A stretch of 64,000 bases of DNA from assembly GCF_024436035.1 (NCBI RefSeq), contig NZ_JANFNG010000009.1, forward strand, positions 124,001-188,000, in the 5' to 3' direction. The notes beneath the pieces are model-generated. The model worked only from the letters and a program-made list of their open reading frames with translations, was not told the DNA's origin and ran no database searches. Origin of the DNA: Streptomyces humicola. Lineage in GTDB: Bacteria > Actinomycetota > Actinomycetes > Streptomycetales > Streptomycetaceae. Positions 1-64,000 of this stretch are shown in pieces; position 1 is the first letter of the stretch, and each line of letters begins with the position of its first letter. Made by a program: the position numbers and the translations under genes.

Positions 1-738
1 CGCACCGCCGCTTTCGCCCGCGCGGGACACTGCCCACCCGCCATCGCCCACGCCGACAAAGCGGTCGAATTCCTTGAGATACCGGCAGGCCCCCCACTCG
101 GCCTTGGCGGCCTGCCGTTCGAATGCACCGAAGTGCCCATCCCGGACCGATGCGTCCTCGCCTTCTACACCGACGGCCTGATCACCGCATCTCCCGACCG
201 CGACGTCGAATTCGGCTTTGCACGGTTGGCGTTCGCGCTGGCCCACCCGGATCGCCCGCTGGAAGAAATCTGCGACACTATGGAGCGCCTCCTGCTGCCG
301 GACCATCCCCGCGACGACGTCGCCTTCCTCGTCGCGCGCCCGCGCTCCCTCAGCGAAGAGGACGTCGCGACATGGTCGCTGACCCGGGAGCTCACAGTCG
401 TCGGAGAAGCGCGGACCCTCGCCAGCGAGCAACTCGCCTCCTGGGGGCTGGAAGAACTCGCCTTCACCACCGAACTGATCGTCAGCGAGCTCGTCACCAA
501 CGCCATCCGCCACGCCTCCGGGCCGGTCAACCTGCGACTCATCCGCGACGTCAGTCTGATCTGCGAGGTCTCCGACGGCAGCCACACCTCCCCCCACCTA
601 CGGCGCGCTCGCAGCAACGACGAAGGCGGGCGAGGACTTTTCCTGGTCGCGCAGTTCGCCCAACGCTGGGGTACCCGCTACACCACGGACGGCAAGACCA
701 TCTGGGCCGAACAACCTCTACCCGTAAGCCTTTCTTGA
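1..738 (+). CDS. SpoIIE-type phosphatase / HATPase regulator, 5' part outside window
   Basis: The reading frame is open from base 1, so only the C-terminal 245 residues are present. The first part is the end of a PP2C-like SpoIIE serine phosphatase domain, seen as AGHCPP, LAFYTDGLI and DDVAFLVA. The last 120 residues are an RsbW-like histidine-kinase-type ATPase domain with an N-box (ELVTNAIRHA) and a glycine motif (NDEGGRGLFLV). Proteins of this kind act as phosphatase and kinase switches for anti-sigma/anti-anti-sigma partners. The C-terminal ATPase domain is very similar to that of the gene at 1420-3849, so the two are paralogues. The domain order is certain. The partner proteins are unknown. 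Confidence 0.9.
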   Translation, partial: RTAAFARAGHCPPAIAHADKAVEFLEIPAGPPLGLGGLPFECTEVPIPDRCVLAFYTDGLITASPDRDVEFGFARLAFALAHPDRPLEEICDTMERLLLPDHPRDDVAFLVARPRSLSEEDVATWSLTRELTVVGEARTLASEQLASWGLEELAFTTELIVSELVTNAIRHASGPVNLRLIRDVSLICEVSDGSHTSPHLRRARSNDEGGRGLFLVAQFAQRWGTRYTTDGKTIWAEQPLPVSLS

Positions 739-859
739 CGCGCAATGCTGCGCGAGCACGACGACGACCACCCACAGCCTGAACGTCACTGTCAGCTGCA
801 TGCCACTTCCCCCTGGCTTCCGGACCGGGGCCCTGTGCGAGTCTGGCAGTGGATCGAGG

Positions 860-1240
860 ATTGATGCACGATTGGCCAAGCTCGCCCTGCTGCGCTTTCC
901 CGAGCGCGCCGTGCCGGGTGACCTGCACCGCACGATCCTGGAGATGGGGCAGCTCGCACAGCGGCTGATGACCCAGGCCGCCGAAGTCCTCATCACCAAC
1001 GACGTCGATGCGGCACTGCAGCTTGAGCAGGACGATGACCGCATGGACGAGCTGCACCGCACGCTCTTCCAGCACCTGCTGGACGACCGGTGGAAGCACG
1101 GCGTGGAGACGGCCGTAGACGTCACCTTGGTCGGCCGCTACTACGAGCGGTTCGCCGACCACGCAGTCTCAGTCGCCAAGCGCGTGGTGTACCTGGCCAC
1201 CGGCGAGTACGCGGATGAGCTGGACCCAGGCTCCTGGCCT
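860..1240 (+). pseudogene. phoU: phoU fragment (phosphate-signalling regulator, C-terminal half)
   Basis: The frame encodes about 120 residues strongly resembling the C-terminal helical repeat of actinobacterial PhoU, including LLRFPERAVPGDL, QLEQDDDRMDELHRTLF and GRYYERFADHAVSVAKRVVY. The N-terminal three-helix repeat of PhoU (about 100 residues) is absent. After about residue YADELDP the frame runs into unrelated Pro/Ala/Ser-rich sequence, up to a stop at 1420. PhoU normally represses the Pho regulon with PhoR and the Pst transporter, and neither is nearby. Missing half the domain, this copy is probably non-functional. It lies between two SpoIIE paralogues, so it may have been carried in a rearrangement. 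Confidence 0.75.
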
Positions 1241-1419
1241 GCCCCGGCCACTGCTGCCGCACGCCCGGCCACGTCATCGAGGCGTTGCGTCGTTCACAGC
1301 GGGGCGCCGGTCAGCCCCTCCTCCTCGCCCGGACAACATGACCCGACACCGCCCCCACCGCCTAGCGGCCCGGGGGTTGCGGTAGGAGCATCGGAACCAC
1401 GAGTACAAAGGTGGTTGTG

Positions 1420-3849
1420 ATGGGCATACCGGCGACCCCGTTCAGCGAGAGTCCGGAGGACCCCTTCGCGCTGGGCCACGCCGCCTCCGCGGTGCTGGAC
1501 GAGCACGGGAGGGTGGTTGGCTGGAGCACACGGGCCCAGGAGCTGTTGGGCTACCCCGGCAAGGAGGTGATCGGCCGGCTGTGGCAGGAGTTCCTGATCG
1601 ACCCCGGCGACTTGCCGACCGCCCGGGCCGCGGTGGCGGACTGCCTGAGCGCAGGGGGCTGGTTCGGGGTGATGCCGCTGCGCCACCGCGACGGTCGGCG
1701 TGTGGAGATGGGATTCCGGTCCACCGCGGTCGTGCGGAACGAGATCGCCCGGGAGTGGTTTCTCGTCGGCGCGCCGGCCGAGGAGGTCATCGCATGGCAG
1801 CGGGACCGTGCGCTGCTGGACGGCCTGTACCACCGGTCGCCGATCGGTCTCGTCGTCCACAGCCCGGACCTGCACATCATCCGGGTCAACCGGGCGGTGG
1901 AGACGACCAGCGGGATGACGGCCAAGGAACACCGGGGCCGTCGCACCGGCGAGGTGCTGGTCAGCGAGGACGCCGGGCCGTCCGAGGACCGGGTACGCCG
2001 GGTGCTGGAGACCGGCAAGCCGATGGTCTTCACCGAGCAGTCCTGCCGGCTGCGCAGGGATCCCAGCCGGGAGCGGTGGGTGTCCGCCTCCGCGTTCCGG
2101 ATGGAGGACTCCGCCGGACGGATCCTGGGCGTGGCCGAGACCATCGAGGACGTCACCGACCGTCACCGGGCCCGGCGCAGGCTTGCGCTGCTCAACGAGG
2201 CCGGTGCCCGGATCGGCACCACACTGGATGTGCAGCGGACCGCCCGGGAGCTGGCCGAGGCGGCCGTGCCCGGACTGGCGGACTACGTCTCGGTGGACCT
2301 GCTGCAGCCGGTGACACGGGGTGACCAGCCGCGCCCCGATGCCGCCGGGCCGCTGCTCCGCGTGGCCTTCTCGCCCGGGGAACCGCGGGTCGCGTACCCG
2401 GAGGGCGAGGCGGTCCCCCTCGCACCGGAGTCACCGCAGGCCAGGTGCCTGGCCGCGGGTCGGCCGATGCTGGAAACGGTGGAGCTCATCCACCCCGAGT
2501 GGTACTCGCTGGACCGGCGGCGGGCCGAAGAGGCTCTCGGTCTCGGCGTGCACTCGATGATCGTGGTGCCGTTGACCGCGCGCGGCCTGGTACTGGGGGT
2601 GGTGAGCCTGTGGCGGTCGCGGCGCCCGGAGCCGTTCGAGGAGGACGATCTGACCGTGGCGCAGGAGTTCGCCGCGCGCGCCGCCGTCTGTATCGACAAC
2701 GCCCGCCGCTTCACCCAGCAGCAGCGCACCGCGCTCACCCTGCAGCGCAGCCTGCTGCCGTCCGCGGTGCCGGCCCAGCGGGCCGTCGAGGTGGCGCACC
2801 GCTATCTGCCGGCCAGCGCCGAACCGGGTATCGGCGGCGACTGGTTCGACGTCATCCCCCTCTCTGGCGCCCGTGTCGCGCTCGTCGTGGGGGACGTGGT
2901 CGGTCACGGCATCCACGCCGCCGCCACGATGGGCCGGCTGCGGACCGCGGTGCACACCCTGGCCAGCCTCGACCTGGAACCCGATGAGGTACTCGCGCGG
3001 CTGGACGACCTGGTGAACCTGCTGGCGGCGGAGCGCGAGGCGTACGGCGACCAGCCGCCGGGCGAGCAAGTAGTGGGCGCGACCTGCCTGTACGCGGTCT
3101 ACGACCCCGTCTCCCGGCACTGCTCCCTGGCACGCGCCGGCCACCCGCCGCCGGTCGTGGCTACCCCGGACGGCCAGGTGCGCCTTCCCGACCTGCCCGC
3201 GGGCCCGCCGCTCGGCCTCGGCGGGCTGCCGTTCGAGGCGTACGAGCTCGACCTGCCCGAGGGCAGCCTGCTCGCCCTCTACACCAACGGGCTCGTGGAG
3301 GAGCGCAACGGCGACATCGACGTCGCGCTCACGCGCCTGTGCGCGGAGCTCACCCGGTCCGCCGGCCCCCTGGAACGCACCTGCCAGGCGGTGGTGGACG
3401 CGCTGGTCCCCGAGCGACCCACCGACGACATCGCGCTGCTGATCGCCCGCACCCGGGTGCTTGTCCAGGAGAATGTCGCCTCCTGGGACCTTGCCCGGGA
3501 GCCGACCGCCGCCGCCCGGGCCCGGAATTTGACCGCGGCCAAGCTGACCGAGTGGGGGTTGGAGGAACTCGCCTTCACCACCGAGCTCATCGCGAGCGAG
3601 TTGGTCACCAACGCCTACCGGTACGCCGACGGCCCCATCACGCTGCGGCTGATCCGCACCGAACACCTCATCTGCGAGGTCTCCGACCCCAGCCACACCT
3701 CCCCGCATCTGCGCCGGGCCCGCATCACCGACGAAGGCGGCCGCGGCCTCTTCCTGGTGGCCCAACTCACCGAGCGATGGGGCACCCGTTACACCCAGGC
3801 CGGCAAGACCGTATGGACCGAACAACCGCTCGGCTCGCCCGGTGGCTGA
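1420..3849 (+). CDS. PAS-PAS-GAF-SpoIIE phosphatase-HATPase sensor
   Basis: This is a multi-domain sensor of about 809 residues. It has two PAS domains (about 25-120 and 150-255), a GAF domain (about 265-435), a SpoIIE/PP2C phosphatase domain (about 455-650, with GGDWFDVIPL, VVGDVVGHG, ARAGHPPPVV, TDDIALLIAR) and a C-terminal RsbW-like ATPase domain (ELVTNAYRYA, DEGGRGLFLV). Such proteins bind a small signal or light/redox cofactor in the sensory part and control a sigma-factor partner switch. I prefer ATG 1420, a few bases after AAAGG. GTG 1411 is also in frame. No signal peptide or membrane segment is visible. The C-terminal third is a paralogue of the gene entering at base 1. Confidence 0.92.
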   Translation: MGIPATPFSESPEDPFALGHAASAVLDEHGRVVGWSTRAQELLGYPGKEVIGRLWQEFLIDPGDLPTARAAVADCLSAGGWFGVMPLRHRDGRRVEMGFRSTAVVRNEIAREWFLVGAPAEEVIAWQRDRALLDGLYHRSPIGLVVHSPDLHIIRVNRAVETTSGMTAKEHRGRRTGEVLVSEDAGPSEDRVRRVLETGKPMVFTEQSCRLRRDPSRERWVSASAFRMEDSAGRILGVAETIEDVTDRHRARRRLALLNEAGARIGTTLDVQRTARELAEAAVPGLADYVSVDLLQPVTRGDQPRPDAAGPLLRVAFSPGEPRVAYPEGEAVPLAPESPQARCLAAGRPMLETVELIHPEWYSLDRRRAEEALGLGVHSMIVVPLTARGLVLGVVSLWRSRRPEPFEEDDLTVAQEFAARAAVCIDNARRFTQQQRTALTLQRSLLPSAVPAQRAVEVAHRYLPASAEPGIGGDWFDVIPLSGARVALVVGDVVGHGIHAAATMGRLRTAVHTLASLDLEPDEVLARLDDLVNLLAAEREAYGDQPPGEQVVGATCLYAVYDPVSRHCSLARAGHPPPVVATPDGQVRLPDLPAGPPLGLGGLPFEAYELDLPEGSLLALYTNGLVEERNGDIDVALTRLCAELTRSAGPLERTCQAVVDALVPERPTDDIALLIARTRVLVQENVASWDLAREPTAAARARNLTAAKLTEWGLEELAFTTELIASELVTNAYRYADGPITLRLIRTEHLICEVSDPSHTSPHLRRARITDEGGRGLFLVAQLTERWGTRYTQAGKTVWTEQPLGSPGG

Positions 3850-4118
3850 CCAGTCGCCCACCTCATCCGTCGACCGGCAGATAGCGCGGCTCCTCGATCC
3901 GTTTTCATCAACGATCTGCGAGTTGACCAATCAGGGTGAAACAGACATCGCCGATGCTTCTTCATCCGCTCCGTCATCCGCCCCACGAACCGGCCGGACC
4001 ACGCCCCAACAGGCCCTCGTCGCACCCCGGTTCGCGCACCGCCACCAAGGCAAAAATGCGAAACACGAGAGGTCATCAGACGCAGGTGGGGGTCACCCCC
4101 AGAGTGCGGCACAGCAGC

Positions 4119-4300
4119 GCCACGCACTCCTTCGTCAACGGCCTCCGCCGGGACCAAGACGCGGTGACCGCAGGGTTGTCCACCCCCTGGAGATCCGGCC
4201 AGGTCGAGGGCCAGGTTACGAGAGTCAAGCTCCCCAAGCGGCAGGGATTCGGCCGGGCCAACCTCGATCTTCTGCGAAAGCGCGTACTCCTCGCCACGCA
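4119..4300 (+). pseudogene. ISL3-family transposase C-terminal fragment
   Basis: About 55 residues match the conserved end of ISL3-type transposases, where the last catalytic glutamate sits in a pattern of the form SSGxVEGxVNRIKxxKRQxYGRAxFDLLRKRVLL. Here it reads as SGQVEGQVTRVKLPKRQGFG followed by RANLDLLRKRVLLA. The N-terminal three quarters of the transposase, including the first two catalytic acids, cannot be found upstream. No start codon or terminal inverted repeats were identified. This is an insertion-sequence relic and marks past mobile-element activity in the left zone. The 270 bases before it (3850-4118) show no recognisable gene. Confidence 0.75.
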
Positions 4301-4757
4301 ACCCACCCGATCACAAGATCGTCGACAAGGCCGAGTTACGTGACGCCCAACCCGTCCCACCTGGGGAATTTCGTGACCGCCGACACCACCCCGTCGCCAT
4401 CCGCCCAGTGCGGAACCTTCCATCGTGGATTCGCAGGTGGGAGGCGCTGGACTGCGGATTCGGCCGAGCAGGTTGAGTCTTCGAGTTATCCGCCTCTCGT
4501 ATGTCTGAGAGCGGCCCCCACGGGGATTGCAAAATGCCGTGATGACGGTCCGGTGGGGGGAACGTCTCGGCCCGCCTGGGAGTGGCTCGCACGATCCGGG
4601 TGCCCGTTCACAATGGGACGCCGGAGAGCCCACAACTGAGCCGTGCGAATGAATTTGACGGATGATCAGCTTTTTTCGGCGGGTTACCGACCACATAGCC
4701 GTACCAGATGCCGCACGATTAGGCCCGCAGGAGCGTATTCAGAGGATGGTGAGCTTT
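4301..4757. other. intergenic region, no gene recognised
   Basis: This stretch runs between the transposase relic and the secreted repeat protein. It has open frames on both strands, but none with convincing codon bias, ribosome site or recognisable motif. The last 120 bases are less GC-rich and probably hold the promoter of the gene starting at 4758. Confidence 0.4.
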
Positions 4758-5318
4758 GTGAGAAGAGTCGCGCAGGCCGTGACCGTCGTCGGCACCTGTG
4801 GGCTGGTGATGTGTGGCGCCGGAACCGCGCACGCGCAACCCGCGCCGCAGCCGTCGCCACAATCCCTGCTCTCCTCACTGGTGGGTCTCGACGTGGGCAC
4901 GCTGGGCAGGATGGTCTCCGGCGTGCTGTGCAACAACCACCTCGTCGACTACAACTACAAATCGCCTGTGAGCAGTTCTCCGCACCCCTGCATCAACGGC
5001 CCGGCGCACAGCGACAACCGCCTGAACAGCGGGAATTTCTCCAACCAGGGAAATCCCTATCACACGGGTAACATCTCGGACGTGAACGGTGCGGCAGACA
5101 GTGGTAACAGCCAGAACAGCGGGAACTTCCTCAACCGGGGGAATCCGGCCAGCAGCGGAAACATTGCGAACACGAACGGTTCCACGAACAGTGGAGACTC
5201 CGTCATGGGCGCTCACGCCGACCCGCCCCCCGGCGGTGCCGCCCCCGCCGGGGGGTTGTCGCAGGGTGCGGCCGAACCGCCGCAGGCGGTGCGGCAGAAG
5301 GCGAGGGGCCACAACTGA
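4758..5318 (+). CDS. secreted Asn/Gly-rich repeat protein, family unknown
   Basis: The product has 186 residues. It starts with a Sec signal peptide (VRRVAQAVTVVG..., a hydrophobic core, then a likely cleavage after AHA). The mature part has a short region with two cysteines (VLCNN and HPCINGP), then two tandem 30-residue units rich in Asn, Gly and Ser (NSGNF, NxGNP, SGNI, NG, SGD). The tail is Pro/Gly/Ala-rich. I chose GTG 4758 because the resulting VRR start matches the VRK start of the convergent paralogue at 5403-5777 and a GGTGAG lies upstream. ATG 4746 is also possible. The CINGP and NTNGxTN motifs are shared with that neighbour. It resembles the Asn/Gly-rich low-complexity repeats of some actinobacterial surface proteins, but I cannot name a family. 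The function is unknown. Confidence 0.7.
   Translation: MRRVAQAVTVVGTCGLVMCGAGTAHAQPAPQPSPQSLLSSLVGLDVGTLGRMVSGVLCNNHLVDYNYKSPVSSSPHPCINGPAHSDNRLNSGNFSNQGNPYHTGNISDVNGAADSGNSQNSGNFLNRGNPASSGNIANTNGSTNSGDSVMGAHADPPPGGAAPAGGLSQGAAEPPQAVRQKARGHN
5022..5201 (+). repeat. two tandem 90-bp coding repeats
   Basis: Two adjacent in-frame 90-base units (5022-5111 and 5112-5201) encode related 30-residue blocks, each starting with (L/Q)NSGNF and ending with SG(N/D)S. The units are diverged at the DNA level, so this is an old internal duplication. Confidence 0.8.
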
Positions 5319-5345
5319 CCTGATCACGCTCGCCTTGGACGCCGT

Positions 5346-5382
5346 CCGTGATCGCCCGGAAGGACTGGCCGGGCGATCACGG
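5346..5382. terminator. bidirectional hairpin terminator
   Basis: A perfect 14-base-pair stem (CCGTGATCGCCCGG and its complement) with a 9-base loop lies between the convergent stops at 5318 and 5403. The position fits a shared transcription terminator. There is no T-run, which is common in high-GC actinomycetes. Confidence 0.75.
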
Positions 5383-5402
5383 CGGTGTATCTGACCTGCG
5401 TC

Positions 5403-5777
5403 CTAGCGGACGGTTTGAATGTCCTTGGGGCCCTGCGGACCGTGGGTCTCGATGTGGCCGTTGGTGTTGCCGTTGGTGTTGGTGGGGCTGCCGCTGTCGA
5501 CGGCGGCGCCGGACTTCCACCAGAGGTTCTGGGAACCCCAGAGGTTGCCGCTGTCCACCGGCCCGTTGATGCACGTTCGGGAGGACGACGAGCAGTGGAA
5601 GAAGATGCGGAAGTCGGCGATCGTGTCGCTGTCGATGGACTTCAACCCGTCCCAGCCGCCGGAGCCAAAGCCGCCGGTGGGTGCGCGCTGGGTCTGGGCG
5701 AACGACGGTCCGGCCGCGGCCAGCAAAAGGCCACACGCTCCGGTTATCAAGGCGCTCGCGCGCAGGGTCTTTCTCAC
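5403..5777 (-). CDS. small secreted protein with CINGP motif, paralogue of 4758-5318
   Basis: The product has 124 residues. Start GTG 5777 is preceded by GAGGAG at seven bases. A Sec signal peptide (VRKTLRASALITGACG..., cleavage probably after SFA) is followed by a mature domain with two close cysteines (FHCSSSSRTCINGP), tryptophans (GWDG, LWWKSG) and an Asn/Gly/Thr tail (NTNGNTNG). The CINGP and following DSGN/NTNG motifs match the convergent gene, so the two form a diverged pair. This copy lacks the 30-residue repeats. The family and function are not recognised. A surface or extracellular structural role is only a guess. Confidence 0.65.
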   Translation of the reverse strand: MRKTLRASALITGACGLLLAAAGPSFAQTQRAPTGGFGSGGWDGLKSIDSDTIADFRIFFHCSSSSRTCINGPVDSGNLWGSQNLWWKSGAAVDSGSPTNTNGNTNGHIETHGPQGPKDIQTVR

Positions 5778-5851
5778 TTTGACGCTCCTCGGGGTTGACG
5801 GGGCACGACACCCACGCCACCGCATGTAACCGGAACCGTCGAACAGATACC

Positions 5852-6379
5852 ATGACACGCACGCATTCACTCAATAGGGCCGGATATTTCGCCCTGATAA
5901 ACCAGAGCTCGAGTGGGCGTGTTCCACGTGCCGTAGTGAACCATGCTCTGCAGTGGCCGCGGCCGGGCCCGCAGATCGCGCTCGCGCACATCGGCGACGG
6001 CCCCGCGTTCTGGGCGCACGTTGCCGCTACCGACGGCTTCGCCTGCCAACCCAAAGACGCCGCCTCACGGGCCGTGGAGGTCGACCCACGCAGCACGCCA
6101 CTCCTCCTTTGGGACCGGGGATACCCGCCTCTGGGCCTGCACCGGTTCGTGACCGGCCAGCTCGCCGTCGACGAGGTGATGGAACAGCTCGCCGCCCGAA
6201 CCGATCCTGCCTGCCACGAGGCGTCCGTCTCAGGCGAGCAAACATGGCTGCGCGCCTACCGTTATGGCATCTTGCCGGAACTCCAGGTACTCCTCGCCTC
6301 TACGGGTACCCGCTCCAGCCCTTTGTCCCATGCGGGGGCACGCGGCGCGCAGCTGCAGCGCAGCGGCGGTAGTCGCTGA
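5852..6379 (+). CDS. hypothetical protein
   Basis: This is a possible protein of 175 residues. The part from about 5930 to 6300 has the codon bias of a real gene and reads as a soluble domain (for example GDGPAFWAHVAATDGF, LLLWDRGYPPLGLHRF, VDEVMEQLAARTDP). The N-terminal 25 residues lie in lower-GC sequence, and the last 25 look like untranslated DNA, so both ends are uncertain and the gene may be truncated. No family is recognised, and there is no signal peptide or membrane segment. It is divergent from the small secreted gene at 5403-5777, with only about 75 bases between the starts. Confidence 0.4.
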   Translation: MTRTHSLNRAGYFALINQSSSGRVPRAVVNHALQWPRPGPQIALAHIGDGPAFWAHVAATDGFACQPKDAASRAVEVDPRSTPLLLWDRGYPPLGLHRFVTGQLAVDEVMEQLAARTDPACHEASVSGEQTWLRAYRYGILPELQVLLASTGTRSSPLSHAGARGAQLQRSGGSR

Positions 6380-6437
6380 TCCGCTCGGCTCAAAGATCAA
6401 CAAGGCCATCTTCTGGGCGCATGAGGGAGCCGCGTGA

Positions 6438-6742
6438 TCAACATGTCCCTCGTCCAATGGAGGACAGCACCGCGAGCTGGAGTTGCGATAGCTGCGGACG
6501 AGCCGGCGTGGACGTGGTGCGCAACATGTACGGCAAGCGGCTCACAGCATCGACAAGGGCACTGACTTCGCCACCGCCGCCGTGCTGCCACACCGTGGCG
6601 GACAGCTCGCTCAGGCATGCCTCGCAGAGGTACAGCGGGGCGTGCACGACGATGATCTGCACGGAGCCGACCCACATCACGGGCAATCCGGTCGGCGGCA
6701 GTACAGCCAGCAGCGGCCGGTCGTCCACGCGGGCGCGGTCAT
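6438..6742 (-). pseudogene. small zinc-ribbon-like protein, frameshifted
   Basis: An ATG at 6742 overlaps the TGA of the upstream recombinase gene (ATGA), a typical coupled start. Its frame reads CWLYCRR and then stops at about 6680. One frame over, the sequence continues smoothly with TGLPVMWVGSVQ, a second pair LCEACL and on to a stop at 6438. A single missing base near 6690-6700 would join the two into a protein of about 100 residues with two cysteine pairs, as in small zinc ribbons. Either the gene is broken or the base is a sequencing error. If the downstream frame is used alone, GTG 6728 could start it but lacks a ribosome site. Confidence 0.55.
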
Positions 6743-7146
6743 GCCGTGATCGGGGCCGTGGTGAGGCGGGCGCGTTGTACCCAGGTGCCGTCCGGGCGGC
6801 GCTGCTCGCCGCAGCAGGTTTCGACCCACGCACCGAGGTGCAGCACGCGGCGTGTCAGCAGCCCGCGCGCCTCCTGGTCGCGAGAGAGCCGGTCCCAGTC
6901 GTAGGCGAGGCACACCCGCGGAGTGTCGACCCCGGCCACGCGGATGGTGTTGAGCATCGCCTCGAACGCGGGCCGCCTGTCGTTGGTGAGGGCGTCGTCG
7001 CCCTCGTCGACAAACCATCCACCGATCATCCAGCCCTGCGCCTCCGCATACTGCGCACAGACCTGTAGCCGCAGGCGCAGTACGACCGTGTTGGCCGTGG
7101 CATGTCTGTCGTACACGTAGGCGAGGGCGGGCTGTTCGGCGGTCAT
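6739..7146 (-). CDS. small recombinase-like protein (serine resolvase N-terminal fold)
   Basis: The protein has 135 residues starting at ATG 7146, behind a run of G about eight bases upstream. The segments AYVYDRHATAN, LRLQVCAQYAEAQGW and CLAYDWDRLSRDQEA match the order of a serine-recombinase catalytic domain (start strand, helix, then the LxRLSR-like segment). The usual catalytic serine of the YxRxS motif is replaced by YDRHA, and there is no C-terminal DNA-binding domain. It is therefore probably not an active recombinase. It sits between an XRE regulator upstream and a small cysteine-rich ORF downstream, all on the minus strand. A regulatory or accessory role in this module is possible but not shown. 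Confidence 0.65.
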   Translation of the reverse strand: MTAEQPALAYVYDRHATANTVVLRLRLQVCAQYAEAQGWMIGGWFVDEGDDALTNDRRPAFEAMLNTIRVAGVDTPRVCLAYDWDRLSRDQEARGLLTRRVLHLGAWVETCCGEQRRPDGTWVQRARLTTAPITA

Positions 7147-7248
7147 GAGATCGTCCCCCCGGCATCGGCGGCTGGTTCGATCTCGACCGTAGGAGCGCCA
7201 CATCCGAAGAAGGGGCACAGTTTGTGCACCTTGCTCACGCTGCGATCA

Positions 7249-8496
7249 TCACGCCGCCAACATGCCGATTTTCATTGCGAGTTCTGATGCTCGCTGCCGC
7301 CGTGACGGCGTCTTGGATTCCGCCTCCTCCAACACGATCCGGCGGGCGAAGCCGTTCCATCGGATCGTCTCCGGCGCGGCTTCGTGCGCCTGCTCCAACG
7401 TGGCCAGGGCTACGTCCGGCTGCCCATCGAGGTGGTAGGCGCGGGCCTGCTCGATCCGGTGCCTGGAGCGGCGTGGCCGGGACGGGATCACGTCGGCTTC
7501 CGCCCGTGTGACCTGCCGTACCGACTCGCCGCCGGCGTGCAGCTCGACCGCGACGGTGACGGCATGTGCGCCCATGATGGCCTGCCCGAACGAGGTGACC
7601 GGATGGTAGTAGCCGTCCGGCAGACGGGCAGCCATGGCACGGGCGGTGTCCCAATACCCCCAGGCGGAACCGGTGTCGCCGCGGCGTGCAGCGGTGTAGC
7701 CGGCCTCGAACTGCAACGCACCGGTGATGGCCAGCACATCGTCCGAAGCGTCCGGCAGCAGCGGTGTCAGGTAGCCGAGCACGTCGAGGTTGACGGCGTC
7801 CGCGGCGTCGAAGTGACCAGGCCCGCTGTCGCGGTGCGCCTGTGCGAGTAGCCACGCCGCCACGCCGATCGCGTGCGGATCCTCCGACTCCTGCGCAGCG
7901 ACCATGCCGCGCTCGGCGACGCGCCACAGCAGCGAGGCGTCGGGCTGGTAGGCGACGAAGAACTGCGCCAGCGAGTACGCCTCGGACAAGAGGGCCTGCG
8001 CGGCACGCCTCTCGGCGGATGTGTCGGCCTGGTGCACGGCGAGTTGTGCGTCACGGATCAGGTCGGGCAGCAGGGCGCCGATGACGTCCCGGTGGTTCGG
8101 CGCCTGGTGGCGGGCGGCCCATGAGCGGGCGAGGCGGGCCTTGAGGTGCTCGATCGGCGGCGCTTCCCGGTCGGCTGTCAGCGGGAGGGCGTTGATGGCC
8201 GTGGCAACTGCGGGCAGACGGGCATGCCCAGGTCCGACGAACAGCTCGACGGGCTGTGGCTGTCCGGTGAGGTCGGCGAGGTTGCGGACACGCAGGGCTT
8301 CGGCGATGGCCAGGATCATGTCCAGTTTCGGGGTCTTGAGCCGCCCGTTTTCGATCTGCTTCACCCACGACGGGGACTTGCCGAGCAGCCCGGCGAGCAC
8401 CTCGCGGGTCATGCCGCGCCGGGTGCGGAGCAGCTGCATGCGCTGGCCGAAGGCGACCGGCTCGGCGAACGGGTCCGAGGTAGCATCAAATGACAC
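7249..8496 (-). CDS. XRE-family transcriptional regulator with TPR-like C-terminus
   Basis: The protein has 415 residues from GTG 8496, preceded by GAGAGGGG. Residues about 15-70 form a helix-turn-helix (QRMQLLRTRRGMTREVLAGL, then SPSWVKQIENGR). The remaining 330 residues are alpha-helical, alanine-rich and TPR-like. This is the layout of the large Streptomyces XRE regulators that often control small adjacent genes. It heads a minus-strand set with the recombinase-like and zinc-ribbon-like genes, with about 100 bases to the next start. The ligand and targets are unknown. Confidence 0.85.
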   Translation of the reverse strand: MSFDATSDPFAEPVAFGQRMQLLRTRRGMTREVLAGLLGKSPSWVKQIENGRLKTPKLDMILAIAEALRVRNLADLTGQPQPVELFVGPGHARLPAVATAINALPLTADREAPPIEHLKARLARSWAARHQAPNHRDVIGALLPDLIRDAQLAVHQADTSAERRAAQALLSEAYSLAQFFVAYQPDASLLWRVAERGMVAAQESEDPHAIGVAAWLLAQAHRDSGPGHFDAADAVNLDVLGYLTPLLPDASDDVLAITGALQFEAGYTAARRGDTGSAWGYWDTARAMAARLPDGYYHPVTSFGQAIMGAHAVTVAVELHAGGESVRQVTRAEADVIPSRPRRSRHRIEQARAYHLDGQPDVALATLEQAHEAAPETIRWNGFARRIVLEEAESKTPSRRQRASELAMKIGMLAA

Positions 8497-8720
8497 GGCC
8501 TTGCCCCTCTCTGAACAGCTCGTCACTGTCAGAGTAGGCGGCAAGGCCGCATCGGTAGGTAGAGCTTCCGCGGATTACTTCTCTGAGCGATCTTGGGTGA
8601 TGCCCCGGAGCTTGGTGGCGACGGAGACTTGCCGAGCAGCACTGCGACGAGGGCCATGCCGATGAACGGCGCGACCCCGTAACAGCCCGCCACCCTCACA
8701 AACCGATCGACAGCGACCCT

Positions 8721-9311
8721 ATGCAGATGCAGCCGCAACCTGAACCACAGGTGCCACGCCCGGAAAGCCCCCAGGCGCGGGCCGATCGCAACCTGGTGGA
8801 GCTCCTGCAGGAGCTGCGTGTAGTCCAGGCCGGCGTACAGATCGTCTTCGCTTTCCTGCTCGGCGTAGCCTTCACTAATCGCTTCGCGCAGCTCAACGCG
8901 TTCCAGCGCGACACCTACGTGGTCACGCTGCTGATGACGGATGTCGCCTCTGCCGTCCTTGCCACACCGGTTGCTTTGCACCGTGTCCTGTTCCACCGCG
9001 GCCTGAAGCCGCGCATCGTGGCCCTGTCCACACGGCTCGCCCAGACCGGCCTGGTCTTCCTGGCGCTAGCGCTCAACGGCGCGGTCTTGCTGCTGATGGA
9101 CGTCGTCCTGGGCCTCGTTGCCGCCGTTGCCACCACCGCCGTCACTGTTGCGCATACCCGCGCCCCGGACGCCGCTGCCGCCTTCGTCGCCCGGCGTGTC
9201 AAGTACCTCCCGGATCGGGGGGCCGGCTCTCCGGGGTATAGACGTGCTCCATCCCCTACTCGTGCCGTTCGCTTCTGCCAGAGCCTCGGGGGAAGCCATT
9301 ACCGTGGATGA
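8721..9311 (+). CDS. DUF6328 family four-helix membrane protein
   Basis: The product has up to 196 residues. A conserved cytosolic start (RNLVELLQELRVVQAGVQIVFAF) leads into four hydrophobic segments (about 38-55, 70-88, 108-122, 126-144). This matches the actinobacterial DUF6328 family. The final 35 residues are polar, overlap the convergent phosphatase gene by 13 bases and may not be original, so the C-terminus could be damaged. The ribosome site is weak. The function is unknown. Confidence 0.75.
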   Translation: MQMQPQPEPQVPRPESPQARADRNLVELLQELRVVQAGVQIVFAFLLGVAFTNRFAQLNAFQRDTYVVTLLMTDVASAVLATPVALHRVLFHRGLKPRIVALSTRLAQTGLVFLALALNGAVLLLMDVVLGLVAAVATTAVTVAHTRAPDAAAAFVARRVKYLPDRGAGSPGYRRAPSPTRAVRFCQSLGGSHYRG

Positions 9312-10471
9312 TCTTTGCGTGGTGGTGGCCCGGGTGGGTGGGGGCGGGGGGGGGCGGGGGGGCGGTGGATCGCGATGAGGGCGGCGTCGTCGTCGAGGCG
9401 TCCGCCGGCGTGGGCGAGGAGATCGCGCCGGATGTGGTGGAGGAGTATCTCGGGGCTGCTGTCGGCCCACTGGGCGGCCCGTACCGCGAACGGGTAGAAG
9501 CCGCCGCTCGCGTCGCGGGCTTCGATGACGCCGTCGGTGTAGAGCAAGAGGGTGTCTCCGGGTTCGAAGGAGAACACATCGACGGTATAGTCCGTCGGTC
9601 CGATCCCGCCGAGCCCCAGCGGGGGCGCGGGGTGCACGCTCGGGACGGTGACGGCGTTGCCGGGGCTGAGCAGCAGGGGAGGGGGATGGCCGCAGCTGGT
9701 CAGCCGGGTGATGTGGCCTTCGTCGGGGATCTCCAGCAGCAGGGCGGTGACGAAGCGTTCCCCGGCCTCTTCGTCCGGCTCGGGGAACTCGGCCTGGTAG
9801 CGGTCGATGCTGCCTTCCAGGGCAGTGGCCAGCGCGGGCAGGGTGGCGTGCTGGTGGGCGGCCTCGCGGAAGGCGCCCAGCAGGAGGGCGGCCTCTCCGA
9901 TGGCGGCCAGACCCTTGCCCCGCACGTCGCCGATCAGCACGAGGGCTCCGTCCTCGGTGCGGGTGGCCGCGTACAGGTCGCCGCCGATCTGGGCCTCGTC
10001 CTCTGCGGCGAGGTACAGGCAGGCGGTGCGCAGCGGGCCGATCCGGTTCGGGAGCGGCCACAGCAGGACGTGCTGCGCGGCCTCGGCGACTGATCGCACC
10101 TGGGCGAGCTCCCGTCTGCGCCGCTCGCGTACCACGCAGAAGAACACGATCAGGCACGAGAGCACTGCCAGGGCGAGGATCTGATTCATCACGTTTCGGG
10201 AGGACAGTGCGCCGAAGTGCCAGCCGATGTACGCCTGGGCCGCAACTGCCAGGACCCCGACCAGCCCGGTCAGCCGGGGACCGGCGAACGAGGCGGTGAT
10301 CGCGGGCGCGATGACCAGCAGCGGACTCAGGTGGACATCGACCGGGACCAAGATGTCCACGATCGTGATCACCACGATGAGCACAACAGGGATCGCCAGC
10401 AGCCCGTGGGCCGACTGCCATGGCTGCCGCCACCCGGCAAGACGCTGCCCGGGACCCATGTCCTCCACCAT
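9299..10471 (-). CDS. membrane-anchored SpoIIE-type serine phosphatase
   Basis: The protein has about 390 residues. The N-terminal third has several hydrophobic segments (LLAIPVVLIVVITIVDILV, LLVIAPAITASFAG, LTGLVGVLAVAAQAYIG, ILALAVLSCLIVFFCVV). A PP2C/SpoIIE domain follows, with GGDLYAATRTEDG, LIGDVRGKGL, TSCGHPPPLLL, LLLYTDGVIEARD and DDDAALIAI. It probably dephosphorylates an anti-anti-sigma factor from the membrane. ATG 10471 is used. ATG 10459, just behind GGTGGAGG, is an alternative. The 3' end runs through a G-rich tract encoding a Pro-rich tail. No anti-sigma partner is adjacent. Confidence 0.88.
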   Translation of the reverse strand: MVEDMGPGQRLAGWRQPWQSAHGLLAIPVVLIVVITIVDILVPVDVHLSPLLVIAPAITASFAGPRLTGLVGVLAVAAQAYIGWHFGALSSRNVMNQILALAVLSCLIVFFCVVRERRRRELAQVRSVAEAAQHVLLWPLPNRIGPLRTACLYLAAEDEAQIGGDLYAATRTEDGALVLIGDVRGKGLAAIGEAALLLGAFREAAHQHATLPALATALEGSIDRYQAEFPEPDEEAGERFVTALLLEIPDEGHITRLTSCGHPPPLLLSPGNAVTVPSVHPAPPLGLGGIGPTDYTVDVFSFEPGDTLLLYTDGVIEARDASGGFYPFAVRAAQWADSSPEILLHHIRRDLLAHAGGRLDDDAALIAIHRPPAPPRPHPPGPPPRKDHPR

Positions 10472-10849
10472 GCGCCATTCGAGCGCGACTGGCGAGCGGC
10501 AGCCACATCCGGATGGTCTGCCCCGGGATACCAGGGCGTCGGCTCGTTGCCGCAGCCCGCCGGTCGCAAGCCCTGGCGTCATGCCCGATTAAGCTACCCG
10601 GCGGTCACCTTCCCCCCGGGGACACAGCTGAGATTCCAGGGCCAACTCCGGTGCGAGGACTGACGCGGAAGCAGGAACCGCCAACTAAACGCTCAGCCCG
10701 CTCTACCTAGTGAAGCGCTCACGACAACTTACGTGTGGCCGGGCACGCGGTGCCGGGTACGGCGCCCAGACGCCATTTGTCGAGCGAAGTCACATGGTGC
10801 CTAGGGAGCCGACCACCGGTGGCGGTGGGTGGCTCCCGTGTGGATGGGG

Positions 10850-11873
10850 TCAGCGTGCGCGTGGTCGTGCAGTGCCCGGGGTCGGCGGTGGCACGGTGCG
10901 GGTGGTCGCTGCTGTGGCTGGCGTCGTCGGGGCCAGTCGCCGGTTGGGTGGTGGCTTCGGCAGGTCGACCGAGGCGGGCAGGTTTCCGAGTCGGCGCAAT
11001 CGCCAGACCAGGACGTCGCTGATGTGGTTGGCGGTGCCCAGCTCCCTGATCTCCCCTGTCTGTTTAAGGAGGGCGGCGGGGTTGTGTCCGGCGCGTACGG
11101 CCTCGTCGAGCGAGGCCGCCAGCGCATCCCCGCCGCGGCCGAGGGCGGGTCCCCCGGAGACGATCTCGCGGGCGGCGCGGCGCAGGGCTCGCAGTTCGGC
11201 CTGTTCGGTGCGGATGTGCGAGCGGGTGGCACGCTCGAAGAACCGGGCGCCTTGTCGTAGCTCGGCTTTCGTGTCGGCGGATGAGGTCTGGACAAGGGCA
11301 TCCAGCACCTCGCCGACTCCGATCAGCTGGGCGGCCGCTGCCGCATCGTCGTCGGATTCAAGCGTGAGGTTCGCGTGGTCGGTGGCGTCGGCGGCGTCCC
11401 GGCGGGCTCGGGCCGCACGCTGGTTGCGCAGGGGAATTACCGCTTCACCGGTCTCGACATCCGGGGTGGCGATGAGGCTCCTTCTCGATCTTGCGGCATT
11501 CGGCCTGAGCGCGGATGCCGTCCTTGCGGTGGCGAGGCCGGGTGCGGTCCGCGCGTACCAGGGTGGCGACGATGTGGATGTGGTCTGGGGCGTGGCGCAC
11601 CGCGATCCACCGGCATGCCCTCTCGTCGCCTTCGGGGGCGACGCCGCTGGCGTACAGGATGCGCCGGGCGACCTGGGCCCACTCGTCGTCGGACAGGATG
11701 CGGTCGCCGGGGGCCGTGCGCACCGGGCAGTGCCACACGTGCTTGGCCGGGACCTTGTCGCCGAGGGCCTTGACCCACAGGTCCAGCTCGTCGGCGAGGT
11801 CCTGCCCGGTGACCTGCGGGTCGCGGCCGGGGTCGGGGGTGAAGAAGGGCGACCACGTGCGGGCGCGGGCGAC
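10850..11873 (-). pseudogene. relaxase/mobilisation protein remnant
   Basis: On the minus strand from about 11873, one frame encodes the central part of a MobA/TraI-like relaxase, including KHVWHCPVRT, DDEWAQVARRILYASG and the metal-binding HIHIVATL motif. At about 11470 the homology jumps to another frame, which reads through to 10850 with a helical C-terminal part (DDDAAAAAQLIGVGEVLDAL, ERATRSHIRTEQAELRALRR). The N-terminus with the catalytic tyrosine is missing, and the segment after the HxH motif is shortened. The gene is therefore truncated, frameshifted and internally deleted. It is a relic of an integrative or conjugative element. No other transfer gene, integrase or attachment site was seen. 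Confidence 0.7.
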
Positions 11874-11956
11874 AGTGGCGCGGGTGACCGGAGACGCGGG
11901 AGCGCATTGGCTTGCACGCGCCCCTACTCCACGCGTGTGCGCCGTTGTGCGCCAGT

Positions 11957-12820
11957 ATGGACCCCGTGACCACGACCTACCGGACTCCCCGGTCCCCGGA
12001 GCCCCAGGCCAGTCCCCCCAAACCACGGCTCATCGCCACCGACCTCGACGGCACCCTGCTACGCAACGACAAGACCGTCTCCGCCCGCACCATCGCCGCC
12101 CTCACCGCCGCTGAGGACGCGGGCATCGAGGTCTTCTTCGTCACCGGCCGCCCGGCCCGCTGGATGGACGTCGTCGCCGCCCATACCGCGCGCCACGGCG
12201 TCGCCATCTGCGCCAACGGTGCGGCCGTCTACGACCTGCACCGCGACCTCCTGCTGGCCGCTTACCCGCTGGCCGTACGCGACGCCCTCAGCGTCGTGGC
12301 CGAGCTGCGCGCCGCGGCCCCCGGCACGGCCTTCGCGGTCGAGCGGACGCGCGGCTTCCACTACGAGCCCGGGTACACGGCGTTCTTCGCCGAACCCGAC
12401 TCGGTGAGCGCCCCCATAGAGGAACTGCTGGCGTGGGCCACGGACCAGCCGGTGCTCAAGCTCCTCGCCAAGCACCCGACCGCCGACCCCGACGCATTCC
12501 TCGCCACAGCCCGCCGTGCTGCGGGCGGCCACGCCGAGTTCACCCGGTCCAGTCCCTCCGCGCTGCTGGAGATCAGCGGCGCGGGTGTCAGCAAGGCCAC
12601 GACCCTGGCCCGCTGTTGCGCCGAGCGCGGGATCTCCGCCGACGAGGTCGTCGCCTTCGGCGACATGCCGAACGATCTGGCGATGCTGTCGTGGGCCGGC
12701 ACGTCGTACGCCGTCGCCAACGCCCATCCCGACGTGCTCGCCGCCACGACGCATCGCACCGCCGCCAACGACGACGACGGCGTCGCGCTCGCCATCGAAC
12801 GCGTCATCGCCGGCGGATGA
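11957..12820 (+). CDS. Cof-type HAD-family sugar-phosphatase-like hydrolase
   Basis: The protein has 287 residues. HAD motif I is IATDLDGTLLR near residue 26, motif II lies in FFVTGRP, motif III is the conserved lysine in GVSKATTL, and motif IV is FGDMPNDLAML. The large alpha/beta cap between motifs II and III is the Cof/type IIB class, whose members hydrolyse sugar phosphates or other phosphorylated metabolites. ATG 11957 is preferred. GTG 11966 is possible. It is a complete single-gene unit among pseudogenes. The substrate cannot be read from the sequence. Confidence 0.88.
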   Translation: MDPVTTTYRTPRSPEPQASPPKPRLIATDLDGTLLRNDKTVSARTIAALTAAEDAGIEVFFVTGRPARWMDVVAAHTARHGVAICANGAAVYDLHRDLLLAAYPLAVRDALSVVAELRAAAPGTAFAVERTRGFHYEPGYTAFFAEPDSVSAPIEELLAWATDQPVLKLLAKHPTADPDAFLATARRAAGGHAEFTRSSPSALLEISGAGVSKATTLARCCAERGISADEVVAFGDMPNDLAMLSWAGTSYAVANAHPDVLAATTHRTAANDDDGVALAIERVIAGG

Positions 12821-12858
12821 CCGCCCCGCCGGGCCACGGCTGGGCCCCGCCACGCCGG

Positions 12859-13284
12859 CTACAGCGGCGCCTCCCACACCACCGTCGTCCCGGCGCCGTC
12901 CGGCCCCGGCCCGTACGAGCACGTCCCGCCCATCGCCTCCGCGCGCCGCGGCCCTCGGGGAAGCCGAGCCACGGCCGCTGCACCTCGCGGAGGGCGCCGA
13001 GCCGCCTCGTCGACTCCATGGGTGACGAAGTCCGCGAGGCCGTTGCCGTCGGCTTTGATCACGCCCAGCCCGGCGTAGCGGGCGCCGGCGAGATCGGCGG
13101 CGGTCTCGACGATGGGGCGCAGCGTTTCGTGCACGTCGAGCCCGGTGGTGAGGGTGACGACGGCTTCGAGCAGATGGGGCAGGCGTTCGCTCAGCTCGGT
13201 GAGGTCAGGGGCGAGGGAGGGCAAGCCGAGAGCGCTCAGCGCGGCGCTGCGCCCGGGCCGTGCATCCGGCTGAGGATCTGCCAT
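12859..13284 (-). pseudogene. GAF sensor histidine kinase with large internal deletion
   Basis: From ATG 13284 the frame encodes the start of a Streptomyces GAF-domain sensor kinase (LTELSERLPHLLEAVVTLTTG, ETAADLAGARYAGLGVI). It then jumps to a C-terminal tail of the form GGTCSYGPGPDGAGTTVVWE, typical of the end of the ATPase domain of the same protein type. The rest of the GAF domain, the dimerisation helix with the phospho-histidine and most of the ATPase domain are missing. About 140 residues remain of the 550 or so expected. The frame is intact across the joint, so an in-frame deletion is likely. It cannot act as a kinase. Confidence 0.75.
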
Positions 13285-13309
13285 GACCCTGAGTCTAATT
13301 TGTGCATTT

Positions 13310-16300
13310 TTATACGGAAAGCGGTGCGGAAAGCTCTGCGCGCAGCCGTCCGGGCTCGGCCGCACGCTCACGGTCGAGCAGGCGGCGGAACGGTCCGTCG
13401 GCGGCGGCCAGCTCCTCGTAGCTGCCGCGCTGCACCGTCCGTCCGTGGTCGAGGACGACGATCTCGTCGACCGCCCCGGGCGTGGCGAGCCCGGCCAGCC
13501 GGTGGGTGATCAGCACGGTGGCCCGGCCGCCCGCGGCCCGTCCCTCGGTGGCCCGCAGCAGGTCGGCGGTGAGAGCGTCGGCGGTGGGCAGGTCGAGGTG
13601 CTCGGCCGGCTCGTCGAGGACGAGGACGGGAAACTCTGCGAGGAGTGCGCGGGCGAGCGCGAGGCGCTGCCGCTGGCCGCCGGACATGCGTGCCCCGTGC
13701 TCTCCCACGAGTGTGTCCAGACCGTCGGGGAGTGAATCCACCCATCCGAGCAAGCGCGCGTCACGGAGGGCGGCGCGCAGTTGTTCGTCACTCGCGCCGG
13801 GGCGCGCCAGGCGCAGGTTTTCCCGCACCGAGCTGTCGAAGATGTGCGCGTCCTGGGCGCACAGGCCGACGAGGCGGCGGACCGCGTCGCCGTCGAGCGT
13901 GGCGGCGTCGGTGCCGTCGAGCGTGTACGCGCCGGATTCCCGGTCCACGAACCGCAGCAGCACCTGCGCCAGCGTCGTCTTTCCCGCGCCGGACGGGCCG
14001 ACGACGGCGATGCGGCGGCCGGGGGTGAGGTCGAGGCCGAAGCCGTCGAGTGCGGGCTGCTCCATGCCTGGGTGACGTACCGTCACATCGCGCAGGCGCA
14101 GCGGATAGGGGGTCTGCGGAACGGCCGCCGGCCGCTCCGGCTCGGCGACAGGTGCGGGCGCGTCCAGCACCTCGTGCACCCGCTCCGCCGCTCGCCGCGC
14201 CCGCCTCCGGTACTGGACGGCGAGTGGCATCCCGGCCACCGCCTCGAACGCGGCAAGCGGAGTGAACACCACGACGGCGAGCGCCACCCATGCCAGGCGC
14301 CCGTCGTGCACGGCGCGCACTCCGGCGTAGGCGCAGGCGGCCACGGTGAGGCCGGTGAAGAGCGCGGTCAGTGCCGAGCCGAGGGCGGCCGTGGCGGCGG
14401 ACCGGGAGGCGATCCGGGTGAGCGCGCGGTCGGAGTCGTCGGTGGCGCGCAGCCGTGCGGTCAGGGCGCCCGCGGCGGTCAGCTCCGCCGTCCCGGAGAG
14501 CAGGTCGACCAACTCGGTGGACAGCCGTCCGCGGGCCGGCGCGAGCCTCGACTCGGTACGGCGGGAGAGCATGGCGGAGAGCGCGGGAACGGCGGCTCCC
14601 GCCGCGAACAACCCCACGGCCAGGGCCGCTCCCGCGGCGGGCAGCAGCCAGGCAGTGAACGCGACGGCCGCGGCGCTGACGACCGCCGCGGTGGCGGCCG
14701 GCAGCAGCCAGCGCAGGAAGTAGTCCTGGAGCGAGTCGACGTCGGCGACGAGACGGGAGAGCAGGTCGCCGCGCCGGGTGTCGCGCAGCCCGGCGGGCGC
14801 GAGGCGTTCGAGGCGGCGGTAGACGGCGGCCCGCAGGTCGGCGAGGGCGCGGAAGACGGCGTCGTGGGAGACGAGACGCTCGGCATAGCGGAAGACTGCA
14901 CGGCCGATGCCGAAGGCGCGGGTGGCCGTGACCGCTACCATCAGGTAGAGGATCGGCGGCTGTTGGGAAGCGCGCGAGATCAGCCATCCGGATGTGGCCA
15001 TGAGCCCGATGGCGCTGCCGAGCGCGAGCGCGCCGAGCGCGGCTGCCAGGACGAAGCGGGGGCGCAGCGGGCCCGCCATGCGGCGCACGCGCCGGAGCGC
15101 GGGCACGGCCACGGTGGCGGGCGTCGGCGGCATGGAGGTGTCGGCGTGCGCGGAGGCGGGCACGGGCGCTGCAACGCGTGCCGGCGCCGGCTCCCGGGCG
15201 GCCGAGCCGCCGGCAGCCGCAGCCGCGGGCGGCTGCGCAGCCGACGGGGCCTCGATGCGGACGACCCGTTCGGCGAGGTCCAGCAGCGCGGGCCGGTGGA
15301 CGACGAGGATCACGGTGCGGCCCGCGGCGAGGCGGCGGATGGCGTCGACGACGTCGGCCTCGGTCGTGGAGTCGAGGTTGGCGGTGGGCTCGTCGAGGAG
15401 GAGCAGCGGCCGGTCGGCGAGGAACGCACGGGCGAGCGCGAGGCGTTGGCGCTGGCCCGCGGAGAGCCCCGCGCCGCCTTCGCCGAGGCGAGTGTCAGTG
15501 CCTCGTGCGAGGCTGTTCACGAAGTCGAGGGCGTGGGCGTCGGCCAGCGCCGTACGCAGTTCGTCGTCGGTCGCGTCGGGGCGGGCGAGGCGGACGTTGT
15601 CGGCGATGGATCCGGCGAAGAGGTAGGGGTGTTGGGGGACCCAGGCGATCTGGTCGCGCCAGGTCTGAGGATCGAGGGAGGTGAGGTCCTGGCCGCCGAC
15701 GGTGATACGGCCGGCTGTCGGGGCAGTGAAGCCGAGCAGCGTGCTGAGCACAGTGGTCTTGCCGGCCCCTGACGCACCGGTCAGGGCCACGATCTCACCG
15801 GGCGAGAGGGTGAACGAGGTGGCGGGAAGGGAGGGGCCGTGGCGGTCGTCGTGGGTGACGGTCAGGTCCTCGACGCGCAGAGGGGCGTGACGGATGTCGG
15901 GGGCCGGGGTCGATCCAGGGGTGCGGACGGGCGTCTCCAGGATCGCGAAGACCTCGTCCGCTGCCGCCAGGCCCTCCGCCGCGGCGTGGTACTGCGCGCC
16001 GACCTGGCGCAGCGGCAGATATGCCTCGGGGGCGAGGACGAGGACGAGCAGCCCGGTGTAGAGGGCGAGCGAGCCGTCGACGAGGCGGAAGCCGATCCCG
16101 ACGGCGACGAGAGCGACCGAGATGGTGGAGAGGAGTTCGAGTGCGAAGGAGGAGAGGAAGGCGACACGGAGCGTCTTGAGCGTCGCCCGGCGGTAGTCGT
16201 CGGTGATCCTTCGGATCGATGCGGCCTGCGCCTTGGCGCGGCCGAAGACCTTCAGGGTGGGCAGGCCTTCGACCACATCGAGGAAGTGGCCGGAGAGCCG

Positions 16301-16891
16301 TGCGAGCAGCCGCCACTGGCGCTTCATCCGGGCCTCGGTGTACCAGCCGATGAGGGCCATGAAGACGGGGATGAGCGGCAGCGTCACCACGATCACCAGC
16401 GCCGACTCCCAGTCGGCGGTGGCGATCCTGGCCAGTACGGCGGCGGGCACGACGACGGCGAGCCCGAGTTGCGGCAGATAGCGGGCGAAGTAGTCGTCGA
16501 GGGCGTCGATGCCGCGCAGCGCGAGGGTGGTGAGTTCACCGGTGCGCTGTGAGCCCAGCCAGGAGGGGCCGAGGCCGGTGGCGTGACGCAGCAGGCGGCT
16601 GCGCAACTCCGATTTGACGGCCGCGCTGGTGCGGTGGGCGGCGAGCTCGGTGAGCCAGGTGACCAGGGCGCGGCCCGCCGCGACCGCGGCGAGCAGCGCG
16701 ATGTCCTGGGTGAGGTGTCGGGGGGAGTCATGGTGCCGGAAAGCACCGACCGTGCCGGTGACGATGCCGGCGATGAGCATGGCCTGGGCCACGACCAGGC
16801 CCGCTCCGGCAAGGCCGAGGGCCACGGTCGCGGCGAGGAAGACACGCGTGGTGCGTGCGTACGTCAGCAGGCGCGGGTCGATGGGTCGCAT
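13310..16891 (-). CDS. cydDC: fused CydD-CydC ABC exporter for cytochrome bd assembly
   Basis: A single 1193-residue protein contains two complete exporter half-transporters. The CydD half has a six-helix membrane domain and an ATPase (GASGAGKTT, then LSAGQRQRLALARA and LLLLDEPTANLD). After an Ala/Pro-rich linker near residues 555-610 the CydC half follows, with its own membrane domain and ATPase (GPSGAGKTT, MSGGQRQRLALARA, VLDEPAEHLD). CydDC exports cysteine and glutathione-like thiols, which is needed to mature bd-type oxidase. In many bacteria the halves are separate genes, while fusion is usual in streptomycetes. It lies nine bases after cydB, so the operon is cydA-cydB-cydDC. Confidence 0.95.
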   Translation of the reverse strand: MRPIDPRLLTYARTTRVFLAATVALGLAGAGLVVAQAMLIAGIVTGTVGAFRHHDSPRHLTQDIALLAAVAAGRALVTWLTELAAHRTSAAVKSELRSRLLRHATGLGPSWLGSQRTGELTTLALRGIDALDDYFARYLPQLGLAVVVPAAVLARIATADWESALVIVVTLPLIPVFMALIGWYTEARMKRQWRLLARLSGHFLDVVEGLPTLKVFGRAKAQAASIRRITDDYRRATLKTLRVAFLSSFALELLSTISVALVAVGIGFRLVDGSLALYTGLLVLVLAPEAYLPLRQVGAQYHAAAEGLAAADEVFAILETPVRTPGSTPAPDIRHAPLRVEDLTVTHDDRHGPSLPATSFTLSPGEIVALTGASGAGKTTVLSTLLGFTAPTAGRITVGGQDLTSLDPQTWRDQIAWVPQHPYLFAGSIADNVRLARPDATDDELRTALADAHALDFVNSLARGTDTRLGEGGAGLSAGQRQRLALARAFLADRPLLLLDEPTANLDSTTEADVVDAIRRLAAGRTVILVVHRPALLDLAERVVRIEAPSAAQPPAAAAAGGSAAREPAPARVAAPVPASAHADTSMPPTPATVAVPALRRVRRMAGPLRPRFVLAAALGALALGSAIGLMATSGWLISRASQQPPILYLMVAVTATRAFGIGRAVFRYAERLVSHDAVFRALADLRAAVYRRLERLAPAGLRDTRRGDLLSRLVADVDSLQDYFLRWLLPAATAAVVSAAAVAFTAWLLPAAGAALAVGLFAAGAAVPALSAMLSRRTESRLAPARGRLSTELVDLLSGTAELTAAGALTARLRATDDSDRALTRIASRSAATAALGSALTALFTGLTVAACAYAGVRAVHDGRLAWVALAVVVFTPLAAFEAVAGMPLAVQYRRRARRAAERVHEVLDAPAPVAEPERPAAVPQTPYPLRLRDVTVRHPGMEQPALDGFGLDLTPGRRIAVVGPSGAGKTTLAQVLLRFVDRESGAYTLDGTDAATLDGDAVRRLVGLCAQDAHIFDSSVRENLRLARPGASDEQLRAALRDARLLGWVDSLPDGLDTLVGEHGARMSGGQRQRLALARALLAEFPVLVLDEPAEHLDLPTADALTADLLRATEGRAAGGRATVLITHRLAGLATPGAVDEIVVLDHGRTVQRGSYEELAAADGPFRRLLDRERAAEPGRLRAELSAPLSV

Positions 16892-16900
16892 GGGCGTGCC

Positions 16901-17902
16901 TCAGTGTGCGCCGGGGATGTGGTGGGCGCCGATGCGCTTGCGGAACACCCAGTAGGTCCATGCCTGATAGGCGATGACGACGGGCGTCATGAAGCCGGCC
17001 ACCCACGTCATGATCGTCAACGTGTAGGGGCTGGAGGAGGCGTTGGAGACGGTCAGGCTCCAGGCCGGGTCGGTGGTCGACGGCATGACGTCGGGGAAGA
17101 GCGCGAGGAAGAGCATCGCGACGGAGGCCGCGATCGTCACCCCGGAGAACGCGAAGGCCCAGCCCTCCCGTCCCAGCCGGTTGAAGACCAGGGCGAGGAC
17201 GAGTGCGGTGACGGCGAGGACCAGCGCGCCGAGGCTGCGTGCATTCCCCGAGTGGAGCTGCGTCCACAGCAGGAATGCGGCGGCGACGACGGCGGCGACC
17301 AGACCCAGCACGGTGGCGAACGAACGCGCCCGTGCGCGGATGTCTCCGAGGGTCTTGAGCGCGGCGAACACCGATCCGTGGAAGGTGAACAGGACGAGCG
17401 TCATCACCCCGCCGAGCAGCGCGTAGGGGTTGAGCAGGTCGAGCACGCTGCCGGTGAAGTTCTTCGCCGCGTCGATCGGCACACCGCGCACGATGTTGGC
17501 GAACGCCACTCCCCACAGGAATGCGGGGAGCAGGGAGGTCCAGAAGATGGCGTTCTCCCAGTTGCGCTTCCACCGTTCGTCGTCCCGCTTGGCTCGGTAC
17601 TCGAAGGCCACACCGCGCACGATGAGGCAGACGAGGATCAGCAGCAGCGGCAGGTAGAAGCCGCTGAAGAGGGTGGCGTACCAGTCGGGGAAGGCGGCGA
17701 AGGTCGCACCGCCCGCGGTGAGCAGCCAGACCTCGTTGCCGTCCCACACCGGGCCGATGGTGTTGATCAGCACCCGGCGTTCGGTCTCGTCCCGCGCGAG
17801 CAGCTTGGTGAGGATGCCGATTCCGAAGTCGAAACCCTCGAGGAAGAAGTAGCCGGTCCACAGAACGGCGATCAGCACGAACCAGAGGTCGTGAAGGTGC
17901 AT
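16901..17902 (-). CDS. cydB: cytochrome bd ubiquinol/menaquinol oxidase subunit II
   Basis: The product is a 333-residue hydrophobic protein with about eight membrane segments. Its typical N-terminus is HDLWFVLIAVLWTGYFFLEG, and conserved stretches include RRVLINTIGPVWDGNEVWLL and RGVAFEYRAK. CydB is the second core subunit of the high-affinity bd oxidase, which lets cells respire at low oxygen. It follows cydA by about 24 bases and precedes cydDC by nine, so it is co-transcribed under the same Rex-type operator. Confidence 0.97.
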   Translation of the reverse strand: MHLHDLWFVLIAVLWTGYFFLEGFDFGIGILTKLLARDETERRVLINTIGPVWDGNEVWLLTAGGATFAAFPDWYATLFSGFYLPLLLILVCLIVRGVAFEYRAKRDDERWKRNWENAIFWTSLLPAFLWGVAFANIVRGVPIDAAKNFTGSVLDLLNPYALLGGVMTLVLFTFHGSVFAALKTLGDIRARARSFATVLGLVAAVVAAAFLLWTQLHSGNARSLGALVLAVTALVLALVFNRLGREGWAFAFSGVTIAASVAMLFLALFPDVMPSTTDPAWSLTVSNASSSPYTLTIMTWVAGFMTPVVIAYQAWTYWVFRKRIGAHHIPGAH

Positions 17903-17926
17903 GGTCGATCTCTCCCTGCGGCCGGA

Positions 17927-19489
17927 TCAGTAGGCGAAGGCCATGGGCTTGTCGGACTCCTCGCCGGAGCCCGGCCCGAACGGGCCGCCCAGACGCGGGT
18001 CCTCGGCGGGCGGCTGCTCCTCGACGTTCGGTCCGGCCTTGGCGTAGCGGGCCATCAGCCGTACCTCGACGAACGCGAGGATCGCGTAGAGCGCGGTGAA
18101 CACCGACATCGAGATGATCACCTCGGCCTGGCTGACGCCCGGCGAGACGGCGTTGTGGGTCTTCATCAGCCCGTAGACCACCCAGGGCTGGCGGCCCATC
18201 TCGGTGAAGACCCAGCCGAAGGAGTTGGCCATGAGCGGGAATCCCATGGTGAGGATGCCGATCCGCCAGGACCACTTGGTGAAGAACGTGCTCATCTCAC
18301 GGTTGGGTGTGAGCATCAGCCGCGGCACCTCGTCGTCGCCGGTGCGGTGCTCGGGTGCAAGCCAGAGCTTGCGGCGCGTTGTCCACAGGCCGATGAGCCC
18401 GGCGACGAATGAGGACATTCCGAAGCCGATCATCAGCCGGAAGCCCCAGAAGGTAATGAAGATGTTGGGGATGTAGTCCTTCGGGTTCCCGCCGTACTTG
18501 GCGGCCTCCATCTTCGCGACGTTGTTGATGCCGGGCACGGCCTCGTGGAAGTTGCTGTGCGACAGGAAGGAGAGCAGTCCCGGTATCGACAGCTCGACCG
18601 AGTTGTGGCCCTTGGCGACATCACCGATCGCGAAGACCGAGAAGGGCGCAGGCGCCTGGGTGTCCCACAGCGCCTCCGCCGCGGCCATCTTCATCGGCTG
18701 CTGCTCGAACATCACCTTGCCGAGGGTGTCGCCGCTGATCGCGGTCCCCAGGCCGAATATCACCGCGAGGACGAGGCCGGTGCGCAGCGAGCTGCGCATG
18801 ACGCCGATCTTCCTTGCGTCGGTCGGCTCGCCCGCGGCCTGCCCCCGCTTGGCCTTCCACAGGTGGAACGAGGCGATGCCGACGACGAATGCGGCTCCGG
18901 TGAGGAAGGAGGCCGTCATGGTGTGGAACATCTGCACCTGGGTGGTGTTCTGGGTGAGGACGGCCCAGATGGAATCGAGCCTCGCCTTGTGGGTGTGCGG
19001 GTCGATCGTGTAGCCGACCGGGTGCTGCATCCAGGAGTTGGCGGAAAGGATGAAGTAGGCGGAAAGGATCGTGCCGAGCGAGACGACCCAGATGCAGGCG
19101 CAGTGCAGCTTCTTCGGCAGCTTGTCCCAGCCGAAGATCCACAGGCCGATGAAGGTGGACTCGAAGAAGAAGGCGACCAGCGCCTCCATGGCGAGCGGGG
19201 CGCCGAAGACGTCGCCGACGAAGCGGGAGTAGTCGGACCAGTTCATGCCGAACTGGAATTCCTGCACGATGCCGGTGACCACGCCCATGGCGATGTTGAT
19301 CAAGAAGAGCTTGCCCCAGAACTTGCTGGCATGGAAGTACCTCTCCTTGCCCGTGCGCACCCACGCCGTCTCGAAGCCGGCGGTGACGGCGGACAGGCTG
19401 ATCGTGAGGGGGACGAAGAGGAAGTGGTAGACGGTCGTGATGCCGAACTGCCACCGTGCCAGGGTCTCGGGCGCCAGGGCCAGGTTCAC
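17927..19489 (-). CDS. cydA: cytochrome bd ubiquinol/menaquinol oxidase subunit I
   Basis: The protein has 520 residues. GTG 19489 is chosen because AAGGAGG stands six bases before it. Haem-ligand regions are visible: the N-terminal histidine in TTVYHFLFVPL, a second histidine in FHTMTASFLTG, and the quinol-binding/GRQPW motif (FTEMGRQPWVVYGLMKT). The C-terminus is polar. CydA binds the three haems of the bd oxidase and oxidises menaquinol. It is the first gene of cydA-cydB-cydDC. A perfect Rex operator lies 23 bases upstream of the start codon, indicating repression when NADH is low. Confidence 0.97.
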   Translation of the reverse strand: MNLALAPETLARWQFGITTVYHFLFVPLTISLSAVTAGFETAWVRTGKERYFHASKFWGKLFLINIAMGVVTGIVQEFQFGMNWSDYSRFVGDVFGAPLAMEALVAFFFESTFIGLWIFGWDKLPKKLHCACIWVVSLGTILSAYFILSANSWMQHPVGYTIDPHTHKARLDSIWAVLTQNTTQVQMFHTMTASFLTGAAFVVGIASFHLWKAKRGQAAGEPTDARKIGVMRSSLRTGLVLAVIFGLGTAISGDTLGKVMFEQQPMKMAAAEALWDTQAPAPFSVFAIGDVAKGHNSVELSIPGLLSFLSHSNFHEAVPGINNVAKMEAAKYGGNPKDYIPNIFITFWGFRLMIGFGMSSFVAGLIGLWTTRRKLWLAPEHRTGDDEVPRLMLTPNREMSTFFTKWSWRIGILTMGFPLMANSFGWVFTEMGRQPWVVYGLMKTHNAVSPGVSQAEVIISMSVFTALYAILAFVEVRLMARYAKAGPNVEEQPPAEDPRLGGPFGPGSGEESDKPMAFAY

Positions 19490-19511
19490 GTCGCGCCTCC
19501 TTCGAATAGCT

Positions 19512-19527
19512 TGTGAATGCATTCACA
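19512..19527 (-). promoter_or_regulatory. Rex operator of the cyd operon
   Basis: The 16-base perfect palindrome TGTGAATGCATTCACA matches the known Streptomyces Rex operator TGTGAAnnnnTTCACA. Rex binds NAD+ and represses cydABCD in streptomycetes. NADH releases it. The site is 23 bases upstream of the cydA start, and a second half-site (TTCACAA) follows directly at 19528-19534. Confidence 0.9.
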
Positions 19528-19551
19528 TTCACAAGCATTATTGCGCACACA

Positions 19552-19591
19552 GTTTCGCCCCTGCCCACCGGGGGGTGGGCAGGGGCGAAAC
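19552..19591 (-). terminator. strong hairpin terminator downstream of hisC
   Basis: A perfect 18-base-pair stem (left arm GTTTCGCCCCTGCCCACC) closes on a loop of four G. It lies between the hisC stop and the cydA promoter region and would insulate the cyd operon from hisC transcription. Confidence 0.8.
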
Positions 19592-19644
19592 GAGATGTAA
19601 CCGGGCCAACCCGGCCGCTGCCGGAGACGTGTCCGCGGCTGCGC

Positions 19645-20733
19645 TCACAGCTCCTTGCGGAACGCCTCCGCAGCCTGCAGGAACAGATCATTCGCCGCCC
19701 GCTCACCGATGGTGGCCCGGATCCCCTCCCCCGGGAACGGCCGGACGATCACCCCGGCCCGCTCGCATGCGGCGGCGAAGTCCACCGTCCGGTCGCCGAG
19801 CCGCAACCAGACAAAGTTCGCCTGCGTCTCCGGCACGGTCCAGCCCTGGGCCTGCAGAGCCTCCACCACCCGGGTGCGCTCCGCGACCAGCGCCTCCACC
19901 CGCTCGAACAGCGCCTCCTCCGAGCGCAGCGAGGCCACCGCCGCGTCCTGCGCCAGCTGGCTCACCCCGAACGGCACCGCCGTCTTGCGCAGCGCCGCCG
20001 CCACCGGCTCATGGGCGATGGCGAAGCCCACCCGCAGCCCGGCCAACCCGTACGCCTTGGAGAAGGTCCGCAGCACGCAGACGTTCGGGCGGTCCCGGTA
20101 CAGCTCGGTGCCGTCAGGCACATCGGCGTCCCGGATGAACTCGCGGTATGCCTCGTCCAGGACGACGAGCACGTCGCCCGGCACGCGGTCAAGGAAGCGC
20201 TCCAGCTCCGCGCGTCGCACGACCGTGCCCGTCGGGTTGTTCGGATTGCAGACGAAGATCAGCCGCGTACGCTCGGTGACCGCATCTGCCATCGCGTCGA
20301 GGTCATGGACCTCGCCGCTGGTCAGCGGGGTCCGCACGGAGCGCGCTCCGGAAATCTGGGTGATGATCGGGTAGGCCTCGAAGGAGCGCCACGCGTAGAT
20401 CACCTCGTCGCCCGGCCCCGCCGTGGCCTGAAGCAGCTGCTGGGCCACCCCGACCGAGCCGGTCCCTGTCGCGATATGCGTCTCCGGCACGCCGAAACGG
20501 TTCGCCAGCTCGGCGACGAGACCGGCGCACGCCATGTCCGGGTAGCGGTTGAACGACCTGGCCGCCTCACTCGCCGCCTCCAGCACACCGGGCAGCGGCG
20601 GGTACGGATTCTCATTGGAGGAGATCTTGTATGCGGGTGCGCCGTCCACCGACGCTGCGGGCTTGCCGGGCTTGTACACCGGAATGCCGTCCAACGCCGA
20701 CCGCAGCCTCGGGTTCGCGCCTGCCTTCGTCAC
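19645..20733 (-). CDS. hisC: histidinol-phosphate / aromatic aminotransferase
   Basis: The protein has 362 residues. GTG 20733 follows AAGGAGG at the correct distance. The class I/II aminotransferase fold is shown by [14 protein letters not shown] near the N-terminus, [17 protein letters not shown] and the PLP lysine in [14 protein letters not shown]. HisC-type enzymes convert imidazole-acetol phosphate to histidinol phosphate, and some act on aromatic amino acids. It stands alone, not in a histidine operon, so this is probably a second copy and its substrate could be phenylpyruvate or similar. Confidence 0.85.
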
Positions 20734-21123
20734 CGTGCTCCTCCTTGAGCGCTCAGAGATCCGCACCGGGGTCGCCGGGACGCGGCTCCCTTGATCTCGC
20801 CTGATCTCGCGTGATCTCCCCAGATCCCCTGGTCACACCTTAAGAGGGGGCGTGGGCCAATGGACAGGGGTCACGCCGCACCGCGCACGCCGGTGGCGCG
20901 CGCCCTAGCGCGCATCCCCCGTAAAGGTGAGGTGATACGTCTTCGAAGACTGGACCACTGAGCGCCCGAGCGCTGCCCCACAACCCATGCCTCGGCTCAA
21001 ATCCCGCCTCTCACCTGGCATTTCAAGGGCATACCGGCACAGTGTTCATGCAGAAACGTCACTGTCCACAACCGTACTCACGGCCCCGCGCCTGGACCAC
21101 CCGAGCCCTACTATCGGCCTGCC
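20734..21123. other. divergent intergenic region between hisC and the LacI regulator
   Basis: No gene is recognised. The region presumably holds both promoters. Near 20795-20825 there are several closely spaced GATCTC repeats, and at 20939-20950 a 12-base palindrome GTCTTCGAAGAC. Either could be a regulator site, but neither matches a site I know. Confidence 0.4.
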
Positions 21124-22224
21124 ATGACAGCAGCAGGTAACCATCAGGCGAGCCGGTCCACCGGACGCCGGTTGGAGCGGGCAGGGATCCGGGACGTGGC
21201 CGCCGCGGCCGGGGTCTCGATCACGACCGTCTCCGACGCACTCAACGGTAAGGGGCGGCTCCCCGATGCCACCCGCCGCCACGTCCGCGAGGTCGCCAAC
21301 CGGCTCGGCTACCGCCCCTCGGCGGCGGCCCGCACCCTCCGTACCGGCAGATCGGGCCTCATCGGCCTGACCGTGACGACGTACGGGGAAGAACCTTTCA
21401 CCTTCACCGAATTCGCATACTTCGCCGAGATGGCCCGCGCAGCCACCTCCGCCGCACTCGCCCGCGGCTACGCCCTGGTGATCCTGCCGGCGTCCTCGCG
21501 CCACGACGTGTGGAGCAACGTCGCGCTCGACGGCACGGTCGTCATCGACCCCTCCGAACACGACCCCGTGGTCACCGATCTCGTCCGCCAGGGCATCCCG
21601 GTGGTCAGCGACGGCCGCCCCACAGGCAACCTGCCGGTCCACGCATGGGTCGACAACGATCACGAGGACGCGGTGCGCCGCATCCTCGACCATCTCGCCG
21701 AGGCCGGCGCACGCCGCATCGGACTGCTCACCGGCACCAGCACGGACACGTACACCCGGCTGTCCACCACCGCCTACCTCGAGTGGTGCGAACGCGTCGG
21801 CCAGGAACCGGTCTACGAGTCCTACCCCGCACACGACCCGTGCGCGGGCGCCGTCGCTGCCGACCGGCTGCTCGCACGCCCGGACCGGCCGGACGCCGTC
21901 TACGGTCTGTTCGACCCCAACGGCACCGATCTGCTCGCCGCCGCCCGGCGCTACGGCCTGCGGGTCCCGGAGGATCTGCTGCTGGTCTGCTGCAGCGAAC
22001 GTGCCGCCTATGCGACGACGGAACCACCGATCAGCACCCTGTCCCTCAAACCCGGCCGGATCGGCACGGCGGTGGTGCAGCTGCTGATCGACGCGATCGA
22101 AGGAATCGGCGGCGGACAACCGGTGCACCGGGTGATGCCGACCGATCTGATCGTCCGAGCCTCCTCCCAGCGCCGCCCTCCGCGAACGACGGTGAGCGCA
22201 CCACGCTCTCCGTCCAGTGGCTGA
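21124..22224 (+). CDS. LacI/GalR-family transcriptional regulator
   Basis: The protein has 366 residues. Residues about 22-70 are a LacI-type helix-turn-helix and hinge (IRDVAAAAGVSITTVSDALN, RLGYRPSAAARTLRTGRS). A periplasmic-binding-protein-like domain follows (ARRIGLLTGTSTDTYT, RPDAVYGLFDPNGTDLL, TEPPISTLSLKPGRIG). It probably senses a sugar or other small effector. No sugar transporter or catabolic gene is adjacent, so the targets are unclear. It is transcribed divergently from hisC. Confidence 0.93.
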   Translation: MTAAGNHQASRSTGRRLERAGIRDVAAAAGVSITTVSDALNGKGRLPDATRRHVREVANRLGYRPSAAARTLRTGRSGLIGLTVTTYGEEPFTFTEFAYFAEMARAATSAALARGYALVILPASSRHDVWSNVALDGTVVIDPSEHDPVVTDLVRQGIPVVSDGRPTGNLPVHAWVDNDHEDAVRRILDHLAEAGARRIGLLTGTSTDTYTRLSTTAYLEWCERVGQEPVYESYPAHDPCAGAVAADRLLARPDRPDAVYGLFDPNGTDLLAAARRYGLRVPEDLLLVCCSERAAYATTEPPISTLSLKPGRIGTAVVQLLIDAIEGIGGGQPVHRVMPTDLIVRASSQRRPPRTTVSAPRSPSSG

Positions 22225-22337
22225 ACGGGGGCAGGCTGGACGCACACGGGAATTTTTCGCGGAGATTGTCGGTCGCGCCCCAATTGGCAGGCGACAGGTG
22301 CGTCGCAACCCGAGACGGTCATTCCTATGATGGGCGG

Positions 22338-23660
22338 ATGACACCGGAGGTCGCGTTGGCGCAGGCTGCGCCGGATGCGGCGAGGGTGGACGGCGGCGCG
22401 AAGGTGGAGGGGTCGATGACTCAGGGGGCCGGTCAGGGACCCGTGGTGAATGCGTCGGTGAGCTGGCACCCCCCGCAGCGGCAGCCGACGTCGCCCGAGC
22501 CCGCCGCACCAGTTGCACCAGCCGGACCTGCCGCGGCACCGTTGGTGCCCGCACAGCCTACGGCTCCCGCGCCGGGTACTCCGGTCGCATTCCCGGATGT
22601 CTCGTTGCCCGAGGCATCCTTCCCCGGGGGAGGCGTACCGTTCCCGCAGACGCAGACGCAGACGCAGACGCAGGCGCAGGCGCCGTTGCCCGACGCACCC
22701 GTGGCACCGGCGTCACCCGAGCCCCCGTCCCCGTCCGCCGGGTACACACCGACCGCTCACGACCTGCCCGTGGTCGGCCGCCGCGCCCAGGACAGCCCGA
22801 CGGTGCAGCTCACCAGCCTCCCGGACCCCGAGGACGACCCGCCCGGCCCGCTCTACGTCGTCGGCGACGTCCACGGCTATCTCGACGAACTGCACGCCGC
22901 GCTGGAGGCGCAGGGCCTCATCGATGCCGAAGGCCGCTGGTCGGCGGGGCGCGCCCGGCTGTGGTTCCTCGGCGACTTCACCGACCGCGGCCCCGACGGC
23001 GTCGGCGTCATCGACCTCGTGATGCGCCTGTCCGCCGAAGCCGCAGCCGCCGGCGGTTACGCCAAAGCCCTCATGGGCAATCACGAGCTCCTCCTCATCG
23101 GTGCCAAGAAGTTCGGCGACACTCCCGTCAACTCCGCTGCGGGGACTGCCTCGTTCCTCGCGGCCTGGCGGCTCAACGGCGGCCAGCCGAGCGACATGGA
23201 GCGGCTCGAGGACCACCATCTGGCGTGGATGTCACGCCTCGACGCCGTCGCTCTCGAGGATGATCACCTGCTCCTGCACTCCGACACCACCGCCTATCTC
23301 GACTACGGAACCACGATCGATGCGGTCAACGACGCCGTCACCAACGTCCTGCAGCGGGGCGACGCCGACGAATGCTGGGAGCTGTTCCGCAAGTTCACCA
23401 AGCGCTTCGCCTTCCGCGGGGAGAGCGGCACGACGGCGGCGCGCGAGCTGCTTCATGCGTACGGCGGCCGTCAAGTCGTCCACGGCCACAGCCCGATCCC
23501 GTACCTGCTCGGCGAGGTCGGCGCGGAGGACGACGCCGATGGCGGCAAGCCCGCCGTCTCCGGGCCGCACCTGTACGCCGACGATCTCGCGCTCGCGATG
23601 GACGGCGGAGTGACGATGGAGGGCCGACTGCTCGTGGCCCAACTCCCGCTGGCTGTCTGA
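22338..23660 (+). CDS. PPP-family metallophosphatase with Pro-rich N-terminus
   Basis: The protein has up to 440 residues. The first 165 are low-complexity Pro/Ala/Thr/Gln. A calcineurin-like phosphatase domain follows with the full PPP signature set: GDVHG, GDFTDRG, GNHELL, HSDTTAY and HGHSP. It should bind two metal ions and dephosphorylate Ser/Thr phosphoproteins or diadenosine polyphosphates. The start could be ATG 22338 or ATG 22416. The latter has GGTGGAGGGG upstream. A six-unit CGCAG(A/G) repeat lies in the linker. Confidence 0.88.
   Translation: MTPEVALAQAAPDAARVDGGAKVEGSMTQGAGQGPVVNASVSWHPPQRQPTSPEPAAPVAPAGPAAAPLVPAQPTAPAPGTPVAFPDVSLPEASFPGGGVPFPQTQTQTQTQAQAPLPDAPVAPASPEPPSPSAGYTPTAHDLPVVGRRAQDSPTVQLTSLPDPEDDPPGPLYVVGDVHGYLDELHAALEAQGLIDAEGRWSAGRARLWFLGDFTDRGPDGVGVIDLVMRLSAEAAAAGGYAKALMGNHELLLIGAKKFGDTPVNSAAGTASFLAAWRLNGGQPSDMERLEDHHLAWMSRLDAVALEDDHLLLHSDTTAYLDYGTTIDAVNDAVTNVLQRGDADECWELFRKFTKRFAFRGESGTTAARELLHAYGGRQVVHGHSPIPYLLGEVGAEDDADGGKPAVSGPHLYADDLALAMDGGVTMEGRLLVAQLPLAV
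22645..22680 (+). repeat. hexanucleotide simple repeat in coding linker
   Basis: Six consecutive units, four CGCAGA then two CGCAGG, encode an alternating Thr/Gln and Ala/Gln stretch. The unit is a multiple of three, so length changes would keep the frame. Confidence 0.85.
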
Positions 23661-23872
23661 TCGTTTCCGCGACATTGGCCTGGACCGCAGCTCGACCAGG
23701 CGTTCCGGATGCCCTCTGGCGGATGAGGCATTTTCCGGAAACACTCTGTCACCGTGTCACTCAGCCGCTCTACCATCGGGTTATCCGTCACAGGTTCGCC
23801 TCCGCTTCCGCTCAACTGCCCCGCGGCCGGACGACCCTGGGCAGGAAACCTCGGAGAACGGAGCATCGGGGG

Positions 23873-24730
23873 ATGTACATGAACAGCGCTCCGCACCTGC
23901 TGACCGAGGACCGCCCGGAGTTCGAGCGCGTCCTCGACGAAGCGCTGCGGGCTGCAGCCGATGGACCCGGCGCGAGCGCGTCGACGCTCAACTCCGAGCA
24001 GTTGCGCACGATGGCGCTCAGCGCCGCAGCCGCGATCTCCGCCTGCGCGGCCGCCGAGTACGACCACTACATCAAGGTCAGGCGCCGCCAGCGTGCCGCG
24101 CGCAACACCACCACGTATGCGACGGCTGGCGGCGGCGCGGGCGATGCGGCGTCCGGAGCAGGGCTGTTCGCGATCGCCGCCGTCCTCACCCCGATCCTCG
24201 CCGGCACCGCAGCGCTGATCTTCCTGCTCGTGGGATACCTGCTGGCGGCGATGACGCCCGAGCCCGCGATCGCTTCGCCCCTGCGCACCGCGGGCTGGCT
24301 CTTCGCGGCGATCGCCGCCACCGGCATCCTGGTCGGGATGGTGGGCCTGGTGGTCACGGCGCTGCGGGACGGCTCGTCGGCGATACGCGCCTCGAACGGC
24401 GACCCGGCCGACGTGACGGCGGCCAAGGAAGCCTGGCTGGCGGCGCTCAGGGATCGCGGCATGCTGCCGTTCCTCGCCGAGGCACAGGCGTCCAGCGCCG
24501 GGCACGGCGCCGCCGGACGTACACCGATCCGCATCGACGACCCGGACGCTGCGCGCACGCCGCGGCTCGGCTATTCACGCCCCGGCTTTTCGAGCCCGTC
24601 CGGCGAACAACCTGGTGACGGCGACGGCGACGGCGACGGCGACCGGCAGCCGCGCTTCAGCAGCCCCGACTTCTCCAGCCCCGATTTCGGCGGGTCCGAA
24701 TTCAACGGTCCTGACACTGAGCCGAGTTGA
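23873..24730 (+). CDS. membrane protein of unknown function
   Basis: The protein has about 285 residues. The N-terminal helical region (RPEFERVLDEALRAAADG) is soluble. Two or three hydrophobic segments follow (AAVLTPILAGTAALIFLLVGYLLAA and LFAAIAATGILVGMVGLVVTAL). The C-terminus is a cytosolic tail with Gly-Asp repeats and FSSP/SSPDF repeats. ATG 23873 or ATG 23879 may start it. The second has five G at six bases. It follows the phosphatase gene by about 210 bases on the same strand. No family name is known to me. Confidence 0.75.
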   Translation: MYMNSAPHLLTEDRPEFERVLDEALRAAADGPGASASTLNSEQLRTMALSAAAAISACAAAEYDHYIKVRRRQRAARNTTTYATAGGGAGDAASGAGLFAIAAVLTPILAGTAALIFLLVGYLLAAMTPEPAIASPLRTAGWLFAAIAATGILVGMVGLVVTALRDGSSAIRASNGDPADVTAAKEAWLAALRDRGMLPFLAEAQASSAGHGAAGRTPIRIDDPDAARTPRLGYSRPGFSSPSGEQPGDGDGDGDGDRQPRFSSPDFSSPDFGGSEFNGPDTEPS

Positions 24731-24885
24731 TTCCTCCCCGCGCCACCGGCCCGATATCCACAAATCCGACCGCATGACCCTAATGGCGTACGCGGAGAGC
24801 CATGGCTTGCAGACCCTCTGTCACACCCTTGGCGTCGATGGTGCACACAGTTCGACCGATTCGTAAATGGACCGTAACGGACGGT

Positions 24886-25196
24886 ATGCATACGCCTCGT
24901 CGCCGGGCATCGCCGCCTGGCTGGCGCGCGATTTTTAGGCCTACCGGGGGTGGGCCTTCCCTCGCACTCTGCCTCGCAAGCGGTGCTCTCGCCGCCGCCG
25001 CGTCGGCCGGAACCGCTCTCGCCGACACCTCCTCCGACGCCGACTCGGGCGGCCACCACCACGGTCATCACCACAACCGCAGCCACCACCAAGCTGGCGG
25101 GACGGCACGTACGCCTGGGCAACCGCCCGCTACATCAAGAACCTCGGCCCTGCGCCGCGCTGGTGCGGCCAACGCCACGGACACAGCCGTCGCTGA
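24886..25196 (+). pseudogene. secreted His-rich small protein, probably frameshifted
   Basis: ATG 24886 begins a frame with a likely signal peptide (LALCLASGALAAAASAGTALA) followed by DTSSDADSG and a His-rich stretch (HHHGHHHNRSHH). From about 25085 the third-position GC bias shifts to another frame, which reads WRDGTYAWATARYIKNLG and ends at 25196. This looks like one gene split by an indel, but without an alignment the joint is an inference. No family is recognised. The following 180 bases before thiC show no gene. Confidence 0.4.
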
Positions 25197-25376
25197 CGAG
25201 ATCACCTCACAGACGTTTCGCCGCTGAGCACAGCGCAATGCCCGCCGAAGCCGACGCGACACCCTGAGTCCAGGCTCCGACCGGAATGTCGATAAGTTCA
25301 CCCTCGGAAGGGCCGCCACGGCCGACACGGGATGAGGACCAGACCGACCGCGCCGGCCTGGTCCTCCAGGCCCTCG

Positions 25377-27275
<1,899 letters not shown>

Positions 27276-27344
27276 TTGCAAAGGTATCCACACGCTAGCG
27301 GGTCATCGCCGGGTGACGCCAGGGGGGCTTGCGATGATCTGTCC

Positions 27345-28658
27345 GTGGATCCGTCACATGCACACAGCCACAGCCATGCTCACACTCCGGCACACCCCGT
27401 GTCCGCACACTTGCGCATGGTGATCGCCGCGATCCTGGTGCCCTTCGCGGGCGCCGTGGTCGGCGGGCTGATAGCCCTGTGGCCAGGGGGAGTTCCAGCG
27501 CATACGCGCACCGGGGTCGGCTTCGACCAGCCGACGCGGGAGGGCCGTGTCACCGCGGTCGCGCAACTGCCCTGCGCTCAGGCGGCGGGGGACGGTGCCG
27601 CGGCCGACACGCCGGAGACGGCGAGCTCGGGGACGTGTCTGCGGGCCACCGTCGAGGTCATCTCGGGCCCGGACAAAGGAAGTACATTTCCTGACATCGT
27701 CCAGCCGGGGCAGGCGCGCCGCTTGGTGCCCGGTCAGCGCGTCGTCCTCACCTATGCGCCCAACGCCCCGCCCGGACTGCGCTATTCGGTCAGCGATGCC
27801 GACCGGCGACTGCCCATGGCGCTGCTCGCCGCCGTCTTCGCGCTCGCCGTCGTCGCGGTCGGGCGGATGCGCGGGGTCACGGCGCTCGTCGCGCTGGTGA
27901 TCAGCTTCGCCGTGCTGTCCCTGTTCATCCTGCCGGCGATCCTGCGGGGCGACGATCCGCTGCTGGTCGCCGTGGTCGGCGGCAGCGCCATCATGCTGTT
28001 CGCGCTCTACTCCTGCCACGGCCTGAACGCCCGTACCTCCGTCGCCGTGCTCGGCACGCTCTGCTCGATGATGCTGATCGGCCTGCTCGGCTCGCTCTTC
28101 ATCGGCTGGACGTGGCTGACCGGGAACACCGACGACGAGACCGGCCTCGTGCACACCCTCTACCCGGGCATCGACACCCGTGGCCTGCTGCTCGCCGGGA
28201 TCATCATCGGATCGCTCGGCGTGCTCGATGATGTGACGGTGACCCAGACCTCGGCCGTCTGGGAGCTCAAGGAGGCGGATCCGTCGGCGGGTTGGCGCAG
28301 GCTGTACGGTGCCGGGATGCGGATCGGCCGCGACCACATCGCGTCCGTCGTCAACACGCTGGTCATGGCCTATGCGGGAGCCGCACTACCGCTGCTGCTG
28401 CTCTTCTCGATCGCGCGCAGCGGCATCGGCACGGTGGCGAACAGCGAGATCGTCGCTGAGGAGATCGTGCGGACCCTGGTGGGCAGCATCGGCCTCGTCG
28501 CATCGGTGCCCGTGACGACGCTGCTCGCCGCGCTCGTGGTGTGCGCCGACCGGCGGCCGGCTGAGCCGGCGCACACCGCCTCCGTCCCCTCGCACCGCAG
28601 CGGGGGCCGTCGCCGCAAACCGCGGTTCGGGCTGGTGCAGAGGCTGGTACAGAGGTGA
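27345..28658 (+). CDS. YibE/F-like multi-pass membrane protein
   Basis: The protein has 437 residues from GTG 27345. A short His-rich N-terminus (SHAHSHSHAHTPAH) is followed by a membrane helix, a soluble domain with a beta-barrel-like pattern (EVISGPDKGSTF, VVLTYAPNAPPG) and about seven more membrane helices. Conserved YibE/F family stretches include LDDVTVTQTSAVWEL and GMRIGRDHIASVVNTLVMAY. The family has no firm biochemical role and is thought to act in transport. The ribosome site is weak, so the exact start is uncertain. Confidence 0.85.
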   Translation: MDPSHAHSHSHAHTPAHPVSAHLRMVIAAILVPFAGAVVGGLIALWPGGVPAHTRTGVGFDQPTREGRVTAVAQLPCAQAAGDGAAADTPETASSGTCLRATVEVISGPDKGSTFPDIVQPGQARRLVPGQRVVLTYAPNAPPGLRYSVSDADRRLPMALLAAVFALAVVAVGRMRGVTALVALVISFAVLSLFILPAILRGDDPLLVAVVGGSAIMLFALYSCHGLNARTSVAVLGTLCSMMLIGLLGSLFIGWTWLTGNTDDETGLVHTLYPGIDTRGLLLAGIIIGSLGVLDDVTVTQTSAVWELKEADPSAGWRRLYGAGMRIGRDHIASVVNTLVMAYAGAALPLLLLFSIARSGIGTVANSEIVAEEIVRTLVGSIGLVASVPVTTLLAALVVCADRRPAEPAHTASVPSHRSGGRRRKPRFGLVQRLVQR

Positions 28659-28668
28659 GCACACGGAT

Positions 28669-28705
28669 CGGGGTGGCGGCGACACCGTGTGCCGCCGCCA
28701 CCCCG
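28669..28705. terminator. hairpin terminator between convergent genes
   Basis: A 13-base-pair perfect stem (CGGGGTGGCGGCG) with an 11-base loop lies just after the YibE/F stop and before the end of the convergent DUF5326 gene. It can serve both. Confidence 0.7.
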
Positions 28706-28729
28706 ACGTATGACCCGTGAGGTGTACCC

Positions 28730-28945
28730 CTACCAGTCGTTACGCGACGACGTCGAGGACGAGGTGAACTTGCGCACCACCCACACCAGACCACCGACCA
28801 GCGCTGCGAACAGCAGCACCTTGAAGAGCAGGCCGATCATGAAGCCGATCACGCTCGCGATCAGGCCTCCGAAGACGACCAGCGCGATCACCGGGACGGC
28901 GACCCACTTCACCCACCACGGCAGGCCCTCCAACACTTCCTTCAT
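28730..28945 (-). CDS. DUF5326 family small membrane protein
   Basis: The protein has 71 residues, with PWWVKWVAVPVIALVVFGG and a second hydrophobic segment ending in VWVVRKFTSS. This matches the streptomycete DUF5326 family. AAGGGGAG lies upstream of ATG 28945. It should be a two-helix integral membrane protein. The function is unknown. Confidence 0.85.
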   Translation of the reverse strand: MKEVLEGLPWWVKWVAVPVIALVVFGGLIASVIGFMIGLLFKVLLFAALVGGLVWVVRKFTSSSTSSRNDW

Positions 28946-29125
28946 GATCCGACTCCCCTTGCCCTTCCGACGCCCTTCCGGCTGCTGCGTTCTGCTTCGA
29001 GCTTAAGGGCGCCGCAGCCCGCAGTGGCGCCCCGGCGGACCCCATCCATCCCTGAACGGTCCCCTACGGGGCCCCGGGGCCGGCGCTCATCCCCGGGGGT
29101 CATCCATCAGGGTCATGCGCCGGGG

Positions 29126-29443
29126 TCATGCCTCGGGCGGGGAGAACACCACCATGACCCGCAGCTCTTCGGTGATGTGGTGGAACCGGTGCGGGACCCC
29201 GGCCGGTACGTAGACGACGCTGCCGCGCGCCACGTACGTCGTCTCCTCGCCGACGGTGATCGAGGCCCGGCCGCTCACCACCAGGTAGATCTCGTCCTGG
29301 CGGTGCGGCTTCTGCGGGTCGGCCGCGCCCGCGGGAAGCGCGTAGAGCCCGGCCGACATGGTCCGCTCGCGAAGGAACTGCAGATACGCACCGTCATTGG
29401 CCGCGCGCTCCGCGTCCAGATCGTCCAGCCGGAACACCTTCAT
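29126..29443 (-). CDS. single-domain cupin protein
   Basis: The protein has 105 residues. The beta-barrel cupin motifs are seen as PHRQDEIYLVVSGRASITVGEE and YVPAGVPHRFHHITEELRVMVVF, with His, Glu and His metal ligands in the usual places. It may be a metal-dependent enzyme or sensor, but the substrate cannot be predicted. It is divergent from the holin-like gene at 29545. Confidence 0.88.
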   Translation of the reverse strand: MKVFRLDDLDAERAANDGAYLQFLRERTMSAGLYALPAGAADPQKPHRQDEIYLVVSGRASITVGEETTYVARGSVVYVPAGVPHRFHHITEELRVMVVFSPPEA

Positions 29444-29544
29444 GCCCCTGCGCCCTGCCTCTCTCCCGGCGATTGTCTTGGCGATCTCTTGGAGATCTCC
29501 CGCCGGCCTCTTGCCCAGCGGATCATTTCTGCGACGATCCCACC

Positions 29545-29928
29545 ATGAAGAAGTTCGTAGTCAAGACGCTGGCCAATGCCGTCGCGCTGGGTGTGGCCGT
29601 TTGGTTGATCAGGGGAATCACGCTCACTGGCACGTCCACCGGGCACAAGGCGCTCACACTCGTGCTCGTCGCCCTCGTCTTCGGCGTGGTCAACTGGCTC
29701 GTCAAGCCGATCGTGAAACTGCTCTCCTTTCCGCTCTTCATCCTCACGCTGGGCCTGTTCACACTGGTCGTGAACGCTCTGATGCTGCTGCTCACCTCCT
29801 ATCTGGCAGACAAGCTGAACCTTTCCTTCCATGTGACCGGCTTCCTGCCCGCGCTGATCGGCGGCCTGGTGGTGAGCATCGTGGCCTGGGCAATGCACAT
29901 CGTCCTGCCCGATGAGGACGGTCGTTGA
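29545..29928 (+). CDS. phage-holin-like (family 4) membrane protein
   Basis: The protein has 127 residues and four hydrophobic segments, with the conserved VVNWLVKPIVKLLSFPLFILTLG pattern of the family 4 holin / YvlD-type proteins (PF04020). These are chromosomal membrane proteins and not a sign of prophage. Its TGA overlaps the ATG of the next gene (TGATG), so translation is coupled to the cystathionine gamma-lyase-like gene. Confidence 0.88.
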   Translation: MKKFVVKTLANAVALGVAVWLIRGITLTGTSTGHKALTLVLVALVFGVVNWLVKPIVKLLSFPLFILTLGLFTLVVNALMLLLTSYLADKLNLSFHVTGFLPALIGGLVVSIVAWAMHIVLPDEDGR

Positions 29929-31085
29929 TGGGTGACTCCGGCGGTCACGTCGGGCGTGGCGGACGTGGCGGCCGCGGCGACAGCACGCGCAGCGTGCACG
30001 CCGGGCGCCCGCCCGCCGTCGCATACGAGCCGTCGCTGCCGGGGCCGGTCTTCGTCTCGCACTACCACCTGCCGGGCGAGCCGGCGGGGCCCTACCTCTA
30101 CGGGCGCGACGAGAACCCGACCTGGACCCGGTTGGAGGAGGCGCTCTCGCAGCTGGAATCGCCGGACGCGGCGGCCGAGGCCGTTGTCTTCTCCTCCGGT
30201 ATGGCGGCGATCTCCTCGGTGGTGCTGGCGCACGTGCGCTCCGGCGACACCGTCGTCCTGCCCTCCGACTGCTACCAGACCACCCGCGCGCTTCGTGACC
30301 GATTGGAGTCCTACGGCGTACGCGTACGGCTCGCGCCCACCGCGGGCGAGGCACAGCTGGACGTCCTCGACGGCGCGAAGCTGTTGTGGATCGAGACGCC
30401 CTCCAACCCGGAGCTCGACGTGTGCGACGTGCGGCGGCTCGCGGAGACGGCGCACGCGGCGGGAGCGCTCGTGGCCGTGGACAACACACTGGCCACCCCG
30501 CTCGGCCAGCGCCCGCTGAATCTGGGCGCGGATTTTGCGGTGGCGAGCGGTACCAAGGCGCTGACCGGCCACGGCGACCTGCTCCTCGGCTATGTGGTGG
30601 TGCGGGACGCAGAACTCGCGGCCTCCGTACGGCTGTGGCGCAAGACGGTGGGCGCGATCCCGGGGCCGATGGAGGCATGGCTGGCCCATCGCTCGCTGGC
30701 GACGCTGCAGCTGAGGGTGGAGAGGCAGGCGGCGAACGCACTTGCGCTCGCGGCGGCATTGAAGGAGCGCGACGAGGTGAGCGGCGTGCGCCACCCGGGG
30801 TTGCCTGACGACCCGGCGCACCGGGTCGCCGCCGCCCAGATGCGGTGGTTCGGGTCCGTGGTCTCGTTCGTCCTGCCGGACCAGGACCACGCGGATCGTT
30901 TCCTCACGGCGCTGCGGCTGACGAGCGAGGCGACGAGCTTCGGTTCGGTGCTGAGCACGGCGGAACGGCGTGGCAGGTGGGGCGGGGACTCGGTACCCGA
31001 CGGCTTCATCCGCTTCTCGGTGGGGGTGGAGGACGCCGACGACATCGTGGCGGACGTGCTGCAGGCGCTGGACGCGGCGAAATGA
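29928..31085 (+). CDS. cystathionine gamma-lyase/synthase-like PLP enzyme
   Basis: The protein has 385 residues in the Cys/Met metabolism PLP-dependent family. Conserved features include YGRDENPTWTRLEEAL, the aromatic-loop VFSSGMAAISSV, WIETPSNPELDV, VDNTLATP and the PLP lysine in SGTKALTGHGDLLLG. It probably cleaves or forms a gamma-carbon bond in cystathionine or a homoserine ester. Related family members lyse methionine. ATG 29928 overlaps the stop of the holin-like gene. Confidence 0.88.
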   Translation: MGDSGGHVGRGGRGGRGDSTRSVHAGRPPAVAYEPSLPGPVFVSHYHLPGEPAGPYLYGRDENPTWTRLEEALSQLESPDAAAEAVVFSSGMAAISSVVLAHVRSGDTVVLPSDCYQTTRALRDRLESYGVRVRLAPTAGEAQLDVLDGAKLLWIETPSNPELDVCDVRRLAETAHAAGALVAVDNTLATPLGQRPLNLGADFAVASGTKALTGHGDLLLGYVVVRDAELAASVRLWRKTVGAIPGPMEAWLAHRSLATLQLRVERQAANALALAAALKERDEVSGVRHPGLPDDPAHRVAAAQMRWFGSVVSFVLPDQDHADRFLTALRLTSEATSFGSVLSTAERRGRWGGDSVPDGFIRFSVGVEDADDIVADVLQALDAAK

Positions 31086-31119
31086 CCACCGGGCAGCGCC
31101 CGGCGGCGCACCGGCCGTC

Positions 31120-31557
31120 TCAGGCGTAGCACCAGCCGGACCACCGGGTCACGGTGATCGCGACCACCGGTCCGTTCGGCGGCTGCTCCCGGTACTGCGG
31201 GTATTTCGCGCGGAGCAGCCCGATCGCGTGGTCGCGCTGCGCTTCGTCGTCGACGACGACGGCGTGGCCGTCCGCGCGTACCCACCACAACGCGGTCCAG
31301 TCGTCGGCGTAGTGGTCGGCGAGGACGGCGACCTGAGGGTTCTCGCCGATGTTGCGCAGCCGCCGCAGATCGTGGGTTCGTTTGGGTTTGTGGTCGACGG
31401 CGAAGTAGAGCGTGGCGTCGTCGAGCGCGAAGGTGACGGGGACGGCGTGCGGCAGACCGCGTGCGCTCGACGTCGCGAGGCGCGCGACGCGTGCCGCCTC
31501 GAAGCGGCGGCGCGATTCATCGAGCCCGAGCCTCACGGACCGATCATATCGGGACAC
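31120..31557 (-). CDS. PPOX-class F420-dependent oxidoreductase-like protein
   Basis: The protein has 145 residues with a split-barrel flavin/F420-binding fold, including RVARLATSSARGLPHAVPV, YFAVDHKPKRTHDLRRLRNI and VAVLADHYADDWTALWWV. This matches the short actinobacterial PPOX-class F420-dependent family. GTG 31557 or GTG 31536 could be the start, and neither has a clear ribosome site. It is convergent with the PLP enzyme, 34 bases away. Confidence 0.85.
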   Translation of the reverse strand: MSRYDRSVRLGLDESRRRFEAARVARLATSSARGLPHAVPVTFALDDATLYFAVDHKPKRTHDLRRLRNIGENPQVAVLADHYADDWTALWWVRADGHAVVVDDEAQRDHAIGLLRAKYPQYREQPPNGPVVAITVTRWSGWCYA

Positions 31558-31889
31558 ACCGGGCGGGTGGGCCGAGAAGGACGGAGAGGGGATACGCGGC
31601 GCGGCCGGAGCCTCCCCCTCCTGGCTCCGACCGCCCGCCGACCCCTCTTCGGAATGGCCCTACGAGCAAGGCCAGTTGACGTTGAGTCAGTATTCCACCA
31701 CAGACATCGAACCGCATGGATGCACACAAGGTGAGTGGAAGGTTACCAAGCGGTGGCACCGCGTTGCGCCTCCACTGCGCCTCCCCACGCATCCGCACGC
31801 CCCCGGGGGCAGCCGCCCCGGGAATGACTCGTTCCGATTGACCGTCCCGGCGGCGTTTCACGGCGTCCCGCATGCGGCACCTTTCCTGC
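31558..31889. other. intergenic region, no gene recognised
   Basis: This is a divergent intergenic stretch between the PPOX gene and the Nudix gene. No plausible coding sequence was seen. It includes a 12-base palindrome GCCCCCGGGGGC at 31799-31810. Confidence 0.4.
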
Positions 31890-32408
31890 ATGCCAGCGGA
31901 CTCCCCTGAACCGCACCCGCACCCCCACGCACACCCGCGCCCGGTGGTCAAACGCACCGCCCGCGCGATCCTGCTCGACGCGGCCGAGCTGCTGCTGATC
32001 AAGCGCACCAAGCCCGGCGAGCCGCCCTACTGGATCACTCCCGGCGGCGGCGTCGAGCCCGAGGACGCGACGGTCGTCGACGCCCTGCACCGCGAGGTCG
32101 ACGAGGAGCTCGGTGCCAAGATCACCGATGTGGTACCGGCCTTCGTCGACACGGTCGAACACCTCCATGACGACGGCACGCTCGGCGTCAAGGTGCAGCA
32201 CTTCTTCGTCTGCCGCCTGGAGTCGATGGACCTGGGGCGGCGCCACGGCCCGGAGGTGGACGAGCCGGTCGGCACGTATGAGATCGTCCGCATCCCGTTC
32301 ACCCGCGCCGGCATCGCCTCCGTCGAGGTGGTCCCACCCTCGCTGAGGGCCTACCTGGACGCCAACATCGAGGGCGTACGGGCGCTGCTCGCCACCGACC
32401 TCGGCTGA
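31890..32408 (+). CDS. Nudix hydrolase
   Basis: The protein has 172 residues. The Nudix box is GGGVEPEDATVVDALHREVDEELG, with the REVDEEL metal-binding core in place. The preceding strand is RTARAILLDAAELLLIKR. The N-terminus is His/Pro-rich (EPHPHPHAHPRP). Such enzymes hydrolyse nucleoside diphosphates linked to other groups. The substrate is unknown. ATG 31890 is used, and ATG 31872 is also possible. No ribosome site is evident at either, so the transcript may be leaderless. Confidence 0.88.
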   Translation: MPADSPEPHPHPHAHPRPVVKRTARAILLDAAELLLIKRTKPGEPPYWITPGGGVEPEDATVVDALHREVDEELGAKITDVVPAFVDTVEHLHDDGTLGVKVQHFFVCRLESMDLGRRHGPEVDEPVGTYEIVRIPFTRAGIASVEVVPPSLRAYLDANIEGVRALLATDLG

Positions 32409-32427
32409 GCCTCCGGTCCACCTGCGC

Positions 32428-33330
32428 TCAGGTGAACCAGCCGCGGAAGTCATGCCGTTCGCCGTCGGCCGACGCCTCCGTGGCCGCCCGCGCCTCGGCG
32501 AGCGCGCGCTCGGCCTCGCGCCGCCAGATATCGCCGTCACCGGTCTGCAGCGCGCGCACCCGGCGGATCGTACGGACGGCGCCGTCCAGACCTTCGGACG
32601 CCGGCGGATCATCGGCCCGCTGCGCACGGCCGATGACCGGGCGCTCGCCCGCGCGAGCCTGAGCGGCGGCACCGAAGTAGTCACCGCCCTTGCGCTTGAC
32701 GTCGTCCGTCCCCCAGGCCTGCTCGCCGTCGCCCTCGCCGACCCCTTCGCCCGCGGCACCCGTCCGTATCGGCGCCTTCGCGAGCCGCGGGATGTGCTTC
32801 GAGCAGTGGATGTACGCCTCCTCGACCCCCACCTCGACCCACACCTGCGGCCTGCGGCCCGGCACCGGATCGACGGGCAGATGGGGGTGGATGGCGCGCA
32901 TCACGTCGTCACTGACGAGCCGGGCGTGGCCGTTGACGTGCAGACCGATGCGGTCCCGGAAGAAATCGATCATCAGGATGCCGACATGCGGGTTCTCCCG
33001 GATGTTCCCGAGCGAGGCCATCACGCCGTTGCCGCGGTACTCGGGGTAGGCGAGCGTCTTCTCGTTCAGGACCTGGAGAAAGCCGGTCGGACCGGCCCGG
33101 AAGGTACTGTCGCACTCGCCGTTCCGGTCCGCGGTCGACAGAAAGAACATCTCCTGCCGGGCCACGAACTCCTGCATGCGCGGGTTGAGTCTGTCGAGGA
33201 CCTGCTCGTCGTAGAACCGGTCGGCACGCGCGATGGTGCCGAGTTCCTCCTGGACCCGGTGTTCACCGTCGCTCCCGGGCCTGGCTGCCCGGCCGGCCGA
33301 CACAGGGAGCTCGGGATGGTCTTGGTTCAA
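32428..33330 (-). CDS. pyridoxamine 5'-phosphate oxidase-like flavin protein
   Basis: The protein has 300 residues. Its split-barrel domain includes PRMQEFVARQEMFFLSTADR, GECDSTFRAGPTGFLQVL and NPHVGILMIDFFRDRIGLHVNG. The C-terminal 110 residues are charged and extend beyond the usual family length. I chose TTG 33330 because AGGAG is placed five bases before it and the frame has no better start. The stop-to-start gap to the globin gene upstream is about 40 bases, so the two may be co-transcribed in a stress-related unit. Confidence 0.82.
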   Translation of the reverse strand: MNQDHPELPVSAGRAARPGSDGEHRVQEELGTIARADRFYDEQVLDRLNPRMQEFVARQEMFFLSTADRNGECDSTFRAGPTGFLQVLNEKTLAYPEYRGNGVMASLGNIRENPHVGILMIDFFRDRIGLHVNGHARLVSDDVMRAIHPHLPVDPVPGRRPQVWVEVGVEEAYIHCSKHIPRLAKAPIRTGAAGEGVGEGDGEQAWGTDDVKRKGGDYFGAAAQARAGERPVIGRAQRADDPPASEGLDGAVRTIRRVRALQTGDGDIWRREAERALAEARAATEASADGERHDFRGWFT

Positions 33331-33370
33331 CGATTCTCCTGAGCGGATCAGGGGCCAGTGAATTTGCCCA

Positions 33371-35104
33371 TCAGTCCCCGGCTGCCACGAGCTCTTCGAG
33401 CGAGTCATGACGTATTCGGTCGTACGGCATGCCTATGCCCACCAGCGCGTCCACACCGCTGCGGATCATTCCGGGCGGACCGGACAGGTAGGCGTCGTAG
33501 GAGTGCCAAGGGCCGTACTTACGTACCATCTCCGGCAGCTGGCCCGCCAGACCGTCCGTCGGTCCATCGGAGACCACAGGCCGGACGGAAAGCCACGAAT
33601 GCTGCTGTTCCAGGCGCTGCATCGTGTCGAGGTCGTACAGGTCACGGTCGTTGCGGGCGCCGTAGAAGACCTCCATCACCCGCTTGCGGCCGTGCTTCGC
33701 CACGTCCTCGACCATCGCCTTGATCGGCGCGATCCCGGTGCCGCCACCCAGGCACAGCAGCCCGTTGTCGGTGCCGTGGTCGACCGTCATGGAACCGCCA
33801 GGGGGGCCGAGCTTGATCACGTCCCCGGTCCGGGCGCGGTTGACGAGTGCCGAGCTGACCCAGCCGGCCGGCACGGCCTTGATGTGGAAGGAGAGCAGTC
33901 CGTCCGGGCGCGGCGCGGACGCAAAGGAGTAGTGGCGCCAGACCCGGGGCCACCACGGGGTCTCCAGGCTCGTGTACTGCCCGGCGAGGAAGGGATAGGG
34001 CTGGTCTGGCCGGACGGTGATGACGGCGATGTCATGTGTGCGGCGTTCATGGGAGACGATCTCGGCCTCCCACCAGGCAGGCGCGCTGCGTTCGTCGGCA
34101 GCTGCGGCATCGATCATGATCTGCGAGATGGCGGTGTACGCGCGCACCCACGCCGCCTCCATCTGCGCGCTCCACACATCGGAGGCGTAACGGGTGAGCG
34201 CACCGATGAGGCACTCGCCGACGGCGGGGTAGTGCTCGGGCTTGGTGCCGTACTTGCGGTGGCCGCGGCCGAGGTGGGAGAGGTACTCGGTGAGGACGTC
34301 GGCGTCGTCGACGAGCTTGGCGGCAGTGAGCAACGCCTTGAAGAGCCGGTCCCGCTGGGCGTCCATCGCGGCCGGGAAGAGATCGCGCAGCTCGGGATGC
34401 TGGAGGAACAGCAGCGCGTAGAAGTACGCGGTCGTCTTGTCCGCGACGGGCTCGATCGCCGCCATCGCGCGACGGATGAGGATGGCGTCGGGTGATGCCT
34501 GCGCTTCCTCGAAGACGGATGCGGCCGCCTGGGGCGGCGCGGCAGGCGCATCGGGCGGGGCCGGTCTTGCCGTCCCGGCTGCGGGCTTCTGCGGCGTGGC
34601 CTCACTGGTCGGCTCGAACCAGGAACCCTGGCCCGGAGCCGGGGTGTCGTCGGCCTGGTATTCACCGGTGGGCGCGGACGGCTGACGCGGAACGGTCGCG
34701 GCCGGGCCTTCTGGGCCCCCTGGGCCGGGCGTGGGGGCGGCGGAGCCCGGGGAGAACCACGACGCCGCGGGCGCCTCCTCTTGCGCCCCGGGCACGTGAG
34801 GATCGTCCCACGCCGCGTCCGGGCGCTGCTGCTCGCTCCCTCGCGCGCCCACGGGACGTATCTGCGACGGCACGCGGCGCGGCGCGTCGGACTCCTCGCC
34901 GTCGGCGGCCCGTTGGTGCGGTTCCGTCGTGGAGCGCGGCTGCGTCGGCGCGAACCAGCTCCAGTCGCCCTGGCCGTCCACCTGGCCACTGCCCTGGTCG
35001 TGCCCCTGGCTCTCCGTCCGGGGAACGGCGTTCGCTTCGGCGGAACGACCGCTGCCCGAGCCGGTCTCCCGGTGGTCGGCCGAACTGGTGGTCAGAGCGT
35101 CCAT
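33371..35104 (-). CDS. flavohaemoglobin-like globin/FAD/NAD protein with disordered tail
   Basis: The protein has 577 residues. Residues 1-195 are disordered Pro/Gly/Ala/Ser sequence with three SWFxP motifs (about 49, 115, 161). Then comes a globin domain (about 205-335, with AYFYALLFLQHPELRDLFPA and a proximal histidine in GRGHRKYG), an FAD-binding domain (WRHYSFASAP) and an NAD-binding domain (GLLCLGGGTGIAPIKAMVED, GPPGMI). This is the domain order of nitric-oxide dioxygenases, which detoxify NO to nitrate. GGCGAGG six bases before ATG 35104 supports this start. ATG 35143 is further upstream. The tail is far longer than in classical Hmp. Confidence 0.9.
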   Translation of the reverse strand: MDALTTSSADHRETGSGSGRSAEANAVPRTESQGHDQGSGQVDGQGDWSWFAPTQPRSTTEPHQRAADGEESDAPRRVPSQIRPVGARGSEQQRPDAAWDDPHVPGAQEEAPAASWFSPGSAAPTPGPGGPEGPAATVPRQPSAPTGEYQADDTPAPGQGSWFEPTSEATPQKPAAGTARPAPPDAPAAPPQAAASVFEEAQASPDAILIRRAMAAIEPVADKTTAYFYALLFLQHPELRDLFPAAMDAQRDRLFKALLTAAKLVDDADVLTEYLSHLGRGHRKYGTKPEHYPAVGECLIGALTRYASDVWSAQMEAAWVRAYTAISQIMIDAAAADERSAPAWWEAEIVSHERRTHDIAVITVRPDQPYPFLAGQYTSLETPWWPRVWRHYSFASAPRPDGLLSFHIKAVPAGWVSSALVNRARTGDVIKLGPPGGSMTVDHGTDNGLLCLGGGTGIAPIKAMVEDVAKHGRKRVMEVFYGARNDRDLYDLDTMQRLEQQHSWLSVRPVVSDGPTDGLAGQLPEMVRKYGPWHSYDAYLSGPPGMIRSGVDALVGIGMPYDRIRHDSLEELVAAGD

Positions 35105-35143
35105 CGTCTGCCTCGCCTCGAACATCTCCCGGTCATTTTCCAT

Positions 35144-35652
35144 ACGTCAACACACCAACAGCCAGTTCGTGTCAGCGTTGCTGCTGCTTCCCCCCGCTCG
35201 ATGCCCCTCAATGCCATTGCCGGTGGCCGATGGCGAATGCCCTAGGCACTTCCCGTCGGGTAGAGGGTGCCACACCCTGCTGACGGTCCGGACAAATAGC
35301 CGGAAGTCCGCGAATCCGGAAGGCCGTTCACGTTAGGGTGACCCGACGCACGTGTCCGGCAATGCCCACGGAACCTCCCCCACTTGAGCATCTCATTCCA
35401 CCTGACGGAACTTTCCTGTCGCCGGACGTGCCCCCACACCCGCCGCAAGTGCGGCATGCGTTCGAACGCAGTCGACCATACCGGGCGCGGCTGAATGCAC
35501 AACCCCCGGCTTGCGTCATCAGCCGAGGTTCCGTCAATTCCCGTGATTCTTCCCACAAACCAGCAGAATTCACGAATGAAGCGCTCATATCGGGCCCGCG
35601 AATTCTCGAACGGACGGTCGACCGCGGCATCAGCCGACTCCGCCGCCCGGGG
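35144..35652. other. intergenic region, no gene recognised
   Basis: This 500-base region lies between the globin start and the end of the HAD gene, both minus strand. Short frames on both strands lack convincing codon bias or motifs. It probably carries the promoter and leader of the globin gene. Confidence 0.4.
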
Positions 35653-36285
35653 CTACGCACGCAGGACGATTTCGTACGCCTCACGCAGATCAAGTCCGGC
35701 ATACGAGAAAGTAGCAAGCTCGCTCACGTTGTGATCGCCATTGACCGACACCGAGGTCGGCACCGCCGCAAAGAGCGCCGCATCCGACATCGAGTCGCCG
35801 TAGGCCACGCAGTCCGCGCGCCCGACCCCGTACCGAGCGCACAGCGAATCGGCTATCCCTACCTTCGACTCGGGGCCGAGCAAGCCCGACACGTCCAAGG
35901 CCTTGCCGCGAAAGGGCAGCGCCGGAAAGCGCGCGCCATACGCCGCATGCACACCCCACTCCAACAGCCGCCGGACGAAGAAGTCCGGTGAGAGCGAGAT
36001 CACGGCGCAGTGCTCGCCGCGGGCCCGGATGTCCGCCCACACCTCGCGGATGCCCTTCAGCCACGGCGCGCCCTCGAAGGCCGTGGCCACCTGCTCCTCG
36101 GTGAGGTCCTGCCACAACTCGTAGGCCCGTCGCGCGTACTGCGGTGAATCGATCCGCCTTGCCCCGAACTCCTCGTCCAGCTGCTTGAACTCCTCGACGA
36201 GCCCCAGCCCCCGCGCGATCTCCACATTGGACGACGATCCGTGCAGCAGCGTCCCGTCCATGTCGAACAGGTGAAGCTTCCCCAC
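35653..36285 (-). CDS. HAD-family phosphatase (SerB-like)
   Basis: The protein has 210 residues. HAD motif I is LFDMDGTLLHGSS, motif II is CAVISLSPDFF, and motif IV is YGDSMSDAALF. A short helical cap follows motif I, as in phosphoserine-phosphatase-like HAD proteins. Start GTG 36285 follows AAGGGGAG. Its gene starts about 20 bases after the stop of dnaB on the same strand, so it may be read through from dnaB. The substrate is unknown. Confidence 0.88.
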   Translation of the reverse strand: MGKLHLFDMDGTLLHGSSSNVEIARGLGLVEEFKQLDEEFGARRIDSPQYARRAYELWQDLTEEQVATAFEGAPWLKGIREVWADIRARGEHCAVISLSPDFFVRRLLEWGVHAAYGARFPALPFRGKALDVSGLLGPESKVGIADSLCARYGVGRADCVAYGDSMSDAALFAAVPTSVSVNGDHNVSELATFSYAGLDLREAYEIVLRA

Positions 36286-36305
36286 CCTTGCTCCCCTTGC
36301 AGGCG

Positions 36306-37808
36306 TCAGCCGTTCCCGGCCATGTCCACGAAGCGCGAGTAGTGGCCCTGGAAGGCCACTGTGATCGTGGCAGTGGGCCCGTTGCGGTGTTTGGCCACGA
36401 TCAGATCTGCTTCGCCTGCGCGCGGGGATTCCTTTTCATAGGCGTCCTCGCGATGCAGGAGGATGACCATATCGGCGTCCTGCTCGATCGAGCCCGATTC
36501 GCGGAGGTCGGAGACCATCGGCTTCTTGTCCGTGCGCTGCTCGGGGCCACGGTTCAGCTGGGAGAGCGCGATGACCGGTACTTCGAGCTCCTTCGCGAGC
36601 AGCTTGAGGTTCCGGGACATCTCCGAGACCTCCTGCTGACGGCTCTCCGGACGGCGTGATCCGCCCGACTGCATCAGCTGCAGATAGTCGATGACGATGA
36701 GGCGCAGATCGTTGCGCTGCTTGAGCCGGCGGCACTTGGCCCGGATCTCCATCATCGTCAGGTTCGGCGAGTCGTCGATGTAGAGCGGGCCCGCCGAGAC
36801 CTCCGGCATCCGTCGCGCGAGGCGCGTCCAGTCGTCGTCGGTCATGTTGCCCGACCGCATGTGATGCAGCGCCACGCGCGCCTCCGCGGACAGCAGGCGC
36901 ATGGCGATCTCGTTGCGCCCCATCTCGAGCGAGAAGAAGACGCTGGGCAGTCCGTACGCGATCGAGCACGATCGCGCGAAGTCCAGTGCCAAGGTGGACT
37001 TGCCCATCGCCGGACGAGCGGCGATCACGATCATCTGACCGGGATGGAGGCCGTTGGTGAGGGCGTCGAGATCGGTGAAGCCCGTCGGGACTCCCGTCAT
37101 CTGCCCGCTGCGGGAGCCGATCGCCTCGATCTCGTCGAGGGCGCCTTCCATGATCTCGCTGAGCGGGAGGTAGTCCTCCGACGTGCGCTGCTCGGTGACG
37201 GCATAGATCTCTGCCTGGGCCGAATTGACGATCTCGTCGACGTCGCCGTCGGCCGCATAGCCCATCTGCGTGATGCGCGTGCCGGCCTCGACGAGGCGGC
37301 GCAGCACGGCCCGTTCGTGGACGATCTCCGCGTAGTACTCGGCGTTGGCTGCGGTGGGGACCGCGTTGACGAGGGTGTGCAGGTACGCCGCACCGCCCAC
37401 GCGGGTGATCTCGCCACGCTTGGTCAGCTCGGCGGCCAGGGTGATCGGGTCGGCGGGTTCGCCCCGCGCGTACAGGTCGAGGATGGCGTTGTAGATCGTC
37501 TCGTGGGCGGGACGATAGAAGTCCGTGCCCTTGAGCACCTCCACGACGTCGGCGATCGCGTCCTTGGACAGCAGCATGCCGCCGAGCACCGACTGCTCGG
37601 CGTCGAGATCCTGCGGCGGCACGCGTTCGAAGCCGCCCTCGGCCCATCCGCCACCACTGCCACCACCGCGGCCGCCGCGGTCGCCGTCCCGGTCGTTGTC
37701 GCGCCGGAAGCGGCTGACCGGCGCGCGGTCGGCCGGGCCTTCGGGGAACGGCGCACCGTCCGGAGGCGACTCGTCCCAGTGAACGTCCACGGGCTCGGGC
37801 TGGCTCAC
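36306..37808 (-). CDS. dnaB: replicative DNA helicase DnaB
   Basis: The protein has about 500 residues. An N-terminal Arg/Gly/Asp-rich tail precedes the DnaB N-domain (VPPQDLDAEQSVLGGMLLS) and the RecA-like core with Walker A (RPAMGKSTLALDFARS), Walker B (LIVIDYLQLM) and the DnaB motifs QLNRGPEQR and DLRESGSIEQDADMV. It unwinds DNA ahead of the fork as a hexamer. GTG 37808 has GGAGG at a proper distance. GTG 37817 touches the ribosome site. An array of DnaA-box-like sequences lies upstream. Confidence 0.98.
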   Translation of the reverse strand: MSQPEPVDVHWDESPPDGAPFPEGPADRAPVSRFRRDNDRDGDRGGRGGGSGGGWAEGGFERVPPQDLDAEQSVLGGMLLSKDAIADVVEVLKGTDFYRPAHETIYNAILDLYARGEPADPITLAAELTKRGEITRVGGAAYLHTLVNAVPTAANAEYYAEIVHERAVLRRLVEAGTRITQMGYAADGDVDEIVNSAQAEIYAVTEQRTSEDYLPLSEIMEGALDEIEAIGSRSGQMTGVPTGFTDLDALTNGLHPGQMIVIAARPAMGKSTLALDFARSCSIAYGLPSVFFSLEMGRNEIAMRLLSAEARVALHHMRSGNMTDDDWTRLARRMPEVSAGPLYIDDSPNLTMMEIRAKCRRLKQRNDLRLIVIDYLQLMQSGGSRRPESRQQEVSEMSRNLKLLAKELEVPVIALSQLNRGPEQRTDKKPMVSDLRESGSIEQDADMVILLHREDAYEKESPRAGEADLIVAKHRNGPTATITVAFQGHYSRFVDMAGNG

Positions 37809-37980
37809 CGCCGCCACCTCCTCCCGGTCCTTCGGACCCCCGTTGCGTGCCCTTCTTTCTTACGGCACGGGTCTGACAAACGAAGCACCCGACTCCGGTT
37901 CCGGCGCGTCGAGTTCGAGGACGGGACGGGAGGAGGGTGCCGGACAACGGTAGGCCCGCGGACACCGTCAGCCAAGATGG

Positions 37981-38069
37981 TTATCCACAGGCCATGTGGA
38001 TGAACGACACAACCCTGTGGAGAAGCCTGCCAAACCTGTGTACAGAGCGGGGGACAGCGCTGTGGACAA
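37981..38069. promoter_or_regulatory. array of DnaA-box-like 9-mers upstream of dnaB
   Basis: Five box-like 9-mers occur in 89 bases: TTATCCACA at 37981 (a perfect consensus), TGTGGATGA at 37995, TGTGGAGAA at 38016, TGTGTACAG at 38037 and TGTGGACAA at 38061 (the complement of TTGTCCACA, the preferred Streptomyces box). Starts are 14, 21, 21 and 24 bases apart, close to whole helical turns. A sixth partial match lies at 38235. Binding of DnaA is inferred. It could regulate dnaB or titrate DnaA near oriC. Confidence 0.6.
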
Positions 38070-38256
38070 GGACGACGCCACGTCAGGACACCGCATGTGA
38101 CCTGCAGTTTCACCATCCACTGGCTGTGCAGGAGAAAAACTTCCCCAGCAGTTTCAAGATCGCGACAAACTGCCCGGACATGCGTACGGAAGCGACCTCT
38201 CTGTAATGGACACTTACCGTTTGCATCTATTACTTGTGGACGGTTAGGCTGCCCCT

Positions 38257-39633
38257 GTGAAATCGGCCGCCATCACCTCCCCGAGACCCGGTACAGCGCG
38301 TTCCGCCCGGCTCTCCAAGGACGTCCGCAGGCGCCACGACCGGGAGATCATCGCGCTCGCCGTACCGGCCTTCGGAGCCCTGGTCGCCGAGCCGCTCTTC
38401 GTCATGGCCGACAGCGCCATCGTCGGGCACCTCGGCACCATCCAGCTCGCCGGGCTCGGCGTCGCCGCCGCGCTGCTCACCACCTCGGTCAACGTCTTCG
38501 TCTTCCTCGCCTACGCGACCACGGCGGCCGTGGCCCGCCGCGTCGGCGCCGCAGATCTACGGTCCGCGATCCGCCAGGGAATCGACGGCATCTGGCTGGC
38601 CCTGCTCCTCGGCGCCCTCGTCGTCGCCGTCGTCATGCCCACCGCACCCGCGCTCGCAGGACTCTTCGGAGCCTCCGGCGAGGCGACCTCGTACGCCGTC
38701 ACCTATCTGCGGATCAGTGCGCTCGGCACCCCCGCAATGCTCGTCGTGCTCGCCTCGACCGGCGTGCTGCGCGGGCTCCAGGACACCCGCACGCCGCTGA
38801 CCGTCGCGGTGGCGGGGTTCACCGCCAACCTCGGCCTCAACGCCGGCCTGGTCTTCGGCGCCGGGCTGGGCATCGCAGGATCCGCCCTCGGCACCGTGCT
38901 GGCCCAGTGCGGCATGGCCGCCGCCTACCTCATTGTCGTCGTACGGGGAGCCCGCAGGCACGGCGCCCCGCTGCGGCCGGACATGGCCGGGATCCGGGCG
39001 TGCGCGACGGCCGGTGTTCCCCTGCTGGTGCGCACGCTCAGCCTGCGCGCCAGCCTTGTGATCGCCACCGCCATCGCCGCCCACCTGGGGGACGCCGATG
39101 TCGCGGCCCACCAGATCCTGCTCACCCTGTGGAGCCTGCTGGCGTTCGCCCTGGACGCTATCGCCATCGCCGGTCAGGCGATCATCGGCCGCTATCTGGG
39201 CGCCGACGACTCCGAGGGGGCACGGGCTTCGTCCCGGCGCATGGTCCAGTGGGGGATCGCCGCCGGTCTCCTCCTCGGCCTGCTCGTGGTGGCCTCACGC
39301 CCGCTGTTCATCCCGATGTTCACCTCCGACCCGGTGGTGCGGGACCATCTGCTGCCCGCGCTGCTCGTGGTGGCGGCCACCCAGCCGGTGTGCGGCGTCG
39401 TCTTCGTGCTCGACGGCGTGCTGATGGGCGCGGGCGACGGCCCGTATCTCGCGTGGGCAATGCTCGCGACGCTGGCCGTCTTCGCACCCGCGGCGATCGG
39501 AATCCCCGCGGTCGGCGGCGGGCTGACCATGCTGTGGTGGGCGATGGGGCTGTTCATGCTCACCCGGATGGTCTTCCTCTGGGTCCGGGCACGCTCGGGG
39601 CGCTGGGTGGTGACCGGCGCCGTCCGCGCGTGA
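38257..39633 (+). CDS. MATE-family efflux transporter (DinF-like)
   Basis: The protein has 458 residues and twelve hydrophobic segments in two MatE repeats. The N-terminal repeat has AVPAFGALVAEPLFVMADSA and IVGHLGTIQLAGLGVA. The central repeat includes LSLRASLVIATAIAAHLG and QAIIGRYLGADD. These exporters expel drugs or organic cations in exchange for protons or sodium. Start GTG 38257 is preceded by a short divergent promoter region shared with dnaB. It is convergent with rplI, with two parS sites and a terminator in the gap. Confidence 0.92.
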   Translation: MKSAAITSPRPGTARSARLSKDVRRRHDREIIALAVPAFGALVAEPLFVMADSAIVGHLGTIQLAGLGVAAALLTTSVNVFVFLAYATTAAVARRVGAADLRSAIRQGIDGIWLALLLGALVVAVVMPTAPALAGLFGASGEATSYAVTYLRISALGTPAMLVVLASTGVLRGLQDTRTPLTVAVAGFTANLGLNAGLVFGAGLGIAGSALGTVLAQCGMAAAYLIVVVRGARRHGAPLRPDMAGIRACATAGVPLLVRTLSLRASLVIATAIAAHLGDADVAAHQILLTLWSLLAFALDAIAIAGQAIIGRYLGADDSEGARASSRRMVQWGIAAGLLLGLLVVASRPLFIPMFTSDPVVRDHLLPALLVVAATQPVCGVVFVLDGVLMGAGDGPYLAWAMLATLAVFAPAAIGIPAVGGGLTMLWWAMGLFMLTRMVFLWVRARSGRWVVTGAVRA

Positions 39634-39639
39634 CGTGAT

Positions 39640-39653
39640 GTTTCACGTGAAAC
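39640..39653. promoter_or_regulatory. parS site
   Basis: Perfect 14-base palindrome GTTTCACGTGAAAC, the Streptomyces ParB-binding parS consensus. It lies seven bases after the MATE gene stop. Confidence 0.95.
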
Positions 39654-39677
39654 GCCCGCCGACGTCTCAGGGGTGGC

Positions 39678-39691
39678 GTTTCACGTGAAAC
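39678..39691. promoter_or_regulatory. parS site
   Basis: Second perfect GTTTCACGTGAAAC, with 24 bases between it and the first, in the same convergent gap between the MATE gene and rplI. Confidence 0.95.
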
Positions 39692-39701
39692 ATCACCAAC
39701 G

Positions 39702-39739
39702 CGAAGGGCCGGTGTCCCACAAGGGATACCGGCCCTTCG
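39702..39739. terminator. bidirectional hairpin terminator (MATE gene / rplI)
   Basis: A stem of 17 base pairs, with one G-U type pair, closes on the loop ACAA. The arms contain GAAGGGCCGG and CCGGCCCTTC. It ends the rpsF-ssb-rpsR-rplI operon on the minus strand and could end the MATE transcript. Confidence 0.85.
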
Positions 39740-39762
39740 TGCAGTGCCGCAAGGGCAGCGCG

Positions 39763-40209
39763 TCAGGCAGCCACGACCTCGAGGTCGAGCTTGACCGAGA
39801 CCTCCGGATGGAGGCTGACGGTCACCTGATGCGAGCCCACGGTCTTGATCGGCGCGACCAGCGCGACACGGCGCTTGTCAACGACCGGGCCGCCCGCGTC
39901 CTTGATCGCCGAGGCGATGTCGGCCGGGGTGACCGAGCCGAAGAGACGGCCGGTGTCACCGGCGCGGGTCTGCAGCTTGATCTTGACGGCTTCGAGCTGA
40001 CCCTTGACCTCGTTGGCCTGCTCCAGCGTGGCGATCTCGCGGATCCGGCGCGCACGGCGGATCTGCTCGACGTCCTTCTCGCCGCCCTTGGTCCAGCGCA
40101 TGGCGAAGCCGCGCGGGATCAGGTAGTTGCGGGCGTACCCGTCCTTGACCTCGACGACATCGCCGGCGGAGCCGAGGCCATTGACCTCGTTGGTGAGGAT
40201 GATCTTCAT
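39763..40209 (-). CDS. rplI: 50S ribosomal protein L9
   Basis: The protein has 148 residues with the canonical L9 start [19 protein letters not shown], the signature [17 protein letters not shown], a long connecting helix and the C-terminal domain ([16 protein letters not shown]). L9 binds 23S rRNA near the L1 stalk and helps prevent frameshifting. It is the last gene of the four-gene operon, 17 bases after rpsR. Confidence 0.99.
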
Positions 40210-40226
40210 GCTTCGGTCACCCTCTC

Positions 40227-40463
40227 TCAGCGAGCAGTGGAGGTGTAGGGCAGCAGCGCCATCTCACGGCTGTTCTTCACGGCCGTGGCGACGTCACGCT
40301 GGTGCTGGGTGCAGTTGCCGGTGACCCGGCGGGCACGGATCTTGCCGCGGTCGGAGATGTACTTCCGCAGCAGGTTCGTGTCCTTGTAGTCGACGTAGCC
40401 GACCTTGTCCTTGCAGAACGCGCAGACCTTTTTCTTAGGCTTGCGCACTGGCGCCTTCGCCAT
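40227..40463 (-). CDS. rpsR: 30S ribosomal protein S18, zinc-type
   Basis: The protein has 78 residues with the signature [24 protein letters not shown]. The cysteines CAFC near residue 14 and the downstream GNCTQHQ form the metal-binding (C-plus) version. Actinobacteria often keep a second, zinc-free S18 elsewhere under Zur control. This copy is the standard operon form between ssb and rplI. S18 sits on the platform of the 30S subunit next to S6. Confidence 0.98.
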
Positions 40464-40505
40464 GGTGTGTCTCCTGTGTGATCAAGAAGTTCGTGTCGGC
40501 GCCCT

Positions 40506-41090
40506 TTAGAAGGGCGGCTCGTCCGAGTAGCCGCCGCCGGAGCTTCCGCCCCAGCCACCACCGCCGCCTTGCTGGCCGCCGCCGCCTTGCTGGCCACCAC
40601 CGGCCGGGGCGCTGGTGGCCCAGGGGTCGTCGGCCGGGGCACCGCCCTGGCCACCGCCCTGCGGGCCGCCGCCCCAGCCACCGCCCTGGCCGCCTCCGCC
40701 GCCGTAGCCGCCCTGACCGCTGCGACCGGTGGTCTTGGTGACCTTGGCTGTCGCGTTCCTCAGGGAGGCGCCGACCTCGTCGACGTCGAGTTCGTAGACC
40801 GTCCGCTTCACGCCCTCACGGTCCTCGTAGGACCGCTGCTTCAGGCGGCCCTGGACGATGACGCGCATGCCGCGCTGCAGCGACTCGGCGACGTTCTCCG
40901 CCGCCTGCCGCCAGACCGAGCACGTCAGGAACAGGCTCTCGCCGTCCTTCCACTCGTTGGTCTGCCGGTCGAAGGTGCGGGGAGTGGACGCGACACGGAA
41001 CTTCGCGACCGCCGCACCGGACGGGGTGAAACGCAGCTCGGGGTCGTCGACGAGATTGCCGACGACCGTGATGACGGTCTCGCCTGCCAT
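40506..41090 (-). CDS. ssb: single-stranded DNA-binding protein
   Basis: The protein has 194 residues. The OB-fold core ([51 protein letters not shown]) covers residues 1-115. A Gly/Gln-rich linker follows, ending in the acidic tip SDEPPF that recruits partner proteins. Ssb coats single-stranded DNA in replication and repair. Its place between rpsF and rpsR is the widely conserved order. Confidence 0.98.
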
Positions 41091-41164
41091 GGTGGGTGAC
41101 CTCTCGGCGGGTTTGCTGTGCTGCTGGCTGCTCGGTTACCCGGCTGTCTGCTCAGCCCGTGGGC

Positions 41165-41455
41165 TCAGCGACCGGCCGGACGGAGGACCTTGGTCCGGAG
41201 GACCGACTCGTTCAGGTTGAGCTGACGGTCGAGCTCCTTGACGACCTCAGGCGTAGCGTTGAGGTCGATGACCGAGTAGATGCCTTCGGGCTTCTTCTTG
41301 ATCTCGTACGCGAGACGACGACGGCCCCAGGTGTCGACCTTCTCGACCTTTCCATTGCCCTCACGGACGACGGAGAGGAAGTTCTCGATCAGCGGGGAGA
41401 CAGCGCGCTCCTCGAGATCGGGGTCGAGGATGACCATCACCTCGTAGTGACGCAT
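41165..41455 (-). CDS. rpsF: 30S ribosomal protein S6
   Basis: The protein has 96 residues, with [19 protein letters not shown] and the signature [24 protein letters not shown] 41455 follows GGAGG. It is the first gene of rpsF-ssb-rpsR-rplI. S6 pairs with S18 on the small subunit. Confidence 0.98.
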
Positions 41456-41641
41456 GTGGAACCCACCTCCTTTGGACTCAGCGGCCACGGCGCTTCCGTG
41501 GCAGGAGGGTTTGCGTGCAGACGGTACACACTACCTGCTCACCGCCTTCCGCTTGAAATCCGCTGGTTAAGCGGGAGAATCTGTACGCAACGGGTGTGTG
41601 CGGCGCTACAGTGCGCCACTTTCCGCTCACGGAGGTGCCAC

Positions 41642-41950
41642 ATGGCACAGACGGTCCGGCCGCAGCGGGTGCTCTCGCTGCTGAACACCGACGGCAAGGC
41701 CCATCCACGCGAGAACTCCTTCGTCGCAGTATCGGCGGTACTCGGCGTGGTCTCGGTCATCACGTCGATCTTCGCAAGCCTCCATCTGCTCACCTCGTGG
41801 ACCGGTCTGGTGGGGATCCTCACCGCCGCGTACGGCCAGTTCATCTCGGCCACCACGAGCGAACGGTTCGTCCTGATCCTCGCGCTCGGCGCATCCGGGA
41901 TCGGCTTCTTCATCGGCGTCGCACACGGCGGGCTGTGGGGCGGCCTGTAG
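41642..41950 (+). CDS. small membrane protein of unknown function
   Basis: The protein has 102 residues. ATG 41642 follows GGAGG at seven bases. A polar start (VLSLLNTDGKAHPRENSFVAVS) leads into three hydrophobic segments (about 26-48, 50-66, 76-95). It is divergent from rpsF and upstream of the FemX-like gene. Homologues sit in this place in streptomycetes. The function is unknown. Confidence 0.82.
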   Translation: MAQTVRPQRVLSLLNTDGKAHPRENSFVAVSAVLGVVSVITSIFASLHLLTSWTGLVGILTAAYGQFISATTSERFVLILALGASGIGFFIGVAHGGLWGGL

Positions 41951-42061
41951 CGGGCGGGGTCCTGCCAGGCGTATCCAGAGCACTCGGTCGGGGCGCGGCC
42001 CTCTCACAGTAGGCTTCGCCGGGAAGTCCGGTAGAACCCGCAGCGATGGGGAGCGCCCCGA

Positions 42062-43180
42062 ATGAGCCTGACCTTGAGGACGATCAGCCGAGAGCAGCAT
42101 CTGGCGTACATCCGGAGCCTGCCGGAGGCGAGCCACATGCAGGTTCCGGCCTGGGCGGACGTCAAGGCCGAATGGCGCTCGGAGAACCTCGGCTGGTTCA
42201 ACGGGCACGGCGAGCTGGTCGGCGTCGGCCTGGTCCTCTACCGCCAGCTGCCCAAGGTCAAGCGGTATCTGGCGTACCTGCCCGAGGGGCCGGTGATCAA
42301 CTGGTTCGCGCCCAACCTGGACGAGTGGCTCCAGCCGATGCTCGCCCACCTCAAGCAGCAGGGCGCGTTCTCGGTGAAGATGGGTCCGCCTGTCGTCATC
42401 CGCCGCTGGGATGCGGCCGCCATCAAGACGGGCATGGGCGACCCGGACGTCAAGCGACTGCGCGACATCGAGGCATCGGTGATCGAGCCGCGCGCCTTCG
42501 AGGTCGCCGACCGGCTGCGCCGCATGGGCTGGCAGCAGGGCGAGGACACCGGTGCCGGCTTCGGCGACGTCCAGCCGCGCTACGTCTTCCAGGTGCCGCT
42601 CGCCGGCCGCAGCCTGGAGGAGATCCACAAGGGCTTCAACCAGCTGTGGCGCCGCAACATCAAGAAGGCGGAGAAGGCGGGCGTCCAGGTCGTCCAGGGC
42701 GGCTACGACCAACTCCCCATCTGGCAGCAGCTGTACGAGATCACCGCGGAGCGCGACCACTTCCGGCCGCGCCCGCTGTCGTACTTCCAGCGCATGTGGA
42801 CGGCGCTCAACACCGAGGACCCGGACAGGATGCGGCTGTACTTCGCCACGCACGAGGGCGAGGCGGTGGCGGCGGCGACGATGCTGATCGTCGGCGGCCA
42901 TGTCTGGTACTCCTACGGTGCCTCGGCCAACCACAAGCGTGAGGTGCGGCCGAGCAACGCCATGCAGTGGCGGATGCTGCAGGACGCCCAGGCGCTGGGC
43001 GCGAGCGTGTACGACCTGCGGGGGATCAGCGATTCGCTGGACGAGAACGACCACCTCTTCGGCCTGATCCAGTTCAAGGTGGGAACGGGCGGTCAGGCCG
43101 CGGAGTATCTGGGCGAGTGGGACTTCCCGCTCAACAAGCTGCTGCACAAGGCGCTCGACATCTACATGTCGCGCCGCTGA
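42062..43180 (+). CDS. femX: FemX/FemAB-type lipid II glycyltransferase
   Basis: The protein has 372 residues of the FemABX fold with two GNAT-like lobes, including PEASHMQVPAWADVKAEW, YLAYLPEGPVINWF, FNQLWRRNIKKAEKAGV and DSLDENDHLFGLIQFKVGTG. Such enzymes add glycine from Gly-tRNA to the peptide stem of lipid II to build the cross-bridge. The stretch ATGLVGG-like loop of staphylococcal enzymes is not seen. GGGGAG lies eight bases before ATG 42062. It precedes a PLP-racemase-like gene by 56 bases on the same strand, pointing to peptidoglycan precursor work. Confidence 0.88.
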   Translation: MSLTLRTISREQHLAYIRSLPEASHMQVPAWADVKAEWRSENLGWFNGHGELVGVGLVLYRQLPKVKRYLAYLPEGPVINWFAPNLDEWLQPMLAHLKQQGAFSVKMGPPVVIRRWDAAAIKTGMGDPDVKRLRDIEASVIEPRAFEVADRLRRMGWQQGEDTGAGFGDVQPRYVFQVPLAGRSLEEIHKGFNQLWRRNIKKAEKAGVQVVQGGYDQLPIWQQLYEITAERDHFRPRPLSYFQRMWTALNTEDPDRMRLYFATHEGEAVAAATMLIVGGHVWYSYGASANHKREVRPSNAMQWRMLQDAQALGASVYDLRGISDSLDENDHLFGLIQFKVGTGGQAAEYLGEWDFPLNKLLHKALDIYMSRR

Positions 43181-43236
43181 TCATCCGCCGACCTCGGCAT
43201 CCCACTCCCGACGACGAGAAAGGTTCTGACCCGGCC

Positions 43237-44268
43237 ATGGCGCTCACCCTGTACGTCGACACCGCGCGCTGGCGTGCGCACCACAAGAGCGTGGTCGACC
43301 AGTTCCCCGGCATCGTCCCGGTCTGCAAGGGCAACGGCTACGGTTTCGGTCACGAGCGGCTCGCCGACGAGGCGACCCGGATGGGCTCCGATGTCCTCGC
43401 GGTCGGCACGACGTACGAGGCAGCCCGGATGAAGGACTGGTTCGGCGGCGATCTGCTGGTGCTGACCCCGTACCGGGTGGGCGAGGAGCCGGTGCCACTG
43501 CCCGACCGGGCGATCCGCTCGGTCTCCTCCGTCGAGGGCGTACGCGGCATGGTCGGCGCACGGGTCGTCATCGAGGTGATGAGCAGCATGCGGCGGCACG
43601 GCATCCGTGAGGACGATCTGCAGAAGCTGCACGGCACGATCGACGACGTACGCCTCGAAGGCTTCGCGATCCATCTGCCGCTGGACCGCACCGACGGTTC
43701 TGACGCGGTGGAAGAGGTCTTCGGCTGGATGGAGCGGCTGCGCACCGCCCGGCTGCCGCTGCACACGATGTTCGTCAGCCACGTCAAGGCCAATGAACTG
43801 GCCCAGTTGCAGCAGCAGTTCCCCCAGACACGGTTTCGTCCGCGCATCGGCACCCGGCTGTGGCTCGGCGACCACGAGGCGACCGAATACCGCGGCGCCG
43901 TGCTGGACGTCACCCGCGTGGCCAAGGGTGACCGCTACGGCTACCGGCAGCAGAGGGCCGCGAGCGACGGCCACCTGGTGGTGGTCGCCGGCGGTACGTC
44001 GCACGGGGTGGGCCTGGAGGCGCCGAAGGCGGTGCACGGGGTGATGCCGCGGGCGAAGGGCGTTGCCCGGGCGGGTCTCGCCACGGTGAACCGCAATCTG
44101 TCACCGTTCGTGTGGGCGGGAAAGCAGCGCTGGTTCGCCGAGCCGCCGCACATGCAGGTGTCGATCCTCTTCCTGCCGGGTGACGTGGCGCCGCCCGCGG
44201 TCGGGGACGAGCTGGTGGCCCACCTGAGGCACACGACGACCCAGTTCGACCGCGTCGTCGACCGCTGA
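43237..44268 (+). CDS. alanine-racemase-like PLP barrel protein
   Basis: The protein has 343 residues. The N-terminal PLP-barrel start has the lysine motif VCKGNGYGFGHERLADEA, close to the VVKANAYGHG pattern of alanine racemases. The conserved RPRIGTRLWLGD and the C-terminal domain (RVAKGDRYGYRQQ) also follow that fold. The overall divergence from canonical Alr, and its place behind the FemX-like gene, suggest a specialised role in amino-acid racemisation or PLP handling for cell-wall synthesis. Substrate not determined. Confidence 0.8.
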   Translation: MALTLYVDTARWRAHHKSVVDQFPGIVPVCKGNGYGFGHERLADEATRMGSDVLAVGTTYEAARMKDWFGGDLLVLTPYRVGEEPVPLPDRAIRSVSSVEGVRGMVGARVVIEVMSSMRRHGIREDDLQKLHGTIDDVRLEGFAIHLPLDRTDGSDAVEEVFGWMERLRTARLPLHTMFVSHVKANELAQLQQQFPQTRFRPRIGTRLWLGDHEATEYRGAVLDVTRVAKGDRYGYRQQRAASDGHLVVVAGGTSHGVGLEAPKAVHGVMPRAKGVARAGLATVNRNLSPFVWAGKQRWFAEPPHMQVSILFLPGDVAPPAVGDELVAHLRHTTTQFDRVVDR

Positions 44269-44296
44269 CCGGCGCAATCGCTCAATCGCCCGTTCG

Positions 44297-45778
44297 TCAG
44301 GAGGGGCGCGGCCGCGGACCGGCGGGAGCCGCGTGCCGCGCGGGACGCGCCGTCCGGCCCAGGACGAAGGTGTCGGGCGCGCCGTCGAGCAGGCCGCCCG
44401 ACGGATCGTCGGAGCCGTCCCATCGCACTGGGTCGTACTCAGGGAAGAGCGCGTCGCGCACCACCATGACGCACAGGAACGCCGTGCCCAGCAGGTGCAG
44501 CGCGATCGCGAAGTCGTACCCGCCCTGTGGCAGGCCCTTGTTGTTGCCGCCCGTGGTGTAGGCCAGGTACTCCCAGATGCCGAGGAAGTACATCACCTCG
44601 CAGGCCTGCCACACCAGGAAGTCGCGCCAGCGCGGCCTGGCGAGCGCGGCGAGCGGGATGAGCCACAGCACGTACTGCGGTGAGTAGACCTTGTTGGTGA
44701 GCACGAACGCGGCGATCACGAGGAACGCGACCTGGGCGAAGCGCGGCCGCTTCGGTGCGTAGAGGATCAGCGCCGCGATGCCCGCGCACAGCAGCAGCAT
44801 CAGCGCGACGGCGTAGGCGTTGGCGGAGGTCATCGGGTTGCCGGTCTGCTGGGAGATCATCAGCCACAGCGAGCCGAAGTCGATGCCGCGTGACTGGCTG
44901 TAGCTGTAGAACTTCTCCCAGCCATTCCAGGCGAAGGCCATCACGGGGACGTTGACCACGAGCCACGCGCCGGCGGCGGCGCCGAGCGCCTTCCAATACG
45001 GCCGCATCCTCCCCGCCCGCAGGCACAGCAGCAGCAGCGGTCCGAGCAGCAGCACGGGGTAGAGCTTGGCGGCGGTCGCGAGTCCGACCAGTACACCGGC
45101 GGCGACGGGGCGGCTGCGCGCCCACATCAGCATGCCGAGGGCGGTGAGGGCAACCGCGAGCAGGTCCCAGTTGATGGTCGCCGTGAGAGCAAAGGCCGGC
45201 GCGAGCGCGACGAGCAATGCGTCCCACGGACGGCGGCGGTGGGTGCGGGCGACCGCGACGGCCGTGACGGCCGCGCACGCCAGCAGCATCCCCGCGTTGA
45301 CCAGCCAGTAGAACTGCTCCCGGTGCACCAGGTCGCTGCCGTGCGGCGTGACCCAGGAGGCGACCTCCATGAACAGACCGGTCAGCACCGGGTATTCGAG
45401 GTAGCTCATACCGCCGGAGACGGCGTCCGGGATCCGGTGGAAATAGGGGACCAGGTCGGTGGAGAAGCCACGGGCGTAGAACAGGTGCGGGATGTCGGAG
45501 TAGCACGCGTGCACGTACTGGGCATTGGCGCCGTAGAACCAGCCGGTGTCGTAGCAGGGCAGCTTCTGCACCATGCCGAGCGCGAACATCCCGATGGCGA
45601 CCAGCACGATCACCCTGAGCGGGTTCCACCAGCCGCGGCGGCCGAGCGCCAGGCGCCGTCCGGCCGGTCCGCCGATCAGCTCGCTGCCTGCTGCGGCGAC
45701 CGGGTCCTCGGCAGTGGGCGGGACGAAGGCCGGCTGCTCGGTCGAGGCGCTCTCGTCGTTCTCGCGCACGGTCGTCAT
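44297..45778 (-). CDS. GT87-type polyprenyl-phosphate mannosyltransferase-like membrane protein
   Basis: The protein has 493 residues with about eleven hydrophobic segments. After a cytosolic N-terminus, the first helix is followed by the extracytoplasmic loop with YDTGWFYGANAQYVHACYSDIPHLFY, and later TATINWDLLAVAL and TNKVYSPQYVLWL. These fit the GT87/DUF2029 family of polyprenyl-phosphomannose-using glycosyltransferases. ATG 45778 starts a plain N-terminus. The sugar acceptor is unknown. The next upstream gene on the same strand is the penicillin-binding protein, 140 bases away. Confidence 0.85.
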   Translation of the reverse strand: MTTVRENDESASTEQPAFVPPTAEDPVAAAGSELIGGPAGRRLALGRRGWWNPLRVIVLVAIGMFALGMVQKLPCYDTGWFYGANAQYVHACYSDIPHLFYARGFSTDLVPYFHRIPDAVSGGMSYLEYPVLTGLFMEVASWVTPHGSDLVHREQFYWLVNAGMLLACAAVTAVAVARTHRRRPWDALLVALAPAFALTATINWDLLAVALTALGMLMWARSRPVAAGVLVGLATAAKLYPVLLLGPLLLLCLRAGRMRPYWKALGAAAGAWLVVNVPVMAFAWNGWEKFYSYSQSRGIDFGSLWLMISQQTGNPMTSANAYAVALMLLLCAGIAALILYAPKRPRFAQVAFLVIAAFVLTNKVYSPQYVLWLIPLAALARPRWRDFLVWQACEVMYFLGIWEYLAYTTGGNNKGLPQGGYDFAIALHLLGTAFLCVMVVRDALFPEYDPVRWDGSDDPSGGLLDGAPDTFVLGRTARPARHAAPAGPRPRPS

Positions 45779-45919
45779 GCGGGTCAGTCTGCCGTACGCG
45801 GTCGGGGCACGACCGTACAAGGTGGCGAAAGGGCTGCCGAATGGGCCGCGGCCGTACGGGGAGCATCCCCCGCACGGCCGCGGCCGGTGCGTCGGCCCGG
45901 CGCTGGCCGGCCCGCGTGA

Positions 45920-48610
45920 TCAGCCCATGCCGCCGCCGAAGAGGCCGCCGCCTCCGCCGTTGCCGCCCCCGCCGGGCCCGCCGCCACCGGTGGTGCCGGA
46001 GGTCGGCGTGGAGGTGCTGCCGCCCGTTCCGGTACCACCGCCGGTTCCGGTGGTGCCGCCGTTGCTGCAGCCGAAGATGCCGCAGGTGTTGGTCGCCGAC
46101 GGTGACGGGCCGGACGGAGTGGCGGTCGGGCTCGCCGTGGAGCTCGGCGCGGTGGACGGCGTCGGAGCGGCCGACGGCGTCGGCGACGGGCTGGCGCCCG
46201 GCCCGTAGACCTTCTGGCCGATGCTCGGTGCCGGGGCGAAGGACTCGACCGGCTGGCCGGCCAGCACCGCCTTCATGTAGTCGGTCCAGATCTCGGTCGG
46301 GAACGACGCACCGAAGACCTTCTGCATGCCGCCGAGGCCGTACATCGGCAGGAACTGCGGATTCTTGGACTGGTCGTCCATCCGGTACATGCCGATCGAC
46401 GTGGACAGCTGCGGGGTGTAGCCGGTGAACCACGCGGACTTGTTGCTGTCCGTGGTGCCGGTCTTCCCGCCCGCCGGGCGGCCGAGGTTCTTGGCGTAGG
46501 TGCCCGTGCCCTCTTGGACGACACCCTGCAGCACTCCGGTCACGTTGTCCGCGACCGCCGGGGCGAAGGCGGCCTTGGGCTGCGTCTGGTGCTGGAAGAT
46601 GACGTTGCCATTGGCGCTCTGCACGACCTTGCTGACCGAATACGGCTCGACCGACGTGCCGTGGTTGGCGAAGGTGCCGTAGGCGTTGGCCATGCGGATG
46701 GCGCTCGGCGCCGAGGTGCCGATCGAGAACGAGGGCACACTGGTCTCGGCGAAGCTGCTCTCGTCGACCCCTGCGTCGAGCGCGGCCTGCTTGACCTTGT
46801 CGAGCCCCACGTCCATGCCGAGCTGGACATAGGTGGAGTTGACCGACTGCTCCATCGCCTTCTTCAAGGTGATGGTCTTGAAGTTGTCGTTGTTGTCGTT
46901 CTGCTGCAACCACTGGTTCCCGTGGCTGTCCTGCCAGACGGACCCGTCGTAGTTGAGCACCTTCCAGTTGTTGAGACCTGGATACATGCTGTCCGGCGAC
47001 ACCTGGGTGCGTCCGCCCTGCGGATTGCGCACGCCGTCGCGCATAGCGGCGGCAAGGACGAACGGCTTGAAGGTAGACCCGACCTGGGCACCGGTGTAGT
47101 CGGCGTTGTCGGTGAAGTGTTTGAGGTAGTCCTCACCACCGTAGATCGCCACGATCGCCCCGTCGCCGGGTTTGACCGATGCCCCGCCGAACTGGACGTA
47201 CTTGTCCGTGTCCGGGCGCAGCGTGGGGTTGATGCTGGCCTTGGAGACAGTCTGCACGGCCTTCTGCAACGCGTCCACGTCCTTCTTGACGAAGGTCGTG
47301 TAGATCGAATAGCCGCCCTTGTCCAACTGCTCCTTCGAGATGCCGGTGTTGGCCGTGACGTAGTTGTCGGCGAGGTTGACGAGGTAGCCGATCTGCCCGC
47401 CCTGGTCCTCGGACGGCTTCGGCGGCTGCGGCATCGGGAAGGTCTTGTACTGGATTCGCTCGGCCTGCGTCATATGGCCGGTGGCCACCTCGCGGTCGAG
47501 GATCCAGGACCAGCGGGCGGTGCCGCGTGCCAGGTTCTCGCTCGGGGTGGCGCCGGGACCCACACCGCCCGCGGGGTCGTAGATGTTCGGGCCGTTGACG
47601 AGCGCTGCGAGGAACGCGGATTGGTCCGGCTTGAGCTCCTGGGCGTTGACACCGTAGTAAGCCTGTGCGGCAGCCTGGATGCCGTAGGCGCCACGGCCGA
47701 AGTAGGCGGTATTGAGGTAGCCGGCGAGGATCTTCTGCTTGCTCTGGGTCGCGCCGACCTTCACCGAGATGAGCAGTTCCTTGAACTTCCGGGTGACGGT
47801 CTGGCTCTGGTCCAGGTACGTGTTCTTCACATACTGCTGGGTGATGGTCGAGCCGCTCTGGGTCTCGCCGCCCTCGGCCATCTTCAGGATCGCGCGGGCG
47901 ATGCCCTGCGGGTCGACGCCCGAGTCGGTGTAGAAGGAGGCGTTCTCCGCCGAGATCACCGCGTCCTGCATGGACTGCGGGATCTCCGAGAGGGGTACGA
48001 CCTGCCGGTTGAGGTCGCCGCCGCCGGAGACCACCATTCGGGTGCCGTCGGCCCAGTAGTAGACGTTCTTCTGCGTCTGCGCGGCGGCGTTCGGGTCGGG
48101 GACGGTGACCATGGCGTAGGCGACGCCGACCAGGCCCACGAGAGTGCCGGCGAACGCTACGCAGATGCCCCCGATCTGCTTCCACGAGGGCATCCAGCGG
48201 CGCCACCCCTGCCTGCCCCAGCGTGGATAGTCGATGAAGCGCTTCGGGCGCGGCCCGCCCGGCCCGCCCGGCCCGCCGCCGGTGCCCGAGGGCCCACCGG
48301 TTCTGCGGCGCCCTCCGCCCCCACTCCCGCCTGCGGCGCCTCCCGCACGGCGCCTGCCGCTCGCCTTCGCTGCCCAGCGTGCTTCCGCGCGCCCCCCGTA
48401 CGGGCGCTCCGGGATCGCCTCGCCGTGGCTTGTGGAGGCGGCGGTCGGGCGGGCGGTACCGGTCCCGTACGAGGTGGGGCTCGCGTATCCGCCGGCGCCG
48501 CCCCGGGGTGGGGCGGCTCGTCGTCCGGGATCGGGCGGGGGCGCTCCGCGCCGGGCAGCGGCGCGCCCGCCACCCTTCGACTGCGGCGGCTTTCGGCGGT
48601 GCTCGCTCAT
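45920..48610 (-). CDS. class A penicillin-binding protein (transglycosylase/transpeptidase)
   Basis: The protein has 896 residues. Its order is an Arg/Gly/Pro-rich cytosolic tail, a membrane anchor (ICVAFAGTLVGLVGVAYAMV), a GT51 transglycosylase domain (AVISAENASFYTDSGVDPQG, ITQQYVKNTYLDQSQTV), then a transpeptidase domain with SxxK (GSTFKPF), the SxN motif in QSVNSTYVQLG and KTG (GGKTGTTDSNKSAW). A Gly/Ser/Thr-rich C-terminal tail follows, with two cysteines (CGIFGC). It polymerises and cross-links peptidoglycan outside the membrane. ATG 48610 has GAGGAG about 11 bases upstream. Confidence 0.95.
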   Translation of the reverse strand: MSEHRRKPPQSKGGGRAAARRGAPPPDPGRRAAPPRGGAGGYASPTSYGTGTARPTAASTSHGEAIPERPYGGRAEARWAAKASGRRRAGGAAGGSGGGGRRRTGGPSGTGGGPGGPGGPRPKRFIDYPRWGRQGWRRWMPSWKQIGGICVAFAGTLVGLVGVAYAMVTVPDPNAAAQTQKNVYYWADGTRMVVSGGGDLNRQVVPLSEIPQSMQDAVISAENASFYTDSGVDPQGIARAILKMAEGGETQSGSTITQQYVKNTYLDQSQTVTRKFKELLISVKVGATQSKQKILAGYLNTAYFGRGAYGIQAAAQAYYGVNAQELKPDQSAFLAALVNGPNIYDPAGGVGPGATPSENLARGTARWSWILDREVATGHMTQAERIQYKTFPMPQPPKPSEDQGGQIGYLVNLADNYVTANTGISKEQLDKGGYSIYTTFVKKDVDALQKAVQTVSKASINPTLRPDTDKYVQFGGASVKPGDGAIVAIYGGEDYLKHFTDNADYTGAQVGSTFKPFVLAAAMRDGVRNPQGGRTQVSPDSMYPGLNNWKVLNYDGSVWQDSHGNQWLQQNDNNDNFKTITLKKAMEQSVNSTYVQLGMDVGLDKVKQAALDAGVDESSFAETSVPSFSIGTSAPSAIRMANAYGTFANHGTSVEPYSVSKVVQSANGNVIFQHQTQPKAAFAPAVADNVTGVLQGVVQEGTGTYAKNLGRPAGGKTGTTDSNKSAWFTGYTPQLSTSIGMYRMDDQSKNPQFLPMYGLGGMQKVFGASFPTEIWTDYMKAVLAGQPVESFAPAPSIGQKVYGPGASPSPTPSAAPTPSTAPSSTASPTATPSGPSPSATNTCGIFGCSNGGTTGTGGGTGTGGSTSTPTSGTTGGGGPGGGGNGGGGGLFGGGMG

Positions 48611-48618
48611 GCTTCCAG

Positions 48619-48780
48619 CTACTCCTCGGACAGGCGGCTTCGCCTGAAGGCGGCGATGGACATCCGGTCCCCCCGGACTGCGGCCCCGCCGGGCCACAGG
48701 GCACCCGGGATCATGACGCCCTCTGGCGCCACGCGGTTCCCGGGGATCCCGATGGTCTGCATGGCGAACAGAGTACGCAC
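48619..48780 (-). CDS. possible small protein upstream of the PBP gene
   Basis: This is a possible protein of up to 53 residues (starts GTG 48780 or ATG 48762), ending nine bases before the penicillin-binding protein start. Third positions are almost all G or C across the frame (TIGIPGNRVAPEGVMIPGAL, WPGGAAVRGDRM). There is no clear ribosome site and no known family. It could be a real short upstream ORF or a non-coding frame in GC-rich leader sequence. Confidence 0.3.
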   Translation of the reverse strand: MRTLFAMQTIGIPGNRVAPEGVMIPGALWPGGAAVRGDRMSIAAFRRSRLSEE

Positions 48781-48930
48781 CGTCAAAGGGTGAACTTCGT
48801 CAAACTTCCATGTCATACCGGACAGTTGAAATCGCTCGATCCTGTGAAGCCTCTGTCGAAACTTCATCCGAATGTGACACCGCTCACCGCCTGCCGCCTT
48901 GCCAGATCATCCTCGCCGTTTTATCGTCAC

Positions 48931-48951
48931 GATGTATCGAGTCGATACATC
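48931..48951. promoter_or_regulatory. PadR-type operator palindrome
   Basis: A perfect 21-base palindrome has 10-base arms (GATGTATCGA and TCGATACATC) around a central G. It contains ATGT and ACAT half-sites separated by eleven bases, the usual PadR recognition layout. It lies about 50 bases upstream of the padR-like gene, so autoregulation is likely. Confidence 0.75.
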
Positions 48952-49003
48952 AGAACGACATAAGTAAACAGTCAAGGGCAGACCAACAGCCGAGGAGGCG
49001 ATG

Positions 49004-49630
49004 ATGAGCAGGCGCTCCGGCGTGCTCGAGTTCGCGATCCTCGGTCTGCTCCGTGAGTCGCCGATGCACGGCTACGAGCTGCGCAAGCGGCTCAACACCT
49101 CGCTCGGCGTCTTCCGTGCCTTCAGCTACGGCAGCCTCTACCCATGTCTGAAGACCCTGGTCACCCAGGGGTGGCTGGTGGAGGAGCACTCCTCCGAAGA
49201 ACCGCTCACCGCGGCATCGCTCGCCGGGCGCCGGGCGAAGATCGTCTACCGGCTGACGGCCGCCGGCAAGGAGCACTTCGAGGAACTGCTCGCCCACTCC
49301 GGTCCCGATGCCTGGGAGGACGAGCAGTTCGGTGTCCGTTTCGCCTTCTTCGGACACACGGAGCGGGACGTACGGATGCGGGTCCTCGAAGGCCGCCGCA
49401 GCCGTCTCGAGGAACGCCTCGAGAAGATGCGCGCCTCGCTGGCGCGCACCCGCGAACGGCTCGACGACTACACGCTCGAGCTGCAACGCCACGGCATGGA
49501 GTCGGTGGAGCGCGAGGTCCGCTGGCTGAACGAGCTGATCGAGACGGAGCGGGCGGGCCGAGGCCGGGCCACGGGCCGCCACGCCGACCAAGGTCGCGAC
49601 GATACGGATCCGACCGACACGACCTACTGA
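49004..49630 (+). CDS. PadR-family transcriptional regulator
   Basis: The protein has 208 residues. The winged helix-turn-helix (GVLEFAILGLLRESPMHGYE, GSLYPCLKTLVTQGWLVEE, KIVYRLTAAGKEHFEELL) covers residues about 5-95. A long helical C-terminal dimerisation part follows (RRSRLEERLEKMRASLARTR). GAGGAGG stands before tandem ATGs. ATG 49004 has the better spacing, and ATG 49001 is possible. A palindromic operator lies upstream. Inositol-phosphate synthase follows 57 bases downstream on the same strand and may be co-transcribed. Confidence 0.92.
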   Translation: MSRRSGVLEFAILGLLRESPMHGYELRKRLNTSLGVFRAFSYGSLYPCLKTLVTQGWLVEEHSSEEPLTAASLAGRRAKIVYRLTAAGKEHFEELLAHSGPDAWEDEQFGVRFAFFGHTERDVRMRVLEGRRSRLEERLEKMRASLARTRERLDDYTLELQRHGMESVEREVRWLNELIETERAGRGRATGRHADQGRDDTDPTDTTY

Positions 49631-49687
49631 GGCCCCGCACCCCCGTTGGGCCTCATCGAGTAACCGAGTACACAGGGAGCAACCGGA

Positions 49688-50770
49688 ATGGGTTCGGTTC
49701 GCGTAGCCATTGTTGGCGTGGGCAACTGCGCCGCGTCGCTGGTGCAGGGCGTCGAGTACTACAAGGACGCCGACCCCGACAGCCGCGTGCCCGGCCTGAT
49801 GCACGTGCAGTTCGGCGACTACCACGTGCGTGACGTCGAGTTCGTGGCCGCCTTCGATGTCGACGCGAAGAAGGTCGGTCACGACCTCGCGGACGCCATC
49901 GGGGCCAGCGAGAACAACACCATCAAGATCTGCGACGTCCCGCCGACGGGCGTCACCGTCCAGCGGGGCCACACTCTCGACGGCCTCGGCAAGTACTACC
50001 GCGAGACCATCGAGGAGTCGGACGCCGACCCGGTCGACATCGTCCAGGTCCTCAAGGACAAGCAGGTCGACGTCCTGGTCTGCTACCTGCCGGTGGGCTC
50101 CGAGGAGGCCGCCAAGTTCTACGCCCAGTGCGCCATCGACGCGAAGGTCGCCTTCGTCAACGCGCTGCCGGTCTTCATCGCCGGCACCAAGGAGTGGGCC
50201 GACAAGTTCACCGAGGCCGGCGTGCCGATCGTCGGTGACGACATCAAGTCCCAGGTGGGCGCCACCATCACGCACCGCGTGCTGGCCAAGCTCTTCGAGG
50301 ACCGCGGTGTCATCCTCGACCGCACGATGCAGCTGAATGTCGGCGGCAACATGGACTTCAAGAACATGCTCGAGCGTGAGCGCCTGGAGTCCAAGAAGAT
50401 CTCCAAGACGCAGGCCGTCACCTCCCAGATCCCCGACCGCGAGCTGGGTGCCAAGAACGTCCACATCGGCCCGTCGGACTACGTGGCCTGGCTCGACGAC
50501 CGCAAGTGGGCCTACGTGCGCCTCGAAGGCCGCGCCTTCGGCGACGTCCCGCTGAACCTGGAGTACAAGCTGGAGGTCTGGGACTCCCCGAACTCCGCCG
50601 GCGTCATCATCGACGCGCTGCGCGCCGCGAAGATCGCCAAGGACCGCGGCATCGGCGGCCCGGTGCTCTCCGCGTCCTCGTACTTCATGAAGTCCCCGCC
50701 GGTGCAGTACTTCGACGACGAGGCGCGTGACAACGTCGAGAAGTTCATCAAGGGTGAGGTCGAGCGCTAG
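49688..50770 (+). CDS. ino1: inositol-3-phosphate synthase
   Basis: The protein has 360 residues and the short actinobacterial type. The NAD-binding motif is [20 protein letters not shown]. Conserved catalytic stretches include [30 protein letters not shown], and [11 protein letters not shown]. It turns glucose 6-phosphate into inositol 3-phosphate, the start for phosphatidylinositol lipids and mycothiol. A strong hairpin terminator follows. The start ATG is preceded by GGGAG. Confidence 0.97.
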
Positions 50771-50816
50771 CGGGACACAGCGCGGCGCGCCGGCCGCGAC
50801 TACAACGTCCTGATCA

Positions 50817-50847
50817 CGGGCCCCCGGGCAATGCGCCCGGGGGCCCG
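50817..50847 (+). terminator. hairpin terminator of ino1
   Basis: A 13-base-pair perfect stem (CGGGCCCCCGGGC) closes on the five-base loop AATGC, about 45 bases after the ino1 stop. Confidence 0.85.
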
Positions 50848-50869
50848 GTGCATGTGTGAGGCTGTGACC

Positions 50870-52180
50870 ATGGCCGTCGTACGGGATCTTCGCGTGCTGG
50901 TGCGGCTCCGCGATTTCCGGCGGCTGCTGGTGGTCCGGCTGCTCTCGCAGCTCTCCGACGGCGTCTATCAGGTCGCCCTCGCCGCGTATGTGGTCTTCAC
51001 CCCGCAGAAGCAGGCGTCCGCGACGGCCATCGCGGCCGCGATGGCGGTGCTGCTGCTGCCGTACTCGCTCGTCGGGCCATTCACGGGGGTACTGCTCGAC
51101 CGGTGGCGGCGCCGCCAGGTGCTCCTCTACTGCAATGTGGCGCGTGCCGTGCTCGCCGCCTGCACCGCAGGGCTGATTCTCGCCCGAGCACCCGACTGGC
51201 TCTTCTACCTCTCCGCGCTGGCGGTCACCGGCATCAACCGCTTCGTCCTCGCGGGACTCTCCGCCGCGCTGCCGCGCGTGGTCGACGGCGAACGGCTGGT
51301 CATCGCCAACTCCGTCTCCCCGACGGCCGGGACCATCGCCGCCACCGCGGGCGGCGCTGCCGCCTTCCTCGTCCACCTCGTGATGGCGGCGGGCGTGGGC
51401 GCCGACGCCGTGGTGGTCGGCGTCGCCGCCGTGCTGTACCTGGGTGCGGGACTGTCCGCCCGGACCATGCCGGTGGGGCTGCTCGGCCCGGACCCCGGAG
51501 CCCTGCAGCCCCGTATCGGGGCCGCACTGGCGAGCACGGCGTTCGGCCTCGTGGAGGGGGTGCGGCACCTCGCCGAGCGCCGTCCCGCCGCGTACAGCTT
51601 GGGCGCGATCACGGTGATGCGGTTCTGCTACGGGGCGCTCACCGTCACCCTGCTGATCCTTGCCCGGTACCTGTGGTCGCCGCCGTCCGACACGGCTCGC
51701 GGACTGGCGCTGTTCGGGCTGGCCGTCGGCGTCTCCGGTGCCGGGTTCTTCGCCGCTGCCGTCACCACCCCATGGGGTGCGGGCCGGTTCGGGCGGACCG
51801 GGTGGATCGTCGTCTGTGCCGCGTCGTCCACCGTGCTCGAACCCGCACTCGGCCTGCCCTTCGAACCCGGTCCGATGCTGGCCGCCGCCTTTCTGCTGGG
51901 CCTCACCACCCAGGGCGCGAAGATCGCCACCGACACGGTCGTCCAGACCTCGATCGACGACTCCTTCCGCGGGCGCGTCTTCTCGATCTACGACATGCTC
52001 TTCAACGTCGCCTTCGTGATCTCGGCCGGAGTCGCCGCCCTGCTGCTGCCGGCTGACGGGCGCTCACCGCAACTGCTCATCGTGATCGCCGTGCTCTACG
52101 GGGCAGTCGCGGCCGCCATGGCACGCTTCCGTCGCACCCGGCATGCGCCGACTACGCATCCGGCCCGTCCGGCGCCGTGA
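50870..52180 (+). CDS. MFS transporter
   Basis: The protein has 436 residues with about twelve membrane segments. Motif features include LSDGVYQVALAAYV in the first helix pair and VGPFTGVLLDRWRRRQVLL, the loop 2-3 signature. ATG 50870 begins MAVVRDLRVLVRLRDFRRLL. The substrate is unknown, and efflux-type MFS proteins share this form. It is convergent with pcnA, with a parS site in between. Confidence 0.88.
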   Translation: MAVVRDLRVLVRLRDFRRLLVVRLLSQLSDGVYQVALAAYVVFTPQKQASATAIAAAMAVLLLPYSLVGPFTGVLLDRWRRRQVLLYCNVARAVLAACTAGLILARAPDWLFYLSALAVTGINRFVLAGLSAALPRVVDGERLVIANSVSPTAGTIAATAGGAAAFLVHLVMAAGVGADAVVVGVAAVLYLGAGLSARTMPVGLLGPDPGALQPRIGAALASTAFGLVEGVRHLAERRPAAYSLGAITVMRFCYGALTVTLLILARYLWSPPSDTARGLALFGLAVGVSGAGFFAAAVTTPWGAGRFGRTGWIVVCAASSTVLEPALGLPFEPGPMLAAAFLLGLTTQGAKIATDTVVQTSIDDSFRGRVFSIYDMLFNVAFVISAGVAALLLPADGRSPQLLIVIAVLYGAVAAAMARFRRTRHAPTTHPARPAP

Positions 52181-52214
52181 AACCAGGAGACGTGAAACCG
52201 CGAATCGGGGCGAT

Positions 52215-52228
52215 GTTTCACGTGAAAC
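52215..52228. promoter_or_regulatory. parS site
   Basis: Perfect GTTTCACGTGAAAC in the convergent gap between the MFS gene and pcnA, ten bases from the pcnA stop. Confidence 0.95.
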
Positions 52229-52237
52229 ATCGCATCG

Positions 52238-53713
52238 CTATCCCTGCTCGGCCCACCACGCCTTGAGCGCCGCCACCGCGTCGTCGTGCTCCATCGGCCC
52301 GTGCTCCAGGCGCAGCTCCAGCAGGTGCTTGTACGCCTTCCCGACGAGCGGGCCCGGAGGGATACCGAGGATCTCCATGATCTGGTTCCCGTCCAGGTCC
52401 GGACGGATGGCGTCCAGCTCCTCCTGTTCCTTCAGCTGTGCGATCCGCTGCTCCAGAGAGTCGTACGTGCGCGCCAGCGCCGCTGCCTTCTTCTTGTTGC
52501 GGGTCGTGCAGTCGGAGCGGGTCAGCTTGTGCAGCCGGTCGAGCAGCGGCCCGGCATCGCGCACGTAGCGCCGCACCGCCGAGTCGGTCCACTCGCCCGT
52601 GCCGTAGCCGTGGAAGCGCAGGTGCAGTTCGACCAGGCGTGCGACATCCTTGATCACGTCGCCCGGATACTTCAGCTCCGTCATCCGGGACTTGGTCATC
52701 TTCGCCCCCACCACCTCGTGGTGATGGAAGGAGACACGACCGTCAGGCTCAAAACGACGCGTCTTCGGCTTTCCGATGTCATGGAGTAGGGCGGCGAGCC
52801 GCAGCACCAGATCCGGTCCCTCGTCCTCGAGGGCGATCGCCTGCTCCAGGACGGTCAGCGAGTGCTCGTAGACGTCCTTGTGCCGGTGGTGCTCATCGCT
52901 CTCCAGGCGCAGCGCGGGGAGTTCGGGGAGCACATGCCCGGCGAGGCCGGTGTCAACGAGGAGCCCGAGCCCCTTGCGCGGATGCTCAGCGAGAACGATC
53001 TTGTTGAGCTCGTCCCGTACCCGCTCCGCCGAGACGATCTCGATACGGCCCGCCATCGCCTTCATCGCGGCGACCACGTCGGGAGCCACGTCGAAGTCGA
53101 GTTGCGCGGCGAACCGCGCGGCGCGCATCATCCGCAGCGGATCGTCGGAGAACGACTCCTCCGGTGTGCTCGGGGTCTTCAGCGCCCCCCGCGCCAGATC
53201 CTCCAGGCCGCCGTACGGGTCGACGAACTCGATCCCCGGCAGGGAGACCGCCATCGCGTTCACCGTGAAGTCCCGGCGGACCAGGTCCTCCTCGATCGTG
53301 TCGCCGTAGGAGACCTCGGGCTTGCGCGAGTTCCGGTCGTACGCCTCGGAGCGGTACGTCGTCACCTCGATCTGGAAGGCAGCGCCTTGGGAGTCCGTCT
53401 TCCTGCAGGCGACGGTGCCGAAGGCGATCCCGACATCCCAGATCGCGTCCGCCCAGCCGCGCACGATCTTCAGCACCTGCTCGGGGCGCGCGTCCGTGGT
53501 GAAGTCCAGATCATTGCCGAGCCGGCCGAGCAATGCATCGCGGACCGAACCGCCGACGAGCGCGAGCTGGAATCCGGCCTCCTGGAACCGTCGGGCGAGG
53601 TCATCGGCGACCGGCGAGACACGGAGCAGCTCGCCCACGGCTCGGCGCTGCACATGATTCAGCGCATTCGCTTCCGCGGACGGCGACGAGTGAGAGACAT
53701 TGGCATTCGGCAC
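52238..53713 (-). CDS. pcnA: CCA tRNA nucleotidyltransferase
   Basis: The protein has 491 residues. The nucleotidyltransferase head has LVGGSVRDALLGRLGNDLDF with the catalytic aspartates, then the RRDFTVNAMA motif and the primer-grip helices. A C-terminal HD domain (RLAALLHDIGKPKTRRFE, HHHEVVGAKM) is typical of the actinobacterial type. It adds or repairs CCA at tRNA ends. Start GTG 53713 is divergent from the DUF6049 gene. Confidence 0.95.
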   Translation of the reverse strand: MPNANVSHSSPSAEANALNHVQRRAVGELLRVSPVADDLARRFQEAGFQLALVGGSVRDALLGRLGNDLDFTTDARPEQVLKIVRGWADAIWDVGIAFGTVACRKTDSQGAAFQIEVTTYRSEAYDRNSRKPEVSYGDTIEEDLVRRDFTVNAMAVSLPGIEFVDPYGGLEDLARGALKTPSTPEESFSDDPLRMMRAARFAAQLDFDVAPDVVAAMKAMAGRIEIVSAERVRDELNKIVLAEHPRKGLGLLVDTGLAGHVLPELPALRLESDEHHRHKDVYEHSLTVLEQAIALEDEGPDLVLRLAALLHDIGKPKTRRFEPDGRVSFHHHEVVGAKMTKSRMTELKYPGDVIKDVARLVELHLRFHGYGTGEWTDSAVRRYVRDAGPLLDRLHKLTRSDCTTRNKKKAAALARTYDSLEQRIAQLKEQEELDAIRPDLDGNQIMEILGIPPGPLVGKAYKHLLELRLEHGPMEHDDAVAALKAWWAEQG

Positions 53714-53840
53714 AACAGAACAGGGTACGTGGCCGCGGCGGGACGAGTCTTCCGGTTAGTCCTTCATGCGACGATCTTGTGCGGGACTCCGCAGCACTTT
53801 GCCTCAGCAGCCATCGTTACCATGCCAGGACGCACATCCG

Positions 53841-56207
53841 ATGGCAGCCGATTGCGACGAGGGACGGACGGACGAGGGCGTGGGAGACGCGGCAGAGCAC
53901 TCCGGAACCACCCCAGCGCGCTCATGGCTGCGACGCACCGCGACGGCCCTGGCAGGTACCGCCCTGCTCGCCGCTCTCGTCCAGCTCCCGACGGCGCCCG
54001 CCGGCTACGCGGACGCCCAGGAGGCGGCGAGCGGACCAGGTGCCGCGTCCCTGAATGTGGACTCCCTCACTCCTCAGGTCCCCACCCAGCACGACACCGT
54101 CAAGGTGACCGGCACCGTCACCAACCACGGCGACGAATCCATCACCGACGCACACGTGGGTGTCGAGGTCGCCCCCAACGGGCCGTTCACCAGCCGCAGC
54201 GCGATCAGCGACACCCAGGCGAACGGCAACTACTCGGAGACCTCCGACGGCACCGAGATCTCCGGCCACACCGTACGCATCCCCTACATCCCGCCCGGCA
54301 TCAGCCGCTCCTTCACTCTGGATGTACCGGTCAGTGCCCTCGGCCTGGGCTCCGACGGCGTCTACCAACTCGGTGTCAGCGCATCCGGCCGGACAAGGAG
54401 CGCGCCCTTCGACCAGGTGCTCGGCATCACACGCACCTTTCTGCCCTGGTACCCGCGGCCGGACGGCCAGAAGACCCGCACCACCTTCCTGTGGCCACTG
54501 ATCGACCGGCCGCATCTGGAGACCCGTACCTCCGGTGACGGATCGCAGACCCCGCTCCTTCGCGACGACGACCTCGCCGCCGAGCTGGCACCCGGCGGAC
54601 GCCTGCAGCAGATGGTGGCTCTCGGCAAGAACCTGCCGGTCACCTGGGTCATCGATCCGGACCTGCTGGCCACCGTCGACGAGATGACCAAGCCGTACAT
54701 GGTCGACGGTCCGGGCGGCGACACCACGCACACCACGCCGGGCACCGGCACCGCCTACGCCAAACAGTGGCTCAACGAGCTGCAGCAGGCCGTCCAGGGC
54801 GGCGAAGTGGTGGCCCTGCCGTTCGGCGACCCGGACATCGCCTCCATCGCCCACCACGGCGCCGGCGTCTCCGGCACCATCGCCCATTTGAAGGACGCCA
54901 CCGACCTCGCCACCACCACCGTCCAAACGGTGCTCGGTGTCACCCCGCGGACCGATTTCGCCTGGCCTGCGGACGGGCAGATCGACCCGTCCATCGTGGG
55001 GGTGGCCACCTCGGCGGGCGCCGACAACATCATCGCCCGCAGCGACAGCCTGCGGGAGACCGGCGCCCTCAGCTACACGCCCACGGCCGCCCGGCCGATC
55101 GGCGGAGGCACCACGGCGGTCGTCGCCGACGCCGTCCTGTCCAAGGCGTTCATGGGCGACATGACCACTGCCAACGCCTCGACGCTCGCCGCCCAGACGT
55201 TCCTCGCCCAGTCCCTGATGATCACCGAGCAGGCGCCGCAGCAGCAGCGCAGCATCGTGATCGCCCCGCAGCGCATGCCCACGACCAGCCAGGCCCAGGC
55301 GATGGCCGCGGCGATCTCCGCACAGAACGGCGGTGGCTGGAGCCAGCCGGCCTCCCTGGAGGAGGCGGCCAAGGCGACCCCGGACCCCGCGGCCAACCGC
55401 ACGGTGCCCGGCAGCGGCTCCTACCCCTCCTCGCTGCGGCGGCAGGAGATGAGCACCGCGGCCTTCCAGCAGATCCAGTCCGTTCAGGACTCCCTCAACA
55501 GCTTCCTGGTGATCCTCACCCGCAAGGACCGGGTCACCATCCCCTTCACCACCGGCGTGCTGCGCTCGATGTCGACCCAGTGGCGCGGCAACGACGCCGG
55601 AGCGGCCGCCTTCCGGGACGACGTCGCCGCCTACCTCAGCGACCTCACCCAGGCCGTGCGGATCATCAACAAGGAATCGATCACACTCTCCGGACGGGGC
55701 GCGACGATCCCCGTCACGGTGGAGAACGACCTGGTCCAGCCGGTGACCGGCCTCCAGCTGCGGCTCACCTCCAGCCAGCCCAACCGGCTCGAGGTCAGCG
55801 GCCCGCAGACCATCGACATCGATGGTGAGCACAACCGCTCGCTGAAGTTCTCGACACAGGCCAACGCCAACGGCAAGGCGTGGGTGACGGCACAGCTCTA
55901 CACGCAGGACGGAACCCCGTACGGCCATCCGATGGTCTTCCAGGTGAACGTCACCTCCATCACCGCGACCGTGATGCTGGTCATCGGCGGCGGCCTGCTG
56001 CTGCTCGTGCTGGCCGGTGTCCGTATGTACCGGCAGCGCAAGCGCGTGGCCGAGCGGCGCGCGGCCGAGGGAGCCGAGGAGGCCGAGGAACCGGCCGAGG
56101 CCGAGGAGCACGAGGGGCGTGTGCCGAAGCAGTCGGGTGACCCTCTCGCGGACACCTCCCCTGAAAGCGCCGACCCTCCGGTAGCAGGTGAGAAGGTGGA
56201 GCGATAG
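53841..56207 (+). CDS. DUF6049 family large extracytoplasmic membrane protein
   Basis: The protein has 788 residues. An N-terminal signal or anchor (WLRRTATALAGTALLAALVQL) leads to a large extracytoplasmic region with a beta-sandwich (LTPQVPTQHDTVKVTGTVTN) and a long alpha/beta part (FLWPLIDRPHLE, PVTWVIDPDLLATVDEM). A C-terminal membrane helix (VMLVIGGGLLLLVLAGV) and a Glu-rich cytosolic tail end it. This is the protein found before MurJ in actinobacteria, also in mycobacteria. It probably acts in cell-envelope assembly with MurJ. The biochemical role is unknown. Confidence 0.9.
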   Translation: MAADCDEGRTDEGVGDAAEHSGTTPARSWLRRTATALAGTALLAALVQLPTAPAGYADAQEAASGPGAASLNVDSLTPQVPTQHDTVKVTGTVTNHGDESITDAHVGVEVAPNGPFTSRSAISDTQANGNYSETSDGTEISGHTVRIPYIPPGISRSFTLDVPVSALGLGSDGVYQLGVSASGRTRSAPFDQVLGITRTFLPWYPRPDGQKTRTTFLWPLIDRPHLETRTSGDGSQTPLLRDDDLAAELAPGGRLQQMVALGKNLPVTWVIDPDLLATVDEMTKPYMVDGPGGDTTHTTPGTGTAYAKQWLNELQQAVQGGEVVALPFGDPDIASIAHHGAGVSGTIAHLKDATDLATTTVQTVLGVTPRTDFAWPADGQIDPSIVGVATSAGADNIIARSDSLRETGALSYTPTAARPIGGGTTAVVADAVLSKAFMGDMTTANASTLAAQTFLAQSLMITEQAPQQQRSIVIAPQRMPTTSQAQAMAAAISAQNGGGWSQPASLEEAAKATPDPAANRTVPGSGSYPSSLRRQEMSTAAFQQIQSVQDSLNSFLVILTRKDRVTIPFTTGVLRSMSTQWRGNDAGAAAFRDDVAAYLSDLTQAVRIINKESITLSGRGATIPVTVENDLVQPVTGLQLRLTSSQPNRLEVSGPQTIDIDGEHNRSLKFSTQANANGKAWVTAQLYTQDGTPYGHPMVFQVNVTSITATVMLVIGGGLLLLVLAGVRMYRQRKRVAERRAAEGAEEAEEPAEAEEHEGRVPKQSGDPLADTSPESADPPVAGEKVER

Positions 56208-56250
56208 CCAGGAGCCGGTCTCGCACGGCGGACATTAAGGTGGTGCAGTG

Positions 56251-58362
56251 ATGAACGCGCCGTACGACGGTGAGCGTGACCGCCCAGCACCGTTCGACGA
56301 CGTGGCGGCCGCGAGCCCGCCACCTCCGCCCGAGCCCCGCTCAGCACCGGACCCGTATCCGCAGGAGGCGTACGCCCAGTACCCGTACGCTCAGCAGTCC
56401 TATGGCTACCAGGAGTCTCCGCAGCAGCCGCATCCGCAGCCGGAGGGCCGTCAGCCGCACGACGCGTACGCGTACCTCTTCCGCGACCAGCGCGACGGTA
56501 CGGCACCGCAGCAGTCCTACGGCTACCCCGGCCAGGAGCACCCCCCGCAGGGGTACCCGCAGCAGCCGTACGAGCAGTACCAGGAGCTCCCCCAGCAAGC
56601 TCCCGCGGTCCCCCAGCAGCCTCCCCTCGGACCTCCCGCGGAGCCCGAGCCCGAGCCCGGGCTCGAGCCGGAGCCACAGCCGCAGGCGGAAGCCGCCCCC
56701 GCACAGGAGCCCGCACGCGCCGGGGGCCGCGCGAGCAGCCTGCTCAAGTCGAGCGCCGTCATGGCGGCCGGCACCCTCGTCTCCCGGCTCACCGGCTTTC
56801 TGCGCACCCTCGTGATCGGCGGTGCGATCGGCGTCTCCACCCTCGGCGACAGCTACCAGGTCGCCAACACGCTGCCCACGATGATCTACATCCTGGTCGG
56901 CGGCGGCGCGCTCAACGCCGTGTTCGTCCCGCAGCTGGTCAGGGCGATGAAGGACGACGAGGACGGCGGCGAGGCCTACGCCAACCGCCTGCTGACCCTC
57001 GTCGTCGTCGGGCTCGCCGCCGTCACCGCGGTGATGGTGATCGGGGCGCCGGTCCTGGTGCGTCTGATGTCGGACAGCATCGCCTCCGACCCGGTGCGGA
57101 TGAGCGTCACCGTCTCCTTCACGCGCTACTGCCTGCCGACCATGTTCTTCATGGGCGTGCACGTCGTGCTCGGCCAGATCCTCAACGCGCGCGGCAGATT
57201 CGGCGCAATGATGTGGACCCCGGTCCTCAACAACATCGTCGTCATCGCCACCTTCGGCGCATTCATCTGGGTCTACGGCACCGCCCGCACCTCGGGAGTG
57301 GACGCCGCCACGATCTCCCCCGAAGGCGTACGGCTGCTCGGTATCGGCACCCTGCTCGGCCTCACCGTCCAGGCACTGGCCATGGTCCCGTACCTGCGCG
57401 AGGCGGGGCTGCGCATCCGCCCACGCTTCGACTGGCGCGGCCACGGCCTGGGCCACGCCGCCAAGCTCGCCAAGTGGACCTTCTTCTTCGTGCTGGCCAA
57501 CCAGGCCGGCATGCTCGTCGTCATCCAGCTCGCCACCTGGGCCGGTTCGGTCGCCGACAAGCAGGGCTACCCGGGCACTGGCATCACCGCCTACAACTAC
57601 GCACTGCTGCTATGGCAGATGCCGCAGGCCATCATCACCGTCTCCGTCATGACTGCGGTGCTGCCGCGGATCTCGCGCGCCGCGGTCGACGGCGACTCCT
57701 CGGCCGTGCGTGACGACCTGTCGTACGGCCTGCGCACCTCGGCCGTCGCGATCGTGCCGTGCGCCTTCGCCTTCCTTGCGCTCGGCGTGCCGATGGCCAC
57801 GATGATGTACTCCAGCTCCGGGGAGTCCGGCGCCCGCAGCATCGGATTCGTGCTGATGGCGTTCGGCCTCGGCCTGATTCCGTACTCGGTGCAGTACGTC
57901 GTGCTCCGTGGCTTCTACGCCTACGAGGACACCCGCACCCCCTTCTACAACACAGTGATCGTCGCCGTCGTCAACGCCGCCGCCTCGGGAGTCTGCTTCC
58001 TCCTGCTGCCCGCCCGCTGGGCCGTGGTCGGCATGGCCGCCTCGTACGGGATCGCCTACGCCGTCGGCGTCAGTGTGGCTGTCAGACGGCTGCGCAGGCG
58101 GATCGGCGACGACCTCGACGGCGCCCACGTCGTACGCACCTACGCCCGCCTCATCGGCGCCAGCCTCCCCGCCGCCCTCGTCGGCGGCGCCACCGCTTAC
58201 GCCATTACGGGGACCCTGGGCAACGGCTTCGTCGGTTCGCTCGCCGCACTGGTCGGCGGGGGACTCGTCCTGATCGCCATCTTCTACGTGGCAGCCAAGC
58301 GCATGCGCATCGAGGAGATGACCGCCATGGTGGGAATGGTGCGGGGCCGTCTGGGCCGCTGA
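56251..58362 (+). CDS. murJ: lipid II flippase MurJ
   Basis: The protein has 703 residues. The first 155 are cytosolic Pro/Gln/Tyr-rich (SYGYPGQEHPPQGYPQQPYE). The MurJ core has 14 membrane segments, with the family start AGTLVSRLTGFLRTLVIGGA, DSYQVANTLPTMIYILVGGGALNAVF and later RGFYAYEDTRTPFYN. MurJ moves lipid II across the membrane for peptidoglycan synthesis. AAGGTGG precedes ATG 56251. The mycobacterial homologue carries a C-terminal pseudokinase domain. Here that domain is the next, separate gene. Confidence 0.95.
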   Translation: MNAPYDGERDRPAPFDDVAAASPPPPPEPRSAPDPYPQEAYAQYPYAQQSYGYQESPQQPHPQPEGRQPHDAYAYLFRDQRDGTAPQQSYGYPGQEHPPQGYPQQPYEQYQELPQQAPAVPQQPPLGPPAEPEPEPGLEPEPQPQAEAAPAQEPARAGGRASSLLKSSAVMAAGTLVSRLTGFLRTLVIGGAIGVSTLGDSYQVANTLPTMIYILVGGGALNAVFVPQLVRAMKDDEDGGEAYANRLLTLVVVGLAAVTAVMVIGAPVLVRLMSDSIASDPVRMSVTVSFTRYCLPTMFFMGVHVVLGQILNARGRFGAMMWTPVLNNIVVIATFGAFIWVYGTARTSGVDAATISPEGVRLLGIGTLLGLTVQALAMVPYLREAGLRIRPRFDWRGHGLGHAAKLAKWTFFFVLANQAGMLVVIQLATWAGSVADKQGYPGTGITAYNYALLLWQMPQAIITVSVMTAVLPRISRAAVDGDSSAVRDDLSYGLRTSAVAIVPCAFAFLALGVPMATMMYSSSGESGARSIGFVLMAFGLGLIPYSVQYVVLRGFYAYEDTRTPFYNTVIVAVVNAAASGVCFLLLPARWAVVGMAASYGIAYAVGVSVAVRRLRRRIGDDLDGAHVVRTYARLIGASLPAALVGGATAYAITGTLGNGFVGSLAALVGGGLVLIAIFYVAAKRMRIEEMTAMVGMVRGRLGR

Positions 58363-58485
58363 TATGGCGCCCGCTGCGCAACCATCGCGCGCCGTCGTGT
58401 GTCGTGCATAGCGGCGGCTGTGGGCAACAATTGTCCTTGGCTTGGATGTCAGAGCGTGGCAACGGATGGGGAGGCAGGAACGCCG

Positions 58486-60195
58486 GTGGCGGAGCGGAGC
58501 ACGGCTGCCGTCGACGTGGCCAACGAGAGCGGCCGGCCGCCGCTCACCGCCGACGAGGGCGAGGCCATGACCGACGGTGCGAACGCCCAGGACGCGTCGA
58601 AGGATGCGAAGCAGCAGAGCCCCGGGGTGACTGCACCCTCCACACCGACCGCTGAGCCGCCCGAGCTCCACAGCGGTCACAAACTCGCCAGACGCTACCG
58701 CCTGGAGGAGTGCCTCACCCGCCGCGACGGATTCAGCAGCTGGCGTGCGGTGGACGAGAAGCTGCGCCGGGCCGTCGGCGTCCACATCCTGCCCGCCGAC
58801 CACTCACGGGCCCGCAGTGTCCTCGCCGCCGCCCGCTCGGCGGCGCTCCTCGGCGACCCCCGCTTCGTCCAGGTCCTCGACGCGGTCGAGGAGAACGACC
58901 TGGTCTACGTCGTCCACGAGTGGCTGCCCGACGCCACGGAACTGACCCCGCTGCTCACCGCAGGGCCCTTCGAGGCCCATGAGGCCTATCAGCTCGTCAG
59001 CCAGGTCTCGCAGGCCATGGCCGCGGCGAACCGCGAAGGTCTCGCACACCTGCAGCTCGGACCCGGCTCGGTGCTGCGGACGGAGAGCGGCCAGTACCGC
59101 ATCCGCGGGCTGGCCGTCAGCGCAGCGCTGCACGGCATCGAATCCGACCGTCCCAAGCGCCAGGACACCGAAGCCATCGGGGCGCTTCTCTACGCCGCCC
59201 TCACCCGCCGCTGGCCCTACCCGCACGACGCCCACGGGCTCACCGGACTGCCCAAGAACCTGGGGCTGGTCGCGCCCGAGCAGGTACGGGCGGGGGTGCA
59301 CCGTGGCCTGTCCGACCTAGCCATGCGCGCCCTCGTCAACGACGGAGCCACCCCGTCCCGCCAGGAACAGCCCTGCACCACCCCCGAGGAGCTCACCAAG
59401 GCCGTAGCAGAGCTCCCGAAGATCCGGCCCCCGGAGCCGGAGGTCCCGGCCTACCGGCCGGCCTCCTATCGCCAACCCCCCGCACGCCCAGCCCAGTCCA
59501 GCCCGGCCCGGCCGGCCCCCACCGCGCCGGCTCCGCCGCCGGCGCTGCCGGGACGCGCCGGGAGGGCCCTCAAGTGGGGTGTGGCCGCTTTGCTGATCAC
59601 CGCGCTCGGCCTCGGCAGCTGGCAGGTCGCCGACACCCTGATGAACCGCCATGACCAGGGCACGGGCTCCTCGGGACAGTCGCAGCGGACATCGGGCGGC
59701 GGTGGGTCGCACGTCGTCAACGGCAAGCCCCTGACCATCCAGGGCGCCGCGGAGTACACCCCGTTCGGCTATACTCCCCAGCACGCCGATCAGGTGAAGA
59801 ACACCTACGACAACGATCCCTCCACGGTGTGGCGAACCAAGTCCTTCATCGGGGGTCCGACGCTCGCGCCGTACCGTCAGGGCGTCGGCATCGTCTACGA
59901 CCTGGGCTCCAAGCAGAAGCTCACCGGAGCGACCATCAACTTCCTCTACGGCGGGGACCATACGACGGTCACGCTCTACGCGGCCCCCTCCCTCTCGTCC
60001 ACGACGCCGCCGTCGCAGATGCAACAGCTCGCCACGACGACCACGACCACCAAGTCCGCCAAGCTCACGGTCAACAACCCGACCGCGACGCAATATGTTG
60101 TGGTGTGGTTGACGGCTCTGCCGTATTCCGGCCAGGACAGCTACAACGACCCCGGATACAAGCAGGGCATCTCAGAGGTGGCATTCACCGGATGA
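58486..60195 (+). CDS. membrane pseudokinase with C-terminal discoidin-like domain
   Basis: The protein has 569 residues. A kinase-like fold (about residues 70-310) includes RYRLEECLTRRDGFSSWRA, NDLVYVVHEWLPDATEL and a shortened C-lobe. The HRD catalytic loop is replaced by GLAHLQLGPGSVL and the DFG motif is replaced by IRGLAVS, so catalysis is unlikely. A Pro-rich segment, one membrane helix (WGVAALLITALGLGSWQVA) and an extracytoplasmic beta domain follow (DNDPSTVWRTKSF). The start is GTG 58486 with AGGAA upstream. It is probably a scaffold or FHA-binding partner in the MurJ/SigM envelope unit. Confidence 0.88.
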   Translation: MAERSTAAVDVANESGRPPLTADEGEAMTDGANAQDASKDAKQQSPGVTAPSTPTAEPPELHSGHKLARRYRLEECLTRRDGFSSWRAVDEKLRRAVGVHILPADHSRARSVLAAARSAALLGDPRFVQVLDAVEENDLVYVVHEWLPDATELTPLLTAGPFEAHEAYQLVSQVSQAMAAANREGLAHLQLGPGSVLRTESGQYRIRGLAVSAALHGIESDRPKRQDTEAIGALLYAALTRRWPYPHDAHGLTGLPKNLGLVAPEQVRAGVHRGLSDLAMRALVNDGATPSRQEQPCTTPEELTKAVAELPKIRPPEPEVPAYRPASYRQPPARPAQSSPARPAPTAPAPPPALPGRAGRALKWGVAALLITALGLGSWQVADTLMNRHDQGTGSSGQSQRTSGGGGSHVVNGKPLTIQGAAEYTPFGYTPQHADQVKNTYDNDPSTVWRTKSFIGGPTLAPYRQGVGIVYDLGSKQKLTGATINFLYGGDHTTVTLYAAPSLSSTTPPSQMQQLATTTTTTKSAKLTVNNPTATQYVVVWLTALPYSGQDSYNDPGYKQGISEVAFTG

Positions 60196-60217
60196 GGGGC
60201 CCGACGCAGGAGAGGGC

Positions 60218-60913
60218 GTGACCTTGGGCGACGGTGCGCACGAGGAGGCCAGCGACCTGGACCTCCTCTCCCGGCACATCGGGGGGGACCCCGATGCGTT
60301 CGGGGAGCTCGTGCGCCGCCACCGCGACCGCCTGTGGGCCGTCGCCGTGCGCACCCTCGGCGACCGCGAAGAGGCGGCGGACGCCGTTCAGGACGCCCTC
60401 GTCTCGGCCTTCCGCTCCGCGCACACCTTCCGCGGTCAGTCCGCCGTCACCACCTGGCTGCACCGCATCACCGTCAACGCCTGCCTGGACCGCGCCCGCA
60501 GAGCTGCGTCACGCCGCACGTCGTCCGTCTCCGACGCCGAGCGACTGGACGTACTCCTCGAACCGCACGAGTCCGCCGAGGCCCCCACGGAGCGCGACGA
60601 GCTCCATCGCGAGCTCATCGCCGCTCTCGCCACCCTCCCCCCGGACCAGCGCGCCGCGCTGGTCCTCGTCGACATGCAGGGCTACCCGGTCGCCGAGGCC
60701 GCCGAGGTGCTCGATGTAGCGGTCGGGACGGTCAAGAGCAGATGTGCGCGCGGGCGCGCCCGGCTCCTGCCCCTCCTCACCCACCTGCGGCACGGTGACC
60801 GGGACGGCACCAGGTCGGGCCGGGGAAGGAACCGAGCCGAGACGGCATCCGTCCCAGAGACGGCGATGGAGAAGGCGAAGGACGCCGTGAAGGGCGGAGG
60901 TGGTCAGCAGTGA
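60218..60913 (+). CDS. sigM: ECF RNA polymerase sigma factor SigM
   Basis: The protein has 231 residues. Sigma region 2 spans DAFGELVRRHRDRLWAVAVR and EAADAVQDALVSAFRSAHTF. Region 4 has LPPDQRAALVLVDMQGYPVA and EAAEVLDVAVGTVKSRCARG. GTG 60218 is four bases after AGGAGAGG-like sequence. The place between the MurJ/pseudokinase genes and trxB identifies it as the SigM-type envelope-stress sigma factor. Its last codons overlap the start of the anti-sigma gene (GTGA). Confidence 0.93.
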   Translation: MTLGDGAHEEASDLDLLSRHIGGDPDAFGELVRRHRDRLWAVAVRTLGDREEAADAVQDALVSAFRSAHTFRGQSAVTTWLHRITVNACLDRARRAASRRTSSVSDAERLDVLLEPHESAEAPTERDELHRELIAALATLPPDQRAALVLVDMQGYPVAEAAEVLDVAVGTVKSRCARGRARLLPLLTHLRHGDRDGTRSGRGRNRAETASVPETAMEKAKDAVKGGGGQQ

Positions 60914-61785
60914 CATCCACGGCCGACACGGGCGAGTACACGGAGGGCCACCCGGAGGCCGCCGAGATCTCGGCACTCACCGAAGGAATCCTCCCTGCGG
61001 ACCGCTCCGCGGCCCTGCGCAATCACCTCGCCTCCTGCGGACTGTGCACCGATGTCCGTGACTCCCTCGACGTGATCCGTGGGCTCCTCGGCACCTTTCC
61101 CGGCCCGATGCGGATCCCCGACGACGTCGCCGGTCGTATCGACGCCGCCCTCGCTGCCGAGGCTCTCATCGGCGCCACCGCCCCCGGAATACCGGCTGCG
61201 GAGACCGGCGGGGCGCGTGTTTCACGTGAAACATCGACCCGGCCGACTGGGCATGCCACCGCTCCGACCGGACCCGGACGCCCGCGACGCCGTCGGTGGA
61301 CCCGGGTCGTGCTCGCCACCGTCTGTGCTGCCGCCGCACTGGGTGTCGGATCGGTCTACGTCCAGTCCCTCGTCTCGTCGAACGGCATCCCGCACATCTC
61401 GGCCACCGGTACTGCCCCGGTTCCGGGAACGTTCTCCGGCACCGCTCTGGCGACGCGCGTCCACGAGCTGATCGCCGCGGCCGGCCCCTCCAATGGCCCC
61501 AAGGGAGGGGTGCGACCCGAGAACACCCCGATGAGCACCGCCGGCACCAGCACCCATACGGGAAGCTCCTCCGTGCCCCCCTGCGTCCTGAACGGCACGG
61601 GCCGCACCGATCAGCCCCTGGGTTCCACGCGCGGTACCTACGACGGGCGTGCCGCCTATCTCCTCGTCCTGCCGCACCCTTCCGACCCCTCTCGCGTCGA
61701 TGCCTTCGTCGTCGACGCCTCATGCGCTTCCGCTGCCGCCTCGGCGCCCGGTCACGTCATGGCGCGGGCGACGTACACCAGGTGA
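60910..61785 (+). CDS. zinc-type anti-sigma factor paired with SigM
   Basis: The protein has 291 residues. The N-terminal cytosolic zinc-binding anti-sigma motif has a histidine and two cysteines (NHLASCGLC). A single membrane helix (VVLATVCAAAALGVGSVYV) follows, then an extracytoplasmic part with two cysteines. Such proteins hold SigM inactive until envelope stress. It overlaps sigM by four bases (GTGA), so the two are made together. A perfect parS palindrome is built into the coding sequence at 61219, encoding VSRET. Confidence 0.88.
   Translation: MTSTADTGEYTEGHPEAAEISALTEGILPADRSAALRNHLASCGLCTDVRDSLDVIRGLLGTFPGPMRIPDDVAGRIDAALAAEALIGATAPGIPAAETGGARVSRETSTRPTGHATAPTGPGRPRRRRWTRVVLATVCAAAALGVGSVYVQSLVSSNGIPHISATGTAPVPGTFSGTALATRVHELIAAAGPSNGPKGGVRPENTPMSTAGTSTHTGSSSVPPCVLNGTGRTDQPLGSTRGTYDGRAAYLLVLPHPSDPSRVDAFVVDASCASAAASAPGHVMARATYTR
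61219..61232. promoter_or_regulatory. parS site inside the anti-sigma gene
   Basis: Perfect GTTTCACGTGAAAC within codons for VSRET of the anti-sigma factor, in the flexible stretch between the zinc motif and the membrane helix. Confidence 0.95.
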
Positions 61786-61837
61786 CGGCCATCCCGGACT
61801 GCCCCGGGCGCGCGGGGACGGTGGCGCTCAGGTCCGA

Positions 61838-61864
61838 GGGAATGCCCGAGTCGTAGGATCCGTT
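61838..61864 (+). promoter_or_regulatory. SigR-type promoter of trxB-trxA
   Basis: GGGAAT at 61838-61843 and GTT at 61862-61864 are separated by exactly 18 bases, the known SigR (oxidative/thiol stress) promoter layout. It lies 67 bases upstream of the trxB start. SigR control of trxBA is established in Streptomyces. Confidence 0.85.
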
Positions 61865-61930
61865 AGGCGGGGTGAGACCGAGACCTCCCCGTAGGGTCCC
61901 CAGCAGTCGGCAGAGACGAGGAAGACAGCC

Positions 61931-62908
61931 GTGAGCGACGTCCGCAACGTGATCATCATCGGGTCCGGACCGGCAGGCTATACCGCCGCGCTCTACACCG
62001 CCCGTGCCTCCCTCAATCCCCTCGTCTTCGAGGGCTCTGTTACGGCGGGCGGCGCGCTGATGAACACCACCGAGGTGGAGAACTTCCCGGGCTTCCGCGA
62101 CGGCATCATGGGCCCCGACCTGATGGACAACATGCGTGCGCAGGCCGAGCGCTTCGGCGCCGAGCTCGTCGCAGACGATGTCGTCGAGGTCGACCTCGGC
62201 GGGGAGATCAAGACGGTCACCGATTCCGCCGGGACCGTGCACCGCGCGAAGGCCGTGATCATCGCCACCGGTTCACAGCACCGTAAGCTCAACCTCCCCA
62301 ACGAGGATGCGCTCTCCGGCCGTGGTGTCTCCTGGTGTGCGACGTGTGACGGCTTCTTCTTCAAGGACCAGGACATCGCCGTGGTCGGCGGTGGCGACAC
62401 GGCGATGGAGGAAGCGACCTTCCTCTCCCGCTTCGCCAAGTCCGTCACCGTCGTTCACCGCCGGGACGCCCTGCGCGCCTCGAAGCCGATGCAGGACCGC
62501 GCGTTCGCCGACCCGAAGATCTCGTTCGTGTGGAACAGCGAGATCGCCGAGATCCATGGTGAGTCCAAACTGTCCGGCCTCACGCTGCGCAACGTGCGCA
62601 CCGGCGAGACCTCAGAGCTCCCGGTGACGGGCCTGTTCATCGCGATCGGCCACGATCCGCGCACCGAGCTGTTCAAGGGCCAGCTGGACCTCGACGACGA
62701 GGGATACCTCAAGGTCGACGCGCCCAGCACCCGCACGAAGCTCACCGGTGTCTTCGCCGCCGGTGACGTCGTGGACCACACCTATCGTCAGGCGATCACC
62801 GCGGCCGGCACCGGCTGTGCCGCCGCACTCGACGCCGAGCGGTACCTCGCTGCTCTGAGCGACGCCAAGAAGACCGCCGAGCCGGAGATGACGGCCACCG
62901 CCGTCTGA
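61931..62908 (+). CDS. trxB: thioredoxin reductase
   Basis: The protein has 325 residues. FAD and NADPH motifs are [18 protein letters not shown] and [15 protein letters not shown], with the redox pair CATC in [10 protein letters not shown] and the C-terminal FAD motif [19 protein letters not shown]. It reduces thioredoxin with NADPH. Start GTG 61931 is downstream of a SigR-type promoter. trxA follows 56 bases later. Confidence 0.98.
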
Positions 62909-62964
62909 CGGATCCGACCCACCACCCTGAGCTGTCCGACCCCCAACCTGAGGAGACTGCCACC

Positions 62965-63294
62965 ATGGCCGGTGCTGTGAAACACGTGACCGATGCGTCG
63001 TTCGAGGAGGACGTCCTCAAGAGCGACAAGCCCGTTCTCGTCGACTTCTGGGCTGCATGGTGCGGCCCGTGCCGTCAGATCGCCCCGTCGCTCGAAGCCA
63101 TCGCTGCCGAGCACGGAGAGAAGATCGACATCGTCAAGCTGAACATCGACGAGAACCCGGCCACCGCTGCCAAGTACGGCGTGATGTCCATCCCGACGCT
63201 GAACGTCTACAAGGGCGGCGAGGTCGTCAAGACCATCGTCGGCGCCAAGCCGAAGGCGGCTCTGGAGCGCGACCTCGGCGACTTCATCGGCTGA
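62965..63294 (+). CDS. trxA: thioredoxin
   Basis: The protein has 109 residues with the classical active site WCGPC in [15 protein letters not shown], the cis-proline [12 protein letters not shown] and the usual length. It reduces protein disulfides and is recycled by TrxB. GAGGAGAC-like sequence precedes ATG 62965. It is in an operon with trxB. A long hairpin terminator follows. Confidence 0.98.
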
Positions 63295-63308
63295 GAGCAT
63301 CCGGACAT

Positions 63309-63346
63309 GACGGTGGGACCGGCCCTCGGGGGCCGGTCCCACCGTC
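63309..63346. terminator. hairpin terminator after trxA
   Basis: A perfect 16-base-pair stem (GACGGTGGGACCGGCC) closes on a six-base loop, followed by GTCTTT. It ends the trxB-trxA transcript before the convergent GNAT gene. Confidence 0.9.
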
Positions 63347-63369
63347 GTCTTTGAGACCTCGGATGCCGT

Positions 63370-63383
63370 GTTTCACGTGAAAC
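63370..63383. promoter_or_regulatory. parS site
   Basis: Perfect GTTTCACGTGAAAC in the convergent gap between trxA and the GNAT gene. It is one of a tandem pair. Confidence 0.95.
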
Positions 63384-63387
63384 CCAC

Positions 63388-63401
63388 GTTTCACGTGAAA
63401 C
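63388..63401. promoter_or_regulatory. parS site
   Basis: Second perfect copy, only four bases (CCAC) after the previous one. Confidence 0.95.
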
Positions 63402-63410
63402 CTAGGGACG

Positions 63411-64000
63411 TCACAGCGGCCGCAGTGCCGGCTCCTTCTGGACGGCGCCGAGCAACCGGTCGATCGCCATCTCGACGTCCTCCCGCCAGGAGATCGTGGA
63501 GCGCAGGTCGAGCCTGAGACGCGGATAGCGGGGATGCGGCCGCACCGTCTTGAAGCCGACCGCGGTGAGATGGTCCGCGGGAAGAATGCAACCGGGCTCC
63601 TCCCACCGTGCGTCCCCGAACGCCTCAATGGCTTTGAAGCCGCGTCGTACCAGGTCCTTGGCCACCGTCTGCACGAGCACTCTGCCGAGCCCCTGCCCCT
63701 GGAAGCCAGGGAGGATGCGGGAGGTCATCAGTTGCACCGCGTCGGGCGACACCGGGCTGGTGGGGAAGGCCAGCGATCGCGGAACATACGCCGGAGGGGC
63801 ATACAGCACGAAGCCCGCGGGGACGTCATCGACGTATGCCACGCGGCCGCATGAGCCCCATTCCAGGAGCACGCCCGAGATCCACGCCTCCTTCTCCAGC
63901 TCCGGCTTGCCTGCTTGCATCGCAGCCTCGCCACTCACCGGGTCGAGCTCCCAGAAGACGCAGGACCGGCAGCGCTTCGGCAGGTCCGGAAGGTTGTCCA
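63411..64000 (-). CDS. GNAT-family N-acetyltransferase, 5' end outside window
   Basis: The reading frame is open to the window edge, and its upstream part reads DNLPDLPKRCRSCVFWELDP before the in-frame GTG 63938. The true start is therefore beyond base 64000 and at least 196 residues are visible. The acetyl-CoA-binding segment is RILPGFQGQGLGRVLVQTVA, and PAGFVLYAPPAYVPRS and KAIEAFGDARW are conserved in the streptomycete protein next to trxA. It has two cysteines in CRSC near its start. The acetyl acceptor is unknown. Confidence 0.88.
   Translation of the reverse strand, partial: DNLPDLPKRCRSCVFWELDPVSGEAAMQAGKPELEKEAWISGVLLEWGSCGRVAYVDDVPAGFVLYAPPAYVPRSLAFPTSPVSPDAVQLMTSRILPGFQGQGLGRVLVQTVAKDLVRRGFKAIEAFGDARWEEPGCILPADHLTAVGFKTVRPHPRYPRLRLDLRSTISWREDVEMAIDRLLGAVQKEPALRPL

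Follow-up and report, generated by a model that had tools for sequence, protein, structure and literature searches.

Paired small CINGP proteins of streptomycetes and related actinomycetes and a putative BldM–WhiI-type element upstream of their genes

Two adjoining genes in the window (the whole stretch of 64,000 nucleotides that was analysed) encode the small proteins CINGP-A and CINGP-B, referred to below as A and B. Judged from their sequences and gene context, they represent a real paired protein family, undescribed in the sources searched, with a plausible role in sporulation. Knowledge of how streptomycete spores are covered and mature comes mainly from a small number of model species. 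What is new here is an element resembling the binding site of the BldM–WhiI heterodimer, which is located before both the A and the B genes. If this reading of the promoters is true, the pair would provide concrete structural targets for BldM–WhiI, as well as a compact two-gene module for studying the assembly of paired repeat proteins on the cell surface.

The A and B proteins and their genes

The pair is located on contig C78 of the 7.07 Mb host genome (Table 1). Both proteins begin with V-R-[RK], and by eye the short basic start is followed by a hydrophobic signal-like stretch with an A-x-A-like end near residue 26. A and B thus look like exported-type proteins. The sequence-only reading had called them Sec-exported; the exported-type N-termini stand as a prediction, and the Sec route is probable. 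After removal of the signal region by a fixed cut (residue 27 in A, residue 29 in B), each of the 27 A and 23 B proteins contains exactly two cysteines, and both are invariant in the alignments. The mature parts are hydrophilic, with a mean GRAVY of −0.44 for A and −0.77 for B. In the A tract asparagine is periodic, with repeats at lags of 3, 6, 9 and 12 (frequency among shared permutations at most 0.004), which corresponds to NxxNSG hexads. The same periodicity is weaker in the B tract (0.01 to 0.14 at these lags). The A protein of the window has a second tract, about 30 residues (five hexads) in length, which is absent from the other 26 aligned A proteins and is also found in the second copy of the gene on contig C11. 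Its C-terminus is rich in Pro, Ala and Gly and is longer than in the relatives. The features named in the sequence-only reading, a common start pattern, CINGP with an upstream cysteine and Asn/Gly-rich tails in both proteins, were confirmed with exact coordinates, and the repeat-bearing partner that it had suggested is A. The AlphaFold models of A and B contain no confident fold; since only 27 and 23 close sequences stand behind them, their low mean pLDDT values (48.9 and 44.7, respectively) say nothing about disorder.

Table 1. Coordinates of the gene pair, its associated elements and its further copies in the host genome
Feature	Position	Strand	Description
CINGP-A	4758–5318	+	186 aa; GTG 4758, TGA 5316–5318; Cys58, Cys78; CINGP at residues 78–82; two Asn/Ser/Gly tracts
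CINGP-B	5403–5777	−	124 aa; GTG 5777, TAG 5403–5405; Cys62, Cys69; CINGP at residues 69–73; one Asn/Ser/Gly tract
Shared hairpin	5346–5382		arms 5346–5359 and 5369–5382; 14/14 pairs; 9-nt loop
Putative BldM–WhiI-type site before A	4637–4652	+	TGAGCCGTGCGAATGA; 10/12; −121 from the start codon
Weak putative counterpart before B	5867–5882	−	8/12; −105
Second conserved element before A	4705–4726	+	CAACcGCAGCACGATACGTCTG; at about −53 in relatives; partly kept in the window
Duplicated cassette	4613–5999		1.4 kb; the A and B genes with their upstream regions and the hairpin; recurs on contig C11 with 94.7% identity
C20 locus (L003), A-like / B-like	1041–1325 / 1474–1752	− / +	divergent
C22 locus (L008)	1468–2046 / 586–972	+ / −	divergent

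The stop codons of the convergent genes are separated by 84 bp. The folding energy of this spacer is −46 kcal/mol (z = −5.07), and none of 200 shuffled sequences was equally stable. The sequence-only reading had described a perfect bidirectional hairpin terminator shared by both genes. The perfect 14-bp hairpin was found; as a marked U-tract is absent from its region, the function of a bidirectional terminator common to A and B is one that we infer and consider probable. A strong hairpin between the stop codons was detected by script in 18 of 21 convergent pairs, including that of the window. At the loci L044 and L058 the stop codons are only 10 and 27 bp apart, and the inverted repeat of L049, visible by eye, has a loop longer than the script allowed.

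The sequences flanking the C11 copy of the cassette differ from those of the window on both sides, and the two A genes differ by 11 synonymous and 10 non-synonymous codons. Two further, diverged loci are present on contigs C20 and C22 of the host genome. They encode small exported proteins with the signal peptide of the family and NSGN/NSFNF tracts.

When the profiles of the 27 A and 23 B proteins were compared over their full length, they matched with a probability of 99.7% over 112 columns. The profiles of the mature parts only matched with a probability of 99.2% over 81 columns, and the rodlin, chaplin and reversed controls in this comparison gave about 2% or less. These values place the resemblance beyond chance; by profile comparison, A and B are sister proteins of common descent.

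Distribution and pairing

The A profile identified 26 loci in named genomes, which belong to the genera Streptomyces, Actinacidiphila, Streptacidiphilus and Peterkaempfera and to the three Streptosporangiaceae Acrocarpospora, Microtetraspora and Herbidospora. Many of them belong to related Streptomyces and do not count as independent cases. A B gene adjoins the A gene in 22 loci, in convergent orientation in 20 and in tandem, with B after A, in two (L062 and L063, from Peterkaempfera and Streptacidiphilus). The convergent arrangement noted in the sequence-only reading therefore holds for the window and for most loci and is not universal. At the three loci L060, L061 and L064 a second A-like gene lies on the same strand. 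L059 is the only Streptomyces locus among the 26 that lacks B, and A stands there alone. A small ORF, transposase-like by eye, adjoins it just upstream (5526–5894, + strand of that locus) and suggests that B was lost by rearrangement.

In a sample of 297 Streptomycetaceae genomes, A was found in ten, and the same ten have B adjoining, eight as convergent and two as tandem pairs (G011 and G033). Two of the ten have an additional A-like gene outside the pair: that of G228 has no partner among the genes listed, and that of G021 precedes a further member of the family encoded on the same strand. Across the class, five of 394 sampled genomes contain A, and they represent two families only. The family sample includes A and B proteins identical to the named records of Streptomyces abikoensis and Actinacidiphila soli; since some genomes are of the same species in both, the surveys of 26 loci and 297 genomes are not independent. 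S. coelicolor, S. venezuelae and S. griseus were absent among the named matches of the pattern-based scan, which can miss distant relatives.

A survey of genomes for the pairing had been set beforehand as a check, and its outcome rules out a pairing by accident. Tails of low complexity that are rich in Asn and Gly can resemble one another fortuitously; however, the fact that 22 of the 26 loci have retained the pair, in either of two orientations, together with the mature-profile match far above the reversed and unrelated controls, refutes an accidental origin of resemblance and pairing, to which we assign practically no probability. The one-to-one pairing has been kept despite changes in orientation, which argues that the products work together.

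The sequence-only reading knew of no described family for the proteins, and no characterised family was found. Searches of Pfam and NCBIfam gave no convincing match, only scattered sub-threshold hits, the best with an E value of 0.0043 (DUF1302, in two of ten B proteins). Profile searches of the PDB with A and B returned no match at E values up to 1. No description of the family was found in the open-licence literature searched, and the listed matches of the motif search were unrelated by title and abstract. These searches also bear on the idea of a secreted antagonism system, for example a two-peptide bacteriocin or a toxin with its partner, for which a small, secreted, paralogous pair with a patchy distribution and a convergent cassette duplicated in the genome would be suitable. 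No toxin-type match was obtained in Pfam or NCBIfam, no immunity gene was recognised among the recurrent neighbours examined, and one A relative matched no plasmid or phage sequence at an E value of 1e-5. Moreover, the two proteins resemble each other and each is of the exported type, unlike a toxin and its immunity protein. An antagonistic function is thus improbable.

Upstream elements and neighbouring genes

The regions upstream of the A and B genes have many words in common beyond shuffled controls. An unsupervised motif search in 42 upstream regions (21 of A, 21 of B) yielded the common element GGGCC..C..G.TGAAT; in A it is situated around −122, in B usually close to −135. The published consensus sequences were consulted after this search. 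The element resembles TGnnCCGnnCGGGTGA, given in PMC4125116 as the site of the BldM–WhiI heterodimer (Group II), and mostly lies 105–135 bp upstream. Group II genes are described in the same source as needed for late stages of development.

The resemblance was scored over 12 fixed positions, with the best match taken within 200 bp upstream. The mean best match is 9.90 of 12 for A, with at least 10 in 17 of 21 regions, and 9.62 for B, with at least 10 in 13 of 21. Permuted consensuses average about 8.3 and sequence shuffles about 8.4, and none of 600 permutations attained the observed value for either gene. After thinning to four divergent representatives each, the value was attained by none of 3000 permutations for A and by two of 3000 for B. 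The palindrome of the BldM homodimer (Group I) is not enriched (observed value attained by 172 of 600 permutations for A and 136 of 600 for B). The best matches of A lie on the coding strand at −120 to −127 in 19 of 21 regions, L052 and L056 being the exceptions. A match of at least 10 was also obtained for 33 of 231 other genes of these loci. In 17 of the 33 it lies on the coding strand, in six of these also at the corresponding distance. Four genes reach 11, three of them Rpf-like neighbours. At the tandem loci L062 and L063, which were outside the permutation tests, B has a match of 10 at −118 and −121, respectively, and A one of 9.

The site before the C11 copy of B scores 11 at −115. The C20 and C22 paralogues score 8–9 and L059 scores 9, none of these being a notable site. 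Among the Streptosporangiaceae, L060 and L064 likewise lack a notable site (scores of 8 and 7, respectively), and L061 scores 10. In a passage of PMC4255298, WhiI is described as absent from Streptosporangium, and the low scores in this family, known from three loci only, fit that absence. The host genome contains seven exact matches to the Group II consensus (the backward pattern has one), and none of the adjoining genes was identified by eye as a sporulation gene; smeA-sffA, sought as a positive control, was not identified. Simple patterns for sigma-BldN, sigma-WhiG and MtrA sites had no full-site match upstream.

The second conserved element before A, at about −53, is a possible core promoter. 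In most of the loci L039–L058, GCAGCACGATACGTCTG is conserved at about −53 before A and CCGGTAGCAAGAC before B. At −133 before the A gene of L063 there is a perfect palindrome, TGGGCCGATCGGCCCA, with two half-sites of the WhiI type, and L062 has a near copy at −114; a WhiI homodimer might bind to this palindrome.

A function unrelated to sporulation, in which A and B act as secreted adhesion or matrix proteins of the vegetative mycelium, would suit hydrophilic, repeat-rich, exported proteins, and an accessory niche trait would agree with the sporadic distribution (ten of 297 genomes) and with the presence of several copies. The presence of a Group II-type site at both promoters speaks against this function, which we regard as quite unlikely.

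The genes flanking the pair vary between loci. The commonest neighbour, found in nine of the 26 named loci, encodes an Rpf-like secreted transglycosylase and lies upstream of B on the strand of B; at L047 it is about 4 kb from the pair. The protein at L039 contains PF06737 (E = 3.5e-31) and LysM, and the other Rpf-like proteins were grouped with it by BLAST. When 600 bp upstream of these genes were searched, without a separate control, Group II-like sites with scores of 10 or 11 (out of 12) turned up before six of the nine, in five at a similar distance. The next commonest neighbours are a TAP-like hydrolase (six loci) and three other groups (five loci each).

Rpf enzymes are described as active in spore germination, and NepA (SCO4002; PMC6414726) as an insoluble structural protein of the spore wall that maintains dormancy (PMC5693915 for both). 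A and B might likewise be located in the spore wall and modulate dormancy or germination by controlling wall hydrolysis, for example by Rpf-type enzymes. The Rpf-like genes on the strand of B, six of them with a BldM–WhiI-like site, would agree with such a NepA-like role. They were, however, found in nine of the 26 loci, at one of these about 4 kb away, and none was seen around the window copy, so that we consider this role unlikely.

Elsewhere in the window, 6742–7215 (−) encodes a resolvase N-terminal domain (PF00239) and 11448–12026 (−) a relaxase domain of the MobA/VirD2 type (PF03432), which are probably remnants of an integrated mobile element. Genes for SpoIIE-type phosphatases flank the pair at a distance, at 1411–3846 (+) and 9302–10582 (−); the product of the former also contains PAS, GAF and HATPase domains.

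Proposed function and comparison with known systems

The protein sequences, the sporulation-type promoter element and the Rpf-like neighbour in some species suggest that A and B may be structural or cell-wall-associated, as the sequence-only reading had proposed. The putative control sites point to production during spore formation, and A and B are therefore probably components of the surface of spores or aerial hyphae. We propose that they form an exported two-subunit surface or wall system of sporulating actinomycetes which is controlled by BldM–WhiI and co-assembles on the spore or aerial hypha; to this proposal as a whole we give about an even chance. The BldM–WhiI heterodimer would switch on both genes late in development, and the products would be exported, probably by Sec. 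Each protein may form a single disulfide next to CINGP, giving a small cysteine loop. A layer covering the spore or aerial hypha would then arise from repetitive packing of the hydrophilic Asn/Ser/Gly hexad tracts, in which A probably associates with B. We infer the control, timing, disulfide, localisation and co-assembly in this scheme from the sequences. A more far-reaching version, which we put forward tentatively as a possibility, is that the pair represents a new class of actinomycete exoskeleton apart from chaplins and rodlins. It would be a two-subunit hydrophilic fibre or lattice of late sporulation under BldM–WhiI, built from Asn/Ser/Gly hexads with a disulfide-loop anchor and encoded by a self-contained cassette of convergent genes, with gain, loss and duplication affecting the whole cassette at once.

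The proposed system is similar to the BldM–WhiI Group II regulon, which includes smeA-sffA and whiE, in having the TGnnCCGnnCGGGTGA-like element before A and B. As a set, the A and B genes carry the Group II motif in their promoters with degenerate matches, typically of 9–11 of 12 positions; the site before the B gene of the window is weak, and the A and B genes are candidate members of the regulon. The likeness to NepA, compared by description only, lies in the proposed location and stage.

Chaplins (PF03777) are likewise exported and have two cysteines, with a C[VI]NG-like end of the cysteine loop; at L061 the loop CGN-x15-CVNG even has chaplin spacing. With an E limit of 0.5, a joint A/B profile matched 242 of the 297 genomes, and 18 of 20 weak-match loci inspected were chaplins by eye. 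In contrast to the hydrophobic, amphipathic mature peptides of chaplins, the mature parts of A and B are hydrophilic and lack the chaplin core. No family member searched matched PF03777 at E limits of 1 or 10. Kinship with the chaplins was rejected, the mature-only comparison giving 0.3–0.9%, no better than the reversed controls.

The rodlins RdlA and RdlB are homologous small exported proteins with a signal peptide of 28 residues and a mature part of near 105 residues, and both are described as indispensable for one surface layer (PMC5314377). Rodlins are under the control of sigma-BldN, at least in S. venezuelae (PMC4255298). Kinship of A and B with a set of six rodlin-like proteins, found with a rodlin-type query, was rejected: the profile probabilities were 0.6% and 3.2%, and 0.4% and 1.0% for the mature parts. 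The distributions differ as well. The rodlin-type query matches 226 of 297 family genomes (E 0.001; the weakest matches may not all be rodlins), whereas A occurs in ten. Six of these ten, G000 (weakly), G006, G151, G153, G216 and G228, are among the rodlin-query matches; G011, G021 and G033 are listed with no such match, and G232 is absent among the matches listed. The likeness lies in the organisation, since both are systems of two small exported paralogues in sporulating streptomycetes. By this analogy, the best reading is that the A/B pair would work most like RdlA/RdlB, to which it is unrelated by sequence.
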